A stretch of 64,000 nt of DNA from Thermoproteus sp. Lineage in GTDB: Archaea > Thermoproteota > Thermoprotei > Thermoproteales > Thermoproteaceae. Positions 1-64,000 of the stretch are shown in pieces (positions within the stretch are counted from its first letter, which is position 1; each line of letters begins with the position of its first letter). The notes under the pieces were generated by a model. That model did no database searches. It saw only the letters and a list, made by a program, of their open reading frames with translations, and was not told the DNA's origin. The stretch is from assembly GCA_038893495.1 (NCBI GenBank), contig JAWARJ010000001.1, positions 930,001 through 994,000 of the forward strand, read 5' to 3'. The position numbers and the translations under genes were made by a program.

Positions 1-1
1 A

Positions 2-661
2 TGGAGGGCGCCTTTATCGACGCCTAGATACGGCAGGTCTGGTAGGCTAAGATCGGCATTTGCGACTTTCTTTGCTATTATATCGTTTTTTATTTGGCTT
101 TTGATCATTACAAACCTAAATTCTCAACCCAATACGATATTCTCCGAGCTCGGCCTATCGGCTATAGCCGCAATCGCCTCAGTGGCGTTGGCTAAAGGCG
201 GTGGGAGGTGGGCCGCCGGCCTATGGCTAGCCGTAGTAGCGATCACGGCCCTCTATTATGCGATCGAGTTAGGAATGGTCCCCGGCGTTTTGGGGGCTGT
301 TGTTAGCCTATTCCAAGGATCCCCATCCGCTGAATCGACTACGCTCGCCACGACGGCTTCGCCATCACCGCCTGTTAGCGTCTCGACTACAATTACTATA
401 ACAGTACCAACAATAAGCATCACAACGACAACGATCACGACACCTAATGTCGTTATTCCAACAATTACGGTGCCAAATATCACCGCTCCTAATATAACCA
501 TCACCGTCCCTACGATTCCTAATATCACAATGCCCAATATCACTGTTCCCACGATTACAGTGCCGAATATCACCATCACCACTATCACAATTCCTAATAT
601 CACCGTCTCAGCGACAGCTTCAGATATTAACGGGACGGCTACAGCCTACTCAAAACTATGA
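2..661 (+). CDS. Membrane protein with NIT-rich repetitive tail, 5' partial
   Basis: The reading frame is open from the left edge of the window, so the true start may lie upstream; a TTG at 101 is a weak candidate. The visible part has about three hydrophobic segments (around nt 65-115, 140-175 and 210-260), then a long tail dominated by Thr, Ile, Pro and Asn with many NIT triplets. NIT is an N-glycosylation sequon, so the tail is probably an extended, glycosylated, extracytoplasmic stalk. No family is recognised and no function is proposed. The tail is built from imperfect DNA repeats and may vary in length between strains. It could also be the 3' part of a larger surface protein. Confidence 0.55.
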   Translation, partial: WRAPLSTPRYGRSGRLRSAFATFFAIISFFIWLLIITNLNSQPNTIFSELGLSAIAAIASVALAKGGGRWAAGLWLAVVAITALYYAIELGMVPGVLGAVVSLFQGSPSAESTTLATTASPSPPVSVSTTITITVPTISITTTTITTPNVVIPTITVPNITAPNITITVPTIPNITMPNITVPTITVPNITITTITIPNITVSATASDINGTATAYSKL

Positions 662-673
662 GATAGTACCAAT

Positions 674-871
674 TCAAGGCTGTGCGAGCTGGGCCGATAG
701 CTTATCGACCTGGCCCAAGTCGTAAGCCAGCTTGTCAGAGAGAATCTCTCCGCGACTGTTCTTTTCAGGGAGCCTCCTTATGACGTCGTCATATGGCATG
801 TCGGGCCGGGGCAGGAGGTGCGGGAGCCTCTCGACGGGGGAGAGGTCGCGGATCTCGATCGGGTAGACCAT
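674..871 (-). CDS. Small hypothetical protein (65 aa)
   Basis: This is a 65-residue charged, soluble-looking protein with several Pro and Arg residues (for example PHLLPRPDMPYDD) and no membrane segment or Cys. An AT-rich box on the minus strand at about 887-898 lies roughly 21 nt before the ATG, which fits the leaderless pattern seen across the window and supports expression. It is convergent with the NIT-rich membrane protein and divergent from the stalk protein gene. I do not recognise the family. Its short length leaves real doubt that it is coding. Confidence 0.4.
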   Translation of the reverse strand: MVYPIEIRDLSPVERLPHLLPRPDMPYDDVIRRLPEKNSRGEILSDKLAYDLGQVDKLSAQLAQP

Positions 872-1014
872 GCCCTATGTCCATAGACTATATTATCCCC
901 CTTTGATTCGCAGTCGGCGTGGCTATTTTGATTATTTGAATCGTTAATAAAATCATTAGTGTAAAGTTGGTGTTAAGCTGAATTAGGATGATCTCTCTGC
1001 ACAAGTAAAAAGCA

Positions 1015-1041
1015 CTGCTTTACGTTATTAAGGTAAAGCAG
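1015..1041. repeat. Perfect 9-bp inverted repeat upstream of the stalk protein gene
   Basis: CTGCTTTAC at 1015-1023 and its exact complement GTAAAGCAG at 1033-1041 flank a 9-nt loop. The element lies about 30 bp before the TATA box of the gene at 1097, so it could be an operator or a terminator for something upstream. The inner GCTTTAC/GTAAAGC arms recur in a second hairpin at 8265-8288. Confidence 0.65.
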
Positions 1042-1068
1042 GAGGTAAGCGGCCTGCACGGGGGCGAC

Positions 1069-1077
1069 TTTTATAAA
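1069..1077 (+). promoter_or_regulatory. TATA box for the stalk protein gene
   Basis: TTTTATAAA is centred 24 nt before the ATG at 1097. At normal archaeal spacing the transcript would begin at or next to that ATG, so the in-frame ATG at 1079 would not be transcribed. This decides the start. Confidence 0.65.
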
Positions 1078-1096
1078 CATGCTACAGGTGTCGTTC

Positions 1097-2449
1097 ATGA
1101 AGGCCACCTACATTCTCGTCGGGGTCTTGGTGGTTCTGGCGGCTGTCTTCGCCGCGCTTTGGTATGGCGCATATGTCGAGAACAACTCCCTAAAGGGGAT
1201 GGTGGCCCAGCTGAACGCCCAGATCAACAGCTTGGAGGGTCAGTACGCGAACCTCCAACAGTCCTACCAAAACCTAAGCAGTAGATACAGCCAGCTGAAC
1301 AGCCAATACAATGACTTGCAAAACAAATACGGCACCCTCCAAAATCAATACGCAACACTTCAAAGTCAATATGCAAGTCTACAGAGCCAATATTCCCAGT
1401 TGCAGAGCCAATACACAAACCTACAAAACCAATACTCGACCCTAAACGCCCAGTACAGCGCCCTCCAAAGCCAATACTCCCAGCTTCAAAGCCAGTATGC
1501 CGACCTACAAAACAAGGTGAACGTCCTCAAGCAGTACGTATATGGCGGCAGAGACCTAGTAAACCAATTCAAGGCGATGCTACAGAACGTACAACTGAAC
1601 ACTCCGACTGTAGGCAACTCGTGGACCTTCGAGAATTCGTACACCTTAACAAATATTACTTTGCCACCAAGATATTACATGTATAATTCGTTACAGTTGT
1701 CTACATACGACACTCTTGTTGTGTCCGTGTCCGATCCAAGCCTCACAATAATGATCATGAGCCCCTCGCAGTTCGACCAGTACCGTCAGACAGGCGTCAG
1801 GAATTTCCTCGCGTCTGGATATGGCTCCCTATCATTTACGCCCAGCCAAAACGGCACGTACTACATAGTCGTCGTAAACGACGGGAGCACAACATCGACT
1901 TTCGCTAGGACATATACGCTTTATGAAACTTGGTACTACTGTGGCTCTTCGTATAGCTCCTGCGGCTCGCCCAATGTGGTGGGGGTGCCCGGAACGCCCT
2001 CCTACGACTTCTTCAGGCTGATGGCCATCTATAACTATTGGTTCAACAACAGGCACGACTTGGCCCAAGCCGTCTTGGCCATATACCCTAACTTGACGAC
2101 AGTGGAGGCATATACGTTGTCGCTGGCGGCTCTCCTGAAGTCCGCCGGGTTCGACGTGACGTTCGCTGCAGTCAGTACGAGTTACGTCAATCCGTTTAGC
2201 CCCGATTCAGCCCAAGTGGCCGTTGTGTTCAACTCAGCTGTAGATCCCACCGATACATTCTATAGTTATCTCGATACGTTGCCGATCCGCGGCTACCACG
2301 TCATAACAAGTACTCAACAAGCATCTGGCGGCTACAACTTCTATGTAATTATAGATACATACTATGTGCATGATATATATGATTTGGGGAAATCTAGCTA
2401 TACAGTTTATAATGTAATATACCTAGATGGAGAAACTCAACTTCCCTAG
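1097..2449 (+). CDS. Membrane-anchored Tyr/Leu heptad-repeat stalk protein
   Basis: The 450-residue protein has one N-terminal membrane segment (about residues 5-25). From about residue 32 to 146 it carries some 16 near-perfect heptads of the form QYxxLQS, with Tyr and Leu alternating at spacings of 3 and 4. This predicts a long parallel coiled coil about 16 nm long whose core is almost entirely Tyr and Leu. A globular C-terminal region follows. Its stretch around MSPSQF and GTYYIVVVND resembles the C-terminus of the convergent gene at 2457. The likely topology is N-in, with the stalk and head outside. The start at 1097 is chosen from the TATA spacing. Function is unknown; a surface stalk or adhesin-like role is inference. 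Confidence 0.75.
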   Translation: MKATYILVGVLVVLAAVFAALWYGAYVENNSLKGMVAQLNAQINSLEGQYANLQQSYQNLSSRYSQLNSQYNDLQNKYGTLQNQYATLQSQYASLQSQYSQLQSQYTNLQNQYSTLNAQYSALQSQYSQLQSQYADLQNKVNVLKQYVYGGRDLVNQFKAMLQNVQLNTPTVGNSWTFENSYTLTNITLPPRYYMYNSLQLSTYDTLVVSVSDPSLTIMIMSPSQFDQYRQTGVRNFLASGYGSLSFTPSQNGTYYIVVVNDGSTTSTFARTYTLYETWYYCGSSYSSCGSPNVVGVPGTPSYDFFRLMAIYNYWFNNRHDLAQAVLAIYPNLTTVEAYTLSLAALLKSAGFDVTFAAVSTSYVNPFSPDSAQVAVVFNSAVDPTDTFYSYLDTLPIRGYHVITSTQQASGGYNFYVIIDTYYVHDIYDLGKSSYTVYNVIYLDGETQLP

Positions 2450-2456
2450 TTTTTTA

Positions 2457-4670
2457 CTAAGGTATTTCGGGGTTTATGTTGTAGGTTATATTGCCGGAGA
2501 TAGACACTGTTGTCGGCTGTGCGTTGGGGAGGACGTTGCTCACGACTAGGTAGTAGGTGCCTGGGCTCAGCTGGTAGTTGGTTATGGTCACATATGTGCC
2601 GTAGGCGCTGTAGAGCGCCGGGCCGTTGAATACCTCGGCTTGCTGTTGGCTTAGGCTCTGCCAGTAGGAGTACTGGCTAGGCGTCATCAAGAAGACCTTA
2701 ACTGGATATGTGGACTGCACGATTATGTCAAGCATTGCATTGGACATATATTGAGTTACATTTAGAGTTGCATATATGTATTGATTCTGATAGAGCACTT
2801 CGGGCATAAATTCGTAGGATTGAGATGCTTGGTAACAATAGTTGCTCATCTCTACGACGAGCCACGTCATGTTCTCTATTGTGTACTGACAGCCGTATTC
2901 CTGATAGTACTGTGGGATGTCTATGCCGGGGCCGGGTATCTCGGTTATGGGGCAGGTATTTGTGACAGCGAAGCCAAACCCGCGGCCTATATAGTAGCCG
3001 TAGTACCCATACCTAGAGTTTAAGAGGCCTTGCCAGTGTATAGGCGCCTTCGCTTGCATATATTCGACATAGCTGTCGGGCGTATATCTGTCTGGGAACA
3101 GCGCCTCTTCGCCGACGACCAGGCCTCGATACATGCCGAGGTACTCGCTATAGTCTTGGTCGAATCCGTAATGCGAGACGTCGATGTTGGTCTGCATTGT
3201 GGCGAAACGTATCTGGGCGAAGTTGTCGAGCCAGGGGCAGTGCTGTAGAGGCGGGGCCCCCTCTTGGGCCCTATACTGGTTCACCTGGCCTATGAACTGT
3301 TGGACCCACGTCGGGTCGATTGGCGCGCTTTGCGACGTCTCCGTCGTAGTCGTTTGCGCTGTGGTCGCCTGGGCTGTAGTTGTTTGTGTTGCAATCGTCG
3401 CTTGAGCCGTGACCGTTTGCATCGTGGTCGTCGCTTGGGCCGTAGTCGTCTGCATCACATACGGCGTCGTGCCGGTCGATACTATGTAGGTATAGGCGGT
3501 AGTCTGGGCGGACCGATTTTCGGCGTAGTAGAGCCAGCCGCCTACTAAGCCCAATATAATCACCAAAAACAGAGCGGCGACCACGGTAGCACGACGTCCC
3601 CTCCTGGCGGGCCTCCTATAGATATAGGCGGCGCCTCCGCCGCGGGAATAGCCCCCTGAGGTGGACGCCGTGGCCGAGCCTCCTTGGTATCTCGTCTGCA
3701 TGGGGCCGGCCGACTGCGGCTTTTGGTCCGCCCTCAAACTGGATGGCTGTGTTGCCGGCCGATATGCCATCCCCAGCTGTTTTGGCGCCTCTGCCTCGTA
3801 GGTCGCCTCCGGCCCCACCACCCCCAGTAGCTTCAACACGTCCACCACGTCTTGGGGTATGCCGCGCAGATCGGAGGCGGACTCGGCACCCACGTCGAGC
3901 CCGTTGGCTCTAAAGAGCTCCCTTATCCTACCGGCTATTCGGCGCTTCAAGGTCTCGTCTACCGCGCAGCCCCGCTCTTTCGCCTCCTCCAGATATCTGC
4001 TAATGGCAAACGTCATGTGCGATGTAAAGGTGAGGGGCGTCACGTATAGGCTCCTCTTCTTCTTGGCGATATATTCAAGGACGTCCATGTCACCAGCGGA
4101 GAGCTCGCAAGGCGGCTCCGGCGGCCGTTGCGGAGAGACCTCCACTGGCGCCACAATCCGGGGCGGCGCCCCCACCAGCATCTCTATGACGTCCACGACG
4201 TCCTTCGGGAGGCCGTGCAGGTCGGAGATCGCCTCAGCCCTTACGTTGAGGCCGAATTCCTTAAAGATGGCCGCTATCCTATCGGCGATATAGCGCTTCA
4301 ACGCCTCATCCACGGCGCAACCCCCGCGCCTGGCCTCTTCTAGGTAACTCTCCACGGCCTCCACCATATGCGAGACGAAGCTGGGGGCGGTCACCCCTAA
4401 GGCGTATTTCCTCTTCTTGGCTATATACTCCAGAACGGCCAAATCCCCGGCCCTAACCCTACATTGCTGGGGCGGCTCCCTCGCCTCGCCGACAGGCGCC
4501 GAATATTGCGCCCCGCCGCCCTCGACAACCCGCTCCCTCTGGTATTGATATTCCAGAACTTTATCTAGCACCTCTTCGCACCACTCGAAGCACCTCTTTC
4601 TGGCGTAGGGGTCGTCGGAATATCTAGAATCGCACCCCTCAACACAACTACGGTAGAAATCGCTGGTCAC
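2457..4670 (-). CDS. Chimeric transmembrane protein: twin CX3C, duplicated cytosolic domain, external CAP (SCP/PR1) domain
   Basis: The 737-residue protein begins with a twin CX3C motif (Cys 9, 13, 27, 31). Two homologous alpha-helical domains follow at about 70-167 and 183-280; both contain a VLEYIAKKK-like start, GCAVDE and a DL(H/R)G(L/I)PxDVVDV end. A basic, Ser-rich linker leads to one membrane segment near 365 (VVAALFLVIILGLVGGW), then a Thr/Gln-rich linker. Next is a CAP-type domain (VNQYRAQEGAPPL, then SHYGFD) and a C-terminal beta domain shared with the neighbour at 1097. The positive-inside rule places the duplicated domain in the cytosol. GTG 4670 is chosen because a TTTTAAAA box lies 24-25 nt upstream; TTG 4685 is less likely. 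It may link an external CAP domain to an internal partner, but the role is unknown. Confidence 0.75.
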   Translation of the reverse strand: MTSDFYRSCVEGCDSRYSDDPYARKRCFEWCEEVLDKVLEYQYQRERVVEGGGAQYSAPVGEAREPPQQCRVRAGDLAVLEYIAKKRKYALGVTAPSFVSHMVEAVESYLEEARRGGCAVDEALKRYIADRIAAIFKEFGLNVRAEAISDLHGLPKDVVDVIEMLVGAPPRIVAPVEVSPQRPPEPPCELSAGDMDVLEYIAKKKRSLYVTPLTFTSHMTFAISRYLEEAKERGCAVDETLKRRIAGRIRELFRANGLDVGAESASDLRGIPQDVVDVLKLLGVVGPEATYEAEAPKQLGMAYRPATQPSSLRADQKPQSAGPMQTRYQGGSATASTSGGYSRGGGAAYIYRRPARRGRRATVVAALFLVIILGLVGGWLYYAENRSAQTTAYTYIVSTGTTPYVMQTTTAQATTTMQTVTAQATIATQTTTAQATTAQTTTTETSQSAPIDPTWVQQFIGQVNQYRAQEGAPPLQHCPWLDNFAQIRFATMQTNIDVSHYGFDQDYSEYLGMYRGLVVGEEALFPDRYTPDSYVEYMQAKAPIHWQGLLNSRYGYYGYYIGRGFGFAVTNTCPITEIPGPGIDIPQYYQEYGCQYTIENMTWLVVEMSNYCYQASQSYEFMPEVLYQNQYIYATLNVTQYMSNAMLDIIVQSTYPVKVFLMTPSQYSYWQSLSQQQAEVFNGPALYSAYGTYVTITNYQLSPGTYYLVVSNVLPNAQPTTVSISGNITYNINPEIP

Positions 4671-4690
4671 AATTTCATGTAACAAAAAAT

Positions 4691-4698
4691 TTTTAAAA
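4691..4698 (-). promoter_or_regulatory. TATA box for the CAP-domain gene
   Basis: TTTTAAAA is centred about 24.5 nt before GTG 4670 on the minus strand. It supports a leaderless transcript starting at that codon. Confidence 0.6.
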
Positions 4699-5180
4699 TT
4701 ATAATGTATTCAATATGTAAATCGAATAGACTCTAAATATATATTAATAGTCTAATATCTGTCAAGAATAAAATAGAGTTTAATATATATCGAGTTACAA
4801 GAATTTGCCAAATCTCGTCAGTAATGTAAAGGGAGGACACAGCTGTGAAGAGGAACATATAGATAGGCGTCGTGTTAAGGCAAATAGCCTTGCCGTCGTG
4901 AACGCGATAGGCCGAAGCCCTACGTCTGCCGTCCGGCCTCGTGCCCAAAACGCCCATTTTTGCGATCCCATCTTCGTAACTACGTAATTTCCCAAAATAC
5001 AACGATCTGAGGGTTATGTTTCTACCCTTCTGGATCATACACGCTGAGAGACGCCTTCCTGGGTCCGTGATCTACAGGGGACTGTGGAGTTGCCAAAATG
5101 CTCCCGCCAATGCCCTTTACGGAATTTGTATTTTAAGACGGGGGTGGGTCGATAAATACCTCACACCTCCTTTTCTCTAT
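4699..5180. other. 482-bp intergenic region, AT-rich on the left, possibly decayed coding sequence
   Basis: From 4699 to about 4800 the DNA is strongly AT-rich, unlike its surroundings. From about 4840 to 5010 a minus-strand frame reads like a protein for some 35 residues (including KMGVLGTRPDGRRRAS), but it runs into low-complexity AT sequence and has no convincing start. It may be a gene remnant. The right end holds the TATA-like GATAAATAC at 5152-5160 for the gene at 5181. No RNA gene was recognised. Confidence 0.35.
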
Positions 5181-6806
5181 ATGTTTCAACTCAAACTGGC
5201 CGTGTTAGCGGCGTTGCTGGCCGCCGGGCTGGCGTATGCGGCGTACTACATCTCTGCGCCAGGTCCTGGCTTAACGTGTTGGAACTACTGGCAGGAGGGT
5301 GGCGGGTACTACGTGTTTGTGGACTACGGCTCCACACCCTATACGATCTACATATTCGACGTGTGGAACTACTTGATATGGAAGAATGGTTCGGGTGCCT
5401 ACGCCTGGGACAAATTCACGGTCGAGCCGGGCCAGATATACGTCGAATACGCGCCGCCTGGAGGAGAATATTACGCCGTAATCTACCCCACGCCGTGCCT
5501 CAATTCGGTGCCCGTCGCGCTCCTCAACTACTCGGCCCCGCCGATCGGCATCGCCAGCATAGCCGACGTGGAGACCAACAAGGTGCTTGGCTTCTTCAAT
5601 ATAACGTCGTACTCACCCAATGAATCGTTTAGCATACAGCTGAACGTATACGTCACGGACGGCAAAAATTGGTTCTGGGTTCAGAACGCTGCTCAGATTA
5701 ATGGGAGCAAGATCTCCATTCAAGACAACATAAAGCCCGTCCCTCTCTACGCCACAAACGGAGTCATCTCCATCCCCTTACCGGTGTTGTGGACAGTTAA
5801 CGGTACTGGGCAGATCTACAACGAGTCCTACACGGCTGTGGGGCTCTACCCGCCAGTCCGCTTCAACGTGCCGCTGGCCGGATATCTGTTAATCTCGGTT
5901 GACCAGTCGGGAACCATACACTTCTGCTACTCCATCATCCAGAACGGAACCGCCTACTACCCACCGAAATTCACCTGTTACGACAACGCGACAATTGGCA
6001 TCTTACTGACAAACGCAAACATCAACGAGATAGTCTCAGATTCGCACCACGACGCGGAGCTAGTCGTGGGAGGGCTGGCCAACGGCGAGACGGCCCAGCT
6101 GACCTCCACAAAGGTCGAGCTGGCGCTGTTGCGTTGGACCGGCGGAGCCTGGGCGCCGTATTCCGACATATACGCCGTCGGCTTCTCCACCGAGGAGGGC
6201 GCATATGGCACGGCTGTCTTGGGGAACGACGGCTTTGTGTACGTCGAGAACGGCACCGTGCCCACCGGCGTGCCGTTACTCTCGGCCGGGCTACCGCCTA
6301 CGCCTCCCCTCCCCATGACCTACGTGGAGACGCCCGGCGGGAGTTTCTACGTCACTACGCCGTACACATACAGCGCGCCCGAACTCGTCACGTTCGACAA
6401 CGGGACGAGGCTGATGTTGAGCGGCATATCCGTCAACGGCGCCTTCACTGCGTCCGGACAAACCACCATCACTCCGGCGAGCGATTTCACGACGTATGTC
6501 GTGGCGCCAATATACGAGACGCAGTACCTCGTGGAGGTACACAGCAGATATCCCGTATACGTCAACGGGACCTACACGGCCAACTACACCGCGTGGGTGA
6601 GACGTGGGACGGTCGTAGTGGTGAGTAACCCAACGCCTTTCGTCGGCTGGGCCTTCCTGCAGAGGGAAACAACATATGTTGTCGACAAGCCCATTAGCGT
6701 GGAGGTCGCGTGGGGCGTAGACTGGCTCCCCACTATAGCCATGTACGGAGCCGTCATCGCAATTATCGCTGGCGCCGCTTGGGCCCTAAAAAGGAGGAAG
6801 AGGTAG
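5181..6806 (+). CDS. Surface protein anchored at both ends by hydrophobic segments
   Basis: The 541-residue protein opens with a signal-like hydrophobic segment (MFQLKLAVLAALLAAGLAYA). A long beta-rich, aromatic-rich extracytoplasmic region with many NxS/T sequons follows. It ends in a membrane anchor (MYGAVIAIIAGAAWAL) followed by KRRKR. This is the layout of a type I surface protein of archaeal envelopes. ATG 5181 is preferred because a GATAAATAC box lies about 25 nt upstream. An upstream in-frame ATG at 5016 would add 55 residues with no signal character. The family is not recognised. It is followed by a pyrimidine-rich terminator-like stretch. Confidence 0.65.
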   Translation: MFQLKLAVLAALLAAGLAYAAYYISAPGPGLTCWNYWQEGGGYYVFVDYGSTPYTIYIFDVWNYLIWKNGSGAYAWDKFTVEPGQIYVEYAPPGGEYYAVIYPTPCLNSVPVALLNYSAPPIGIASIADVETNKVLGFFNITSYSPNESFSIQLNVYVTDGKNWFWVQNAAQINGSKISIQDNIKPVPLYATNGVISIPLPVLWTVNGTGQIYNESYTAVGLYPPVRFNVPLAGYLLISVDQSGTIHFCYSIIQNGTAYYPPKFTCYDNATIGILLTNANINEIVSDSHHDAELVVGGLANGETAQLTSTKVELALLRWTGGAWAPYSDIYAVGFSTEEGAYGTAVLGNDGFVYVENGTVPTGVPLLSAGLPPTPPLPMTYVETPGGSFYVTTPYTYSAPELVTFDNGTRLMLSGISVNGAFTASGQTTITPASDFTTYVVAPIYETQYLVEVHSRYPVYVNGTYTANYTAWVRRGTVVVVSNPTPFVGWAFLQRETTYVVDKPISVEVAWGVDWLPTIAMYGAVIAIIAGAAWALKRRKR

Positions 6807-6819
6807 GCAAGAGCCAAAA

Positions 6820-6837
6820 CCCCTTTTTCTCTTCAGT
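6820..6837 (+). terminator. T-rich terminator-like stretch
   Basis: CCCCTTTTTCTCTTC lies about 14 nt after the stop of the gene at 5181. Pyrimidine-rich runs of this kind act as intrinsic terminators in Crenarchaeota. The assignment rests on composition and position only. Confidence 0.35.
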
Positions 6838-7113
6838 TCTTTGGGGCCTCTCTTCTTGCTCGAGTCTTCGACATATTCCGACTTAATCGAGTTAGCCGCA
6901 ACCTCTCTCTAACTGTGTGAGCTCCAGCCTCCCCCTAAAGTCCTCAAGCACAAGCTTAATGTCACCATTGGCAGACGGGTGTGGCTCGAGATTGCCATCG
7001 CGGTTTCAATAGCGGATGCGCAACGAAAAAGAACAAATAGAAAGGTGAGGAAAAAGGTTCAGCTGGGCGCAGAATCACAAGGTACGGCTGACGGCGGCTT
7101 GTGGCGTTGTGGA
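6838..7113. other. Intergenic region with a possible gene remnant
   Basis: The minus-strand frame 7005-6892 has 37 sense codons and reads naturally (with GDIKLVLEDFRGRLELT). It is bounded by stops on both sides and has no start codon in a sensible place, so it may be the 3' scrap of a lost gene. The remaining sequence, 7010-7113, shows nothing recognisable. The region fits the impression of an accessory stretch that has gained and lost genes. Confidence 0.3.
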
Positions 7114-7671
7114 TTACGACGTAGGCGCCATTGCGAAGGGTGCAAGCTTTCTCAGTTTATCGAAACCCATCATTTGGTCGTACACCGCTACTAGCCAGAA
7201 TATACCACTAACAAGAAGTATAATTTCCGTCAATCCGACCCGCCAAAACCACTTACCAGCTTCCCTAAAGTTACTTACACCCGACCTTTCCGCCAACGCA
7301 TAATAGGCGTTACGTATGTAGCGCATAGATACTATTGCGAAGGGGTACGCGACAACGGCGGCAATTTGTAATGTTGTATAGAAGGATGAATTTTCTACAA
7401 CGATGCCAGCAACAAATCCTCCTATGACCCCGCCTATTATGAATATTATCATACCGCGTAATGAGTTTCTCCAGATGCTTTCGTCCCTATATTCCCTGCT
7501 TAACCTTCTTAGCGAAATTAGGACGAGGATGCATCCAACGATGTTCACGAACGGTATGAAGCAGATAATTGAACTGATGTAGCCCAGCTTGCCAGCAGAC
7601 TTAATGTTGTTCGGATCTATAGCGTTTCCAGGGATCTGTTCGGGAACTCGTGGTTGGTTTGACTCGGACAT
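7114..7671 (-). CDS. Polytopic membrane protein, DUF996-like
   Basis: The 185-residue protein has a hydrophilic N-terminus of about 25 residues. Four to five membrane segments follow (around residues 30-50, 72-92, 98-116 and 145-165). The pattern KLGYISSIICFIPFVNIVG...ILVLISLRRLS, followed by a charged loop and more helices, recalls the archaeal DUF996 membrane family; this is from memory of the family pattern. A minus-strand AT box at about 7690-7698 is 23 nt before the ATG, supporting the start. The gene is more AT-rich than most of the window, suggesting a different origin from the core genes. Function is unknown. Confidence 0.65.
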   Translation of the reverse strand: MSESNQPRVPEQIPGNAIDPNNIKSAGKLGYISSIICFIPFVNIVGCILVLISLRRLSREYRDESIWRNSLRGMIIFIIGGVIGGFVAGIVVENSSFYTTLQIAAVVAYPFAIVSMRYIRNAYYALAERSGVSNFREAGKWFWRVGLTEIILLVSGIFWLVAVYDQMMGFDKLRKLAPFAMAPTS

Positions 7672-7772
7672 AACAACTAAAACTATGCATATATTTTAGA
7701 TTTTTCTCTGTCCTAGGCAGTAGGGCTTGCCTAACATTTCTAGGCATATTGTAAATTTGTATTTTGAAGATG

Positions 7773-7910
7773 TCATACATCAAGCGTGCAAATCCGCTTA
7801 GGGCAGTGTAGAGGCCCCTCGTCTTTGAGGAGTTTAGCGGTCGCCTCAGCGGTGATGAAACCCACGTCGTACCCCACTATGTCCACCCAGACGTCTCCGG
7901 ACTTAGGCAC
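7773..7910 (-). CDS. Possible small protein or gene fragment (45 aa)
   Basis: A GTG at 7910 opens 45 sense codons that read like a compact protein (SGDVWVDIVGYDVGF, then a HCPKRIC-type end with two Cys). The frame stays open upstream of the GTG into the divergent gene at 7931, and no TATA box sits at the right distance. It may therefore be the 3' remnant of a longer gene rather than an intact one. Nothing is proposed about function. Confidence 0.3.
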   Translation of the reverse strand: MPKSGDVWVDIVGYDVGFITAEATAKLLKDEGPLHCPKRICTLDV

Positions 7911-7930
7911 TACAGATAGGCGTTTATTCC

Positions 7931-8098
7931 ATGGCGCAGAAGTTGAGGTTCTATAACATAAAGACCAGGCAGACGCTCGAGACAGACGCCTATCAAGTCG
8001 TGGAGAAGGACACGCCGAAGGGCGTCGTGATTTTCGCAGTGGCCACCTCGCCGTATACTGGCGCCAAGATTTGGAGGATAGTTGCTAAGAAGCAGTAG
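7931..8098 (+). CDS. CC1-like small chromatin / nucleic-acid-binding protein (55 aa)
   Basis: The 55-residue basic protein starts MAQKLRFYNIKTRQ and ends WRIVAKKQ, with Lys/Arg-rich termini and a central beta-like stretch (VVIFAVATS). Size, charge and the LRFYxIK opening match my memory of CC1, a 6-kDa crenarchaeal protein described from Thermoproteus tenax that binds single- and double-stranded DNA. The gene is complete, with ATG 7931 and TAG 8096-8098, and is followed by a T-rich run. It stands alone between accessory genes. The CC1 assignment is by recall, not alignment. The coding call itself is firmer than the name. Confidence 0.6.
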   Translation: MAQKLRFYNIKTRQTLETDAYQVVEKDTPKGVVIFAVATSPYTGAKIWRIVAKKQ

Positions 8099-8109
8099 GC
8101 CTGGAACAA

Positions 8110-8120
8110 GCCCCTCTTTT
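8110..8120 (+). terminator. T-rich terminator-like run after the CC1-like gene
   Basis: CCCCTCTTTTTGG lies about 12 nt after the stop at 8098. It resembles the pyrimidine-rich crenarchaeal terminators and is assigned by position and composition. Confidence 0.35.
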
Positions 8121-8184
8121 TGGCGCCAGTTAACTGCGTACGGCCTCGGCGTCTCAAACTTCTAGGCGCCGCTATTGAAAATTT

Positions 8185-8223
8185 CTGAAATGTCTATTAA
8201 CAACTACTGAAATGTCGACATTT
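8185..8223. repeat. Paired direct repeats ending in a 14-bp palindrome
   Basis: CTGAAATGTC occurs at 8185-8194 and again at 8207-8216, 22 bp apart, which is about two helical turns. The second copy runs into the perfect palindrome AAATGTCGACATTT at 8210-8223. This looks like a two-site operator, but no adjacent gene obviously uses it. Confidence 0.5.
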
Positions 8224-8264
8224 ACTGGAATCTACGCTAGCTCGACGGGTGAGTTAAACGGCAT

Positions 8265-8288
8265 CGCTTTACAAATTTAAGTAAAGCG
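8265..8288 (-). repeat. Hairpin just downstream of tRNA-Glu
   Basis: CGCTTTAC at 8265-8272 and GTAAAGCG at 8281-8288 form a perfect 8-bp stem with an AT-only 8-nt loop. It begins 10 bp past the tRNA-Glu 3' end on the transcribed strand, so it could terminate or stabilise the precursor. The arm core GCTTTAC matches the hairpin at 1015-1041. Confidence 0.55.
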
Positions 8289-8297
8289 GATGATAGG

Positions 8298-8391
8298 TGC
8301 CCCGGCCGGGATTTGAACCCGGGTCCTGGGCTCGAAAGGCCCATATCCCTAGTCGGTCTGAAGACCGTTGACCGGGCTAGACGACCGGGGC
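8298..8391 (-). tRNA. tRNA-Glu (UUC) with a D-loop intron
   Basis: The minus strand folds into a full cloverleaf. The acceptor stem is GCCCCGG/CCGGGGC with discriminator A at 8298. The anticodon arm is TGGGC-CTTTCGA-GCCCA with anticodon UUC (8336-8334), and the T arm is CCGGG-TTCAAAT-CCCGG. The 94-bp gene is too long because an extra stretch of about 18 nt (about 8352-8369) interrupts the D-loop. It forms a small hairpin (CGGTC-TTCA-GACCG). Removing it gives a 76-nt tRNA. The exact splice points depend on the bulge-helix-bulge register and may shift by a few bases. CCA is not encoded. Confidence 0.9.
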
Positions 8392-8489
8392 TGGGTGATG
8401 TATTGACCCGTATGTTTTTAAGCTTTTCAGGCCATCGAGGAGGAGTGTAAAATGCCAAAAAGCTTATATTTTGACATTACTATGGATTT

Positions 8490-8717
8490 GTGGAAATAGT
8501 TGAGATGGACGGCAATGGGAGGATCTACATACCGGCGCACATCAGGCGGAGGATAAAGGCCAGGCGGTTTAAGGTCGAGATTGTCGACGGCGCGCTTCTG
8601 CTTAAACCTATCGACGTGATCGACGAGTATTACGGGAAGTTTGGCCCGCCTAGGTTAATTGCTCTCGACGAGATCGAGGCGGCCTTGAGGGATGCGGCGC
8701 AAGTTGATCTACGTTGA
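8490..8717 (+). CDS. vapB: VapB-type antitoxin, AbrB/MazE fold
   Basis: The 75-residue protein has the short swapped-hairpin AbrB pattern near its N-terminus (MDGNGRIYIPAHIRRRI, then FKVEIVDGALLLKP) and an acidic helical C-terminus that would bind the toxin. It probably represses its own operon and neutralises the PIN toxin encoded next. The start is GTG 8490, since a TTATATTTT box lies about 24 nt upstream. The toxin gene starts inside its last codons (26-nt overlap), the usual arrangement for translationally coupled VapBC pairs. Confidence 0.85.
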   Translation: MEIVEMDGNGRIYIPAHIRRRIKARRFKVEIVDGALLLKPIDVIDEYYGKFGPPRLIALDEIEAALRDAAQVDLR

Positions 8718-9066
8718 TGTAAATGTTTTGTACTACTACTTCACTGCCCATCCCGAATTCGGCGAGGGCTCTAGGGAACTTATAAGGAGGTATTCCGATA
8801 GGCTTGTCACGTCGTCGCTGTCGGCTTGGCTCCTATATGTGCTGTTGAGGGACGAGCGGGTCGTGGCGGCTCTGGAGGACATAGCGACCCTGTTGGAGCT
8901 GAACGGCGAGGTTTTACGGAGGGCTCTCTCCCTCGAGAGGCCTAGAGACTTCGAGGACAGGATCCACCTGGCCACGATGCAGATCTACGGCGTCGATACG
9001 ATCTTGTCGAACGATGGGGATTTCGACGGCGTGGGCGTGACGAGAATAGCCCCCGCGAGGAGCTAG
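8692..9066 (+). CDS. vapC: VapC-type PIN-domain ribonuclease toxin
   Basis: The 124-residue protein has the PIN-domain acidic residues in order: YVDVN near the N-terminus, an ERPRDFEDRIHLATM block, and SNDGDFD near the C-terminus. These would bind Mg or Mn in a nuclease site. Members usually cleave RNA and are held in check by the cognate VapB. It overlaps vapB by 26 nt. It also overlaps the end of the convergent thiDN by 4 nt, leaving no intergenic space. ATG 8692 gives the normal family length. Confidence 0.85.
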   Translation: MRRKLIYVDVNVLYYYFTAHPEFGEGSRELIRRYSDRLVTSSLSAWLLYVLLRDERVVAALEDIATLLELNGEVLRRALSLERPRDFEDRIHLATMQIYGVDTILSNDGDFDGVGVTRIAPARS

Positions 9067-10412
9067 CCCTTCAAGATCTTTAGTATCTTCTCCACGACTT
9101 CCGTGGGGGTCCTGCCCAATATGCTTATCATGGGCTCTTTGCCCCAATCGCCTAGGTCTACTATCACGTCGGGCATCTTGCCGACCTGCCTCACTGCCTC
9201 CTCGACTACCCACCTCATGGAGCCGCCCTCCGCCTTCTTCACCTCTTGGGGCTCTTTACGCCTATCCACTACGGCCACCGTGAAGCCGGCCCTTTTGGCC
9301 TTCTCCACGAGCTCTTCGTCGTATTTTATGTTCATGGCGGCTCTGGCGGACTCGTCGAGCCTCATGGCCGTTAATATCTTCCTGGCGACGTGGTCGCTGG
9401 CGCCAAACGTCGGCGGGCCCGACGGACGCGCCTTGCCCATATACCTCACGATCCTCCCCGGCACTGCGACTACGTCGTCTCTATTCTGCGCATATCTGGG
9501 GTCTATGGCGTAGCCTATATTGCTCTGCACCTCCGGTATCAGCGCGCCGAAGAGCTCCGAGTTGTCCTCTAGGAGCCTCAAGGCCCTCGACATCTCCTCG
9601 TAGGCCTTCCACCTCTCGGCGGGTATTTCCAACCACGCGGTGGGGTTGACGGGCCAGTGGCCTCTGCCTTTGGGGATACCGTACTTGATGGCGGTATATA
9701 TCAACTCCTTGGCTGTCTTTATCGCATCCAGCGGGGCCAGCCCTTTCGCCAGCCCGGCGGCTATCGCCGCCGAGAAGGAACAGCCCGTGCCGTGTGTGGC
9801 TCGGGCGTCTAGCCTCGGCGTTTTGAGCTCGTGGAAGGAGCCGTTTATGTACACCACGTCTATGGCCTCGGGCACGTCTAGATGTCCGCCTTTAACTATC
9901 ACTATCTCGCTTCCAAGCTCCTTATGTATCCTCTCGGCCGCCTTGCGAGCGTCGTCTAGGCTCGATATCTTCATCCCCGTCAGCCTCTCGGCCTCATGCC
10001 TATTTGGAGTCACCACCTTCGCCACGGGGAGTAGCCTCTTGGCGAGGGCGTCCATGGCGTCTTCTGCGATTAGGGGGGCTCCCGACTTCGCTATCATGAC
10101 GGGATCTACGACAAGGGGAAACCCCAATTTCGAGACCGTCGAGGCGACCTCCTCTATTATCTCCTTCGTGCCGAGCATTCCGGTCTTGCCGGCGTCTATC
10201 CCCATATCGTCCCACACGGCCAGTATCTGGTCTCTAACTAGAGAGGGCTCCAAACATTGGGCCCTCCTCACCTCGTGGGTATTCTGCGCCGTGACGCAAG
10301 TCAGCGCGGTTGTCCCGTGTACCCCCAAGGCGGCGAAGGTCTTAATGTCGGCATGTATTCCGGCGCCTCCGCCCGAGTCGAGACCGGCTATAGTTATCGC
10401 GACTTTCCACAT
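9063..10412 (-). CDS. thiDN: Bifunctional HMP/HMP-P kinase (ThiD) and thiamine-phosphate synthase (ThiN)
   Basis: Residues 1 to about 260 are a ribokinase-fold ThiD domain. The opening is ITIAGLDSGGGAGIHADIKT, and the anion hole is TRLDARATHGTGCSFSAA-like (written here across residues near 210). It phosphorylates hydroxymethylpyrimidine twice. Residues from about 270 to 449 form the archaeal ThiN domain, which joins HMP-PP to thiazole phosphate in place of ThiE. The fusion is typical of archaea. ATG 10412 is chosen because TTTATAAAT lies about 26 nt upstream; the TTG at 10433 would lie within or before the start site. It is convergent with vapC and downstream of the radical-SAM gene. Confidence 0.9.
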   Translation of the reverse strand: MWKVAITIAGLDSGGGAGIHADIKTFAALGVHGTTALTCVTAQNTHEVRRAQCLEPSLVRDQILAVWDDMGIDAGKTGMLGTKEIIEEVASTVSKLGFPLVVDPVMIAKSGAPLIAEDAMDALAKRLLPVAKVVTPNRHEAERLTGMKISSLDDARKAAERIHKELGSEIVIVKGGHLDVPEAIDVVYINGSFHELKTPRLDARATHGTGCSFSAAIAAGLAKGLAPLDAIKTAKELIYTAIKYGIPKGRGHWPVNPTAWLEIPAERWKAYEEMSRALRLLEDNSELFGALIPEVQSNIGYAIDPRYAQNRDDVVAVPGRIVRYMGKARPSGPPTFGASDHVARKILTAMRLDESARAAMNIKYDEELVEKAKRAGFTVAVVDRRKEPQEVKKAEGGSMRWVVEEAVRQVGKMPDVIVDLGDWGKEPMISILGRTPTEVVEKILKILKG

Positions 10413-10434
10413 AAGTAGTTTTTTGAGTTCCAAT

Positions 10435-12009
10435 TTATAAACTATGACCGAAAAGTTCGGCGTATAGCTTCGGCCTTATCGGCGAATTAGAGATTGGATA
10501 GAGTTCTCGTTTTTCTGCTATAGGCCCCTCTAACGCTTTGTAGGCTCGAGACAAACTGTCTAGGAACTCCTCGTCGAGTTGCCCCAAATCGGCTTTGGTC
10601 TTGGCTAAATCGTATGCCGCTTCGTATGTCGCCAGGGCGATAGTTCGTCTGTCCATTAAATCAGTTTCGTAATTTAACATCATATACCAGGGCTTTTGTA
10701 AAAGCAATAGTCTATGTTCCTCTAGAGTTTTTGCTAAAAGCTTATACCCGAATTTGCCGGGAAGTTCAAATGCCAAGCTTGCAGGGTCAATGAACGGCGC
10801 CAGGGGCGCCACAAACGCCTCCGCCTTATTCGAAGTCGCCTTATATAGTTCCTTGTAGAAGGGGCCGAGCGGCCTATTGGGCTTCTGGCCCGGCAGGCCG
10901 ATCATGAAGTAGAAATCCACCCTATCGAAAATAGACGCATTTTTGGCGAATTTAAACAACGCATCGTTGGTATAAAACCTGCCAAAGTTCATCCTAATCT
11001 GCTCGTCGGGGTCTTCTGGCGATATCTGCACAAATACTCTATCCCCTGCAGATCTGTAAAGTGCCAATAAGTCTCTTGGAGGCGGCAAGAAGAACTCAAA
11101 TATGAGCTCCACATCGGCTTTCTCTTCCCGCAAGAGACTTGTAAGTTGCTCTATATAGCGCCTTCCTAATGCTTGTAGGTCGCCCACGAAGAAGATAGGC
11201 GCCTTAATCCTCTCGACGATTTCTTTGTACTCTTCAAAGACGGCGCGGGGGCTCTTGACCCCCAAACAGGTCCTGCCTAGAAGTCTATAGGCGTGAGCGC
11301 TACCGCCACAAGTTATGCAATTGAACAAACAGCCCTTATATGTGATTATAGCGACTATGGGGTTCTTCAAGAAGTCGGCCCATGGGAGCGCATAAATTAC
11401 TCCGCTTCCCGCTACGACTTTTGTAAGTATGTCGTACTTGGGCCTATATTCATCGAGGCGGCAAGGCGCTACGATCTTATTGGCTTTAGGCGAGGGCCCT
11501 CTATAGGCTATGTTCGGCACCCTCGACAGATCTCCCCCCTTGGTTAGTACTTCATAGAGCCCGTAGAGAGCGAACTCCGCCGTATCCCCCAAGGCCACAT
11601 AATCGACCCAGGGGTATCTCCCCAAGATTTCCCTCCAATAGTAGGTCGCAGACAGCCCTCCTAGGACCACGGTGGCCCCGTGTATTTCTTTAACTAGACG
11701 AGCGATCTCCAGAGCCCCATGGGCGTGGACCAGCCAGTGGAGGTCTATAGCGTACACCTCAGCCCTTATGGACTTCAAGAACTGAGTTGCGTCAAAGTTT
11801 TCGTCGAGTAGCATCAACGCCGCTATGTTGAATATACCGACTTTTACTCCACGTTCCTCTAGATATGTGGCGAGTGAGGAGAAGCCTGCTGGATACATAT
11901 CGAATACAGGCCTAGACGGTATGACGTCGCTTATGGGAGCCGCCGTAGGATATCCCATCCTTCTAAAATCATAGACGCTGGGGGCATGAATTAGGGCTAT
12001 ATCATACAC
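10435..12009 (-). CDS. B12-binding / radical SAM domain protein
   Basis: The 524-residue protein has an N-terminal Rossmann-like cobalamin-binding domain with DLHWLVHAHG matching the DxHxxG theme. It is followed by a radical-SAM barrel with GCLFNCITCGG (CX3CX2C) near residue 230. A long C-terminal region is family-specific. Such enzymes use a 4Fe-4S cluster and S-adenosylmethionine, often for methyl transfer or rearrangement; the substrate here is unknown. It resembles an archaeal group with complete length near 520 residues that includes a Thermoplasma member. GTG 12009 follows an AT-rich box by 20-26 nt. It lies 22 bp upstream of thiDN and is divergent from ileS. Confidence 0.8.
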   Translation of the reverse strand: MYDIALIHAPSVYDFRRMGYPTAAPISDVIPSRPVFDMYPAGFSSLATYLEERGVKVGIFNIAALMLLDENFDATQFLKSIRAEVYAIDLHWLVHAHGALEIARLVKEIHGATVVLGGLSATYYWREILGRYPWVDYVALGDTAEFALYGLYEVLTKGGDLSRVPNIAYRGPSPKANKIVAPCRLDEYRPKYDILTKVVAGSGVIYALPWADFLKNPIVAIITYKGCLFNCITCGGSAHAYRLLGRTCLGVKSPRAVFEEYKEIVERIKAPIFFVGDLQALGRRYIEQLTSLLREEKADVELIFEFFLPPPRDLLALYRSAGDRVFVQISPEDPDEQIRMNFGRFYTNDALFKFAKNASIFDRVDFYFMIGLPGQKPNRPLGPFYKELYKATSNKAEAFVAPLAPFIDPASLAFELPGKFGYKLLAKTLEEHRLLLLQKPWYMMLNYETDLMDRRTIALATYEAAYDLAKTKADLGQLDEEFLDSLSRAYKALEGPIAEKRELYPISNSPIRPKLYAELFGHSL

Positions 12010-12128
12010 GTCATATAAAGTCCCTATATACTTATTGGCTTTCCTACACGTCTATAAGGAATAGCCGTTGTGCGCCGAATAAGGCTTAAATAAATTTAAA
12101 ACCATCGTGATATGCCGGGGATTCGGTG

Positions 12129-15074
12129 ATGTCTAATTATAACGCCCTAAAGGTAGAGGAAGAAGTCAGGAAGTTCTGGCAGGAGAACAAAATCGAGGAG
12201 AGGTGGCGCAACTTCAAGCCGGGCGGCAAGAAGTTTACATTCCTAGAAGGCCCGCCGACTACTAACGGCTTCCCTCACGTCGGCCATATAAGGGGACGTA
12301 CGTATAAAGACGTAGTGTTGAGGTTCTGGAGGTCTCGGGGGTATTCCGTCTGGGCGCAAGGGGGGTGGGACATGCAAGGCCTCCCGGTGGAGCTCGAAGT
12401 GGAGGTCAGGCAGGGGCTTAAGAGCAAGAAGGACATAGAGAAGTTCGGAGTCGCGAAGTTCGCGGAGGAGTGCAACAAGCTGGTGGACTACTACTTGGGC
12501 TTTTGGGAGGAGTGGGGAACCCGCCGACTCGGCCTCTGGCTCGACTTGAAGAACGCCTACCAGACGAGGCGGCCGCGCTATATTGAATACGCCTGGAGGC
12601 TCATAAAGAGGGCCCACGAGCGGGGTCTGTTGGCCGAGGACTACAAGGTCTTGTGGTTCTGTCCCCGCTGCGAGACCTCCCTCAGCGACCACGAAGTCGA
12701 CTTGGGCTACGCCGAGAGGGAAGACCCGTCCATATATGTCAAGTTCAAAGTTGAGGGTAAGGAGGACGAGTATCTAGTGGTCTGGACCACGACGCCCTGG
12801 ACCATTGTGGACAACGAGGCAGTAGCCGTACATCCCGAGTTCGAATACGCGAAGGTCGAGGTGGCCTTTGAGGGGAGGCGGGAGTATTGGTGGCTCGCCG
12901 AGAGGCTCGTGCCTCAGCTCATGCAGCTGTTCGGCGTTAAGGAGTGGCGGGTGGTGGAGACCAAGAGGGGGAGCGAGCTGGTCGGGACCCGTTACGAACA
13001 TCCGCTGGTCGATTTAGTGCCGGAGAGAGCTACGCGGCCCCACCAGGTGTATCCGGCCGACTTCGTGACGTTGGAACAAGGCACAGGTCTTGTCCACATA
13101 GCGCCTGGCCACGGCCCCGAGGACTTCGAGCTGGCCCAGAAGTTCGGCATAAAGGTGACCAACAGCGTCGAGATAAATGGCATATACAACGAGCTGGGCG
13201 GCAAGTACGCAGGGATGTACGTCTTCGACGTAGATAAAAAGGTCGTGGAGGACCTAAAGGCCAGAGGGCTTCTGGTCTACAGGACCACGGTCAGGCACGA
13301 ATATCCCCACTGTTGGCGTTGCGGCACTAAGCTGGTGTTGAGGGCCGACAGGCAGTGGTTCATCAAGATGTCGAAGATTAGAGACGCCATGTACGAAGAG
13401 CTGAAGAGGGTCAAGATATATCCAGAGAAGTTGAGGTACAGGTTTGACGACTTCGTGAAGAACGCGCGGGATTGGAACATCAGCAGGAGCAGGTTCTGGG
13501 GGACTCCCTTGCCCATATGGCGTTGCCAAAAGGACGGCAGGATACTCGTCATAGGCAGTTTAGACGAGCTGAAGGCGCTTGCGAGGAGCCTCCCGCCCGT
13601 CGACGACTTCTGGCTGGTCCACCGCCCCTGGATAGACCAAATAGAGATATCGACTCCCGACTGCGACAAATGGGTCAGAGAGCCCTATGTGGCCGACGTC
13701 TGGATGGACTCGGGCATAGCTTGGATAGCCGCAGTAGACGGCGAGAGGAATAAAGACCTTTGGGAGGCCTTGTACCCCTACGACTGGGTCACCGAGGCCA
13801 TAGATCAGACCAGAGGCTGGTTCTACTCGCTTCTGGCCACCTCCATGGTCTACACCGGGAGGGCGCCCTATAAGTCCATACTCATAACCGGCCACATACT
13901 AGACAAAGAGGGGCAGAAGATGTCTAAGAGCAAAGGCAACGTAGTCTGGGCCAGAGACCTATTGAGCAGATACGGCGCCGACCCCACTAGGCTCTACCTC
14001 TTGACCAAGGCGGCCCCCTGGGAGGCGTTGAATTTCGATCCCGACGAGATAAAATACGCCGTCAGCCAGCTCAACATCTTGTGGAACGTCGTCAAGTTCG
14101 CCGACACCTACATGAAGCTAGACGGCTTCGACCCCAAGAAGCACAGCCTCAATTCGCTTCTCGACAAGGCTCTAGATGAGGACAGGTGGCTCCTCTCCGC
14201 CTTCAACCGCATGGCCGGGGAGGTGGCTAGGCGCATGGAGGCCTTCGAGATACACGAGGCGGCCAAGATTTGGGTCGACTTCGTGGTTGAGACCCTCAGC
14301 CATAGGTACATAAGGCTCTTGAGGAGGAGGGTGTGGTCGGAGGAGCCCCGCGAGGACAAGTATGCGGCATATGCCGTGTTGTTCCACGTGTTGAAGTCGG
14401 CCTTGATCATAGGCGGCATCTTCGTGCCGCACGTCGCGGAATACCTATGGCAGAACTTCGTGAGGAGGTACGAGCCCGATGTTGCCGAGTCTGTACACCT
14501 GATGTCTTACCCCGAGCCCGGACCTGTCGACGAAGAGCTCCTCAAGGCCTTCGACGAATTGTTCAAGGCATTCTCGATAGCGGCCGAGGCGAGGAACAAA
14601 GCCGGCATAAAGTTGAGGTGGCCCGTCTCGAAGATAGTAATTAAGGGCGCGCCGAGGGCCGCCAAATACGGAAGTCTTCTGGCCTATTTGGCAAACGCCA
14701 AGGCGGTAGAGGAAGGCGAATGCCCCGAGGGCTGGACGAAACACGAAGAGGACGGCGTATCTGTCTGCATACCGCCGAGACTGGAGCCCGAATTGTACTA
14801 TGAGGCGTTGGCCAGAGAGCTGGTGAGGCGCATACAGGTCATGAGGAAGGAAATGGACCTCTCCGTTAGCGATTACATAGAAGTATATATAGATGCGGCC
14901 CACGAGGACTTAAAGAGAGCTGTAGAGCACGCGAGGGGGTATATAGCCAACGAGGTGAGGGCCCTGAGGCTCGAGTTGGGCAAGGGGCCCGACGGCTTCT
15001 ACGACAAGGAGTGGGACGTAGAGGACATGAAGGTTCGGATATACCTAAAGAGAGCTAGCCCCGATAAAGCTTAA
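12129..15074 (+). CDS. ileS: Isoleucyl-tRNA synthetase
   Basis: The 981-residue class I synthetase charges tRNA-Ile. Seen in order are the ATP-binding HIGH-type motif as HVGH in [16 protein letters not shown], the editing (CP1) domain with [17 protein letters not shown], two Cys pairs near [11 protein letters not shown] and CWRCGTKL, and KMSKSKGNV. An anticodon-binding helical domain and a C-terminal extension follow. Length is as expected for archaeal enzymes. ATG 12129 is preferred over the GTG three bases earlier. A TTAAATAAATTTAAAA box ends about 25 nt upstream. The 3' end overlaps the convergent pth2 by 20 nt. Confidence 0.95.
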
Positions 15075-15414
15075 GCTGGCCCGTCACCGAGTCGACCAAC
15101 TCGTCGGGGCCCGGCCCCACACAAAGCGCCGTTATTGTATCAGGTGGTAGCTCGGTGAGGCCGGCGTCCCGTATGACGGCGGCAGGCAAGCCCTTGGCCT
15201 CCGCCTTCTCTTTAAGCCTCAACAATTCGTCCAGACCGTTCACAGCGAGGACTATCTTCTTCTGGCCCTCTTCAACCCACTCCTCAGCCCATTTCTTCCA
15301 CTTTGCAGAGTTAAGAGCCTTAAGCGTGCATTCCACGGCGGCATGGCCGGCTTGGGCCGCGGCCTTGCCACAGGACATAGTGAGGTCAGCCCGTATGACA
15401 ATGGACATTTTCAC
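15055..15414 (-). CDS. pth2: Peptidyl-tRNA hydrolase, archaeal Pth2 type
   Basis: The 119-residue enzyme releases tRNAs from prematurely dropped peptidyl-tRNAs. It matches Pth2 along its length: [43 protein letters not shown], and ALCVGPGP at the end. GTG 15414 is preferred because a CTTATAA box lies about 24 nt before it; an ATG six bases later is the alternative. It overlaps ileS at the 3' end and lies 41 bp downstream of the Nudix gene on the same strand. Confidence 0.95.
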
Positions 15415-15455
15415 GCCGGCAAGGAAGGGCCAAGTTATAAGTCTATCGGCGGGTG

Positions 15456-15884
15456 CTACTGCCCCTTCTGGTACGCTAGGGACTGGATGAACCTATTGGC
15501 TCTAACCAACACGCGGCGTATCTCGTCTCTAGAGAGCTTGTTGAGCGCTTCGGTGTAGTCCAGCCAAAGGAAGGCGTCGTGTTCTCGTGAAAGCTCAACT
15601 TTATCGTAGGAGGCCCTCGCCAGATACAGCACGATCTCCTTATATATAGTCCTCCCGCCCCGCGAGAATCTTATCACAGTCCTCTCCTTAAACCCGGGCA
15701 CCAGCTCCACCTTTAGTTTGGTCTCCTCGTATATCTCCCTCAAGGCCGCCGCCTCCTCAGTCTCGTTCTGCCTTATAAGGCCGTGCGGCACGTCCCAGCC
15801 GTATTTGTTATGTAACAATAAGTACAGCGGCTCCTCCTTGATTATGTATACCACCGCGCCTGCTGCCCTCTCGTTAAATCGCAC
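15456..15884 (-). CDS. Nudix hydrolase, Ap4A-hydrolase-like
   Basis: The 142-residue protein contains a clean Nudix box ([20 protein letters not shown], continuing TKL), which binds the metal that activates water for pyrophosphate cleavage. The surrounding sequence ([26 protein letters not shown]) resembles archaeal diadenosine tetraphosphate hydrolases, suggesting removal of stress-type dinucleotides. The substrate is inferred, since Nudix specificity is hard to read from sequence. GTG 15884 has a TTTTTTAAAG box about 25 nt upstream. pth2 follows on the same strand. Confidence 0.85.
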
Positions 15885-15929
15885 AAAAACTTTCTTTTTA
15901 TTACTTTAAAAAATTGAACGCAAGCGTAG

Positions 15930-16280
15930 CTATATGGTTATTATTGCGTAGATCACTATAGGGACCAACACCACTATTAGGGCTACGGTAAGCCAATTGA
16001 CGTACCTCATGGCCCTCTCTGTCTTTGCTAGATCCGATAGAAACCTCCTGAGGCCAAGTATGCCGTGTGTGCTCCAGGCCGCCGCTATGGTGGCCTCCAA
16101 TATTTTAAGCGTCGGGTTTACTCTCGCTACGCCCTCTGGATATACAGTAATTGGGTTGGAGCTCAACACTTCGGACAGCGGCACGTACATGGGCAACAGA
16201 ACTAGGAATACTACGCCGATCATTATAATTACATAAAGCGCCAATAGCAGGAATACCAGCCTAATAGTGCCCTCCGTCAT
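15930..16280 (-). CDS. sdhD: Succinate dehydrogenase membrane anchor subunit D
   Basis: The 116-residue protein has three predicted membrane helices (about 8-30, 55-75 and 95-114). A conserved-looking His lies in STHGILGLRRFLSD, placed where anchor subunits ligate haem or bind quinone. It is the last gene of sdhABCD and overlaps sdhC by an ATGA-type 4-nt junction. With SdhC it would hold the catalytic pair on the membrane and pass electrons to menaquinone. The name rests mainly on position, size and topology. Confidence 0.8.
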   Translation of the reverse strand: MTEGTIRLVFLLLALYVIIMIGVVFLVLLPMYVPLSEVLSSNPITVYPEGVARVNPTLKILEATIAAAWSTHGILGLRRFLSDLAKTERAMRYVNWLTVALIVVLVPIVIYAIITI

Positions 16281-16759
16281 GGCCTAAACACCTGGCCGAA
16301 CGCCACTAAATAGGGTAAATATATCAACGCGACTATTGCTACTATTATCATAAGCACGTTATAGATCAGATGGCCTCTAGACCTCCGGAGCCCCGGCACG
16401 TTCCTTATGGGATGCCTCAGAGGCCAACCTTTAATTATGCCGAATTCTATCAACATTATCCTAAATCCGTTAAGCCCGTGGAACGCCAAAAAGACGAGGA
16501 ACAACGCGGCTAAGACCTTGCCGGGTATTGTCGCGTCGAAGGCAGAAACAAAGGCAGGACTTACAAACGCATCAAAAATAACCCTATAGAATATCAAGTA
16601 GAAGAACATATATAGTCCACTAATTCTTTGAATTATAAAGTATAGCCTCTCATAATTGATAAGTCTAAACCACTCGCCAGCCCCTCTTCCAGCTTTCATA
16701 TCATAATTATAGCTATGCAAATTTAATGGTGAATTACGTTGGTCGTCCATTGCCCTCAT
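16277..16759 (-). CDS. sdhC: Succinate dehydrogenase cytochrome b subunit C
   Basis: The 160-residue protein has a hydrophilic N-terminus of about 35 residues and three or four membrane helices. The helix containing FHGLNGFRIMLIEFG matches the SdhC HxxNGxR region, where His serves as a haem b ligand. Its ATG overlaps the sdhB stop (ATGA). A second Met at residue 4 is an equally good start. It forms the quinone-reducing membrane part of complex II together with SdhD. Confidence 0.85.
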   Translation of the reverse strand: MRAMDDQRNSPLNLHSYNYDMKAGRGAGEWFRLINYERLYFIIQRISGLYMFFYLIFYRVIFDAFVSPAFVSAFDATIPGKVLAALFLVFLAFHGLNGFRIMLIEFGIIKGWPLRHPIRNVPGLRRSRGHLIYNVLMIIVAIVALIYLPYLVAFGQVFRP

Positions 16760-17469
16760 AACCTCTTGGCTCTCCTCATTAACGCTACTTTTACTAGCTG
16801 TATGGCAAAGCCGGGATCCACGCCTCTAGGACATACAGCGGAACAGGTATAGGCGAGGTGGCAAGACCAGACGCCTTCGTCCGAATCTACTATCTTAGCC
16901 CTTATGGGCCACCCCTGGTCTCTACTATCGGCGCTCCACCTATAGGCGGCGGCTAGGGCCATAGGCCCTAGGAATCTCGGATTTGTGGCCACTACGGGGC
17001 AGGCGGACATGCAGAGCCCGCATTCGATACAGTAGGCGAAGTTGTAGTATTTCTCTAGGTCTTCCGGCTTCTGCCCGAACTCCTTGTCCGACTCGTATAT
17101 CTCCTTTACGTCGCGTAGTATATACGGCTTTATTTTCTTCAATTTATCAAAATTGGGCTCTGTGTCTACCACCAAGTCCTTTATCACCCTATAGTTCCAC
17201 ATGGGCTCTACGGTTATCACGTCGTCTTTTATCTCGGTGAGTAGCGTCTGGCACGCAAGGCGAGGCACGCCGTTTATCACCATGCCGCAAGAGCCACATA
17301 TGGCCATACGACATGAGTAGCGAACGGCCAACGTGGGGTCTTGCTCCTCCTTTATCCTCAACAACACGTCGAGGACGCTAACCCTCCTCGACTTTACGTC
17401 GACCTTATACTCCTGCCACCAACTCTTCTTGCCGTCGAAGCGCTTCACCCTTACTGTGAGGGTCGGCAT
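16756..17469 (-). CDS. sdhB: Succinate dehydrogenase iron-sulfur subunit B
   Basis: The 237-residue protein carries three cluster motifs. CRMAICGSCGMVING with a later Cys forms the 2Fe-2S site, CIECGLCMSACP forms a 4Fe-4S site, and CHLAYTCSAVCPRGVDP completes the second C-terminal cluster. It wires electrons from the SdhA flavin to the membrane quinone. Length is normal. It lies two bases downstream of the sdhA stop and overlaps sdhC, so the four genes are one tightly packed operon. Confidence 0.95.
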   Translation of the reverse strand: MPTLTVRVKRFDGKKSWWQEYKVDVKSRRVSVLDVLLRIKEEQDPTLAVRYSCRMAICGSCGMVINGVPRLACQTLLTEIKDDVITVEPMWNYRVIKDLVVDTEPNFDKLKKIKPYILRDVKEIYESDKEFGQKPEDLEKYYNFAYCIECGLCMSACPVVATNPRFLGPMALAAAYRWSADSRDQGWPIRAKIVDSDEGVWSCHLAYTCSAVCPRGVDPGFAIQLVKVALMRRAKRL

Positions 17470-17471
17470 GG

Positions 17472-19217
17472 CTAATACTTCCTCTCCTCGAATTTAGTCC
17501 ATTTGGTTATCCTCACGGGCACGTACGACAGCTGCAGTTGCCCCCCTACGAAGTAGGCGAGGGTGTGTTTGAGCCAGTTGACGTCGTCACGTTTGGGGTA
17601 GTCGAGCCTGTAGTGGGCGCCTCTAGACTCCTGTCTGGCGAGGGCGCCGTAGGCTACCGCCAGCGCCACGTCGATCATGCCGTCTAGCTCCAAGGCATCT
17701 TTTAGGTTCTGGTTGTATATCCTACTTCCATCTTCTATTCTTATTCTGGAGAAGTCCTCTCTTATCTTGAGGAGCTTGGGTATCCCCTCCTTCATGGTCG
17801 ACTCGTGTCTAAACGGCCCGTAGTGTTGCTCCATGGTGTCCTGCAGGCGGCCTTTGAGCTCATAGACGGAGATTCCGTTTGTCTCTTTGTGTAGCAACTT
17901 ATCGAATATCCTGGACTCTTCCTCCTGGGCGATTTTGATATACTTTTCGTCGGTCGAGGGGGCGGGTGCCTCCATGGCGTACTTCGCCGCTTGTTCTCCC
18001 GTCAGCCTGCCCCATACAGAGCATTCGCTCAGCGAGTTGGAGCCGAGCCTATTGGCGCCGTGGACGCTAACAGAAGCAGCCTCCCCGGCAGCCCAAAGGC
18101 CTTTGACCCACTCCCCACTAGGAGTCAACACCCTGCCGTAGGTGTCCGTGTGGATCCCGCCCATGGTGTAGTGGACAGCTGGGCGTACTGGTATCAACTC
18201 GCTTAGGGCGTCCACGCCGGCATATTTATGAGCGAGCTCCCTAATGAAGGGAATCTTCTGGTTTAGCACCTCCTCGCCTAAGTGTCTTAAGTCCAGCCCC
18301 ACGTAGCCCATGCCGCTCTCCTCGTGGACGAAGCCTCTGCCCTCGGCTATTTCGGTCAAAATCGCCCTCGAGACTATATCGCGAGGCGCAAGCTCCATCT
18401 TCTGGGGGGCGTAGCGCTTCATAAAGCGCTCGCCCTCCTTGTTGACCAGATATCCGCCCTCGCCTCTGGCGGCCTCGCTGACGAGTATGCCGCTTGGGAC
18501 CAACGCCGTGGGGTGCCACTGGACGAACTCCATATCCTTAAGCGCCAGCCCGGCCCTCATGGCGTAGCCCAACATCTCGCCGGTAGTGGAGTGGGCGGTA
18601 GTGGTGAACCTATAGAGCCTCCCGGCGCCTCCAGTAGCTATTATGGCGGCTTTCGCCAAAATTAACTTCAACTCGCCAGTCTTGAGGTCTATAGCCGTGA
18701 CGCCCCTAAATTCGCCGTTCTCTATAATCAGTTTTGTTACGAAGTGTTCATGGTAATATTTTATATTATCAAAACGTAAAGTCTCCTGCCACAACGTCGA
18801 CATTATGAAAAACCCGGTCTTGTCGGCCGCGAAGGTCGTCCTCGGGACCGACATGCCGCCAAAAGGCCTTTGGTAGATCCTCCCGTCCGGATGTCTGCTC
18901 CAAGGCACTCCTATCCTCTCCAGATATCGGACCTCTAGGGGGGCCATCCTGACTAGGAGCTCCACCGCGTCTTGGTCGGCCAAATAGTCAGAGCCCTTTA
19001 TGGTGTCGTAGGCGTGTAGGTCGAGGCTGTCGTTGTTCTTATCTGGATACAATACGGCCGACATTCCGCCCTCCGCCGAGACGGAGTGCGACCTCATCAC
19101 CTGCACCTTGCTGATTATCGCTATATCGATCTTAGCCGTATATGCGGCTTGTGCAGCGGCTCTGAGGCCTGCGATGCCTGAGCCTATTATCAACAAATCG
19201 TGCTTTAAAATCTCCAT
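17472..19217 (-). CDS. sdhA: Succinate dehydrogenase flavoprotein subunit A
   Basis: The 581-residue flavoprotein oxidises succinate to fumarate, or the reverse. Visible are the FAD-binding [14 protein letters not shown], the [13 protein letters not shown] region where the covalent-flavin His would lie, the substrate region ([18 protein letters not shown]), [15 protein letters not shown], and [18 protein letters not shown]. It starts the sdhABCD operon. An AGGAGG ribosome-binding site lies about 10 nt before the ATG at 19217, unusual in this window where most first genes look leaderless. AT-rich boxes lie at 19233-19254. Confidence 0.95.
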
Positions 19218-19472
19218 GATAATTATTCCTCCTGTATATATATAGTTGCTTTAAGGCGCTAGTCGTACGGAAATGAGCCGCCCGCCAAAGCGTAAATTCA
19301 AACTATGCACAGTCGGTAGGACTTCCATATGTTGACGCCAACTTGGAGCTGTACGCCTCGTTCATGACAACGACTGGCCTATCTACGCCCGAGCGGCGCG
19401 CCATGTCTCTCGTCGGCCTTTCCGGGCGGTATCACGCTTTCTATATTTTTAAAGAAATATTGAGGCCTAATC

Positions 19473-20090
19473 GTGAATGTGGGGTCTTTGGTGGTGACTG
19501 TAAGCGATAGAGGCGGCGTGGATACCTGCGAGGGTCAAAAAATTGCGCGATGCTGTATAGGCAACATATGCGTAGATGCTCCGGTTGATGCCAGCGTTAA
19601 GTCGGGCGTCTACGACGTATCTAAGGCTGTCGAAGATCCCTCATTGAAGTTCTGCGTTGAGGCGATAAGAGCCCGCGCACTGACGGCCGCGAAATCGGCC
19701 TTTTCGTGTCATCCACATGAGAGCGCTAGATGTGTGAATAGATTTGTGGAGTATATAGCGTTGCTCTACGGCGGGCCCGTCCTGCTGGTGGGCTATAGCG
19801 AGAGGGTAGTCAACGCCCTGGGCTCCTTGACGTCTGAACTTTACGTATACGACCCGGCTAGAATTGCGCCGAAGCCTGTCGGCTTCGTGGACGAAAAAGC
19901 GCTCCCGGACGTTATCTCCAAGATAGGCGTTGTGGTCATAGCGCCTGGCGCCGCGACGTCTGTAGACATCAAGTCGTTAGTCGAGCTGGCCAAACAAGCC
20001 GGCAAGCCCGTGGTGGCTTATGGCGTCAGCTTCGCGGGCTTGGCGAAACAGTTGGGCATACTGCACTTCTGCCCCTACGGCAGGAAGTAG
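19473..20090 (+). CDS. DUF364-like protein with Cys-rich N-terminal half
   Basis: The 205-residue protein has six Cys in its first 90 residues (around TCEGQKIARCCIGNIC and SCHPHESARC). The C-terminal half is Rossmann-like (VLLVGYSERVVNAL, VVVIAPGAA, KPVVAYGVSFAG), ending in HFCPYG. The second half resembles DUF364, a family proposed to chelate metals. The resemblance is from memory and moderate. GTG 19473 lies 27 nt after a CTATATTTTTA box, arguing for a leaderless start there. It stands alone, convergent with the pilin-like gene; a metal or cofactor role is only a guess. Confidence 0.55.
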   Translation: MNVGSLVVTVSDRGGVDTCEGQKIARCCIGNICVDAPVDASVKSGVYDVSKAVEDPSLKFCVEAIRARALTAAKSAFSCHPHESARCVNRFVEYIALLYGGPVLLVGYSERVVNALGSLTSELYVYDPARIAPKPVGFVDEKALPDVISKIGVVVIAPGAATSVDIKSLVELAKQAGKPVVAYGVSFAGLAKQLGILHFCPYGRK

Positions 20091-20170
20091 TCAGCTCTGG
20101 TGTTTATCGTCATTGCGTCGGAAATACCAGCCGTCAGCACCATCTCTAGCCGGGTTGTCGGTTTAAAAAT

Positions 20171-20533
20171 TTAAGAGAGGGCGGCCATAAACGGCAGGGA
20201 GTAGCCGTTGGCTATTAAGGTCCCCTGCGCCGATTGTATCTGCGTCTTTGGACATATCGCGCGAACCTCCGCGAGGGCTCCGCCGGGGACGTAAACTCCG
20301 CTCGTCATATTGCACGGCATGCCGTTTAGATATACGGCGTTTATGTAGGCCGGATTTGGCCCCGGGTTCACCACGATTATCCTCAACGTCCCGTTTTGGT
20401 AGTACAACATAGCGGCCCTAATAGTGACATAGGTATTGGAGGTAGAGGTAAAAGTCGTATAGGCGTACCAAAACACGGCGAGAGCCACAGCGATCGTGAA
20501 GAATAGTAGCAGGAGGAGCGCTAAGGAGTTCAT
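20171..20533 (-). CDS. Type IV pilin-like / archaellin-like small membrane-anchored protein
   Basis: The 120-residue protein has an N-terminal hydrophobic helix (about residues 3-25). A beta-rich extracellular domain follows with IIVVNPGPNPAYINAVYLNG, a pattern common in archaeal pilin-like proteins. No clear class III cleavage site (basic residue, Gly, hydrophobic) is visible, so it may be a membrane-anchored relative rather than a processed pilin. Its ATG overlaps the PCNA stop as TAATG, so the two are probably co-transcribed. The pairing with a replication clamp is odd and may not be functional. Confidence 0.6.
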   Translation of the reverse strand: MNSLALLLLLFFTIAVALAVFWYAYTTFTSTSNTYVTIRAAMLYYQNGTLRIIVVNPGPNPAYINAVYLNGMPCNMTSGVYVPGGALAEVRAICPKTQIQSAQGTLIANGYSLPFMAALS

Positions 20534-21309
20534 TAATCAGCCCTCGGCGCCAAGATCATGGCGAAAGTCCCCGTGGCGAACTCGTAGGTGAGGCGTAGCG
20601 GCTTGGCGTCACCGAGCTCTACCTTCACCCTCTTGCTGATCCCCTTCAGTTTGCCCGAGACGTTCCTTATTAGTTCTACCGAGTACTTAGCCTTAACGGC
20701 GCCTGACGAGTTTATTTCATATACCGATTCGCTGTCCTGGCCCAACTCAGTAGACGCTCCGCGTCCGCCTTCGCCCTCAGCCGTGAAGACCACTGAGTCC
20801 TGCGAGACCTGGATAGTCACCGTGTCGGATACGTTTTCAGCTAAAGCCATGATGTCGTCGAACACGGCCGAATCCATGAGGAACGAGGCGTCATATTCCA
20901 CATTTATCTCAGGTATCTCCTCCTCTGCCAATTGCACTATGGGGAATGAGAACTTCCTATGTAGACCCACCTCGCGCCCCTTCTTGGGGTATACGAACAT
21001 GAGGAACCTCTGCCTTTCCTCGTCTACGCCTATTTCGAGCTTCTCGGCCGCCCCTACCCGCTTTAGCGCGTCCTTCACAGCCGATAGGATGAGGCCTATC
21101 TTGACGTCGTGCTCGATGGAATATTCCTCGAGGCCGCCTGCGGCGAAATCTAACTGCAATAAGGCGACCTTGCTGGGGTCTAGCGCCTTCATAGAGATCC
21201 CGTCGGCGCTAAAGTTCAGCGTAACCTCGGGCAACATGGAGATTAACGCCTCGAAGGCGTAGCGTGGCTCCTTGCCCTTAGGGAACAAGGCGCGAGCCGC
21301 CAGGCTCAT
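20533..21309 (-). CDS. pcn: DNA polymerase sliding clamp (PCNA)
   Basis: The 258-residue clamp matches archaeal PCNA throughout. It has two repeated domains, with LNFSADGISMKALDPSKVAL in the first, KYSVELIRNVSGKLKG in the second, and a C-terminal LAPRAD end. Rings of three encircle DNA and tether polymerase, FEN1 and ligase. Length is slightly above the usual 245-250 residues. ATG 21309 has a TTATTAATATAT box about 25 nt upstream. The pilin-like gene follows with a one-base overlap. Confidence 0.95.
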   Translation of the reverse strand: MSLAARALFPKGKEPRYAFEALISMLPEVTLNFSADGISMKALDPSKVALLQLDFAAGGLEEYSIEHDVKIGLILSAVKDALKRVGAAEKLEIGVDEERQRFLMFVYPKKGREVGLHRKFSFPIVQLAEEEIPEINVEYDASFLMDSAVFDDIMALAENVSDTVTIQVSQDSVVFTAEGEGGRGASTELGQDSESVYEINSSGAVKAKYSVELIRNVSGKLKGISKRVKVELGDAKPLRLTYEFATGTFAMILAPRAD

Positions 21310-21489
21310 ATGTAGAGGTTTAGGATATATTAATAAGACTTAGCTGTATCTGGTGAAGAACACCCTGATCGCCGACTTGAAGTGACGAGTGGTATTACGA
21401 CTGATCTCATGAAACATCGCTAACGCCAGAGCTCTCCCAAGCCGAGCGCGTGGAGATAGTATACTCAGTGGACAAAAGGCAGGACTCGT

Positions 21490-22530
21490 CTACTTTATGC
21501 CTTTAGCCTTTTTTATTTCTTCTATTAACAACGGCACTATCTGCTTATAGTCGCCCACTATGGCATAATCCGCGTTCTGGACTATCGGCGCATTGGGGTC
21601 GGAGTTTATGGCCACTATGTACTTAGACTCCTGTATCCCCATCATATGCTGTACGGCGCCCGATATGCCCACAGCTATATAGAGCTTAGGCCTAATGGTC
21701 TTGCCAGTCTGCCCCACTTGTCTCGTATGTGGCGCCCAGCCCGCGCGTACAGCCATAAGCGAGGCCGCCACAGTGCCGTTAAGGAGCTTGGCCAGTTCTA
21801 CCAACAACTTGAAGCCCTCAGCCGACCCGAGGCCCCTGCCGCCGGCAACCACCACATCGGCGGACTCCACAGGCGGGAGGTCAGCTATATCGCGTTCTAT
21901 CCTCTTCTCCGCACCTAGGAACACAGTCCTCCTGCCGTTAAGCTCCACAGACTCGTGGATTATTTCTCCCTTCCTGTTCACATCCCGCGGCGGCTTCGGG
22001 AAGACGCCGGGCCTCACGCTGGCCATTTGCGGTCTCCTCTGCGGCGTTTTTATCGTGGCCATTTGGGTGCCGCCGAACGTCGGACGTATTTGGAGGAGGT
22101 CTCCCGTCTTGGGGTCTATCTCCAACGCGGTGCAGTCGGCCGTGATGCCGGTGGCCAAGGTGTTCGCGATGAAGGCCGCTATTTCCCTTCCCCTCTTGGT
22201 GCCCCCTATTAGGAATATCTCGGGCTTATACTTGGCCACGACTTTGGCGATAGCGTTTGCGTACTCATATGGCGTATATACCTTTAACTCCGGATTTACG
22301 ATTACGACGACCTTATCGGCGCCGTGGTATATCGCCTCTTGTGCCATTTCGTCTGTGCCTGCGACCAACACACCGCCAACTGGAGCGTTGCCCCTCTTTG
22401 CGGCTAGGTCTCTCGCCTTGCCCAATAACTCCAACGCCACGTCTTTCAGTTTAGTCCCGTCGTGCTCTAAATAGACCCAGACGCCCTTATATTCCTCCTT
22501 GTTGACCGGAGGCCAGAGCTTGCAGGGCAT
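21490..22530 (-). CDS. etfA: Electron transfer flavoprotein alpha subunit (EtfA/FixB)
   Basis: The 346-residue subunit has an N-terminal EtfA/B domain (YKGVWVYLEHD) and a C-terminal FAD domain with GQTGKTIRPKLYIAVGISGA and INSDPNAPI. With EtfB, FixC and FixX it would form the EtfABCX complex. The version in Pyrobaculum aerophilum bifurcates NADH electrons to ferredoxin and menaquinone. ATG 22530 lies 2 bases after the etfB stop. An ATG-type start at 22680 would add 50 residues of Arg-rich sequence inside etfB and is rejected. Confidence 0.93.
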   Translation of the reverse strand: MPCKLWPPVNKEEYKGVWVYLEHDGTKLKDVALELLGKARDLAAKRGNAPVGGVLVAGTDEMAQEAIYHGADKVVVIVNPELKVYTPYEYANAIAKVVAKYKPEIFLIGGTKRGREIAAFIANTLATGITADCTALEIDPKTGDLLQIRPTFGGTQMATIKTPQRRPQMASVRPGVFPKPPRDVNRKGEIIHESVELNGRRTVFLGAEKRIERDIADLPPVESADVVVAGGRGLGSAEGFKLLVELAKLLNGTVAASLMAVRAGWAPHTRQVGQTGKTIRPKLYIAVGISGAVQHMMGIQESKYIVAINSDPNAPIVQNADYAIVGDYKQIVPLLIEEIKKAKGIK

Positions 22531-22532
22531 GG

Positions 22533-23327
22533 CTACAACAGCCCCTCTTTCTTTAACTCCTCCACAAGCGCCTTTACGGACTCGCGGGGGTCGCCTTGGT
22601 ATATCTTCCTCTTCCTCGGCGGGAACGTGGCGCCGGTCTGAGTCGCTACAAACGTGGGGGAGCCCTTGAGTCCTACACATTCGGGGTCCAAGCCGAGCTC
22701 CTTATTTGTAGCCTGCATTATTTTCTCCCTTGCGTTCAACTTCCTGGAGAGACTTACCTCCCTCGGCATTTGGGTGCCTTTAGCGACCGATATTAACGCT
22801 GGGAGCTCCATCTCGTAGTATTCATCCACGCCTTCGTCCTCCAAAAACCTCTTGACTCTGATTTTATTGCCTTGTATTTCTGCATCGTAGACATAATAGA
22901 CGTATGGTATATTGAGGTGAGAGGCCACTTGCGCGCCGACGTGGGCAGTCGTGCTGTCTATAGTCTCCTCCCCGGCTAGAATTAAGGTGTAGTCTGGGAC
23001 GTATTTCTCTATGGTTTTGGCCAAAACGTAAGAGGTGGCCCACGTGTCGGCCCCCGCGAAGACGCGGTCGGTAGCCAATATGGCCTTGTCGACGCCCATG
23101 CCTATTAGGCTCTCGAGGGCAGGTATGCCCGACGGCGGGGCCATAGATATGGCTATCACCTCCCCTCCATATCTATCCCTCAACTTCAACGCAAACTCCA
23201 CAGCGTCGCGGTCCCATTGGTTCGTCGAGAGGGGGACGCCTTCCCTCACCAACGTGCCCGTCTTTGGGTCTATCCTTATAGCAGTCGATAGAGGGACCGC
23301 CGCCTTGGTCAACACCACGAACTTCAT
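22533..23327 (-). CDS. etfB: Electron transfer flavoprotein beta subunit (EtfB/FixA)
   Basis: The 264-residue subunit matches EtfB: RIDPKTGTLVREGVP near the N-terminus, the DREAVEFALKL-like helix, LILAGEETIDSTTAHVG, and a C-terminal segment rich in Lys. In bifurcating Etfs this subunit holds the bifurcating FAD and binds NADH. ATG 23327 lies 27 nt after an ATTTATAAG box, so the etfB-etfA pair has its own promoter, separate from fixCX just upstream. Confidence 0.93.
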   Translation of the reverse strand: MKFVVLTKAAVPLSTAIRIDPKTGTLVREGVPLSTNQWDRDAVEFALKLRDRYGGEVIAISMAPPSGIPALESLIGMGVDKAILATDRVFAGADTWATSYVLAKTIEKYVPDYTLILAGEETIDSTTAHVGAQVASHLNIPYVYYVYDAEIQGNKIRVKRFLEDEGVDEYYEMELPALISVAKGTQMPREVSLSRKLNAREKIMQATNKELGLDPECVGLKGSPTFVATQTGATFPPRKRKIYQGDPRESVKALVEELKKEGLL

Positions 23328-23395
23328 GCCGAGTCTGTAAGCCCCCTCTTATAAATATAATTACATATCTCGCTGAAGCTAAATTCAGCTGGAGG

Positions 23396-23701
23396 CTAAG
23401 AAAAGCGGTACCAAACGCCGAAGCCCGACCTCGGGTAGTTCCAGTCTATATTCTCATAGGGGCATACGACCCTACACGTGCCGCACTCTAGACAGGCCTC
23501 CGTGCTTAACACGACTATGTCGCCTTGTTGTACGTAACATTTAGCGGGGCACATATAGGTACAAGGCTTCTTCTCGCAACGCCTACACTGCTCAGGATCT
23601 TTTATCTTTATGTGGGGCCTATATATGTCGGTATCCCACGCGTTGACGTTTAGACGCTCCTCTATCGTCAAAAACTTAACGAGAGGCTGTTGGGAGCTCA
23701 T
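23396..23701 (-). CDS. fixX: Ferredoxin-like protein FixX/EtfX
   Basis: The 101-residue protein has a first Cys set CRRCEKKPCTYMCP and a second full 4Fe-4S set CLECGTCRVVCP, ending in WNYPRSGFGVWYRF, typical of FixX. It passes electrons between EtfAB and the quinone-reducing FixC. Its start overlaps the end of fixC by 4 nt, so they are translationally coupled. The first Cys group looks complete, so two clusters are possible. Confidence 0.92.
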   Translation of the reverse strand: MSSQQPLVKFLTIEERLNVNAWDTDIYRPHIKIKDPEQCRRCEKKPCTYMCPAKCYVQQGDIVVLSTEACLECGTCRVVCPYENIDWNYPRSGFGVWYRFS

Positions 23702-24972
23702 AGGTAGGCCAACGCGTACAGCATATTTATCAGTATCTTAGTTAGGGACGCGTCGGATTCGCCTAAGGTCTTCTTGAGCGTTGAAGCCACTGTCGGCGGC
23801 CTGTCCTCGATTGTGAAATAATTGCGGGCGAAGGCGTTGGCTAGTTTGGGCAGATCGCCGAAGGCGAACCGCCCTGAGAGCACCTTATCGGCGTTCTTGA
23901 GGGCGGCCAGGTCCCTAATTATGAAGCTGTTCCTCAATTTGTCGTCGTAGCGGGACAAGGCGTCAGGCCTCCCGGCTTCTTTTATCGCCTCGGCCGCCAA
24001 AGCGCCTGAGGCCACGGCGAAGTCGACGCCTCTTATGAGCACGCCGGCGTGCATTAAAAATCCGGCCGCATCGCCAACTACGACCAGCCCGTCGTAGGAA
24101 AACCTAGGCGGCGCCATGGAGAGACCGGCCACTGGCGTCAAGTGGGCCGAGTATTCTTGTAGATTAGCACCGGCGACCAGCTTGGCGATATATGGGTGCG
24201 TCCTGAACCGTTCCACTAAGTCATATACGGGTGTCTTCAAATCGCGCCATGCGGTCAAGTACAGCACTACGCCCAAAGCCACCGAGTCCTTATAAGTGTA
24301 GAGGAAGCCGCCGCCAGGCAGATACTCGGTGGGCCACCCGGCGAAGGCCCACGCCAAGCCTTCATCCTCCGAAAGGCCCAGCCGGTCCTCCATGACCTTC
24401 CTATTTTCGAATTTGAGGACTTCCTTGGCGCCTATTGCGACTAGTTCGGGTCTCAGCCTAGGCACGACTCCAGCCCTCTCTAGCAGGAGCCTATTGACGC
24501 CTTCTGCATCTACTATATAATCCGCATAGATCTTATCGGAGCCCGATCTAATCCCGACAAATCTACCCTTTTCGTCTCTTAGGAGTTCATCTACGACGAC
24601 CTCCGTGACTATCTTGGCGCCTGCAGCTGTGGCCAGCTTGCCCAGCCAGGAGGTGAAGGAGGTCAAAGACGAGACGAAGCTAGTCTTCTCTGGCTTCACC
24701 ACTTCGAACTCTAGGGTTGTGACCGACTCGTCGTCCATCAGTGATACGCGTTCCTTACGGACCCACCGATCTGTGGGTGCGTCTTTGCGGAACTCTGGCA
24801 GATATTTGTCGAGCCAGTAGGCGTATATCCTGCCCCCATAGACCTGTTTAGAGCCTGGCTCCCGCCCCCTCTCGACTACGAGGACTTTAAAACCGGCAGA
24901 GGCCAGCTTATATGCGGCGGTAAGCCCGGCGGGCCCCGCGCCCACTACTATAACATCGAATTTAGCCGACAT
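23698..24972 (-). CDS. fixC: Etf-quinone oxidoreductase FixC/EtfC
   Basis: The 424-residue flavoprotein opens with the Rossmann motif VVGAGPAGLTAAYKLA. It has a mid-region GGRIYAYWLD and a C-terminal GDAAGFLMHAGVLIRGVDFA, matching FixC of the geranylgeranyl-reductase-like family. It delivers electrons from EtfAB via FixX to menaquinone. A TTTTTAAGG box is about 25 nt before ATG 24972. The gene order fixC-fixX-etfB-etfA is one functional unit, with the reductase half and flavoprotein half separately promoted. Confidence 0.93.
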   Translation of the reverse strand: MSAKFDVIVVGAGPAGLTAAYKLASAGFKVLVVERGREPGSKQVYGGRIYAYWLDKYLPEFRKDAPTDRWVRKERVSLMDDESVTTLEFEVVKPEKTSFVSSLTSFTSWLGKLATAAGAKIVTEVVVDELLRDEKGRFVGIRSGSDKIYADYIVDAEGVNRLLLERAGVVPRLRPELVAIGAKEVLKFENRKVMEDRLGLSEDEGLAWAFAGWPTEYLPGGGFLYTYKDSVALGVVLYLTAWRDLKTPVYDLVERFRTHPYIAKLVAGANLQEYSAHLTPVAGLSMAPPRFSYDGLVVVGDAAGFLMHAGVLIRGVDFAVASGALAAEAIKEAGRPDALSRYDDKLRNSFIIRDLAALKNADKVLSGRFAFGDLPKLANAFARNYFTIEDRPPTVASTLKKTLGESDASLTKILINMLYALAYL

Positions 24973-25048
24973 AAGTAAAGGGATTGGGACACCTTAAAAA
25001 TGTTGGGGATAGCTGGCGGCGAAAGAAGCGCTAGGAAACTGCCGATAA

Positions 25049-25058
25049 CGCTTAAAAC
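25049..25058 (+). promoter_or_regulatory. TATA-like box deciding the moaDE start
   Basis: CGCTTAAAACG is centred about 25 nt before GTG 25078. It lies inside the N-terminal extension that a start at 25000 would give, so that extension is unlikely to be translated. Confidence 0.5.
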
Positions 25059-25077
25059 GACAGATCAGCTATATGGC

Positions 25078-25758
25078 GTGAAGATAAGAGTGAAGTACTT
25101 CTCGGCTCTACGCGACGTAACCGGAAAGGTCTCGGAGGAGCTGGAGCTACCTGAGGACTACACTCTGGGGGAGTTGATGAGATGGTTCTTCGAGAAGTAC
25201 CCGAAGGCCCTCGCCTATAAGGACGACGTAATCTTTTTGGTGAACGGCCGCAATGCGACCGAAAACGCGCCACTACGAGACGGCGACGAAGTGGCCATAA
25301 TGCCTCCCGTGTCTGGAGGGGGCGGGCTTCTAGGCGGCCCTATAGACCTAAACAGGGAGGTAGAGGACATAGTAAAGAAGACGGCCCCCCAGGGCGCCGG
25401 CGGAGTCGTCATATTTGTTGGCTTCGTTAAGGGCAGAGTTGGCGAGGCTGAGGTAAGCGAACTGGACTACGAGGCCTACGAGCCTTATGCCAGCTCCAAG
25501 ATAGAAGAAATAGAACAGTGGGCTCGGTCTATAGACGGCGTGCTCGACGCAAGGATTTACCATAGGGTGGGTTCCCTCAAACCGGGCGACCACACCATCT
25601 ACGTGCTGGTGGCCGGCATCAATCGGGAGGTCTCGTTCTCAGTTGCCAGACAGGCCTTGGAGCGCGTAAAGCACGAAGTGCCGATATTTAAGTTGGAGCG
25701 CAGAAGCGACGGGGACTATTGGGTGGTTGGCGACGGCAAGAGGGTAAAGAGGGCCTAA
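25078..25758 (+). CDS. moaDE: Fused molybdopterin synthase MoaD-MoaE
   Basis: The 226-residue protein joins both subunits of molybdopterin synthase, which adds dithiolene sulfur to precursor Z for Mo/W cofactor. Residues 1 to about 84 are MoaD (KIRVKYFSALRDVTGK, then VAIMPPVSGGGG). The rest is MoaE with YEAYEPYASSKIEEI, RIYHRVGSLKPGD and KHEVPIFKLE. MoaD normally needs a free Gly-Gly end to carry sulfur, yet here it runs on into MoaE. Cleavage after the Gly run is therefore plausible, as reported for mycobacterial MoaX. GTG 25078 is chosen from the promoter. It fits with the tungstate importer at 47.4 kb. Confidence 0.9.
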   Translation: MKIRVKYFSALRDVTGKVSEELELPEDYTLGELMRWFFEKYPKALAYKDDVIFLVNGRNATENAPLRDGDEVAIMPPVSGGGGLLGGPIDLNREVEDIVKKTAPQGAGGVVIFVGFVKGRVGEAEVSELDYEAYEPYASSKIEEIEQWARSIDGVLDARIYHRVGSLKPGDHTIYVLVAGINREVSFSVARQALERVKHEVPIFKLERRSDGDYWVVGDGKRVKRA

Positions 25759-26129
25759 CTCTCGTCTATCTCAAAGGGGGCCCTCTCCACCGCCACCGTA
25801 CCCTCGACTTCGCTCACATAGCCGTTACTCCTTACGTCCACCCTGATAGTGACCAGGAGCCCCCTCTTGGTGACTATGAGGACTTTATCCTCGCCGACCT
25901 CAAAGTCTAGGACAGAGTCCCCCTCAGCGGTTATGAGCTCTGCGACCTTCGAGGCGAGGCTCCACCTAAAAGTTAAAGTTATGTTGAGGCCTCCTGCATC
26001 TACGTCCAGAGGCCCCTTGAGGGCCTTTGCCACGAACTCGGCCGCCCCTCTGTTGAGTTGAGGGTCCCCCGACTCTATAGTCACTAGTACCCTCAGGGGC
26101 TTGAGACGCGCAAGTTGCTCAGTCAGCAC
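25755..26129 (-). CDS. Hypothetical protein next to a KaiC-like ATPase (124 aa)
   Basis: With GTG 26129 the 124-residue protein is a compact alternating alpha/beta sequence (LRVLVTIESGDPQLNRGAAEF, then KVLIVTKRGLLVTIRVD, written here in part). I do not recognise its family. A TTTTTAAG box is about 24 nt before the GTG. Starting at 26303 instead would add a Cys/Arg-rich stretch that crosses the neighbour's promoter and does not look coding. It overlaps the moaDE stop by 4 nt convergently and is divergent from the KaiC-like gene. Confidence 0.6.
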   Translation of the reverse strand: MLTEQLARLKPLRVLVTIESGDPQLNRGAAEFVAKALKGPLDVDAGGLNITLTFRWSLASKVAELITAEGDSVLDFEVGEDKVLIVTKRGLLVTIRVDVRSNGYVSEVEGTVAVERAPFEIDES

Positions 26130-26281
26130 ATATAGAGGGCGCTCCAGCCTTAAAAATGTTGGCACCAAGCCGCCAATAGCTCCTTTAGATATGGCGACAT
26201 CAACGCCCCTAGGGCTAGGTGCGAGCTGGGGGCCGGCGGCTGTTATCCAAAAAACACATATACTAGAAGTAATATCGACAC

Positions 26282-27094
26282 ATGGCCTCCGGCGTAGTTT
26301 CATACGAGGCGCCTCGATATTCTGAGAACCTGTTCTACGAAACGACCCCCACGGGGATAGAGGGGTTAGACCAACTGTTGGGCGGCGGCTTCATACGGGG
26401 CCGCACCTATCTCATCTCCGGCGAGACGGGAACCGGCAAGACCCTCATATCGCTTACCTTCCTCCTCCAAGGCGCGTTGAAGTTCGGAGAGCCCGGCATA
26501 TACGTCTCTGTGGACGAGACCTACGAGCAGTTGGTCATGGGCGCCAAGAGGTTCGGCTGGGACTTAGAGGAGCTGAGGGCCAAAGGCCTAATAGAGGTCT
26601 TGGTGCCCGAGATGGACCTCATAGAGCGCCTCCGCGAAAAGGACCCCACAGCCATAGCCAAGTCGCTCATCGCCTCGCTTAGAGACTACGTGGCGGCCCT
26701 CAACGCGCAGAGGCTCGTCATAGACCCCATAGCGCCTCTGGTGACCCTAGACAAGGACGTACAGGTACTCCGCGAATACATAAGGGTGCTCGTCATGGGC
26801 ATAGAGAGGGAGATCGGGACCACCAACATAGTCACGACCGAGATCCCCAGCGGTTCGACCGCTATAAGCCGCTACGGCGTTGAGGAGTTTCTGGCCACTG
26901 GCGTCTTGGTGACTGGCATAGCGAGGACTCGCGACGGGAACTTCAAGAGAGTCCTCTTCATAAGGAAGATGCGTTGGTCGCCCGTACAGCCCGGCCTCTA
27001 CGAGTTCGAGATAGTGCCGAAAGAGGGCGTCGTGGTGAAGTCGCAAGTGAAGGAGCCGTTAATGCCCGTCACGTTCCTCCCCTTTGTGCCTTAA
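26282..27094 (+). CDS. KaiC-like RecA-superfamily ATPase, single domain
   Basis: The 270-residue protein starts with a short tail, then PTGIEGLDQLLGGGFIRG. Walker A is SGETGTGKTLISL, SVDETYEQL follows, and the Walker B-like strand is QRLVIDPIAPLV. This is the archaeal single-KaiC-domain family, thought to act as regulatory ATPases, sometimes in motility or stress signalling; the partner here is unknown. An ACATATAC box lies about 25 nt before ATG 26282. The C-terminal region after about residue 240 is Val/Pro-rich and may bind a partner. Confidence 0.85.
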   Translation: MASGVVSYEAPRYSENLFYETTPTGIEGLDQLLGGGFIRGRTYLISGETGTGKTLISLTFLLQGALKFGEPGIYVSVDETYEQLVMGAKRFGWDLEELRAKGLIEVLVPEMDLIERLREKDPTAIAKSLIASLRDYVAALNAQRLVIDPIAPLVTLDKDVQVLREYIRVLVMGIEREIGTTNIVTTEIPSGSTAISRYGVEEFLATGVLVTGIARTRDGNFKRVLFIRKMRWSPVQPGLYEFEIVPKEGVVVKSQVKEPLMPVTFLPFVP

Positions 27095-27156
27095 CTTGAA
27101 ACATCAACGTAATTGAGCCGCATGGGCGCCTATGGGCGTCTGCGAGATGGAGCCCT

Positions 27157-27732
27157 ATGTCGGGCCTCTTCGTAGCCGTCGAGGGTATTGACGGTAGCGG
27201 GAAGAGCACCGTGATAGCTGAATTGAAGAGAATCATGCCGATATATGCCACCAAGGAGCCCAGCGACGGGCCTATAGGTAAGATGATAAAAGAATGGGCT
27301 CTACGCGGAGGCACGGCCAACCCTTACGTCGACGCGCTTCTCTTCGCCGCCGACAGGATCGACCACTTCGAGCGCGAAATAGCGCCTGCGCTGAAGAGAG
27401 GGCTCGTCGTAGTCACCGAGAGGTATATAGAGTCGAGTATAGCCTATCAGGGCGCAGCTGGCGTCGAGGTGGAGTTCATCGAGATGATAAACTCCAAAGT
27501 GCCCCAGCCCGACCTCACTATAATACTCGACATAGAGCCCGAGGTGGCTGTGAGGCGCATCGGCGTGCGTGGCGGGCCGGCGGAAAAATACGAGCAGACG
27601 GACTTCTTAAGGAAAGTCCGTTCTATCTATCTGAAGAGAGCCGCCGAAAGGGGATATACAGTTCTTAACGCCGAAGAGAGGCCGGACGTCCTCGCCCTAA
27701 GGATCGCCGAAATGATTAGAGCTAGACTTTAG
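27157..27732 (+). CDS. tmk: Thymidylate kinase
   Basis: The 191-residue kinase phosphorylates dTMP to dTDP. It shows the P-loop EGIDGSGKST, KEPSDGPIG (substrate loop), DALLFAADRIDH, the catalytic-lid region TERYIESSIAYQGA, and ILDIEPEVAVRRI. Length is normal for archaeal Tmk. It follows the KaiC-like gene after 62 bp, without a clear TATA box of its own, so the two may be co-transcribed. Its end overlaps hisH convergently by 11 nt. Confidence 0.93.
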   Translation: MSGLFVAVEGIDGSGKSTVIAELKRIMPIYATKEPSDGPIGKMIKEWALRGGTANPYVDALLFAADRIDHFEREIAPALKRGLVVVTERYIESSIAYQGAAGVEVEFIEMINSKVPQPDLTIILDIEPEVAVRRIGVRGGPAEKYEQTDFLRKVRSIYLKRAAERGYTVLNAEERPDVLALRIAEMIRARL

Positions 27733-28297
27733 CTAGGCCAAGGAACCGCCGGATCACTTCAAGGCCCCTCCTGCCGCTCCTCTCGGGATGGAACTGAACT
27801 CCGTAGATACCCCTCTCCTCGTCGCAGACGGCCGCCACATATCGCTCTTTTAACTCTATATAGGCCGCCTCGTAAGGCGCCCCCACGGCCCTCACGCCGT
27901 AGCTGTGTAGGTAGTAGTAATAGGCGTCCTCCACGAGGCCACACGACCCAGTCGGCCTCGTGCGTTCCCAACCTATATGGGGAATCCTCTCGGCGTTTAT
28001 CCTCACTACGCGGCCTGGAAACCAAGAGAGGCCCTCGCCCTCCCCCTCTTCGCTAGATTGAAACATCAGTTGCATACCGAGGCAAATGCCCAAAATGGGC
28101 TTAGAGCCGACATATCTCTTAGCGGCCGCCGCGAGCTTGCTGGCCACAGAGAAGGTGCCAACTCCGGGCAGGACCAGGGCGTCGGCCTCCTCAAGGCTCT
28201 CGCCCCTAGAGGTATACGCCTCCGCTCCCAGCCTCCTAAACGCGGATATGAGACTTCCTATATTGCCCACCGTGTAGTCCAGTATGGCCACCCTCAT
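27722..28297 (-). CDS. hisH: Imidazole glycerol phosphate synthase glutaminase subunit HisH
   Basis: The 191-residue class I glutamine amidotransferase supplies ammonia to HisF for imidazole ring formation. The nucleophile Cys is in ILGICLGMQLMF, and the His and Glu of the triad are in GVQFHPERSG. The N-terminus DYTVGNIGSLISAF is typical. The start overlaps the hisG stop by 4 nt (ATGA), so it is the last gene of a hisC-hisG-hisH operon. HisF is not in this window. Confidence 0.93.
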   Translation of the reverse strand: MRVAILDYTVGNIGSLISAFRRLGAEAYTSRGESLEEADALVLPGVGTFSVASKLAAAAKRYVGSKPILGICLGMQLMFQSSEEGEGEGLSWFPGRVVRINAERIPHIGWERTRPTGSCGLVEDAYYYYLHSYGVRAVGAPYEAAYIELKERYVAAVCDEERGIYGVQFHPERSGRRGLEVIRRFLGLAKV

Positions 28298-29163
28298 TTT
28301 ATGAGCTTGTCGAGCTGTACTATGGTTACGTCTTTAGCGCCGGCCGATTTGAGCTTCATTATGAGGTCGGGCAGCTGGTCCTCGTCAATGACCGAAAACA
28401 CTTCGTACATATCGCCTCTTGCCAGACGGGCTATGCTGGGCGACTCCATGGCGGGCAACACCGAGACGACGTCTGCGATCTTATCAGCTGGAACGTTCAG
28501 AAAGACCATGCGCTTGCCTTGGGCGTCTAGATAGCCCTTTATGTACGTCACTAGTTTTTTTACCACATAGTCGTCCGAGTGCTCTCTGCTGACCACCAAG
28601 CGGGCCGACGTATCCAACACCTTCTCGATAGGCTCGAGGCCGTGTAAGGCGAGCGTAGTGCCGGTGGCCATCACGTCGACTATGACGTCGGCTACCCCCA
28701 ACATGGGCATAACCTCGACAGAGCCGGAGACCTTGACTATTTTTACCCTCTTGCCCTTCCTCTCGAAATAGGCGGAGGCTATATTGATGTATTTAGTGGC
28801 TACCCTGATGCCGTCCGGCATCTCCTCCACAGAGCGCCATTTGCCCTTAGCGGCCGCCACGACGATCGAGCCCCTCCCTATCTTCAAGTCGAGTAGCTCC
28901 GCCACGTCGGCGCCCGACTCCACCACGTAGTCGTGCCCCGTAATTCCCGCCGCCACGTTGCCGGCCGCTACTATCTGCGGTATGTCTTCAGGCCTGAGCC
29001 TTATGATGTTTAGGTCGGGCCAGGAGGTGGGGAGTATTATTGACCTCTCGTCGGACGCGAGGAGGCTTATGCCGGCGAGCTCTAACAGTTTGATCGTGGG
29101 CTCCATTAGGCGACCCTTATTGGGGACCGCCAGCAATATGGGGACTGTCCGGCATGCCGCCAT
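28294..29163 (-). CDS. hisG: ATP phosphoribosyltransferase, long form
   Basis: The roughly 289-residue enzyme makes the first committed step of histidine synthesis, joining ATP and PRPP. It begins PILLAVPNKGRLMEP, contains GITGHDYVVESGADVAELLDL, and the PRPP-binding strand VADVIVDVMATGTTL. The extra C-terminal regulatory domain (SPSIARLARGDMYEVFSVI) marks the HisG-long form, which is usually feedback-inhibited by histidine and does not need HisZ. ATG 29163 is preferred over TTG 29169. It lies 10 bp after the hisC stop. Confidence 0.92.
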   Translation of the reverse strand: MAACRTVPILLAVPNKGRLMEPTIKLLELAGISLLASDERSIILPTSWPDLNIIRLRPEDIPQIVAAGNVAAGITGHDYVVESGADVAELLDLKIGRGSIVVAAAKGKWRSVEEMPDGIRVATKYINIASAYFERKGKRVKIVKVSGSVEVMPMLGVADVIVDVMATGTTLALHGLEPIEKVLDTSARLVVSREHSDDYVVKKLVTYIKGYLDAQGKRMVFLNVPADKIADVVSVLPAMESPSIARLARGDMYEVFSVIDEDQLPDLIMKLKSAGAKDVTIVQLDKLIK

Positions 29164-29173
29164 CCACAAGTCC

Positions 29174-30196
29174 CTATATAAGCCTTTCGCCGAGGATTTC
29201 GCCGAGAGCCCTCAAGAACTCCTCCATTATATCCATGGGCGCTACGGTGAAGCGTAGGCAGGACTCGCAGAGAGGCTTCCCGCCGAGCGCCCTTACGGCG
29301 AAGCCTCTGCCGTAGAGCCTATTCGCTATAGACTCGGCGTCTTTCAACAACAACGTGACGAAATTAGCCTCGCCTACATACTTCTCGAGCCTTATCTTGC
29401 CGGCCACCTCGTTCCTTACGGCCCTCATGGCGTCTACAGACCGCCTTACATGGCCCTCCAGCTCCAGAGCCCTCTCGACGACCTTGGCCGAATAGCTACT
29501 TATGGGGTGAGGATAGGCGAGGGCCTTGAGCGCAGAGGCCAGCTCCGGCTTCGCCACCACATAGCCGACTCTAAGCCCTGCGAGGCCCCAGGCCTTGGAG
29601 AACGTCCTCACCTCGGCCACGTTCCCGTATTCGTATAGCTCCGGCCTCCAGTATCCGGCAAACTCGGCGTAAGCCGCGTCGTATATGAGCAGGCCATCGA
29701 GCCGCGAGGCGAGGTCCTCCAACTCCTTTACGAGGTGGCCTGTGGGGTTATTGGGCGAACAGACGTAGACGCCGCCTCCTCTAGCCGCCTTCGCCACCTC
29801 GTCCACGTCGAGCCCCAAATCGCCCCTATAGGGCACCGGCAAGTATTCGAGGCCCAACTGCTCGGCGAGTATCTTGGCCATACTGTACGTCGGCTCCAAC
29901 ACCACCAGCCTCTTCCTATCGGCGTAGTGCAATAACTGTATCGATATGCGGAGGCCGTCGTCGGCTCCGGCGGTTATGACGACCGAGCCTTTGGGCAGAC
30001 CCATATGGCCTTCTATCTTGGAGGCCAGCGCCGCGTTGTTGGGCTGGGTATAGTATCGGATCTCCCAAGGCTCTAGCGCCGCCGCCAGCTCGGCGTAGTA
30101 GCCCTCAGGCAGGAAGAGGTTCTCGTTGAAGTGTAGGCGGTGCACCTTATACCCCACATCGGGCTCCTCGTAGAATCGGGGGAGCTCCTTGAACAT
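29174..30196 (-). CDS. hisC: Histidinol-phosphate aminotransferase
   Basis: The 340-residue PLP enzyme converts imidazole acetol phosphate to histidinol phosphate. It shows LHFNENLFLPEG near the N-terminus, CSPNNPTGHL, YDAAYAEFAG, and the PLP-binding Lys in VRTFSKAWGLAGLRVGY. Length is near the family norm. It opens the hisC-hisG-hisH operon. It shares a single AT-rich box with the divergent hisI, whose start is 52 bp away. Confidence 0.93.
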   Translation of the reverse strand: MFKELPRFYEEPDVGYKVHRLHFNENLFLPEGYYAELAAALEPWEIRYYTQPNNAALASKIEGHMGLPKGSVVITAGADDGLRISIQLLHYADRKRLVVLEPTYSMAKILAEQLGLEYLPVPYRGDLGLDVDEVAKAARGGGVYVCSPNNPTGHLVKELEDLASRLDGLLIYDAAYAEFAGYWRPELYEYGNVAEVRTFSKAWGLAGLRVGYVVAKPELASALKALAYPHPISSYSAKVVERALELEGHVRRSVDAMRAVRNEVAGKIRLEKYVGEANFVTLLLKDAESIANRLYGRGFAVRALGGKPLCESCLRFTVAPMDIMEEFLRALGEILGERLI

Positions 30197-30216
30197 ATAG
30201 CCGCCTCGCGGCCCCT

Positions 30217-30231
30217 ACAAAAATTTATTTG
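30217..30231. promoter_or_regulatory. Shared bidirectional AT box for hisC and hisI
   Basis: AAAAATTTATTT is nearly symmetric and lies about 24 nt before GTG 30249 (hisI, plus) and about 26 nt before ATG 30196 (hisC, minus). One element appears to serve as the TATA box in both directions, so initiation on one side could compete with the other. Confidence 0.5.
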
Positions 30232-30248
30232 CGGGGGCGGGGCGCCTC

Positions 30249-30707
30249 GTGCAGAACGAGCCCGCTCCGAGACCTCTCGCCACGCCCGAAGAGGCCTATA
30301 GGGTCGCTAGATCCCTTAACTACCGCCAGAGAGACGGCACTGTCGTGGCTGTTGTGCAAGACGTGGAGACTGGCGACGTGTTAATGGTAGCCCATATGGA
30401 CTTCACAGCCGTCGTGCTCACATTGACTACAGGTCTGGCACACTATTGGTCTACCAGCAGGAGGAAGTTGTGGCTGAAGGGCGAGACCTCCGGGCACTAT
30501 CAGTACGTCGTGGAGTTCAGGACCGACTGCGACGGCGATGCGGTCTTGCTTAAGGTGGTCCAGATAGGCGCCGCCTGCCACACGGGTTCCCGTTCCTGCT
30601 TCGAGTCGAAATACTCAGCGCTATTTCCTTCTACGTTTAAGCTCGGCGCAGACGTCTTCAAGAGAGAGACCCTGGGCGGCGAGGAGGACAGCCACATGAT
30701 ACAATAG
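30249..30707 (+). CDS. hisI: Phosphoribosyl-AMP cyclohydrolase
   Basis: The 152-residue enzyme opens the adenine ring of phosphoribosyl-AMP. It contains [29 protein letters not shown], and the metal-binding region [15 protein letters not shown] ... CHTGSRSCF, with the Zn/Mg Cys and Asp residues. After the usual end it carries about 35 extra residues, the last 26 of which are encoded within the convergent hisE. GTG 30249 has an AT box at normal spacing. Confidence 0.92.
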
Positions 30708-30905
30708 GTCGGCCGCCTCCTCTACGACCCTCTGCCTCCCCTCGGCCAGAGAGGCGACAACAAGCTCTATTGCCTCCTCGCCGACCTTCCTAGCTATATA
30801 ATGGACTCCCTTACTGTATATAGTGTATGTATAACTGTTGGGGTCTCTGGAGGCTATCCTAGCCCTAATCACTTCTTCAAGCTCGGCCAAGATCTCGCAA
30901 GTCAT
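30621..30905 (-). CDS. hisE: Phosphoribosyl-ATP pyrophosphatase
   Basis: The 94-residue MazG-fold enzyme hydrolyses phosphoribosyl-ATP. Conserved residues are visible in [14 protein letters not shown] and [16 protein letters not shown]. It follows hisD with a 4-nt overlap. Its last 87 nt lie opposite the 3' end of hisI, a long convergent coding overlap. HisI and HisE act on successive intermediates, so the antisense overlap might link their expression, but this is inference. Confidence 0.92.
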
Positions 30906-32017
30906 CTCAACGCGTCGGCGTGGCGCCTAAAGCCCTCGTACTCAGCCAGCCTCAAGGCGGCCGCCTTGAGTTTAGTGTCGCCGAGAGGCCACGCGATCCC
31001 TATCGGCTTCATGAAGGTCATAGGCGTGATTATGCCGCGCCACCTGGCGGTGCCGCCTGTCGGGAGGACGTGCGATATGCCCGCCGCGTAGTCCAGCAGG
31101 GGGCTCGGCGCGTTTATCGAAATCGCGCCGACGTTTCTGACCATATAGGCCAGCTGGGGGGCGCCCCACACTTCTAAGTGCTCGGGGGCCATCTCGTCGA
31201 TGATGCGCGCTGCCTCCTCCAGCGACGAGACCCTCCTGGCCTCAAGGGGTCCCATGGAGCTCGTTTTCTCCATGGAATATATCCTAGACACCTCCTCTAC
31301 GAGCCAGGAGTCCCTTGAGAGGAATAAAGCGAAGGAGGTCGGGCCGTGTTCCAGCTGCGCGAGGATCCCGGCGACAGCACGGCCGGGCTCTACGCCCTCG
31401 GCGTATGTCACGAGCTCGGTGGGGCCCTCTATGCCGTCTATGCCCACATATCTAGAGAGGACGTACTTAGCGGCCTGCACGTATAGGCCGCCGGGACCGG
31501 CCAGTATGTCCGCCCCCAGCCCGAACGCCGCATAGGCGAGTCCTTGAGGGCCGCCGAGGGCGACGACGCCCTTGACGCCCAGCTTCTCGGCCACCGCCAA
31601 AAGCTCCGGCGTAACGCCCTTAGGCGGAGTGACCACATATAGCTCTGAAACCCCGGCCACCCTGGCGGGGACGGCCAGCATGATCAAAGTAGAGATATAG
31701 CGAGCGGGCACGTAGAGGGCCGCCCTCCCCACAGGCCTCCAGACCACAGACCTCAAGACCCCCTCGTAGTAGTCGGCGATGTCGGGCGGCCTCATCTTCT
31801 CATAAAGCCTTTCAAGGGATCTGGCGGCCTCGAGGGCGGCCGCCACGACCGACGGGTCGACGTCCTGGCGGGGGGCTGGCGGCACTACGACCTCGGCCGG
31901 CTCCACCCCGTCCAGCCTCTTAGACCACTCGAGGGCCGCGGCGAGCCCCCTCTGCCTCACGTCATCCACTATCCTCTCGGCGGCCTCCAAAACGTGTTGC
32001 GGAAACGGCTCGCGCAT
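30902..32017 (-). CDS. hisD: Histidinol dehydrogenase
   Basis: The 371-residue enzyme oxidises histidinol to histidine in two NAD steps. Motifs include GRAALYVPARYISTLIMLAVPARVAGV (seen in part), DILAGPGGLYVQAAKYVLSR, IEGPTELVTYAEG and PEHLEVWGAPQLAYMVRNVG with the catalytic Glu-His. It is shorter than the roughly 430 residues usual in bacteria. A GTTTAAATAG box is about 24 nt before ATG 32017. It forms a small operon with hisE. Confidence 0.92.
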   Translation of the reverse strand: MREPFPQHVLEAAERIVDDVRQRGLAAALEWSKRLDGVEPAEVVVPPAPRQDVDPSVVAAALEAARSLERLYEKMRPPDIADYYEGVLRSVVWRPVGRAALYVPARYISTLIMLAVPARVAGVSELYVVTPPKGVTPELLAVAEKLGVKGVVALGGPQGLAYAAFGLGADILAGPGGLYVQAAKYVLSRYVGIDGIEGPTELVTYAEGVEPGRAVAGILAQLEHGPTSFALFLSRDSWLVEEVSRIYSMEKTSSMGPLEARRVSSLEEAARIIDEMAPEHLEVWGAPQLAYMVRNVGAISINAPSPLLDYAAGISHVLPTGGTARWRGIITPMTFMKPIGIAWPLGDTKLKAAALRLAEYEGFRRHADALR

Positions 32018-32141
32018 ATCGCCGAGGGGCCATATCTATTTAAACAAAGCGCCACAGAAGGGCGCCGGCTGGGCGAGTCTAGGCCCTCTATGTCGCATAA
32101 AGAACAACGCAAAATATATTTGAGAGATTTCTATTTCGTTT

Positions 32142-33548
32142 GTGCAGTCCATCGAACTTGTCGTTGTGGGCTTTATCTTAGCCTTCTTCATAGCCGTTAC
32201 GTTCTATATGGTGGGCGCCATGGGCGCAAGCCAACAGACGAGCCAGGCAGGCCTCAACGTGTTGGCCCAACAGATACTCCAGAAGATAACCAGCTACACC
32301 GCCTACAGCCTATCCAACGAGCTCGGCATAGCCGACCCCAACACGCCCGGCTACGTCAGCGACTACATAATCGACTATCTGGCCATGGCGAGTCCCCAAG
32401 CTACAGGCCTCCCGGCCTGCTACGTGTTTAACACCAACAGCCAACTGGCATCCGCAGTGGGCCAGGTGGTGTACTGGGCCGGCTACGGCTACATCGTGCC
32501 CAACGCGCCCAGCGCCACGTTGAACCTCACCGCGATAGCCAGGAACCTCTTCGGGCAGAGCTACAAACAATACGACGTAGAGGTGCGAATAACGCCACTG
32601 GTCAGACTTGCCGTATGTCCCTATGTAGTCGTTAGTAGTGGAGGCACCACTATTACCTTTAAGAACGCTTGGAATCCGATATGTAACACCTTCTATTCCA
32701 CCAACACCCAACAGGGCGTCTACGTAGTGGCTAAAGGCGCAGGCTCCCAGCCGACGGGACAGATACTCTACACTGTCTATTACTGCACGACGAGCTACTG
32801 CTATCCGCCGTATACAAGCTCTGCGCAGCTCCAGCCGCTCTCCGGCTATTACAGCTACGCTCAGCTACAACTGCCCAGTTATATCAATTTCAGTCAGATA
32901 GCCTCGTTAAACGCCACCCTCGTGATATACGTCCAGAAGGTGACCTACCCCTACAGCGCAACTTTCTACGTCTTCAACGCGACCAGCATATCGTTGATAT
33001 ACGGCGCACCCTTCATCACCTCCCAAGGGGTCACCCTGTATTTGATACACGACGCGGATTACACTACATCGCCGAACTCCAACGTGCCGTGCGACGGCCG
33101 GCTGGATTCTAACGGAGTCGGCACACAGTCCCTAGGGATAAGAACCGTAACTCTATATACCGGACAGGGCCTCTTGAACATAGCCACGAACGTCAATCTG
33201 GACCCAGGCGGCTCGGGCAGTGGCTCGCCCAAGGTACAGCAGTGCTCGCAGTGCTCCGGCTCCTCCTGCACCGCCTGTTGGATTGACCTACCCCCTGGCA
33301 CGATGTTGGCCCTAGCCTACGTTACTGCTAACGCTCAATCCAACAATATACCTCAGGCGGCATTGGTGCCCATACCGTTGTTCCCGTCGCCGCCGCTGGT
33401 GGACGTGGACGTGAAGACGTGGTTAAGGTGGGGCTTCCAACAGCCGCCGCAAGTCTACGCCGCCTCGGCCTGGGGCATATTTAACTCTATCACCACGACC
33501 TATCTAGTCAACGTGACGGTCTACGAGTACCCCGGCCCCTTGAGATGA
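32142..33548 (+). CDS. N-terminally anchored surface protein, first gene of the pilus-like locus
   Basis: The 468-residue protein has one N-terminal helix (QSIELVVVGFILAFFIAVTFYMVG) with Glu near its start, similar to pilin cores. A large beta-rich extracytoplasmic part follows, with many sequons and Tyr/Ser/Thr-rich loops. Near residue 365 lies CSQCSGSSCTACW, two CXXC pairs that could form disulfides outside the cell. A canonical prepilin cleavage site is not obvious. GTG 32142 has a CAAAATATATTT box about 26 nt upstream. Its stop overlaps the next start (ATGA), and the following genes are in the same strand. It may be a minor pilin or an adhesin. Confidence 0.65.
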   Translation: MQSIELVVVGFILAFFIAVTFYMVGAMGASQQTSQAGLNVLAQQILQKITSYTAYSLSNELGIADPNTPGYVSDYIIDYLAMASPQATGLPACYVFNTNSQLASAVGQVVYWAGYGYIVPNAPSATLNLTAIARNLFGQSYKQYDVEVRITPLVRLAVCPYVVVSSGGTTITFKNAWNPICNTFYSTNTQQGVYVVAKGAGSQPTGQILYTVYYCTTSYCYPPYTSSAQLQPLSGYYSYAQLQLPSYINFSQIASLNATLVIYVQKVTYPYSATFYVFNATSISLIYGAPFITSQGVTLYLIHDADYTTSPNSNVPCDGRLDSNGVGTQSLGIRTVTLYTGQGLLNIATNVNLDPGGSGSGSPKVQQCSQCSGSSCTACWIDLPPGTMLALAYVTANAQSNNIPQAALVPIPLFPSPPLVDVDVKTWLRWGFQQPPQVYAASAWGIFNSITTTYLVNVTVYEYPGPLR

Positions 33549-33991
33549 GGTGGGTCTTGGAGCTCTTGCTCTCCGTGATCCTCGTGGCGTTGGCCGTATA
33601 CGCCTTGACGCTACTGCCGAGGAGCCCGGTCTCGACCACCATGGGGAGACAAGACGTAGAGACGGCATATAACACCCTCCTGCAGTTGTCGATGAGCCCG
33701 ACGTTCCTATCGGCGTTGCAGAGCGCCATATGTGCCGGCGACCCCACGACGGTCAAGTCCATCCTCGATACGGCGGTGCCGCAACCGTACGTCTATAATT
33801 TTACTGTATATCTAACGCCTAACTCCCCACCGCCCAAATGTCTCATATGTGCCAAGTGGGGGCAGAAGTTGCTGTCCGTCGCCAGGCCGACCGGCTGGGC
33901 CGGTTCCTCCGCCTCCGCCTCAGCAACAGTCAACGCGGTGCTCCCAGATGGAACACAAGTGGAGCTACAACTAATCGTGGCTAGGCCATGA
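33545..33991 (+). CDS. Small N-anchored surface protein of the pilus-like locus
   Basis: The 148-residue protein has an N-terminal helix (WVLELLLSVILVALAVYAL) and an extracytoplasmic domain with a KCLICAKW CXXC pair and a beta-rich end. No family is recognised. It is translationally coupled on both sides by ATGA overlaps, so it should be made together with the proteins encoded before and after it. It is likely a minor subunit or a partner that caps or folds the large protein that follows. Confidence 0.6.
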   Translation: MRWVLELLLSVILVALAVYALTLLPRSPVSTTMGRQDVETAYNTLLQLSMSPTFLSALQSAICAGDPTTVKSILDTAVPQPYVYNFTVYLTPNSPPPKCLICAKWGQKLLSVARPTGWAGSSASASATVNAVLPDGTQVELQLIVARP

Positions 33992-36900
33992 GGGGACAGT
34001 GGATAGTCCTCACGGCGCTCGCCGTCGTGGTGGCAGTAGCGGTCATATATATGGCATACGTCTCGTCGCTGATAGTGCCCGTGGCGTCGATCCAGAGGCC
34101 GGCCTACGGCATAATGAGCCAAGACTGGCCGGAGCTGGTGCAGGATCTAGCCGGCTACATCTTCTACCTTGCGGAGACTGGCGCCAGCTCTATCGCCACG
34201 GCAGCCCTCAACGCCGGGCTCTACAATAACCTAACGGCCGGCTACCCGCTAGACCGATACCTACAGCTACAAGAGGCGGGCCAACTACTCGGCGCCTCCC
34301 TCTCCGCGTTGGAACAGAACTTATTGCCGACGGGCACCTTCATACAGACGAGCTACCGCGTAAATCAAAGCGGCTTCGGGGGCACGCTGGGGCCCTACCC
34401 CGCCGCCGTGGTGCTCAGCAACAAGTACAACTTCACATACCTCCTCAAGTCAGGCGTGTTAGTCCTCACAAGCGACTACGCCTATAGGTTCTTGGTGGCG
34501 CCCAGCCAACCCATACAGTCGCCCTACGTCGTCATCTACTCGGCCGACGTGAGGCAACCCTCGGCCGTAGGTGAGCCCTACAGCTCGGCCCTTAAGACCA
34601 TAATAGACCTCGCGAGGACCAACAACGGTTACGACGCAAACCTCCTCAAACAGAGACTCTACTTGGTGTTAGTCAACAACACCGCGCTACAGGCCGCCTT
34701 GTCCTACTACGCCAGTAAGGGCTGCAACTACCTCAATTCCACGGTACGACAACAATTCCAAGCCCTGCTGAGCCAAGCCTTCGTGGTCCTGCCTTGGTGG
34801 TCCGAATACACCGGGTGTCCTTTCTGCCTCTTCGACTTCCAAATGCCCAGAGGCTCCCTCAACGTCGGGAACGGAAAGGCCGTCGAGGTGTTGGTGCTGA
34901 TCTATAAGAATCCGACGAACACGCCCCAGCTGGGCCTCAACATCAACACGGCCCTAAGCCTATTCGGCATATCGCCTCCGCCGAACACCAATAACTACTG
35001 CCCGGCCTCCGCCAACAACCCCTACGCCGTATACAACCTAGATGGAGTTGAGTACTTCTTCAACTCCAGCGATCTGGCGCAATGGAGCCGAGGTGTTTCG
35101 TACTCAACACGAGCTTGCCACTTGGCGCCCGGCGTTCAGCAAGCCGGGCCAGCCCCGACCCCTATAAATTATTCGACCCAAGTGTCTGTCTACGGCTCCA
35201 AGTACGGCGGCTTCGTATTAGGCGCCATATATCAAGCGAAGTCATACGATGTTGGCTATCTTGCGTGGAGCAACCCCATATCGATACAGCCCAGCTGGCC
35301 CGGCTATCAAGTTAGGACTCTGGTGAACGTAACGCAGGCGAATTCGTCCGAAATGGGCTTTCTGGCGCTTTACTTCGGCGGATATCAAAACATCAACCCC
35401 AGCAGTCCCACCTTCCCGTTCTGTGCCGATATGGTCGCAGTACAGCCCCACGGCTATCCGCAGACGCTGACCTGGTCCTATCTGCCTCAAGGTTACGGCT
35501 CCGGCCCCTGGCACGAATACAACTGGCAGTACGGCGGCTCCTTCGTGTCGCTTCAAAGGCTGAGATGGTACGTCCTTTCGATCTCCCAACTAACCAGCGG
35601 ATCGACGTATCTGGCTGTATATAAGTTTCTCTCGAACTCCTCGGGAGCCATGGCGCCTTATACGGGGCAGTGGCTATCTATGTCGTACATCAACAATTTC
35701 GCCATTGTGCTCGGCTCCGACACGGAGGATGCGCCCGCCAGCACTACCAACAGTTGGATAGAGGAGGCCGTATATGCCTTCTTGGCCATAAGACCCTGGA
35801 CCTACCCGGAGCCGGCCGTAGCCTTGACGCAACTCTCCGGCGCCCCCGTCTTGAACCCGCCCAGGAGGGTCGTGCTGGCCTACGGCAACTACTCGTCCGT
35901 ATCGGCCAGAGTGTCGGGTATCGGCAACATATCGCTGGCCTTAGTCTTCGGCCTCAATATAACCCAGAGGCTTTCCGTCAACGCCTCGGCCGTGGGGGCC
36001 CGCCTTAAGCCCTACAACGCCACCTACGGCATCTATACGCTCAACGTGACCGTCTCGGCGAATGTGCCCAGGTCGTCGCTGGGGGCCTCCTTCACCGCCA
36101 TCTACAACTACGGAGGGGTACTCTACAACTACACCTGCGGCGTGTCGAACATCTGCAACCAGACTCTGCTGGCCTACTACGGGTGGGACGGCCGTAGCGA
36201 TATATCGCTCTACAACGTCTCGGCGCTCGTGCCCCTGCACTCTACGCCGGCCTTTCTGGCGAACCTCATGGGCATCACCTTCGCCGTGGGCAACCTGACC
36301 GCTGTCCACCCCAACGCCTACTACAACTGGTCCGGCAACTCGTTGCTCCTAGTTAACAACGGCACCATGGACGCCGTGTTCTACTTCCCGTGGTACGGCA
36401 ACTCGCCTACAGTCAGCTCAGTGACGCCCAACGACGGCGTGTTCGGAGCCAGGCTGGACATAACCTCGCCGAGCGGCAACTACACGCTGGTCATGGTCCC
36501 GCCCTACAGCGCCGTCAACGTGACCTTCTACGGCCAGTACGTGGCCCAAATTAAGAACAACTTCCCGAACAAATACGCGCCGGCCTGGGAGCGGAAATAT
36601 ATAAACCCCATGCCATGGCCTCCAGCGACTAACACAGGGACTTGCAAATTCGTCCCTGTGTACTTCCCCTCGCCCTATCCCGGCGACAGGTTCGTCCTCA
36701 TGGTTCCGCCCAGCGTGCTTAGCGCCTTAGGGCTCGGCGCAAAGGACGTGGGTTCCATATTTATATTCAACGGCTCTTGGCAACCCCAGCAACCCCAAAA
36801 CGGACTTCCGTACATAGTGGGAAGTTACGGAGAACTGTGGGTCAACATCACGGCGTCACCTGGCTGGTTCGCTTACAGAGGGACCCTCTTGGCGCTATGT

Positions 36901-37608
36901 AAGAGTAGTAGCAGTAGTGGAACGGGGGCTTCTGGTCCGTCTCAGAGTAAAGGTGGTAAAAGTAGTAGCGGGACGGGGGCCCTTGGTCCGTCTCAAATCT
37001 TTCTGAAATATATAAATTCTACTCTTTTGCAAAACAGCGGAGGCGTCATAAACGTTGGCCTCTCCAATTACCCCTACGGTTTCGCCGTACTGGTCAACAT
37101 AACATCATCCCAAACTCGAGGCATGATACCTACTCTTCCTGATTACGTATGGCTAGGCAACTCGTCGAGTCCATCGTCCGGTCCTAGCAGTTGTCGCTGG
37201 CTGGGGCCTGGAGTAATAATGTATCAATCTGGCACGCAACCACCCTGGTGGAACCAATACGGCGGGGTTTGTTACAACCAGTATGTCTGGCAGAATAACG
37301 GCTCGGGGACCCCTGTTTATTTCATCTTCGGAGTAACAGCGAATTTTGTGAACTTCCACATAGCGACTGTTAACAGCAACGGTGTTAAAAGCAACGGTGT
37401 GTTGAATGACTACACCTTATGGTGGTTTAACGGGTGGCCGAATACTCAGTATAACTCCGCAGTAGTCACTGGGGGGTATAACGGACCTATGCGCAACTTC
37501 CAGTATGTTTACGCCTCTGGCGTAAATAGCTATGGGGTGGACATTTTGCCGTACATGTGGCCTCTGCCATATTTCATAGTCAACGGGAGGCAGTACACGA
37601 CCATATGA
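33988..37608 (+). CDS. 1206-residue N-anchored surface protein, adhesin-like
   Basis: A short MRGQWIVLTALAVVVAVAVIYM helix anchors a very long extracytoplasmic chain with dozens of sequons and almost no charged clusters. A middle region (about residues 390-620) with AIYQAKSYDVGYLAWSNP and RLRWYVLSISQLTSG looks like a lectin-type beta sandwich. At about 972-1004 a Ser/Gly/Thr linker is duplicated in frame, after which the codon style becomes more AT-rich. The C-terminal block (1005-1206) is Asn/Tyr/Trp-rich. It is coupled to the previous gene by ATGA. I infer a giant adhesin or pilus-tip protein; no family is recognised. Confidence 0.65.
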   Translation: MRGQWIVLTALAVVVAVAVIYMAYVSSLIVPVASIQRPAYGIMSQDWPELVQDLAGYIFYLAETGASSIATAALNAGLYNNLTAGYPLDRYLQLQEAGQLLGASLSALEQNLLPTGTFIQTSYRVNQSGFGGTLGPYPAAVVLSNKYNFTYLLKSGVLVLTSDYAYRFLVAPSQPIQSPYVVIYSADVRQPSAVGEPYSSALKTIIDLARTNNGYDANLLKQRLYLVLVNNTALQAALSYYASKGCNYLNSTVRQQFQALLSQAFVVLPWWSEYTGCPFCLFDFQMPRGSLNVGNGKAVEVLVLIYKNPTNTPQLGLNINTALSLFGISPPPNTNNYCPASANNPYAVYNLDGVEYFFNSSDLAQWSRGVSYSTRACHLAPGVQQAGPAPTPINYSTQVSVYGSKYGGFVLGAIYQAKSYDVGYLAWSNPISIQPSWPGYQVRTLVNVTQANSSEMGFLALYFGGYQNINPSSPTFPFCADMVAVQPHGYPQTLTWSYLPQGYGSGPWHEYNWQYGGSFVSLQRLRWYVLSISQLTSGSTYLAVYKFLSNSSGAMAPYTGQWLSMSYINNFAIVLGSDTEDAPASTTNSWIEEAVYAFLAIRPWTYPEPAVALTQLSGAPVLNPPRRVVLAYGNYSSVSARVSGIGNISLALVFGLNITQRLSVNASAVGARLKPYNATYGIYTLNVTVSANVPRSSLGASFTAIYNYGGVLYNYTCGVSNICNQTLLAYYGWDGRSDISLYNVSALVPLHSTPAFLANLMGITFAVGNLTAVHPNAYYNWSGNSLLLVNNGTMDAVFYFPWYGNSPTVSSVTPNDGVFGARLDITSPSGNYTLVMVPPYSAVNVTFYGQYVAQIKNNFPNKYAPAWERKYINPMPWPPATNTGTCKFVPVYFPSPYPGDRFVLMVPPSVLSALGLGAKDVGSIFIFNGSWQPQQPQNGLPYIVGSYGELWVNITASPGWFAYRGTLLALCKSSSSSGTGASGPSQSKGGKSSSGTGALGPSQIFLKYINSTLLQNSGGVINVGLSNYPYGFAVLVNITSSQTRGMIPTLPDYVWLGNSSSPSSGPSSCRWLGPGVIMYQSGTQPPWWNQYGGVCYNQYVWQNNGSGTPVYFIFGVTANFVNFHIATVNSNGVKSNGVLNDYTLWWFNGWPNTQYNSAVVTGGYNGPMRNFQYVYASGVNSYGVDILPYMWPLPYFIVNGRQYTTI
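36913..36995 (+). repeat. In-frame duplicated Ser/Gly/Thr linker
   Basis: Two 32-nt units at 36913-36944 and 36964-36995 share the GGGGGC...GGTCCGTCTCA core, offset by exactly 51 nt (17 codons). They encode SGTGASGPSQ and SGTGALGPSQ. The duplication marks a flexible joint between the main body and the C-terminal block of the 1206-residue protein. Confidence 0.7.
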
Positions 37609-37656
37609 CGCGGGCCCGCCGGCGTCTTGGGCAGGCTTCAACGGCTCGGGACAACG

Positions 37657-37668
37657 TAAAATATATAT
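37657..37668 (+). promoter_or_regulatory. Internal TATA box for the prepilin gene
   Basis: TAAAATATATAT is centred about 25 nt before GTG 37689. It gives the two prepilin-like genes their own promoter, separate from the three-gene unit that starts at 32142. It also fixes the start, excluding an Arg-rich extension from 37557. Confidence 0.65.
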
Positions 37669-37688
37669 CCCGTAGCGGCGGCGCGGCT

Positions 37689-38390
37689 GTGTCCTCTCGA
37701 CGCGCCTTGAGGGGCTTGGAGGCGCTTGAGACCGCTATACTCTTGGCTATTTCTCTCGCCATAATATTCGGCGCGGTGCCCTACATCATCCAGACCATTT
37801 ATCAGATCGAGGCATCCCTAGAGGCCAAGAACTACGCGGCGTTTTTGGTGGCTCTGGCCGATTCCTTGGAGTCCGACTTCGGCATGGCGGGAGTCCAGAG
37901 GATGTATCAACTCCCCAACTCCTACTTCGGCACGTTCTACGTGAGGGCCGTCCCGCTTAAAGTCGTCGTGCAGTGCGGCGCACAGACCTACACCTACTAC
38001 TTCAAGGAGCTCGTGGTCGGCTACAACTCGACGTATGTGGAGTTCGGCAACTCCATGCTCAGAGGTCTCAACGGCTCTCTTGCGGTGCCCATAGGCGAGC
38101 CCGTGGTGGCTCTCAACTCGACCTACCCCCGCTCCTTGAGGCTATACAGCAGGGTTGTTTACGTCAATGGCTCGTCTCTCTACCTCTACACCATATCCGC
38201 CTCCTTCGTGCCGCAGGGCTCCGGCAGGTCGCTCGCCTACACGATAGGCCCCTTGAACTACACGTCGACTCCCTGCAATGGGCTCGTCACGGTGGTCGCG
38301 TCGAGCGGTCTCGGCTCTAAGGCCATAACGGTCTCCGTCAAAAACGGCGTATATCTCGTCTGGAACAACGTGACTTTCTACTGGAAATGA
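37689..38390 (+). CDS. Type IV prepilin-like protein (233 aa)
   Basis: The N-terminus SSRRALRG followed by LEALETAILLAISLAIIF is a class III signal. It has basic residues, Gly at 9 as the last residue before cleavage by a PibD/EppA-type peptidase, then a hydrophobic helix with Glu at +5. The 180-residue remainder is a beta-rich pilin head with several sequons (VYVNGSS, GPLNYTS). With start GTG 37689 the signal is ideal; a longer start at 37557 would spoil it. It overlaps the next prepilin gene by 4 nt. It is probably a pilus subunit assembled by the ATPase and platform at 40-43 kb. Confidence 0.75.
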   Translation: MSSRRALRGLEALETAILLAISLAIIFGAVPYIIQTIYQIEASLEAKNYAAFLVALADSLESDFGMAGVQRMYQLPNSYFGTFYVRAVPLKVVVQCGAQTYTYYFKELVVGYNSTYVEFGNSMLRGLNGSLAVPIGEPVVALNSTYPRSLRLYSRVVYVNGSSLYLYTISASFVPQGSGRSLAYTIGPLNYTSTPCNGLVTVVASSGLGSKAITVSVKNGVYLVWNNVTFYWK

Positions 38391-38965
38391 GGGGTATCAC
38401 CGCAATCGAGGCGGCTCTGCTCTTCGGCTTTCTGGCCGCCGCCTACATAGTCATATCCTATTTGGTGTGGCTCATGTCCTACCAGTCCTTTAGGGACGAG
38501 GCCTCCACGACCGCGTCGCTGATGGTCCAATACGTCGCCTCCCAGGTGGCCGACCTAATGGCCTCGTCCCTCACGCCAGGCGTGAGGACCATCAGCTACA
38601 AGCTCTTCCTCCCGACGCAGTTCCCCAACCTCGACGCCTACTCCTACTCAATAGCTCTCATAAACAACGCCACCAGGCCCGGCGTGGTCTCGTTGTACGT
38701 ATTGGCCAACTTCTCCGCATACCGCGGCTCGTTCTCTGCATATCTCTACAAGATATCGGCCTTCGCCTACAGCCTAAACGCCTCATATGCCGGCGTAAAG
38801 ATATACGCCACTAATTTCGACAAGGCCCTAGGAGGTCCCCAATGTATCGTCCCGTCGCCTCTAGGCGGGACCGCCGTAAACCTCACTATGAGCGGATGCG
38901 GCGCGGTCTGGCTCGCGCCGACCCCTGCAAACTATAAGGTACTCACAGTGGTGAGGACCAAGTGA
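38387..38965 (+). CDS. Second type IV prepilin-like protein (192 aa)
   Basis: MRG followed by ITAIEAALLFGFLAAAYIVI is a minimal class III signal, with cleavage after Gly 3 and Glu at +5. The rest is a pilin head with LYVLANFSAYRG and two Cys (PQCIVPS and MSGCGAVW) that could form one disulfide. Its ATG overlaps the first prepilin stop (ATGA), so the two subunits are coupled and may be made at a fixed ratio. Whether it is major or minor cannot be read from sequence. Confidence 0.75.
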   Translation: MRGITAIEAALLFGFLAAAYIVISYLVWLMSYQSFRDEASTTASLMVQYVASQVADLMASSLTPGVRTISYKLFLPTQFPNLDAYSYSIALINNATRPGVVSLYVLANFSAYRGSFSAYLYKISAFAYSLNASYAGVKIYATNFDKALGGPQCIVPSPLGGTAVNLTMSGCGAVWLAPTPANYKVLTVVRTK

Positions 38966-39054
38966 GCGGCTTCGCCGACAGGGCGGCTCGGTCGGCGAGA
39001 AGGCTCGGCGTGAGGCCAGAGGAGGTGTGAGGGATTAGTTCGCGGCTTTGTGCG

Positions 39055-39669
39055 ATGTGGTTGGTGGATCCCTTGGAGTGGCAATACATAATGACGTTGG
39101 TGCGTTCGTTGTTGCCAGAACTCTCGTTCCATAGGGACGGCGAGGCCGCCCTCGCGGCCTCTAGGCTCGGCGGCCTCCCTATCGGCGTGCTGGCCTCTTT
39201 CAACTGGTCCAGGCCGGTGATATACATGCCTCCCTTCGAGCGGCTGGTTGAGGGCACTGTGGTGGTGGCGGTCGAAGGTTATACAGCCAGGCGGCTTATG
39301 GAGCATGGCGTGAAGCCCGACGTGGTTGTGACCGACTTAGACTACGAGCCGGAGCATGTAAGCCTGGGCTCCATCGCCGTGGTGCACGCCCATGGCGATA
39401 ACATCGACAGACTGCCCCTCGCCCCGCCGAGGCGCATCTTCACGGTCCAAGTCCCGCCTCCCCCGGGCACGTACAACGTGGGGGGCTTCACGGACGGCGA
39501 CAGGGCGGCCTATCTGGCCTACGCCCTCGGCGCCCAGGCGCTTGTAATTAGCGGCTTCCGCCCCGATTTGCCCATAAAGCGCTACGACTCGGTGAAGATA
39601 AGGAAGTTAGCTCTAGCCGAGACGTTGTTGCGCCGCCTCTCTAGGAGACTCGACATTAAGTTCATCTGA
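39055..39669 (+). CDS. mptE: 6-hydroxymethyl-7,8-dihydropterin pyrophosphokinase, MptE-like (DUF115)
   Basis: The 204-residue protein carries the DUF115 signature KPDVVVTDLDYEPEH, followed by VVHAHGDNIDRL and NVGGFTDGDRAAYLA, and ends with ALVISGFRPD. MptE enzymes pyrophosphorylate hydroxymethyl dihydropterin in archaeal folate and methanopterin synthesis. It is read between the prepilin genes and the pilus platform but is probably unrelated to them. The 3' end overlaps the convergent gene at 39613 by 57 nt. Confidence 0.8.
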   Translation: MWLVDPLEWQYIMTLVRSLLPELSFHRDGEAALAASRLGGLPIGVLASFNWSRPVIYMPPFERLVEGTVVVAVEGYTARRLMEHGVKPDVVVTDLDYEPEHVSLGSIAVVHAHGDNIDRLPLAPPRRIFTVQVPPPPGTYNVGGFTDGDRAAYLAYALGAQALVISGFRPDLPIKRYDSVKIRKLALAETLLRRLSRRLDIKFI

Positions 39670-39939
39670 AAATTCCACCAACATCTCCAGCGACCTCTCC
39701 AACTGTCTCAGCCTCTCAGCGTGGTCTTCGAACTGGACGTACGCCTCCAGCGGCACCTTCATGTCCATCATGTCCTCGCCTGCTATATAGACGCATAGGG
39801 AGCCTCTACACACCGTCAGTGTGTATATAGTCCTATAGGGATACAGCTCTGTATAGAACCAAAGAAATCCGCCTATAGAGCGGAGGGCCTCAACAGCCCT
39901 CGGGTCTCTGCCCAATCTCAATATCTTCTCCCTATCCAT
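39613..39939 (-). CDS. Hypothetical protein (108 aa)
   Basis: The 108-residue protein has a basic N-terminus (MDREKILRLGRDPRAVEAL), a central beta stretch with one Cys pair separated by five residues (VCRGSLCVYIAGEDMM), and a helical acidic C-terminus. I do not recognise it. A TTAATATAT box is about 22 nt before ATG 39939. The 57-nt convergent overlap with mptE covers its C-terminal 18 residues. It sits between the two halves of the pilus locus, transcribed against them. Confidence 0.6.
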   Translation of the reverse strand: MDREKILRLGRDPRAVEALRSIGGFLWFYTELYPYRTIYTLTVCRGSLCVYIAGEDMMDMKVPLEAYVQFEDHAERLRQLERSLEMLVEFSDELNVESPREAAQQRLG

Positions 39940-40023
39940 GTCCCACCTGTTTTACATATATTAATACTTCGAGCCGCCGTCAGCATAACGCAAGCAATAT
40001 ATAGCCGGGCTTAGTCCTAACGA

Positions 40024-41598
40024 GTGAACATTTACGACTTCTTCATGAGGGGTATCGAGAGGACTGACCTAGACCCGTTGAGCTTCCGCCAGACCGTAAG
40101 GCTGGCGCTGTTGGGGGGAGCCGCCATGGTCGCCTTGGGGGCCTTCTTCACGTTGATGCGCGCATTCCCTCTGGGGCCCTTGTTCTTAGGTCTCGGCGTC
40201 TTTCTGATATTCGTCCCCAAAGTTATAATAAACGTACGCGCCACGTCGATAAGGGAGTTGCTCAATATGGAGATACCCTTCTTGACGGTCTTGGTGCAGA
40301 TGACATTCGCCACTAAGGCTCCGTTGGATCTAGCCATACAGCGCATGATGAGGTATAAAGAGCTGCCCGGCATAAGGACTCTCGCGACTACCGCTTGGAA
40401 CAACACGAGGATGCTGGGGATGGAGCCGATGGACGCCCTCAAGCGCGCCGTGGAGAAGCTGGCCCCGCAGAAGTTGATATACCGCTTTAATTCCCTCTAT
40501 ACGGCGTTGAGGGTGGGCGAGGACATAATCGCGAAGCTCTCGCTCTATATGGACATGGATATGGTGGAATTCTCGACGGGAATGCAGAGGCGTATGGACT
40601 CGTTGGTGTCCGCGATATCGGCCACCATAGTGGGTCTGGCCATGCTGTCGGTCACGGCGATAGTTATAGGCAGAGGCAACGCCGCTATTTTCGTGCTCAT
40701 GGGAGGTCTGCTCCCCGCCGTTATGGGTGCCGTTATGGGCATGATAATAAATGTGCCCCTACTCAAGATGGACTTCAGGATCTGGCCTCTGATATTCGCC
40801 ATAATTTCAGGCGTCGTTCTGATAGTCTTGGGCTTCTTCCTGAACTTCGGTATATACACGCCTCTGGCGGCCGCCGCGGTGTCCGCTCTGGGGTACTTCG
40901 CGACTAGGGAGAAGATAAACGCGCGTTCCTTCGAGAGGGGCTTCATGGATTTCTCCTACGTCGTCCTGGACGAGTTGAAGAGGTCGCCGTCGATAGTTAG
41001 GGCCATGGAGAACGCCGTCATGTACGGCAATTTCGGCGACTTTACGCCTAGGGCCGCCTCTACGCTCAACGCGATTAAGTCCGGCATAACCGAACTGGAG
41101 GAGGTCGTCGTGAGGGGGATGCAGCCCATCATGGCGATAGTGGCCAGGATATTTTTCGACATACATAGACTGGGCACGCTTCCCCGCTCCACAGTGGACC
41201 AGCTACAGAACTTCGTGGCGAAGCTCTTCGACTATAGGGAGCAGTTGAGCAAGGCGTTGGGCATAGTGAGGCTCCTCGCAGTGCTCGGCGCGGCCATGGT
41301 CGCCTTCGTCAACACGTCGATGATAATAATGAGCCAGGCCATGGCCGGCATTTCGGGCGGGGGACCTGCCCCCATGGCGGGCCTCGGGGGAGGGGGCATA
41401 GAGATGAACTTCCTCTATCTGGCCTTCGGCATGTTGGCCATAGGCTACTACTTCCTCTTCGCGAAGGTCAGCTTCTCCACGAGAGGAGGGCTTATATACC
41501 TTTCCGTGTTCTATCTGGCCATGTTCTTTGTGATTATAGCGACTACAAATATCTTTAAGCCGACAAGCGGCAATCCCTCCTCCTTAGGGATACCATGA
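40024..41598 (+). CDS. Pilus assembly platform membrane protein, TadC/GspF-like
   Basis: The 524-residue protein has two related halves. Each has a cytosolic helical T2SF-type segment (around RATSIRELLNMEIPFLTVL, and later SFERGFMDFSYVVLDELKR) followed by membrane helices, with about eight or nine helices in all. A Gly-rich loop (GISGGGPAPMAGLGGGG) sits before the last two. Such proteins form the inner-membrane platform on which the pilus ATPase turns. GTG 40024 has a CAATATATAG box about 25 nt upstream. It overlaps the ATPase gene by 4 nt, an arrangement seen in many archaeal pili and the archaellum. Confidence 0.85.
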   Translation: MNIYDFFMRGIERTDLDPLSFRQTVRLALLGGAAMVALGAFFTLMRAFPLGPLFLGLGVFLIFVPKVIINVRATSIRELLNMEIPFLTVLVQMTFATKAPLDLAIQRMMRYKELPGIRTLATTAWNNTRMLGMEPMDALKRAVEKLAPQKLIYRFNSLYTALRVGEDIIAKLSLYMDMDMVEFSTGMQRRMDSLVSAISATIVGLAMLSVTAIVIGRGNAAIFVLMGGLLPAVMGAVMGMIINVPLLKMDFRIWPLIFAIISGVVLIVLGFFLNFGIYTPLAAAAVSALGYFATREKINARSFERGFMDFSYVVLDELKRSPSIVRAMENAVMYGNFGDFTPRAASTLNAIKSGITELEEVVVRGMQPIMAIVARIFFDIHRLGTLPRSTVDQLQNFVAKLFDYREQLSKALGIVRLLAVLGAAMVAFVNTSMIIMSQAMAGISGGGPAPMAGLGGGGIEMNFLYLAFGMLAIGYYFLFAKVSFSTRGGLIYLSVFYLAMFFVIIATTNIFKPTSGNPSSLGIP

Positions 41599-43082
41599 GC
41601 GCCCCCCGCACTCTAGGCTTCAGAATGGAGCAATGCCCCGGCATACCCGTGGAGGACTACGGAGTGGAGGGCGCGAGGATAACCATACATAAATACGAAG
41701 ACGGCTTCTGCTACTCCGTAAACTTCGCCTTTCCGTATTCCGACAAGGTGGGAGAATACGTCTATAAGATCATCGAGTACCTCACGGCGAGACAGGTCGT
41801 TAGGCCCAATATGACCAGGGAGGAGCTCGGGAAGCTCATCGAGATGGCTATGGCCGACGTGGGGGTCCCCAGACCGCTGAGGGCGCCTGTGCGTTTTTAC
41901 GTCCAGCTGGAGGCCGCCGACTATTCGTACCTCACCCCCCTGCTGTACGACATGAGGCTGGAGAACGTCAACATAAACGGGACGGACAGCCCCATCTATG
42001 TAGACCATAGGGACTACGGCTACAACATAAGGACCAACGTGATCCCGACGGATAAGGAGGTCCTCCTCAGAATAGTGAGCAGAGTTTACGCCGAGACGGG
42101 CAGACCCCTCAACGAGCAGTACCCAATACAGGACACGTTTTTGAGGTTGCCCAACGGGGCTCTGTTGAGATTCGCGACGGCGATGTCCGGAAAGACCTCT
42201 CGCAATCCGCCGTACGTCTCGGTCCGTATACAGCCGCCGGAGCCCATATCTCCCACCAAGCTCATTAAGAACAAGACCATCTCGGCGTTGGGGCTGGCCT
42301 ATTTGTGGTACCTCTTCGAGAACCTCAAGTCCATTATGATCATAGGAGGCACGGGCTCCGGCAAGACGACGCTCCTAAACGCCCTGCTGGTGTTACTGCC
42401 CCACAAGCGCATAGCGGTGGCCGAGGAGACCCCTGAGATACGCCTCCCCAAGAGCTTCACCAACTCGGTCCTCCTCTTCACCTCGCCGCTCTACGACTAC
42501 CAGAAGAACCTCCCGGGCTCCGAATCTGCGATATACCTCATAGACCTAGTCCGCTATTTGCTACGCGCGAGGCCCGATATAGTGGTGATAGGCGAGAGCC
42601 GCGGCCGCGAGATACACGAATTGATACAGGGCATTCTGACGGGCCACGGCGGCGCCACCACCTTCCACGCGGAGGACATGGTGGAGGCCTTCATGAGGAT
42701 GACAGGAGAGGCCATGGGGGTCTCGCCGGAACACATATCTGCCTTCAGCGTCGTCGCGGTAGTCAAAAAGTTCGATTGGGGCAGGCGCGTCACCTCGCTG
42801 ACTGAGGTGGTCTGGCTGAGGGCCTACCCCTATCCCGCCCTCAATAGGATAAAGATAAAGGAGGAGGAATTCGGCCTCGTGGAGGTCGGCATCTACGACC
42901 GCAATAAAGACCTCTTCACGGTGGATCTGAAGAGGTCCTTCTGGTTGCAGAGACTCGGCGGCTACGAGGAGGTCATGACGCGCGCCGAGTTGCTACAGGC
43001 GCTGGCCGATAAGGGCGTCCTTGACGCGGAGGCTGTAGCCGAGGCCGTAAGGCAGTACTATAGGCTCAAGAAGAAGGCGTGA
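41595..43082 (+). CDS. Type II/IV secretion ATPase (GspE/TadA/VirB11 family)
   Basis: The 495-residue ATPase powers pilus assembly. It has an N-terminal domain, then NLKSIMIIGGTGSGKTTLL (Walker A), the Asp-box-like VAEETPEIRLP, the Walker B region ARPDIVVIGESRGREIHEL, and the His-box TGHGGATTFHAE. Length is typical of archaeal pilus ATPases. It lies directly after the platform gene (ATGA) and before the small gene at 43079 (GTGA). No retraction ATPase is visible in this window. It probably forms a hexamer docked under the platform protein. Confidence 0.92.
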   Translation: MSAPRTLGFRMEQCPGIPVEDYGVEGARITIHKYEDGFCYSVNFAFPYSDKVGEYVYKIIEYLTARQVVRPNMTREELGKLIEMAMADVGVPRPLRAPVRFYVQLEAADYSYLTPLLYDMRLENVNINGTDSPIYVDHRDYGYNIRTNVIPTDKEVLLRIVSRVYAETGRPLNEQYPIQDTFLRLPNGALLRFATAMSGKTSRNPPYVSVRIQPPEPISPTKLIKNKTISALGLAYLWYLFENLKSIMIIGGTGSGKTTLLNALLVLLPHKRIAVAEETPEIRLPKSFTNSVLLFTSPLYDYQKNLPGSESAIYLIDLVRYLLRARPDIVVIGESRGREIHELIQGILTGHGGATTFHAEDMVEAFMRMTGEAMGVSPEHISAFSVVAVVKKFDWGRRVTSLTEVVWLRAYPYPALNRIKIKEEEFGLVEVGIYDRNKDLFTVDLKRSFWLQRLGGYEEVMTRAELLQALADKGVLDAEAVAEAVRQYYRLKKKA

Positions 43083-43297
43083 TACTCCACGGAAGCCCTG
43101 AGGAGGTCATTAAGGCATTGAAGGAGGAGGCAGAGAGGTTGATTTCCCTCAAAGGCCACGATCCCTATCTCGATAAATTTATTGATTCCAAACTACGTAT
43201 ATTGAAAGAATGTATTGAAAAAACTAAGAAAATTATATATTATAATAATAATATCCAAATTATTGCTGTTAATAATTGTTATATAATTGAGATATGA
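43079..43297 (+). CDS. Small AT-rich gene of the pilus locus (72 aa)
   Basis: GTG 43079 overlaps the ATPase stop (GTGA). The first 45 codons read as a helical charged protein (SPEEVIKALKEEAERLI). The second half is very AT-rich (about 43180-43293) and encodes KKIIYYNNN and NNCYIIEI, a composition unlike anything nearby. The gene is coupled to both neighbours by overlaps, so it seems to be kept, but its end may be a recent extension or really the promoter of 43294. No family is recognised. Confidence 0.5.
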   Translation: MILHGSPEEVIKALKEEAERLISLKGHDPYLDKFIDSKLRILKECIEKTKKIIYYNNNIQIIAVNNCYIIEI

Positions 43298-43818
43298 GCT
43301 CGACGGACTTATTTCTAGCCTTACTAATAGCCCTAATTACAGCCGTGGGCGGCCGGCTGATTAGAGACATAGAGGCGTTGGCGATATTCGTCGGCCTTTC
43401 GGCTACCGCCGCGTTCTTGTTGGCGTTCCTATTGAGCGCGCCAGGCGCCGTGTTAGGCCTCGTGGGGCTTTCTGTCGCCGCTATTAAGATCGTAAGATCT
43501 CCTCAAGTCAGGAAGTTAGGGACAAGAATTAGGACATATAGGTCTAGAGAGAGGCTTAAGGAGCTTGAGGAGGCCACCGTCTCTCTATCTCGTGTTCATA
43601 TAGTGGACGTAGTCCCCGCGGGGTCGAGGAGAGCCATACACCCTAAGGTCGTAGAGCTGTTGGAGCTGGCCGATAGGGCCGCTTCGTTGGGGTACCACGT
43701 CGAGGAGCCGCCGTGGTTGAAGGACGCAAGGCTCTATAGGAGACTGCTCGGCTCCGAGTTCGTGGCGGCTGAGACGACCGTGGTGGGCGATACCGAGGTG
43801 ATACCGTTGACTCAATAG
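43294..43818 (+). CDS. Membrane protein of unknown function, end of the pilus locus
   Basis: The 174-residue protein has two or three N-terminal membrane helices (about residues 5-22, 28-48 and 50-68). A cytosolic charged domain follows with RTYRSRERLKELEEA and VHIVDVVPAG. Nothing in it identifies a family. It is coupled to the small gene by ATGA and is the last gene of the unit, converging with the HAD gene with a 7-nt overlap. Position suggests an accessory factor of the platform/ATPase. Confidence 0.6.
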   Translation: MSSTDLFLALLIALITAVGGRLIRDIEALAIFVGLSATAAFLLAFLLSAPGAVLGLVGLSVAAIKIVRSPQVRKLGTRIRTYRSRERLKELEEATVSLSRVHIVDVVPAGSRRAIHPKVVELLELADRAASLGYHVEEPPWLKDARLYRRLLGSEFVAAETTVVGDTEVIPLTQ

Positions 43819-44249
43819 GCCAATACGGCATCTATTCCCAACGCCCTCAAGGCTCTGACAGTCTCTATGTTGTCGTCGAAATGGGCCCAGAGGCCTAACC
43901 TTCCGGCCAGGGCTGATATCGCCTCGGCCTTATAGAGGTGGTCCCGCCTCCTATCTCCCACAGGCCTCATATAGAGCCCGCGATGGGGCACGCCGTACAG
44001 CCCCAACTGCTTCTCCGTGCACTCCCTCATATATTCGGGCCTGCCCGTCACGATGACCACCACGTATCCCCTCTCGCTCAATAGACGTGCCAGTTCTATA
44101 TTGCGGCTTTTAGGCGCATCTAAGGCCAGCTTCTTGCAGTCCAGAAAGCAGTTCCAATCGACTTCGGAGCCGTTTAGGCACGCGCCCAGCCTCCTCGTGG
44201 CGTCCACGAGGACTCCATCTATATCGAAGGAAATCGCGCCGAGCGCCAT
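43812..44249 (-). CDS. HAD-superfamily phosphatase
   Basis: The 145-residue protein starts MALGAISFDIDGVLVDAT, with the nucleophile and acid Asp pair of HAD enzymes. It then has VVIVTGRPEYM (motif II Thr/Ser), a Lys in the middle, and HFDDNIETVRAL (motif IV Asp pair). It hydrolyses some phosphomonoester; the substrate is unknown. ATG 44249 is chosen because TATAAAATTAAAT lies about 24 nt upstream. The longer start at 44309 would begin inside the lhr gene. Confidence 0.8.
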   Translation of the reverse strand: MALGAISFDIDGVLVDATRRLGACLNGSEVDWNCFLDCKKLALDAPKSRNIELARLLSERGYVVVIVTGRPEYMRECTEKQLGLYGVPHRGLYMRPVGDRRRDHLYKAEAISALAGRLGLWAHFDDNIETVRALRALGIDAVLAY

Positions 44250-44277
44250 AGGCGACTCAAAACATTTAATTTTATAG

Positions 44278-47037
44278 ATGGCGCCGTGCGTGGCCTTTAG
44301 CCTCCTCAACGCCGACTTGAGGAGAGCCCTGGAGGATTTGGGCTATAGGGAGCCCACGCCGGCGCAAGAGGCCGCCATACCGATAGTCCTTTTGGGGTCC
44401 CACACGTTGATAGTGGCGCCTACAGGTTCCGGCAAGACGGAGGCCGCTGTCCTCCCTGTATTCTCCAAGATGTTGGAGAGGGGACTTATGGACTGCGTCG
44501 AGGCCCTCTACGTGACCCCCCTGAGGGCCCTCAATAGGGACTTGTTGAGGAGACTCTCGGCATTGGCCGAGGCGGTCGGCATTAAGGTCGAGGTGAGGCA
44601 CAGCGATACGGCGGAGTCCGCCAGGCGGAGGCTTTACAGCTCGCCGCCCCATCTCCTCATTACGACTTCTGAGTCGCTTCAGATAGTCTTGCTCAATAGG
44701 GCCATGAGGCGCGCCCTAAGGTGCGTCAGGCATGTAATAGTCGACGAGATACACGAGCTGGTGGGCAGCAAGAGAGGCGTCCAGCTGGCCTTAGGCCTCG
44801 AGAGGCTCGTGGAGCTCGCAGGGGAGTTTCAGAGGATAGGGCTGTCGGCCACTGTGGGCAACGTCCAGCTCGTGGCCGGCTTCCTGGCGGGATCCAACAG
44901 GGAGGTGAAGGTGGTGGACGTATCTGCATCTAAGCGCTACGAAATCGACGTGGTGATCCCCACGCCCTCCGAGAGCGACTACGCCGAAGCCGAGAGGCTG
45001 GACGTAACCCCCGAAACTCTGGCCCGCCTTAAATATCTGGCGGACCTCTTGAGGAGGGAAAGGCGGGGGGTGCTCGTATTTACAAATACTAGAGATGGTG
45101 CCGAGTTCCTTTCTGCCAAGCTTAAGGCGCTTCTGGGCGAGGGGGCCGTCGATGTGCACCACTCGTCGCTGTCGAGAGACCACAGGCTCTCCGTTGAGGA
45201 GAGACTGAAGTCGGGAGACCTCAAGGCGGTGGTGGCTACATCGAGCTTAGAGCTGGGAATAGATATAGGACACATAGGGCTGGTGGTGCAGTACGGCTCT
45301 CCGAGGCAAGTCGTGAGGTTGGTCCAAAGGGTAGGCAGAGGGGGACATAGGCTGGACGAGGTGTCTAGGGGCATTGTCGTCGCTACGGACCTAGAGGACT
45401 ATTTAGAGTCAGAAGTTATAGCCGAGAGGGCCGTGAGGAGGGAGCTGGAGAGCGCTGTGGAGTACCACGAGGCTGCGCTCGACGTGTTGTTACACCAAAT
45501 AGTCGGCATGGCGCTAGAGGCGAGGCTCGACGGGAGGGAGCTGGCGGAGGAGGACGTCTTAAGGATAGCCAGGAGGGCCCATCCCTACTCCAACTTGACT
45601 CCAGACGACTTGAAGCTCGTGTTGGACTTCGCCCATAGGCATAAGCTCCTAGAGGGCTTGAAGCCCAGGAGGGGCTCCATAAAGTACTACTTCGAGAACG
45701 TCTCGACTATACCCGACGAGAAGAACTACAAGGCCGTCGACCAGACCACCGGGAGGACTGTAGGGGAGCTGGACAGGGAATTCGTCTTCTCCATAGAGCC
45801 GGGCGCCAAGATAATACTGTCGGGGAGGGCTTGGACCGTATCTAAGGTTGAGGGAAGCGCCGTGTTTTTATATCCCGAGGCCGACTTAACCGGCGCCCTG
45901 CCGGGCTGGATAGGCGAGGAGATACCCGTGCCCAGAGAGGTGGCCGAGGAGACTTGTAGACGTAGGGCCGAGGCCTTGAGAGCGGCCCTGCGGGGCGAGT
46001 ACGCCGGCCTTGTGGACGTCGAGGGGCTCTCCGAGGGCGACATACCTACGCCCGACGTTGTGAGGATACACCTCTTCGGCAAATACGCGGTGGTCCACGC
46101 ATGCCTCGGCTCTAAGGGCAACGAAGCCTTGGGCATGTACCTATCGCGGCACCTATCGGGCTATTTGGGACCTGTGGGCTATAGGGCGGACCCCTATAGG
46201 GTCCTCCTCATACATAAGGAGCCCATAATACAGAAGCCGATATTGGAGGCCTTCCATAAGGACGTCGGATACGTACAGAAGACGTTAATGAACGCCGTGA
46301 AGTCGTCCCGTATGTTCAAATATAGGTTCCTACAGGTAGCGCGGAGGGTCGGCCTCCTCTCTAAAGAGGCTGAGGAAATCCCGCCCAAGCTCGTGGACGC
46401 GTATTCCGACGATCTGCCCGGCATAGAGGCGGCCAACGAGATCTTCGTGGAGAAATTGGACTTAAAAGCGCTTTTAGATCTGATCGAGGGGGTCCAGTCG
46501 GGCAGATACAAGCTGGAGGCCAAGAGGCTCCCGGCTCCCACTGCGGTGGACAAGCCGCTGTTGGAGGAGGCGTTGAGGGTGGACTTTACCTACAAGGGTC
46601 TGTCCCAAGAGGCCGTCAGGGATTTAGTCCGCAAGAGGATACTAAATAGGGAAGTCACGCTCTTCTGTCTCAACTGCGGATGGACCTTCAGGGGGAGGGC
46701 GGCCCTACTGCCCGAAAGGCCCCATTGTCTTAAATGCGGCGTAGGCGCTCTGGCCGTCGTGAAGGGCGATTTAGGCAGGGCCGTGGAGATATGGAAGAAG
46801 TTCAAGGCCAGGCGCAAGCTCGATAGGGAGGAGGCTAAGCTCTTCGATGAGTTGAGGCAAAGCGCCTCCCTCGTTTTAGAATACGGCAGAGTTGGAGTCC
46901 TAGTCCAGTTGGCTCACGGCGTGGGACCCAAGACGGCGGTTAAGATACTCAACAGGCTGGCCGCTGGTGACGACCTATGGGGCGCCATAATCGACGCCGA
47001 GAGGCAGTACGCCGCGACTAGAGCCTTTTGGGATTAA
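44278..47037 (+). CDS. lhr: Lhr-family superfamily 2 DNA helicase
   Basis: The 919-residue helicase has the Q-like start EPTPAQEAAIP, Walker A IVAPTGSGKTEA, DEIH in VIVDEIHELVGS, and motif III GLSATVGN. The second RecA half has TSSLELGIDIGHI and QRVGRGGHR. The Lhr-specific winged-helix and C-terminal domains follow, with a CLNCGWTF ... CLKCGVG Zn-binding pair near residue 800. Lhr proteins unwind forked DNA and RNA-DNA hybrids and act in repair. GTG 44290 is a possible alternative start. It is divergent from the HAD gene. Confidence 0.92.
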   Translation: MAPCVAFSLLNADLRRALEDLGYREPTPAQEAAIPIVLLGSHTLIVAPTGSGKTEAAVLPVFSKMLERGLMDCVEALYVTPLRALNRDLLRRLSALAEAVGIKVEVRHSDTAESARRRLYSSPPHLLITTSESLQIVLLNRAMRRALRCVRHVIVDEIHELVGSKRGVQLALGLERLVELAGEFQRIGLSATVGNVQLVAGFLAGSNREVKVVDVSASKRYEIDVVIPTPSESDYAEAERLDVTPETLARLKYLADLLRRERRGVLVFTNTRDGAEFLSAKLKALLGEGAVDVHHSSLSRDHRLSVEERLKSGDLKAVVATSSLELGIDIGHIGLVVQYGSPRQVVRLVQRVGRGGHRLDEVSRGIVVATDLEDYLESEVIAERAVRRELESAVEYHEAALDVLLHQIVGMALEARLDGRELAEEDVLRIARRAHPYSNLTPDDLKLVLDFAHRHKLLEGLKPRRGSIKYYFENVSTIPDEKNYKAVDQTTGRTVGELDREFVFSIEPGAKIILSGRAWTVSKVEGSAVFLYPEADLTGALPGWIGEEIPVPREVAEETCRRRAEALRAALRGEYAGLVDVEGLSEGDIPTPDVVRIHLFGKYAVVHACLGSKGNEALGMYLSRHLSGYLGPVGYRADPYRVLLIHKEPIIQKPILEAFHKDVGYVQKTLMNAVKSSRMFKYRFLQVARRVGLLSKEAEEIPPKLVDAYSDDLPGIEAANEIFVEKLDLKALLDLIEGVQSGRYKLEAKRLPAPTAVDKPLLEEALRVDFTYKGLSQEAVRDLVRKRILNREVTLFCLNCGWTFRGRAALLPERPHCLKCGVGALAVVKGDLGRAVEIWKKFKARRKLDREEAKLFDELRQSASLVLEYGRVGVLVQLAHGVGPKTAVKILNRLAAGDDLWGAIIDAERQYAATRAFWD

Positions 47038-47074
47038 GCCATAGAGATTTTTAACCTAGTGAGTTTCGTCGAGA

Positions 47075-47392
47075 GTGATAGCCACATATAGAGACGAACG
47101 TGGCGAGAACGTGGCGAGGATAATAGACCTCGGCGATTTGAGGGTAGTCTCGATGGACTTGTTCAGAGAGGGCGTCGAGGCGCCAGCCGGCGCTGAAGTG
47201 ATCGAGGTTGCCGGTCGGTACAAGCTGTATGTCGCCGTCGAGGAGGCGCCGGAAGGCCGCGTGGAGGTCGTAATATACGACAACGGCTCCAGGAGGCAGT
47301 TGATAGGCGTGAGGTATATAGGCAAGCTCGGACGCGATGAGGCGATAGAATATCTAAAGAGCGTGGCGCGACGGCTTTTATCTAATATCTGA
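47075..47392 (+). CDS. Hypothetical protein (105 aa)
   Basis: The 105-residue acidic protein is an alternating beta-rich sequence (VARIIDLGDLRVVSMDLF, KLYVAVEEAPEGRVEVVIY) ending in an amphipathic helix. There is no Cys and no membrane segment. The family is not recognised. An ATTTTTAAC box is about 25 nt before GTG 47075, so it is transcribed on its own between lhr and the tungstate importer. It could be a small regulatory or adaptor protein, but the sequence does not say which. Confidence 0.55.
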   Translation: MIATYRDERGENVARIIDLGDLRVVSMDLFREGVEAPAGAEVIEVAGRYKLYVAVEEAPEGRVEVVIYDNGSRRQLIGVRYIGKLGRDEAIEYLKSVARRLLSNI

Positions 47393-47431
47393 GATTAGAT
47401 AATACTTAAAAATCTCCGCAACTAGACGGCT

Positions 47432-48610
47432 ATGGACGCCAAAATGTTGGCCGTAGGGCTCGTGGTGGGGCTCCTCTTAGGCTTTGCGGTCTCCTACGCT
47501 GTTCTCGGCGCAAGCCGCGCCGCCCCACAAGTACAGACCGTTACTATGACCATCGGCCCGCAGGTGCAGACAGTCACCGTTACCGCGACGGGGACCTCGA
47601 CGGGAGCCGGCGCCGCCTTCACTGTAGGCGCGGCGGGCACTCTGAAGTTCTCCTTCAACGAGCTGTTGTCCATATACTCACAGTTGTATCCCTCTGTAGC
47701 TCTAGGCCAGCCCCTCTACGAGGGCAGCGGCAAGCTCGCACAAGACGAGTCGGTCAGCAAGCAGTTCGCCGTGGTGGCCGCCGCCGACACTACGACAATA
47801 CCCTCAGTCTTGTTTAAAAACGGCCTGGCCGACTACGAAATAGCCTTCGGCTTGACGCAGATGGCTATAATAGTTAATCTAAACACCACGGCCGGCCAGG
47901 AGGTCTACGAGCTGTGGAAACAAGCACAACAATATCAGCCCCTCTCGGCCCAATGGAACTCCACTTGGAGACAGATCTTCGAGATAGTCGCGATGAACTC
48001 CACCACTAAAGTCGGCGTCTCGGACCCGTTCACAGATCCCTCCGGCTATCAAGCGATATGTATGATAAAACTAGCGGGACTCACGTTCTTCGGGAACTCG
48101 ACTGCGCTCTACAACGCGATTTACGGCAACCCGTCGAAGTACGTGATGAGGACCACCGAGACGGACCTCCTTTCCCTAATGCCCACAGGACAGATACAGT
48201 TCATCCTTTCCGCATATCTGTCCAACGCCATACCTCAGGCAAAAGAATATAGAGGCCTCGCCTACATAACTCTGCCGCCTCAGATCAACCTGGGCTCTCT
48301 GGACTACGTGCAGTACTATCACTCGGTGAACGTCACGTGGACCGAGGCCGGACAGACCAAGACGCTTACTTGCAACCCCATCATCTACACCATCACTATA
48401 CCTAAAGCCTCTCCCAACCCGCAAGCCGCCGTCTATTTCATCCAGCTGATCTTCAGCCCACAGGGCCAGAACGTGCTTAAGAGCTACGGGATCCAGCCCA
48501 TAGTGCCGGGCGTCGTCTACGGCAACTACTCGAACGTCCCGGCGGCCTTAAGGCCCTTTGTCGTCCCGCTGTCGCAAGTGCCCCAATACGCGCCCGCCTT
48601 CCCCTCATAG
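47432..48610 (+). CDS. wtpA: Tungstate/molybdate ABC transporter substrate-binding protein
   Basis: The 392-residue protein is anchored by an N-terminal helix rather than a lipid-modified Cys. An 11-residue tandem repeat linker (GPQVQTVTVT-like) follows. The binding domain then opens with AGTLKFSFNELLSIY and PLYEGSGKLAQDES, the oxyanion-loop pattern of WtpA/ModA. Mo or W would be delivered for the cofactor made by moaDE and others. An ACTTAAAAATC box lies about 24 nt before ATG 47432. wtpB starts right after its stop. Confidence 0.85.
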   Translation: MDAKMLAVGLVVGLLLGFAVSYAVLGASRAAPQVQTVTMTIGPQVQTVTVTATGTSTGAGAAFTVGAAGTLKFSFNELLSIYSQLYPSVALGQPLYEGSGKLAQDESVSKQFAVVAAADTTTIPSVLFKNGLADYEIAFGLTQMAIIVNLNTTAGQEVYELWKQAQQYQPLSAQWNSTWRQIFEIVAMNSTTKVGVSDPFTDPSGYQAICMIKLAGLTFFGNSTALYNAIYGNPSKYVMRTTETDLLSLMPTGQIQFILSAYLSNAIPQAKEYRGLAYITLPPQINLGSLDYVQYYHSVNVTWTEAGQTKTLTCNPIIYTITIPKASPNPQAAVYFIQLIFSPQGQNVLKSYGIQPIVPGVVYGNYSNVPAALRPFVVPLSQVPQYAPAFPS

Positions 48611-49405
48611 ATGAACACGCTCAAAATAACTTCCCTCTTTTCGTTGGGGTTGCTATTTCTATTCTTCTTGTATCCCCTACTCCTCTTGATGTACCTAGGG
48701 TGGGGCGAGCTGGCCACGGCCCTGACCACTGGGTCTTTCCTCCAGTCCGTCGGCCTCACCGTCCTTATCTCTACCGCCTCCGCCGCGGCGGCCGTCCTGT
48801 TAGGAATCCCGACCGCCTACGTCTTGGCCCGCTACGAGTTCAAGCTTAAGGAGGTGGTGGAGGCCGTAATAGATATACCCATAGTCGTGCCCCATACCAT
48901 AGTCGGCATAATGGTGGTCTTGGCCTTCGCCGCCTACGGGCTCGGCCCCGCCTTCAGCGCCCTCGGGCTTAAAGTCATAGACGCGTTGCCTGGCGCGATA
49001 ATAGCGGTGTCCTACCTCTCGGCCACATACGCCGTGAGGACTATAGAGAGCGCCATCAGGATGTTGGACCCCGAGCTGGAAAACGTGGCGAGATCTCTGG
49101 GGGCGGGCCCCCTCAGGGCCTTCGCGGCCGTGGTCCTCCCCAACATAAAGAGGGCTGTGGCCAACGGCGCGTTGCTGGCCTGGGCGAGGGCCGTATCGGA
49201 ATCGGGCGCCCTGCTGGTAGTGGCCTATTACGTCATTTGGGGCAGAGTGTCTATATACCCAGCTCCCATATACATATATCAAGCCTATATAGGGCTGGGG
49301 CTGGACGAAGCGGTTAAATACTCCGCCGCGTTGCTCCTCTTGGTGTTGGCGATATTTCTGGCCTACAGGCTGGCCCTCGGCCATGTTGGAGCTAAGGGGG
49401 CTTAA
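48611..49405 (+). CDS. wtpB: Tungstate/molybdate ABC transporter permease
   Basis: The 264-residue permease has six or so membrane helices and the EAA-type loop VARSLGAGPLRAFAAVVLPNIKR, which contacts the ATPase. The sequence IDIPIVVPHTIVGIMV fits the ModB/WtpB permease family. It begins directly after the wtpA stop codon and its last 23 nt overlap wtpC. The three genes are therefore one operon for oxyanion import. Confidence 0.9.
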   Translation: MNTLKITSLFSLGLLFLFFLYPLLLLMYLGWGELATALTTGSFLQSVGLTVLISTASAAAAVLLGIPTAYVLARYEFKLKEVVEAVIDIPIVVPHTIVGIMVVLAFAAYGLGPAFSALGLKVIDALPGAIIAVSYLSATYAVRTIESAIRMLDPELENVARSLGAGPLRAFAAVVLPNIKRAVANGALLAWARAVSESGALLVVAYYVIWGRVSIYPAPIYIYQAYIGLGLDEAVKYSAALLLLVLAIFLAYRLALGHVGAKGA

Positions 49406-50303
49406 GGCCAAGGTGGGCGACTTCGAGCTGGGGCCTATCGACCTCGTCGTCAACCACAGATATTTGACAGTCATGGGGCCGAACGGCGCGGGGAAGACCA
49501 CCTTGTTGAAGGCCGTAGCCGGCCTCCTACGGGCCGAGGGGTCCGTGAGGGTCGACGGAGTCGAGCTGTCGGGACTGCCGCCGGAGAGGAGGAACGTGGC
49601 GTATGTGCCTCAGTCGTATGCGTTGTTCGACCACATGACGGTCTACGCCAACATAGAGTTCGGGCTGAAGATGAGGGGAGTCCCTAAGGCCGAGAGGAGG
49701 AGGGCGGTACTCGAGGCCGCCAGGGCTCTCGGCGTCGAGGAGCTACTGGACAGAAGGCCGGGCCAGCTGTCGGGAGGACAGAGGCAGAGGGTGGCGCTAG
49801 CGAGGGCGCTGGCGGTGAGGCCTAAGTTGCTCCTACTGGACGAGCCGCTATCGGGCTTGGACCCGGACGTCAAGGAGGTCGCCATGTCGCTATTGAGGAG
49901 GATCCCCAGAGAGCACGGCGTGCCCGTAATCCACGTCACCCACGACAGAGAGGAGGCGTATTCTCTAGGCGAGGCGGTAGCCGTGATGTATAGGGGGAGG
50001 CTCGTGGAGGCAGGCAGGCCCGAGGAGGTGTTCTTCAAGCCCAGGCGGGCCGTAACGGCGCGGCTCGTAGGCCTACAGATCGCGAATATAGACGGGAGGT
50101 GTTTCGCCGTAAGGCTTGAGGACGTCGTAGTGGGCTCGGGCCCCTTCAGAGGGAAGGTTGCGGACGTAGTCAAGACGCTGGGGGGCGTCAAAATCCTAAT
50201 TGAGTCCCCCATAGGGGCGATATGGGCCCTTTCCGATTCGGTTCAGGTCGGCAAGTACGTCGAGTTCGACCTGCCCAAGGCCGTCCCCCTTGAGGATTGT
50301 TAG
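49383..50303 (+). CDS. wtpC: Tungstate/molybdate ABC transporter ATP-binding protein
   Basis: The 306-residue ATPase contains Walker A MGPNGAGKTTLL, the Q-loop VPQSYALFDHMTVY, the signature LSGGQRQRVALARAL, Walker B LLLLDEPLSGLD, and the switch His in IHVTHDREEA. A C-terminal TOBE-like region (about 230-306) may sense the metal oxyanion, as in ModC. The start overlaps wtpB by 23 nt. Its end overlaps the convergent small membrane gene by 4 nt. Confidence 0.92.
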   Translation: MLELRGLKAKVGDFELGPIDLVVNHRYLTVMGPNGAGKTTLLKAVAGLLRAEGSVRVDGVELSGLPPERRNVAYVPQSYALFDHMTVYANIEFGLKMRGVPKAERRRAVLEAARALGVEELLDRRPGQLSGGQRQRVALARALAVRPKLLLLDEPLSGLDPDVKEVAMSLLRRIPREHGVPVIHVTHDREEAYSLGEAVAVMYRGRLVEAGRPEEVFFKPRRAVTARLVGLQIANIDGRCFAVRLEDVVVGSGPFRGKVADVVKTLGGVKILIESPIGAIWALSDSVQVGKYVEFDLPKAVPLEDC

Positions 50304-50506
50304 CGCGTAGCGATAAAGGCCACGAGGGCCATCACGGCGGTCTGGACGGCTATCAATATCGCTATGACGGACAGCTCCCGCTTGGTGGCGCACTTAAGGG
50401 CCCTCCCCCTACAGCCCGGCGTCCTGGAGAGGAAAAATAGATATGTGGCTAGGACGGCGACGGCATAGGCGGCCGAGGCGGCGGCTACAGCCTCGATTAT
50501 GGACAT
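50300..50506 (-). CDS. Small two-helix membrane protein (68 aa)
   Basis: The protein has two membrane helices (about residues 3-27 and 45-66) separated by a basic loop with two Cys (PGCRGRALKCATKRE). A GGAGGT ribosome-binding site sits about 10 nt before ATG 50506, unlike the leaderless neighbours. It is divergent from the GH57 gene and convergent with wtpC. The family is not recognised. Confidence 0.6.
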   Translation of the reverse strand: MSIIEAVAAASAAYAVAVLATYLFFLSRTPGCRGRALKCATKRELSVIAILIAVQTAVMALVAFIATR

Positions 50507-50556
50507 AATATCGCTACCTCCGACAAGGTTTTTATATTATATTCACTTAGAGACGC

Positions 50557-52041
50557 GTGATCGTCATCCACGGCCATTTTTATCAGCCCCCTAGAGAGGA
50601 CCCCTGGCTTGAAGTAATACTGCCCGAGCCGTCGGCCGCGCCGTATAGGCATTGGAACGAGAGGATAGCCCACGAGTGCTATGAGCCCAACGCGCTGTTG
50701 GGCAACTACACGTGGATCAACTTCGACTTCGGCCCCACTCTCCTCGATTGGCTTCGACGGAAGAGGCCCCACGTATACAGCGCGATCATCGAGGCCGATA
50801 AAATCGGCGTGGAGAGGTGGGGACACGGCAACGCCATAGCGCATCCCTACTACCACGTCATCTTGCCCCTCGTCGACCGGAAGGACAAAGAGGTGCTTGT
50901 GGAGTGGGGCATTAAGCACTTCGAGAGGCACTTCGAGAGGTACCCAGAAGGCATGTGGCTACCAGAGATGGCCGTGGACATAGAGACCTTGGAGGTGCTC
51001 GCCGAATACGACATAAAGTTCACCATACTGACCCAAAGGCAGATAAAAGGCGGGAGGGCCGGCGGGCCCTACGAGGTGTTACTGCCCTCGGGCAGGAAGA
51101 TACTGGTGTTCGTGAGGGACGAGGCGCTCTCAGACAAAATAGCCTTCGGGGGCCCCGACGAGTTGCCTAAAGCCCTAGAGGCCGCGCCGGATAGCTCCTT
51201 GACGCTCATAGCGCTGGACGGAGAGACGTTCGGCCACCACAAAAAAGGCGAGGAGAAGGTGCTGGCGGGCGCCGCGGCTAAATACGGTTTCAAGATGGCC
51301 AATTTGGGTTACGCCGCCGAGAAGATAAGGCCCCAAGGCGTGGTGGAGGTGTTGCCGGGCACCTCCTGGAGTTGCCCCCACGGGTTGGGGAGGTGGACTA
51401 GAGATTGCGGCTGCGACGGGCCCGCGCCCTGGAGACAACCGTTAAGGGAGGCGATAGGCTGGCTAAACGACATGGTCGACAGCGCCTTCGACGACTGGAG
51501 CAGAAGGCGAGGCGTGGACGGCCATGTGCTTTTGAGGAAATATGTAGAGGTCCTTCTGGGGAAGAGGGCCGAGGTGTTCGCAGAGGAGGCGGCTCCCTCT
51601 GTGCCTCCACAAGAGCTGTTGAGGATGTTGGAGATGGAGCGGGCGAAGCTGGCCGCCAACACCAGCGACGCTTGGTTCTTCGCGAGGCTGGGTCTAGAGG
51701 CGGGCATAGCGGTCAAATGGGCCGTCAGAGCGCTGGAGCTACTGGGCGATAAGGAGCTTTTAGATAAATTCATAGAGATGCTTAAGGCCATTAAAGGCGA
51801 GCCTGCAGGCAACGCCGCTGCGTTGGTCCCGGCGCTTAGAGGGCCTTTGGTCGCCGCCTCCATGGCCCTCGCCTCACACATATTGGGGAGCGCGGTCGAG
51901 GAGCTGGGGCCTTACCGGATAAGCCTCAACGGAGCCAAAGCCAAAATAGTAGACAAGAGGACGTTGGAGGTCTGGGAGTTGGACTACTCCGAGTTCGGCA
52001 TACCCGTATTAAAGAAGGCAGATTTGGAGGATAAGGCGTAA
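50557..52041 (+). CDS. Glycoside hydrolase family 57 protein (COG1449-type)
   Basis: The 494-residue protein starts VIHGHFYQPPREDPW (GH57 region 1), has RWGHGNAIAHPYYH (region 2), and the nucleophile Glu in GMWLPEMAVDIETLE. The acid/base Asp is in LIALDGETFGHHKKGEE. TSWSCPHGLGRWTRDCGC and a helical C-terminal region match the alpha-amylase/alpha-mannosidase-like group with a DUF3536 tail. The natural glycan, perhaps glycogen or glycoprotein sugars, is not known. GTG 50557 follows a TTTTTATATTA box by 22 nt. Confidence 0.88.
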   Translation: MIVIHGHFYQPPREDPWLEVILPEPSAAPYRHWNERIAHECYEPNALLGNYTWINFDFGPTLLDWLRRKRPHVYSAIIEADKIGVERWGHGNAIAHPYYHVILPLVDRKDKEVLVEWGIKHFERHFERYPEGMWLPEMAVDIETLEVLAEYDIKFTILTQRQIKGGRAGGPYEVLLPSGRKILVFVRDEALSDKIAFGGPDELPKALEAAPDSSLTLIALDGETFGHHKKGEEKVLAGAAAKYGFKMANLGYAAEKIRPQGVVEVLPGTSWSCPHGLGRWTRDCGCDGPAPWRQPLREAIGWLNDMVDSAFDDWSRRRGVDGHVLLRKYVEVLLGKRAEVFAEEAAPSVPPQELLRMLEMERAKLAANTSDAWFFARLGLEAGIAVKWAVRALELLGDKELLDKFIEMLKAIKGEPAGNAAALVPALRGPLVAASMALASHILGSAVEELGPYRISLNGAKAKIVDKRTLEVWELDYSEFGIPVLKKADLEDKA

Positions 52042-52117
52042 ATTTCGACCTGGTCCCTCCGTCCATCCAGTACGAAATATGTATTATAATTTATAATGTC
52101 TAGTAAAACGCCCTTTT

Positions 52118-53305
52118 GTGAGGACCCTCTCGGGGAGGCTCGAATACCTAAGGGAAAGCCCAACTAGAAAAATAGACGCCCTAAGGGAACGGCTGAAGAG
52201 GGAGGGGCGAGATGTCATTGTCCTCTCGGCGGGACAGCCCAGCATACCCCCGCCTATAGAGGTCAGAAGGAAGATGGCCGAGCTGTTGGAAGTGGAGAGC
52301 ATGGAGCTGTACGGCTACACGCCGAGCCAGGGCATATACGAGCTGAGGGAAGCCGTCTCGGAGGACTTAAAGAGGCTGGGCGGGCTGGACGTCCCGCCGG
52401 ACCAGATAGTCATAACTGCAGGCGGGCAGGCGGCCATGTTCTCCACCCTGGCCGCAATAATAGAGCCGGGCGACGAAGTCCTATTAATGGACCCCACCTA
52501 CTTCGGCTATAAGCCCCTCATAGAGTACTTCGGAGGGAAGATCGTGAGGCATAAGACCAGCTTGGAGAGAGACTTCCAGCCGGACGTTGAGGCGCTGAAA
52601 GAACAAATAACACCTAAGACCAAAGCCGTAGTCTTAGTGTCGCCCGACAACCCCACCGGGAGGCTGTTAAGCCCAGAGGCCGCAAAGGCCCTGGCCGACT
52701 TGGCGGTAGACCACGACTTCTGGCTGATAACCGACGAGGCGTATAAGACCATGATATATGAGGGCGAACACGTGTACCTATACAAGTTGGCGCCCGAACA
52801 CACCATCTCCATAAATACCTTCTCCAAAGACCCGGCGATACCCGGCTGGAGGCTCGGCTACGTCTACGGGCCTAGGGACGTGATCTCCAAGATCAAGCTG
52901 ATGAATGAGGAGATGGTCTACTGCCCGCCGTCCTTCGCGCAGAAGATGGTCGCCATATATCTCAAGTCGGACGTAAGGACTAAATACGTCAGGGAGTTCG
53001 TGGCGGCCTACAGAGCCAGAAGGGACATGGCCGTCGAGGCGCTGAGGCGCCATGTGCCGGACGGCGTCTTCAAGGTGCCGCAGGGCTCTATGTTCATCTT
53101 CGTCGACCTATCTAAACGTATTGCCGACGGCGAGGCCTTCGCACAGAGATTATTAGAAGAGTATTCAGTGGCCGTGGTGCCCGGTAGTTACTTCAGCGAG
53201 GTCTACAAGGCGGCCATAAGGATCTCCTTCGTCGCCGAAAAGCCAGAGCGCCTCGTGGAGGGCATCAAGAGGATAGGAGAGGCTCTCGGCGGGCCCTCGA
53301 CCTGA
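52118..53305 (+). CDS. Class I/II PLP-dependent aminotransferase
   Basis: The 395-residue aminotransferase shows LSAGQPSIPPP (substrate end), YTPSQGIYELREAV, VSPDNPTGRLLSPE, ITDEAYKTMIYEG, and the PLP Lys in INTFSKDPAIPGWRLGY, with a C-terminal RISFV Arg. It belongs to the aspartate/aromatic/alanine fold group of archaea; the amino acid is not decided by sequence. GTG 52118 lies about 26 nt after an AATTTATAATG box. No linked pathway gene indicates a substrate. Confidence 0.9.
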   Translation: MRTLSGRLEYLRESPTRKIDALRERLKREGRDVIVLSAGQPSIPPPIEVRRKMAELLEVESMELYGYTPSQGIYELREAVSEDLKRLGGLDVPPDQIVITAGGQAAMFSTLAAIIEPGDEVLLMDPTYFGYKPLIEYFGGKIVRHKTSLERDFQPDVEALKEQITPKTKAVVLVSPDNPTGRLLSPEAAKALADLAVDHDFWLITDEAYKTMIYEGEHVYLYKLAPEHTISINTFSKDPAIPGWRLGYVYGPRDVISKIKLMNEEMVYCPPSFAQKMVAIYLKSDVRTKYVREFVAAYRARRDMAVEALRRHVPDGVFKVPQGSMFIFVDLSKRIADGEAFAQRLLEEYSVAVVPGSYFSEVYKAAIRISFVAEKPERLVEGIKRIGEALGGPST

Positions 53306-53572
53306 TCAGCCGCCACGCGGCGACCTCCACCTCAGCCGCGCTATAAATCCCTGAGCCCAGCCCTGAAGGATAGAAACGCCAGATCCTGCCGTAGGCGCTC
53401 GTCCGACTTTTCTGCGCGCTCCTCCTGGGCCCTATTGCCGGCCGGAGCTCGCCGAACACCCAGCGTGAGCAACAGCGACTTCTCTTATGTAGACTTGCCT
53501 CTTCCTGCCCGTTCCCTATCGTGGCTTGTCTAAACTGGCCGAAACCCCAGGCGGCCGGCCACACAACGAAGT
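53306..53572. other. 267-bp intergenic region, nothing recognised
   Basis: A minus-strand frame is open here but is rich in Arg, Trp and Ser and has no promoter at the right distance, so it does not look coding. No hairpin or RNA gene stood out. Confidence 0.4.
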
Positions 53573-54046
53573 TCACTTCACGACAGCCTTAACGGCTTCG
53601 ACCAGCTGTCTGACTAGCGACAGCGCCTTCTCTACGTCCTCCCTTGTGGCCCACCCCTCGTAGAAATTTACGTGTATCGCCGCGGCGTGCATCCAAGCGT
53701 CTCTAGCCCAATCGCCCAGCTCTCTCGTCAAGACATCCTTATACCTCCACAACTCGCCGTGACTAGACAGCCTAACCCCCTCCCGCCAGTAGGCATAAGC
53801 CTTGACCGCCAAGGCCGCCGCGCCCCAGACCTTCTCGCCGGCCTGGCGGAGATCGCCATCTTTCAACTCCCCCTCGGCGTCCGCCAGAAGCTCCGCCGCT
53901 ACCTCAACGTAAGTCCTCGCCTTGGTCGGCGGATCGGCGCCGGCCAGCACCACCTCCAAGAGGAAGTCCTCAAGAGAAACCCCCGCCTCCTCGGCGGCGC
54001 TCTTGAGCCTACGGACCACCTCTCCGGGCAGTTTTAACCGCTCCAC
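53573..54046 (-). CDS. PaREP1-family protein
   Basis: The 157-residue protein has an N-terminal short helix domain (LPGEVVRRLKSAAEEAGVSLEDFLLE, seen in part) and a HEPN-like helical region with LADAEGELKDGDLRQAGEKVWGAAALAVKAY. This matches PaREP1, a family repeated many times in Pyrobaculum and relatives. The role is unknown, but the HEPN-like fold suggests RNA or nucleotide binding. GTG 54046 has a TTTTATATA box about 24 nt upstream. The family points strongly to Thermoproteales. Confidence 0.8.
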   Translation of the reverse strand: MERLKLPGEVVRRLKSAAEEAGVSLEDFLLEVVLAGADPPTKARTYVEVAAELLADAEGELKDGDLRQAGEKVWGAAALAVKAYAYWREGVRLSSHGELWRYKDVLTRELGDWARDAWMHAAAIHVNFYEGWATREDVEKALSLVRQLVEAVKAVVK

Positions 54047-54246
54047 ATCTCGACATCCCCTTGTGTATATAAAACGTTAGTCTGCGCACGCAACCTAAGC
54101 CGGCGAGACGGCGTCTAAGGCCGGCGGCCCCCTTAAAGCGCTTAGGAGGCGGGCTCTACCGGCAGTTCGCCGCGGAGTTGCGAGTAAGGCGGCTGGCGAC
54201 ACGCCTTCGCTGTTTCTTGTAGGCAGGACGTTGGCGGTGGGCACCC

Positions 54247-55200
54247 TTACTTGCAGACGCCCCTAGTGAGGCACAAATAGCGCGCCTCATTTGCCTTTAT
54301 CAGCTCGGCCCTCATCTTCAAGAGCCTCTTGAGCGCCTCGGACTTCACGGCGCGCCAGTCCTTATTTCTGGGGACTAGGAGCCTCGCCAAGACTATCACA
54401 TAGTCCTTATCGCTCTGTTCGTTGATGTAGACGGCCTCTACCCCCAAGTCCGACAGGAGGGACCTCACCGAGTCCTCGAGTTTATCTATATCCACTACAG
54501 ACAGAGGAAGCTCGACCCTCACGTTGACTCTGAGCGTAGGCGACCAGGCGCTGGATTCATCGACCACGGCGCCGCCGAGGAGGATAGAGTTGGGTATTTT
54601 CAACTCCCTGCCCGTGTCCGTCACCGCCACCGTGTAGAACAGATTGACCTCAACGACTTTCGCCTTGAGGCCGGGCAGGATGTAGTCTGGCGAGAAGTAC
54701 TTATATGGAGGGCTGAAGGCCCACTGGTAGGGCACCTGCCAGTTCAGTATAGTGACCGTGTCGCCGACCCTCACGAAGTTCGTGGCCATAATTATTATGC
54801 CAGCGAAGAGGTTGCCCAAAGTAGGCTGTAGCGCCAAGCCCAGCACAATGCCGGCCACCGTGCCGCCCAGCAGAGCTATCTGGCTGGTCACGCCGAGCTT
54901 CAAGAAGCCCGCAGTTATGGCCGCTATATAGCCCAACACCTTAAACGTATTGCCTATAGAGTACGCCCTATCGCCTATTTTAGGCTGCAGGGCCCTAACT
55001 ATAAAATCGCCGAGGGCCTTCACGCCCGCCACGCCGGCGCCGATTATTATCGCCGCCTTGATCCCGTCGAAGACGTAAGTAGGGACGCCCTTAAGGCTCG
55101 GCGCTATTAAATCCACCAAGACATACAGAAGGGCGCCCACTAGGCCTATGGTTATTAACTCCGAGACTACCCTTATAAGGGCGAGGGTGGTCCTCCTCAT
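54247..55200 (-). CDS. MscS-family mechanosensitive channel
   Basis: The 317-residue protein has four or five helices. The pore helix region is IALLGGTVAGIVLGLALQPTLGN, followed by FAGIIIMATNFVRVGDTVTI, the beta-domain start of MscS channels, and a cytosolic alpha/beta C-terminus. It would release solutes under osmotic shock. The beta region has an inserted aromatic loop (WQVPYQWAFSPPYKYFSPDY) not common in the family. The start overlaps the UPF0282 gene by 4 nt, so they form a two-gene operon. Confidence 0.88.
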   Translation of the reverse strand: MRRTTLALIRVVSELITIGLVGALLYVLVDLIAPSLKGVPTYVFDGIKAAIIIGAGVAGVKALGDFIVRALQPKIGDRAYSIGNTFKVLGYIAAITAGFLKLGVTSQIALLGGTVAGIVLGLALQPTLGNLFAGIIIMATNFVRVGDTVTILNWQVPYQWAFSPPYKYFSPDYILPGLKAKVVEVNLFYTVAVTDTGRELKIPNSILLGGAVVDESSAWSPTLRVNVRVELPLSVVDIDKLEDSVRSLLSDLGVEAVYINEQSDKDYVIVLARLLVPRNKDWRAVKSEALKRLLKMRAELIKANEARYLCLTRGVCK

Positions 55201-56114
55201 TCCTCCTCTCCCCCCTCGAGCTCTTTCGGCTCGGCGGGCATCATCCGGTATAGCTCTTTCCTCATGGCCTCGAGGAGCTCGTCCTCCCTGCCCAGGAGCC
55301 CCGCGTAGGTCTTCACCTCAACGCCAGCGCTGGAGGCGGACTTGAGCGCAAGCTCCAGCTTTGCCTTCCAGTCGGCATCCCTAAGGGCGTGGTGGGCCAC
55401 TACGAGGAGCTTGAGGCTGGGCGTAAGGGCAAGTCTGGCCAGGTTCTGGACGGCGGGCCTCCAGTCCATCGAGGCCAAATAGGTAGGGGGACCTCCGACA
55501 ATGGCGATGGTGGGGGCCGCCTCCTGGGCGAAGCGAAGGGCCGCGTCGCTGGCGGGCCCCTGGACGTCGGGCATGTAGAGCAGGCGCTCCCCCTCGGCCT
55601 CCAAAACGAAAGCTATGACGAATCCAGTCTTAGACCCCTCAGGGCCGTGGGGCAGAGGCGGCGAGGCCCTCAGCGTAGTCCCCCCAAAGCTGTAGGCCTT
55701 CCCGTCTGCGTACTCTATCTGGGCTATCTGGCCCACGGCCTTCTTGAAGCCGTAGTGGCGCCTCCGCTGGCTCCAGTTTATCCCCTCAGGCGATTTGGCC
55801 AGGACCAGCTTGCCCCTATAGGTCCTCACATACGTATCGTCCTCGGTGGCCATATAGGCGCTTTTATACCAAGGCGTGAAGTGGTCTCTATGGTAGTGCG
55901 AGACGGTAATCACGTCGGCCGCAGAGGCGAGCTCTAGAAGCCTCTCCCTCAACTCCCTCACCCTCTCCAGCTCCACCGGATGGGGCGGAAGGCCGAAGCG
56001 GCGCGGCGAGAGGGAAAGGCCGGCGTCGAAGAGCACCGCTACGTCCTTAGTCCTCACGAAAAGCGCCATGGACCTCACGCCCAGGCTCTCCTCGGCAATC
56101 GGTATCAACTCCAC
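55197..56114 (-). CDS. UPF0282-type metallo-beta-lactamase-fold protein
   Basis: The protein of about 305 residues has SLGVRSMALFVRT near the start, then VSHYHRDHFTPWY (metal-binding HxHxDH), MPDVQGP and VVAHHALRD. These match the archaeal UPF0282 group of the metallo-beta-lactamase superfamily; substrate is unknown. A TTTTTATA box at 56128-56135 puts the transcript start near GTG 56114 or TTG 56108. An upstream in-frame start at 56222 would lie before the promoter and is rejected. It heads an operon with the MscS gene and is divergent from tRNA-Trp. Confidence 0.85.
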   Translation of the reverse strand: MELIPIAEESLGVRSMALFVRTKDVAVLFDAGLSLSPRRFGLPPHPVELERVRELRERLLELASAADVITVSHYHRDHFTPWYKSAYMATEDDTYVRTYRGKLVLAKSPEGINWSQRRRHYGFKKAVGQIAQIEYADGKAYSFGGTTLRASPPLPHGPEGSKTGFVIAFVLEAEGERLLYMPDVQGPASDAALRFAQEAAPTIAIVGGPPTYLASMDWRPAVQNLARLALTPSLKLLVVAHHALRDADWKAKLELALKSASSAGVEVKTYAGLLGREDELLEAMRKELYRMMPAEPKELEGGEEE

Positions 56115-56247
56115 AAAAGATAGACTATATAAAAATTCGAGAAGGGCGCCGGGCGGCGCCTCGCGCACTCCGCGCCACAACGGCGAGAAAAGCTTAAAAG
56201 CTTCCATATACACATAGAGCACGGCCGAGCGATAAGGCCGCCAACTA

Positions 56248-56352
56248 GGGCCCGTAGCTCAGCAAGGGAGTTGAGGGCCGGCTAACCGGCCCCCAACCCA
56301 AAGCGGCGGGCTCCAGACCCGTAGGTCGGGGGTTCAAATCCCTCCGGGCCCA
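56248..56352 (+). tRNA. tRNA-Trp (CCA) with a D-loop intron
   Basis: The acceptor stem is GGGCCCG/CGGGCCC with A at 56352. The anticodon arm is GCGGG-CTCCAGA-CCCGT with anticodon CCA (56313-56315), and the T arm is GGGGG-TTCAAAT-CCCTC. Between GCTC and GAGC of the D arm lies an extra stretch of about 31 nt (about 56271-56301) that folds into a strong GGCCGG/CCGGCC hairpin extended by GTTG/CAAC. Its removal gives a 74-nt tRNA with a paired D-stem. The three bases after the discriminator (56353-56355) are CCA, so the 3' end may be encoded. The anticodon loop itself is uninterrupted. Confidence 0.9.
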
Positions 56353-56355
56353 CCA

Positions 56356-56774
56356 TCCTCCTACCGCTTTTCCTACTCGCACATCGACGCGCGCTTTACC
56401 GCTAAAGACATACAGCTCTAGGCCGCAATCCGAGAGGAGGGTATTTGAACAACGTAATTGCCGCCGCACTACTAGCCGCCATAATGGCCGAGCAACTGCG
56501 CATTAAAGCGAATGCGATGCCTCTTTGGGCGGCTGGCTTTACGTCGTTCTGGCCGTCGCATATGGGCCTAGGCGTGGCGTGTCGGCAAGAGGACGTGCCG
56601 AACGCCGGAGGCTCTCGCCGGATGTGGCCAGGGTCGCCGGAAGGCAATCTGCATAAGGATAGCAGACGTGTAGCACATCGTCTCGCCGCCGCGACGCGAG
56701 CCCTCTGTTGGGCCGTCTGGCGTATCCGTGCTTGCCGGGCCGTGAGACATATAAGGGGGCGCGCTTCACCTCAT
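56356..56774. other. 419-bp region between tRNA-Trp and the HEPN gene
   Basis: A plus-strand frame is open through most of this region but is Arg/Ala-rich and lies before the TATA-like CATATAAGG at 56748-56756 that serves the HEPN gene. I take it as non-coding. I looked for an RNA gene here, including RNase P RNA motifs, and saw none I could support. Confidence 0.4.
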
Positions 56775-57149
56775 GTGGCTAGGGGGGACGTTGAGGTATT
56801 GCGTGAGCGGGCTCTCGCGTTTTTGGAGTCGGCTAAAGACGATCTGAGGGCCGGCAGGGTAGACATAGCGGCATTCCACTGCGAGCAGGCGGTACAATTG
56901 GCTCTTAAGTACCTTCTGGCTAGGGAGGCGGGGAGCTACCCCCACACGCATTCGCTTAGAAGGCTCTTTGAGGAGGCGGCGCGCATAAGGCGGGACCTCT
57001 GGGAGCTGTACGAGAGTAGAAAGATGGCGTTCGAGGTCATGGAGGACGCCTATATCGGAGCCAGGTACCTCCCTCGCCGTTACGCCCGCGATGTGGTCGA
57101 AGAGTTGCTGAGAGCCGCCGAGGAGGCCGTGAGGGCATGTCTGAAATAG
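56775..57149 (+). CDS. HEPN-domain protein of a HEPN-MNT pair
   Basis: The 124-residue helical protein contains ALAFLESAKDDLRAGRVDIAAFHCEQAVQLALK (visible in part), the classical HEPN start. A HTHSLRRLFEEA region and DAYIGARYLPRRYARDVVEE follow. HEPN proteins paired with MNT act as RNase toxins in toxin-antitoxin systems. GTG 56775 is chosen from a CATATAAGG box 25 nt upstream; a start at 56445 would add 110 unlikely residues. The partner gene overlaps by 13 nt. Confidence 0.85.
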   Translation: MARGDVEVLRERALAFLESAKDDLRAGRVDIAAFHCEQAVQLALKYLLAREAGSYPHTHSLRRLFEEAARIRRDLWELYESRKMAFEVMEDAYIGARYLPRRYARDVVEELLRAAEEAVRACLK

Positions 57150-57472
57150 GGCTTAGGCGCAAGAGGGCGTTGGAGCGCTGGAGGGACTACGCGGCGCTTA
57201 TCTGTTCTATAGTTAAACGCCGTCTGCCCGACGCCAAGGTCATAGCCTTCGGTAGCGTCGTCAGGGGCGACTGGACTCCCGACAGCGACTTGGACCTCCT
57301 GGTGGTCTCGGACGGAGTCCCGCAGGACGCTTGGGGCAGGGCCTCCCTTTCCTTAGAGCTAAAGGAGGCGCTTGGGGAGCTTGGGTCCCTCTTGGAGGTC
57401 CACTACGCCACTTGGGACGAATACCTCGGCTGGTACAAAAGGTTTATCGACGTCGAGGAGCCCCTCTGTTAG
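57137..57472 (+). CDS. MNT-type nucleotidyltransferase, partner of HEPN
   Basis: The 111-residue protein has the minimal nucleotidyltransferase motif AFGSVVRGDWTPDSDLDLLVV (GS ... DxD). A third acidic residue lies in LLEVHYATW. In HEPN-MNT pairs this protein is the antitoxin and may inactivate the HEPN RNase by adding AMP. Its ATG lies inside the HEPN gene's last codons, a coupled arrangement. The pair is next to a tRNA gene, a common place for such modules. Confidence 0.85.
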   Translation: MSEIGLRRKRALERWRDYAALICSIVKRRLPDAKVIAFGSVVRGDWTPDSDLDLLVVSDGVPQDAWGRASLSLELKEALGELGSLLEVHYATWDEYLGWYKRFIDVEEPLC

Positions 57473-57578
57473 CCCGACCTTATCGGCGCGTAGAGCACAC
57501 GCCCCCAAGCCTATTGGCGGTTGGCCTTAATGGCCGTCCCTCTAGGAAACGTATTTAATATCTATCCTCCCCACGTTC

Positions 57579-58529
57579 ATGGAGTTGGAAGTTCTGACCA
57601 AGGCCTTAGGGGTCTCCGGCTTCGAGGAGGACGTAAGGCGGAAGATTCTTAACGCCGTGGGCGGGGGCGCCGAGGTCGACGATTTCGGCAATGTGGTCGT
57701 GAGGGGGAGGTCCCAGACGGCCTTCGTGGCTCATATGGATGAGGTCGGCTTGCTGGTCACATCCATAGAGGAGGACGGCAGGTTGAAGTTCAGGAAGGTG
57801 GGAGGCGTCGACGATAGAATACTGCCGGGCTCCTCGGTGGTTCTCTACAACGGGGACGTGAAGGTCGAGGGGGTGATCGGCATAGCGCCTCCCCACTTCC
57901 AACAGCAACAACAATCTCTCTCTTGGCAAGACCTCTATATAGATATAGGGGCGACTAGCAGGCAGGAGGCGGAGTCCCTAGGCGTAGGGCCTATGACCCC
58001 CGCCGCCTTCCAGAAGAGGTACGTCGAGATGGGGCGCTTCGTCTCGGCCACGGCGCTGGACGATAGGGCCGGCTGTTGGGCCCTTCTGGAGGCCCGCAGG
58101 AGGGGGGCTGACGCGACCTTCGTCTGGACGGTCCAGGAGGAGGTAGGCATCATGGGGGCCAGAGCCCTTTCGGGCAAGCTGGGGGTCCGCAACGCCGTGG
58201 TGGTAGACACCATGGCCTGTTGCCACCCTAACTACACCGGAAGCGTCAAGCCAGGCCAGGGCCCCGTGCTGAGGCTCTTCGATAACTACGGCGCCTACAA
58301 CAACAAACTCGCCAGGAGGATCCTCGAAATCGCCAAGAAGAGGGGCATACCGCTACAAATAGGTTCCGGCGGCGGCGGGACGGACGCGGCGGCGTTCTTC
58401 GTGGCCGGCATCCCCACCGTGTCCATCGGGATACCCACTAAATACTCCCACTCGCCCGTCGAGATGGCCCATAAGGACGACTTAAAGCACACGGTGGAGC
58501 TACTCGTCGCCCTCGCCGAAGAGCTCTAA
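57579..58529 (+). CDS. M42-family aminopeptidase
   Basis: The 316-residue metallo-aminopeptidase shows FVAHMDEVGLLV (first metal His/Asp), ALDDRAGCWALLEA (bridging Asp), TVQEEVGIMGARAL (catalytic Glu pair), VVDTMACCHP, SGGGGTDAAAFF, and YSHSPVEMAHKDDL (last metal His). M42 enzymes form tetrahedral dodecamers that trim peptides. The VVDTMACC variant of the usual VDxT segment is slightly unusual. ATG 57579 follows an ATTTAATATC box by about 25 nt. Confidence 0.93.
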   Translation: MELEVLTKALGVSGFEEDVRRKILNAVGGGAEVDDFGNVVVRGRSQTAFVAHMDEVGLLVTSIEEDGRLKFRKVGGVDDRILPGSSVVLYNGDVKVEGVIGIAPPHFQQQQQSLSWQDLYIDIGATSRQEAESLGVGPMTPAAFQKRYVEMGRFVSATALDDRAGCWALLEARRRGADATFVWTVQEEVGIMGARALSGKLGVRNAVVVDTMACCHPNYTGSVKPGQGPVLRLFDNYGAYNNKLARRILEIAKKRGIPLQIGSGGGGTDAAAFFVAGIPTVSIGIPTKYSHSPVEMAHKDDLKHTVELLVALAEEL

Positions 58530-58590
58530 GCGGTTGGGCCCCCGGGCGCCAAGAGGCGGCACATCCCTTCCCCAGCCCGGACTATGCGCC

Positions 58591-59517
58591 TTATATGTCC
58601 CGAGCCGCTTCGGTGTTCGTAACGCTTTTGGTTGCCAGCGCGCAGGCATTGAGCCTCCTCAAAAGCTCGGGGCCGTAGTACAGTATACCGGTGAGGACCT
58701 CGACGGCGTCGGCCTTCTCCATCACGGCCTTTACCTGTCTACAGCTCATCACGCCGCCCACGGCTATTATGGGGACGCCCCGACCTAGGTAGGCCCTCGC
58801 CTTTTCTAGCATTTTCAACATTATGGAGTAGAGCCACAAGCCGCTGACGCCGCCGCGTCCGACTCCTATCCTCCTATCGTCCACCGGCAACGTGTTTGTC
58901 AGGACTAGGCCGTGGCCACTCCTCCTGGCGAGCTCGAAGTACGCTCTGAGCTCCGAGGTAGGGCCGACTTTTATAAACAATTGTTTTTTGGCCGAGGCCA
59001 GGAGCGGCGCCGCCTTGTCCCAAGCCCCCTTGTAGGTGGGACTGGACAGATTTACTTCGATCGCCTCAATGTTGCGGCCGTACTTCTCTACGTACTCAAT
59101 TTGTTGTAGTAGCTCTTCTGCCGTAAATCCGGCGACGCTGACGAATAAGGGATATTCCACTTTGGATATCCTGGCGAGGACTACGGGCAGGCCAGGGCTG
59201 GGGAGCCCCATGGCATTCACTAGGGAGCGGGGCGAGAGCCTCGCGGTTAGGGGAGGCTTGTTGCCGCGCCTAGGCCTAGCCGTAGTGGAGCCCACCACTA
59301 TGAAGCCGGGGCAGAACGCCGAGAGGGCCCTCGTGTAGAGGCCCTCCTTGTCCAGGCCAGCCGCGACGCCGACAGGGCCGTAGGTCTCGGCGCGTCCTAT
59401 GCGCCATTTAGTGCTAGGCCTACAGCTGGGCAGAGGGATTGAGAAGAACAGCTTGCCTAGGCGTCTGGTGACCTCCGGCGGTATTCTCTCCACCAACGAG
59501 GCCGGCGGGATCAACAC
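58591..59517 (-). CDS. pyrD: Dihydroorotate dehydrogenase
   Basis: The 308-residue FMN enzyme makes orotate. The opening GVAAGLDKEGLYTRAL and VVGSTTARPRRGNKPP resemble class 2, quinone-linked enzymes. NLSSPTYKGAWDKAAPLL and VPIIAVGGVMS carry FMN/substrate contacts. A Ser or Cys active-site base should lie in IEAIEVNLSSPT, here Ser. The start overlaps pyrE by 7 nt. It ends the pyrF-pyrI-pyrE-pyrD series read leftward. Confidence 0.88.
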   Translation of the reverse strand: MLIPPASLVERIPPEVTRRLGKLFFSIPLPSCRPSTKWRIGRAETYGPVGVAAGLDKEGLYTRALSAFCPGFIVVGSTTARPRRGNKPPLTARLSPRSLVNAMGLPSPGLPVVLARISKVEYPLFVSVAGFTAEELLQQIEYVEKYGRNIEAIEVNLSSPTYKGAWDKAAPLLASAKKQLFIKVGPTSELRAYFELARRSGHGLVLTNTLPVDDRRIGVGRGGVSGLWLYSIMLKMLEKARAYLGRGVPIIAVGGVMSCRQVKAVMEKADAVEVLTGILYYGPELLRRLNACALATKSVTNTEAARDI

Positions 59518-60092
59518 TTGTGGCTAGTGACGTAGTCCAGCACCTCTTTGTATCTGGCAGGCCCTATCAAGCTCTTCACTTCCTCTAACACCTCTAATAT
59601 CTTGTAGGCGGCCCTGACGGGCACGCCGGCCTCCCTCTCGACCCTCTGGACGCCGCACTGTTGTCTGTCGAGAAACACAACTGCGGCCTGCACCTTCGCC
59701 CCAGCCTCCCTCAACTTGTTTATCGCCTGTAATATCGACTCGCCTGTGGTTATCACGTCGTCTACCACCACCGCGCGGGCTCCCTGCCAGACGGCGCCTT
59801 CTATCTCCCTACGTGCTCCGTACCACTTCCTGCTCTCCCTTACGTATGCGATCGGCTTGAACATATTGAAGCCCAAAATCGACGCGTAGGGTATGCCGCC
59901 TGTGGCTACGCCTACAATCACGTCGAAGTCTATATCCCTAAGGAGGCCGCCGTACTTCAGAATGACCCACCTCAACAGGTCTGGGTGGGCCAGCACCTGC
60001 CTCATGTCGACGTAGTAGGGGCTACGGCCCCCGCTGGACAGCTGGAAGTCGCCGAACTTCAAGATCTCCCTCTTGACGAACTCCTCCCACAT
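59511..60092 (-). CDS. pyrE: Orotate phosphoribosyltransferase
   Basis: The 193-residue enzyme joins orotate to PRPP. The PRPP loop is ARAVVVDDVITTGESILQ and the flexible loop region includes YVRESRKWYGARREIEG. The N-terminus SSGGRSPYYVDMRQVLAHP is typical. Its stop overlaps the pyrD start by 7 nt, and it lies 24 bp downstream of pyrI. It is part of the pyr operon. Confidence 0.93.
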   Translation of the reverse strand: MWEEFVKREILKFGDFQLSSGGRSPYYVDMRQVLAHPDLLRWVILKYGGLLRDIDFDVIVGVATGGIPYASILGFNMFKPIAYVRESRKWYGARREIEGAVWQGARAVVVDDVITTGESILQAINKLREAGAKVQAAVVFLDRQQCGVQRVEREAGVPVRAAYKILEVLEEVKSLIGPARYKEVLDYVTSHKC

Positions 60093-60116
60093 GTCCCCTA
60101 CAGACTGGCACCCATT

Positions 60117-60575
60117 TTAAACTAGCTCCTCCAATGTGTGATACCGTCCGCAGTACTGGCAGGCGAACACCGGCGGCTCCCTTTTGACCAATATAAATGA
60201 GGTCACCACGTGTTCTCTATGTTGGTTGGTTATACAATTGGGATTTCGACACTTAAATCTGCCCTTGATGACTTCAGGCGGCCTCACTTTATATTTCTTC
60301 ACCACCTCGTAGTTCTTAATTATATTGATAGTGGCCGTCGGGGCCACCGCCGAGATCACGTCGACCTCCTCAGGCGTCAACTCCCGCCCCTCTATCTTCA
60401 CTATGTCCTTCCTGCCCAACTTCCGAGACTCTACGTTCATGACCAGAGCGACCCTAAGTCCTTCCTTCCCCGTTATGCCTAATATTCTGAGGACGGCCAG
60501 AGCCCTGCCCGCCGGGATGTGGTCGATGACGGTGCCGTTTTCGATCTTGCTGACGATCAGCTGTGTGGCCGACAT
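60117..60575 (-). CDS. pyrI: Aspartate carbamoyltransferase regulatory subunit
   Basis: The 152-residue subunit has [19 protein letters not shown] at the N-terminus, the nucleotide-binding region, and a C-terminal Zn domain with [10 protein letters not shown] and CQYCGRYH (four Cys). It binds CTP or ATP and regulates the PyrB catalytic subunit, here encoded divergently nearby at 61235. It lies 21 bp after pyrF on the same strand. Confidence 0.94.
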
Positions 60576-60596
60576 GTCCGATACATCTCAGCTCTA

Positions 60597-61196
60597 TTAA
60601 AGCGTATTTCCGCAATACGGCCGCGCGCCTTTCCACTCGGCTATCCTGGCTGGGTCCTCTAGGAGGTACCTCCCCACGATCTCTAAGTCGGCCCCGGCCC
60701 TTATGGCGTCCCCCGGCCTCCCCCCCTGGGCCCCAATGCCGGGCGATATGATCCTGGCAGAACAGCCCAGGGCCCTCCTGGCCTCTCGAACCGCCTCTGG
60801 CTGGTTGCCAGGCGCCACCACTCCCCTAAAGCCGGCGACTTTGTCCAGCAGTTGGCGCCACAAGTCGTCGTATAGGCTTCTGGCCGTCATTTTCACCAAG
60901 ACGTAAAGCCGCTGGTCCGCCTGAAGGCTCGGCAACAAGAAGCCGTGAGCTATAGCGCAACAAGCCCCGGCCGCTATCAACTTGTCCAATATACGCGAAA
61001 CTATGTGGGGCACATCGGCAAGCTTTAAGTCGACTACGACCGGCCCGTATCTAGACACAGCCCTCACGGCGTCAAGGCCGGCCTCTAAGATTAAGTCCCA
61101 GCCCACCTTAAACCCCGCAACGTCGTGCCTCAAGACCTCGGCGACCTCCAGCGCCTTTTTCATCTCGACATCTAGGGCCACCACGACTGGATACAT
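60597..61196 (-). CDS. pyrF: Orotidine 5'-phosphate decarboxylase
   Basis: The roughly 199-residue barrel enzyme makes UMP. It begins YPVVVALDVEMKKALEVAE, with the catalytic DxKxxD in VVVDLKLADVPHIV. The phosphate loop is ISPGIGAQGGRPGDAIRAGADLEIVG (seen in part) with an Arg near it. ATG 61196 is preferred because the AT box at about 61211-61225 is 22-25 nt upstream, whereas the earlier ATG 61211 touches that box. It is divergent from pyrB over a 38-bp gap. Confidence 0.93.
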   Translation of the reverse strand: MYPVVVALDVEMKKALEVAEVLRHDVAGFKVGWDLILEAGLDAVRAVSRYGPVVVDLKLADVPHIVSRILDKLIAAGACCAIAHGFLLPSLQADQRLYVLVKMTARSLYDDLWRQLLDKVAGFRGVVAPGNQPEAVREARRALGCSARIISPGIGAQGGRPGDAIRAGADLEIVGRYLLEDPARIAEWKGARPYCGNTL

Positions 61197-61210
61197 GCCG
61201 AGATGCAACA

Positions 61211-62489
<1,279 letters not shown>

Positions 62490-62505
62490 TAGTATATCTA
62501 GTCCA

Positions 62506-62931
62506 TTAAAATTTGGCCTCGACCACCCTATAGACCTTTCCCCTTCTGGCTATCAATACGGGGGCGCCGCAGTTGAGCTCCAAGGCCTTCCTCACGGCGT
62601 CGAAGTCCCTAGTAAGGACCGCACAGCCCTCGCGGCAGGCGAGCTCTACTGCCTTTTCTTCGGCCGGCTTGTCCTCTGAGAGCAGACAGTCCAGCCTGTA
62701 CTCCTCACAGAGCTTCCAGTACCTCCTGGCCAGCGGCATGTGGGCTTCGTGCCAGGCGTCCAAGACGAAGAGGGCCCTTAGCCCGGCCTCTGCGAAGCCC
62801 CTAAAGAGCTCCTCTGGCGATCTCAACGCCGCCGCAACCGAAAAGACGTCGACCGCTATACAGTTATAACGCTCCAAGGCGTCCGGCGCCAGCTCCACCT
62901 CCAGCTTCCCCCAACGTTTTTTGATCTTCAC
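62506..62931 (-). CDS. PIN-like domain protein
   Basis: The 141-residue protein has acidic residues spaced as in PIN-like nucleases: IAVDVFSVAAALRS early, LDAWHEAHMP in the middle, EDKPAEEKAVELACREG, and VLTRDFDAVRKALEL near the end. No antitoxin gene is next to it, so it may be a stand-alone RNase or RNA-binding protein rather than a toxin. An AATATAC box lies about 23 nt before GTG 62931. It is divergent from the FAD oxidoreductase gene. Confidence 0.65.
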   Translation of the reverse strand: MKIKKRWGKLEVELAPDALERYNCIAVDVFSVAAALRSPEELFRGFAEAGLRALFVLDAWHEAHMPLARRYWKLCEEYRLDCLLSEDKPAEEKAVELACREGCAVLTRDFDAVRKALELNCGAPVLIARRGKVYRVVEAKF

Positions 62932-62963
62932 GTAAGACTTTTAACGGGTATATTAGAGTCGCC

Positions 62964-63983
62964 GTGAAGGCGGCAGTAATAGGTGGAGGGATAGCTGGAG
63001 TGTTCACCGCGTATTTCTTAAAGAGGGCGGGCGTCGACGTGGTGGGATTTGGAGGGGAGCTGAAATATCCCCTGACCTCTCTGGTGTTGACTCTCTCCAT
63101 GCCGGACAGAGGGGATATAGAGATGGCTAGAGAGAGTTTGGAGCTGTACAAAAGGCTGGACTCCGTAAAGCCCGTCACTTCTGTCGACATACTGCCCATA
63201 AACGCCGATTTGAGTAGCCTCAAAGCCGCCGGCGTCAAGTACGAAGTCTTGGATAGGTATATGGGCCTACGCCTCGAACGGGACGAAATGGTCGTAATAA
63301 CTACCGACTACCTAGTGCCTATACGTAGGATCGTGAAGAGGCTGAGGAGGGAGTTGGGGTTTCTAGACGGGAGGGCCGAACTGGCCGCTGAGGGCAGATC
63401 TGTCTATGTGGTTGCAGAGGGCGGAGAGAGGATAAAGGCCGATGTGGTGGTCCTCGCGGCGGGCGCGGAGAACGTAGCCCTCGCCTCCAAGATAGGCTTG
63501 CGCCTGCCCTTCAAGCCCTATTCCTGCTACGCCGCCCTCTATTTGGTGCCGACGTGGCTTAGAGGGCTCAGCGTAGGCGACTACGTCAATTCTTGGTATG
63601 GAAGGCCGGGGCCCTGGCCGTTCTACATAGCTGGCGATGGTTGCGGCGAGGCCTACACGAGGCCTCCTCGTGGCTATGCGTCGAAAATCGGTAGGCTTAT
63701 AGTAAAGAGGGCCGGGTGGGCCGTGCCTCTCTACGCCACTTTCGGCGTCTGTGAGGGCTCTCCGACCGGCGGCCCGCTTTTCGGGAGGGCCGAGGGGTTC
63801 GACAACCTATACGTAATAGGAGGGCTGGACGGATACGGCAGCATGGTGGGCCCTGCCGCCGCTAGGCGGCTCGCCGAGTTTATCGTGAAGGGCAGGACGG
63901 AGCTTCTGTCGGAGCTCGTGGAGGGTCTCGACTTCGACCCCTGCGTTGAGCGCCACGACTGGGGCGCTAGCCTACGAGTATAG
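62964..63983 (+). CDS. FAD-dependent oxidoreductase, DAO family
   Basis: The 339-residue flavoprotein opens with AAVIGGGIAGVFTAYFLKRAG, the FAD-binding fingerprint. It later has DVVVLAAGAENVALASKIGL and the C-terminal LYVIGGLDGYGSMVGPAAARRLAEF, as in glycine/D-amino-acid oxidases. The middle (SCYAALYLVPTWLRGL) should bind the substrate, which is unknown. ACTTTTAACG lies about 23 nt before GTG 62964. The stop is 17 bp before the window's end, so the gene is complete. Confidence 0.85.
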   Translation: MKAAVIGGGIAGVFTAYFLKRAGVDVVGFGGELKYPLTSLVLTLSMPDRGDIEMARESLELYKRLDSVKPVTSVDILPINADLSSLKAAGVKYEVLDRYMGLRLERDEMVVITTDYLVPIRRIVKRLRRELGFLDGRAELAAEGRSVYVVAEGGERIKADVVVLAAGAENVALASKIGLRLPFKPYSCYAALYLVPTWLRGLSVGDYVNSWYGRPGPWPFYIAGDGCGEAYTRPPRGYASKIGRLIVKRAGWAVPLYATFGVCEGSPTGGPLFGRAEGFDNLYVIGGLDGYGSMVGPAAARRLAEFIVKGRTELLSELVEGLDFDPCVERHDWGASLRV

Positions 63984-64000
63984 TTGTGTTGTCCAGAGTG

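Follow-up and report, generated by a model that had tools for sequence, protein, structure and literature searches.

A five-gene surface operon of Thermoproteaceae as a candidate tip complex of a PilA pilus

The window analyzed here is a stretch of 64,000 nucleotides (930001-994000) of a Thermoproteus sp. genome of 1,995,394 bases. All the open reading frames of the original prediction were recovered. A first group of genes, on the forward strand, encodes the surface proteins A (32142..33548, 468 aa), B (33545..33991, 148 aa) and C (33988..37608, 1206 aa), followed by the minor pilins D (37689..38390) and E (38387..38965, 192 aa, N-terminus MRG/ITAIE, the slash marking the predicted cleavage site). 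A second group on the same strand encodes a TadC/UpsF-like platform protein (40024..41598, 524 aa), preceded by its own TATA-like element near 39997, a VirB11/TadA-like assembly ATPase (41595..43082, 495 aa), a small protein conserved 3' of the ATPase (43079..43297, 72 aa) and a membrane protein conserved 3' of the small gene (43294..43818, 174 aa). Six junctions are exact overlaps of 4 nt (A/B, B/C, D/E, TadC/ATPase, ATPase/small and small/membrane). The C/D junction is the exception: the genes of relatives overlap by ATGA, whereas the window shows an insertion of ~100 nt with a promoter-like motif. Judging from the sequence, the most likely start of D is GTG 37689, with the predicted leader MSSRRALRG/LEALE; a start at 37557 was rejected, as promoter spacing and relatives favour GTG 37689. 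Since the gene order is kept in relatives, the arrangement is far beyond chance.

Between the two groups lie an MptE-like pterin enzyme gene (39055..39669, forward strand, PF01973), found 3' of E in Thermoproteus genomes and not judged part of the pilus system, and an opposing ORF of 108 aa with no assigned function (39613..39939, reverse strand), conserved beside mptE in Thermoproteus. The original prediction saw here one complete locus interrupted by mptE. Neither part of this description stood. There are two transcription units, A-B-C-D-E (32142-38965) and TadC-ATPase-small-TM (40024-43818), and these operons are ~80-105 kb apart in complete Pyrobaculum genomes (for example at positions 17.8 kb and 98 kb in G011). 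Also, a major pilin of the 6W8U type and a prepilin peptidase are both absent from the locus. The PilA of this genome (G000) is encoded outside it, at 1491671, and a prepilin peptidase is present as a Peptidase_A24-like gene at 849523 (E=3.8e-4, below the curated cut-off).

The order A-B-C-D-E, mptE, TadC-ATPase-small-TM is shared by the window's genome, G001 and G002, the ORF opposing mptE not being listed in G001. In two other Thermoproteus genomes (G004, G005), the surface operon is inverted and ~10 kb from the motor operon. Adjacency of the operons is thus limited to some Thermoproteus genomes, and both operons are found throughout the Thermoproteaceae. The genomes compared include those that we take to be T. 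tenax, T. uzoniensis, P. calidifontis, P. islandicum, P. neutrophilum, P. aerophilum, V. distributa and C. maquilingensis, as well as P. oguniense, WP30, CP80 and UBA157. The expected co-occurrence of surface genes with the ATPase and platform held within the family: besides the window's genome, the platform protein was found in 18 of 18 Thermoproteaceae genomes, and D in all of these except the fragmented G003 (210 contigs) and the incomplete G008 (80%), hence in 16. It held only partly outside, in Vulcanisaeta and Caldivirga, where weaker matches to A and D occur in a similar operon of five or six genes with the order A-C-B-D-E and neither an ATPase nor a TadC gene was found beside it. A contig labelled as a Candidatus Calditenuaceae MAG (L098) bears an A-E operon of the P. 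aerophilum type and is most likely mis-binned.

The ATPase matched PF00437 above the cut-off (E=5e-27). The platform protein matched the NCBIfam UpsF model over most of its length, below the equivalog cut-off (E=5e-10), and platform and ATPase weakly resemble BasF/BasE of the bindosome, UpsF and the archaellum ATPase, all below cut-off. At the sequence level, three parts of the prediction are supported: the type IV pilus nature of the motor, the likeness of D and E to prepilins, and the membership of A, B and C in the same appendage. The surface proteins had been described as not recognised. This was true for Pfam and NCBIfam, where none of A-E had a match above cut-off, and a PDB search with the sequence of D was likewise negative; the system, however, fits subclade 4E of the archaeal type IV pili.

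In passages of Makarova et al. (2016; PMC4858521), subclade 4E of the Thermoproteales has the most conserved ATPase, encoded with TadC, a membrane protein and a cytoplasmic protein; secreted components are called minor pilins or adhesins, PilA-type major pilins are stand-alone, and ATPase-free surface loci occur in Vulcanisaeta and Caldivirga. In the light of these passages, all of these features are common to both systems, and ours matches subclade 4E (characterised by its ATPase phylogeny and the component arCOG05475); the gene content and the exclusion of the other ATPase loci make this the probable assignment. Having been catalogued in 2016, the locus as such is known. Four of the results seem to be new, namely the promoter motif, the exchange of A-E, the leaderless D and A, and a C subunit without Glu5; they are absent from the passages of that paper on subclade 4E. 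The pilus-type cluster TTX_0887-0898 of the T. tenax genome (PMC3189178) is probably this locus, given its position relative to the prepilin peptidase. The Ups and Aap pili and the bindosome of Sulfolobales have in common with our system an ATPase and a platform of the TadC family (UpsF, BasF and BasE matches below cut-off). However, published descriptions give the Ups and Aap pili a simpler make-up with a small number of pilins, and profile searches revealed no A-E equivalents.

Inspected by eye, the remaining ATPase loci of this genome resemble other types. The locus at 1424k contains two small TadC genes and PilA-type pilins, that at 866k several small pilins and MinD-type neighbours, and that at 770k has a KaiC-like gene beside it. 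At 1972k (L128:8314-10763), a divergent secretion ATPase accompanies a possible RPB8 and a zinc-ribbon protein, which we take to be a TFIIB homologue, an arrangement that has been described for subclade 4D.

Two further genes bear on the relation between the operons. In G007, a PilA gene close to A-E encodes a match to the chain of the P. arsenaticum pilus 6W8U (E=3e-17). PilA homologues are found near A-E in several Pyrobaculum genomes and directly before TadC in G006 and G008; their leader, 3-7 residues long, is followed by MTSLE or LTSIE. The second gene encodes a Sec-secreted protein of ~860-960 aa (~830-960 aa across the family) with a signal peptide, a membrane helix at its C-terminus and weak matches to beta-propellers, all below cut-off. 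In several Pyrobaculum this gene separates PilA from A, and in G008 it is located ~1 kb 3' of the motor. PilA and this ~900-aa protein each adjoin A-E or the motor in different genomes, so that both bridge the two operons. The secreted family is possibly a PilY1-like partner. Its members (L065:4428-7187, L198 and homologues) start with ...TESLD and carry the PilA promoter motif.

One may ask if the adjacency seen in the window is incidental, A-E being driven by another of the genome's motors while other pilins depend on the TadC/ATPase operon. The distance of ~80-105 kb in Pyrobaculum, the motorless A-E operons of Vulcanisaeta and Caldivirga, and the other secretion ATPases of the genome, which could in principle serve A-E, would agree with this. 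We nevertheless hold it to be quite improbable, as most of the other ATPase loci come with a platform or pilin of their own or lie in a non-pilus context, and the two bridging genes link both operons in different genomes.

The surface operon and PilA have a promoter motif in common. The motif AACGCAAAATATAT lies at 32106..32119 (forward strand), 22 nt before the start of A, and a second copy at 37653..37666 (forward strand) is inside the insertion between C and D. The pattern MACRYAAAATWTAT gave 13 matches in 5 Thermoproteus genomes and 0 with the reversed control. Eleven of these 13 sites are 22-24 nt before a start: that of A (5/5 genomes), PilA (2), D (the window's genome), C (the genome taken as T. 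tenax) and the ~900-aa gene (2). For Pyrobaculum, the pattern ACCAYAAAATATWWW gave 18 matches in 11 genomes (controls 2), at six PilA, six A and one C gene, four genes of a winged-helix-like protein and one other locus with a MinD-like gene; at 13 of the 18, the start of A, PilA, C, D or the ~900-aa gene follows after 21-24 nt. Because the patterns were derived from the A and PilA promoters, matches there are partly by construction, and the independent sites are those at C, D, the ~900-aa gene and the winged-helix gene. A one-mismatch pattern gave extra matches at about control level in the own genome, and only exact matches were therefore used. The promoters of TadC are similar to the motif, not exact matches. 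To judge from these sequences, a nearly unique motif appears to tie the A-E operon to PilA and the ~900-aa protein, a link that appears new. The motif may represent a regulator-binding site or a particular form of BRE/TATA element. Co-expression of the surface genes with the motor had been expected; the common motif suggests that A-E and the major pilin are expressed together, and gives weaker support for A-E and the motor. In four Pyrobaculum (L177, L182, L185, L186, near position 1501), the motif is found 21-23 nt before the start of the winged-helix-like protein of 87 aa, a candidate autoregulated regulator of pilus genes.

The N-termini of the subunits provide the next set of observations. 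In type IV pilins, a leader that ends in Gly or Ala precedes a hydrophobic helix, in which Glu5 is usual, and this leader is stated to be invariable (PMC10191384). The class III signal, with a [KR]G site, a hydrophobic helix and Glu5, was found in D and E of Thermoproteus (MRG/LEALE, MRG/ISAIE) and in PilA (MKG/LTSIE). Glu5 is present in A and D and in most E, several E homologues having Gln or no acid at +5. B reads M-[RK]-W-x-x-E, with Glu one residue late (E6). The leader of C is variable in length and ends in [RK]G/Q in nearly all homologues; C lacks Glu5 in all homologues read and is the sole subunit always to do so.

A leader is not found on every subunit: Pyrobaculum D, Thermoproteus A and a PilA-like pilin (PilA2) begin at +1, and the other subunits carry one. 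In nine or more genomes, Pyrobaculum D reads M-[TQ]-S-L-E, with the start Met at mature +1 and Glu5 in register. Mature PilA of 6W8U begins with MTSLE, the same five residues as leaderless D. In most Thermoproteus, A reads [GTG]-Q-S-I-E; in the window it reads M-Q-S-I-E5-L and appears to lack a leader, whereas A of G011, G013 and G018 has the leader MRG/LES[IV]E. PilA2 (MNSLALLLLLFF...FWYAYTTF) is encoded in the window at 20171..20533 on the reverse strand, with an in-frame stop two codons upstream of its ATG. Its gene is directly downstream of a PCNA-like gene.

D in at least nine Pyrobaculum and A in Thermoproteus thus look leaderless. Such an appearance could result from start-site choice or from non-standard start codons further upstream, and a passage of PMC7347861 reports that Pyrobaculum PilA genes were misannotated in this way, Met8 being chosen as start. 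For D, possible GTG starts two codons earlier make G007 and G016 ambiguous. However, in-frame stops lie 2-3 codons upstream of D in G009, G011, G013 and G018, no [KR]G precedes the Met in the other unambiguous genomes, and the motif 22 nt before the GTG of Thermoproteus A has the same spacing as for PilA. An artefact is thus a rather unlikely explanation. In archaea, the initiator Met is not formylated. We lean towards the reading that some Thermoproteaceae pilins are leaderless, that their unformylated Met would be mature +1 and that they would enter the tip without peptidase processing, in a cassette exchanged as a block. A literature search of incomplete coverage returned no report of leaderless pilins; if true, they would constitute a natural exception to the invariable leader and its dedicated peptidase.

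The bodies of the large subunits gave little indication of fold. The model of A (pLDDT 78.7) shows a long N-terminal helix and a beta-rich body with a conserved CxxC pair; a fold search with it returned weak hits to beta-sandwich proteins (TEAD domains, TM below 0.36) and nothing significant. B is a short N-anchored protein with a conserved CxxC. C ranges from 405 to 1206 aa among relatives, and AlphaFold2 (1195 aa, 7 sequences) gave no usable fold for it (mean pLDDT 40.5), only residues ~660-870 reaching moderate confidence. Allowing for missing sequences, A, B and C keep or lose their CxxC together: all three carry it in long-form genomes and none does in the short-form genomes checked. The motifs may have a metal or disulfide role.

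According to a review (PMC10191384), the tip complex is built of minor pilins, and its cap is a subunit without Glu5. From conservation, N-terminal registers, the promoter motif and the replacement described below, all read from sequence, we infer a tip position, an assembly order, an adhesive role and the absence of processing for some subunits. By analogy, A-E would probably be the initiating tip complex of a PilA pilus, with C as cap or adhesin, TadC and the ATPase extending it, D or A leaderless, and a cassette swapped between species. The five pilin-like subunits would insert N-in/C-out and form the tip, and the shaft would be PilA of the 6W8U family. The leader of C is probably cut at [RK]G/Q. 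Without Glu5, C could only be the first and outermost subunit, so it would cap the tip and display the domain that is largest and varies most. The priming subunits A, B, D and E, most of which have Glu5 or Asp5, would assemble beneath C through contacts from Glu5 to N-terminal amines. The ATPase and TadC, with the small and membrane proteins, would then add PilA and extend the pilus. D of Pyrobaculum and A of Thermoproteus would have lost the leader, the initiator Met would serve as mature +1 and prepilin peptidase would not be needed. The common promoter motif would join the scattered operons. Several observations count against this model: the E6 of B, the E homologues with Gln or no acid at +5, the uninformative folds of C and A, the unlinked surface and motor genes of Pyrobaculum and the inexact TadC promoter. 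The solved filament is that of the related PilA of P. arsenaticum (PDB 6W8U, PMC7347861), whose homologues (MTSLEIAIIVAIV...) flank A-E in Pyrobaculum with the same promoter motif; the published structure contains PilA only, tip proteins are not described in passages of that paper, and the filament considered here is predicted from its genes.

The proposed complex would work like the bacterial PilHIJK/GspHIJK with PilC/PilY1 (PMC10191384), with which it would share a minor pilin set, one large subunit without Glu5 and a separate large non-pilin secreted protein. It differs from them in being archaeal, in its TadC-type platform and in the very large C. No homology of A-E to H, I, J or K subunits was found, no Pfam or NCBIfam match reaching the cut-off, and the proposed likeness is one of function, not of membership. 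The composition of archaeal pilus tips being poorly known, the cassette provides five candidates and a co-regulated secreted protein.

The large extracellular bodies of A and C, and the weak BasF/BasE resemblance that stands alongside those to UpsF and the archaellum ATPase, all below cut-off, could also indicate a bindosome-like structure or pseudopilus. A-C would then be surface-anchored binding or secreted proteins with class III-type N-termini, assembled by TadC and the ATPase but not located at the tip of a long filament. We regard this as unlikely: a solute-binding domain was absent in all libraries searched, the operon is associated with the PilA of a solved filament, and the Glu5 pattern shows a single subunit without Glu5.

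The history of the cassette is consistent with a tip complex that acts as a unit. In G010 and G011, which we take to be P. islandicum and P. neutrophilum, the motors are 96% identical and A+B+D+E 30% identical. The motor tree joins G010 and G011 at 100/100; the surface tree conflicts with it, placing G010 with G007, G012 and G016 at 100/100 (with a long-branch warning). The DNA of the pair is 94% identical through the ~900-aa gene and the promoter to 16 nt inside A (codon 5), is unalignable across A-E, and is 90% identical again from the stop codon of E onwards in G011 and from 20 nt past it in G010; at the DNA level, swap edges are seen in this one pair. A-E appears to have been swapped as a unit between species, with motor and promoter kept, and this appears to be a new observation. 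Together, the swap as a block and the joint keeping or loss of CxxC support A-E as one functional unit. Replacement of the tip block between sister species with conserved motor and promoter fits selection on what the tip touches, be it surfaces, partner cells or viruses, and suggests that the contact surface is under strong selection, which may concern cell recognition or virus attachment.
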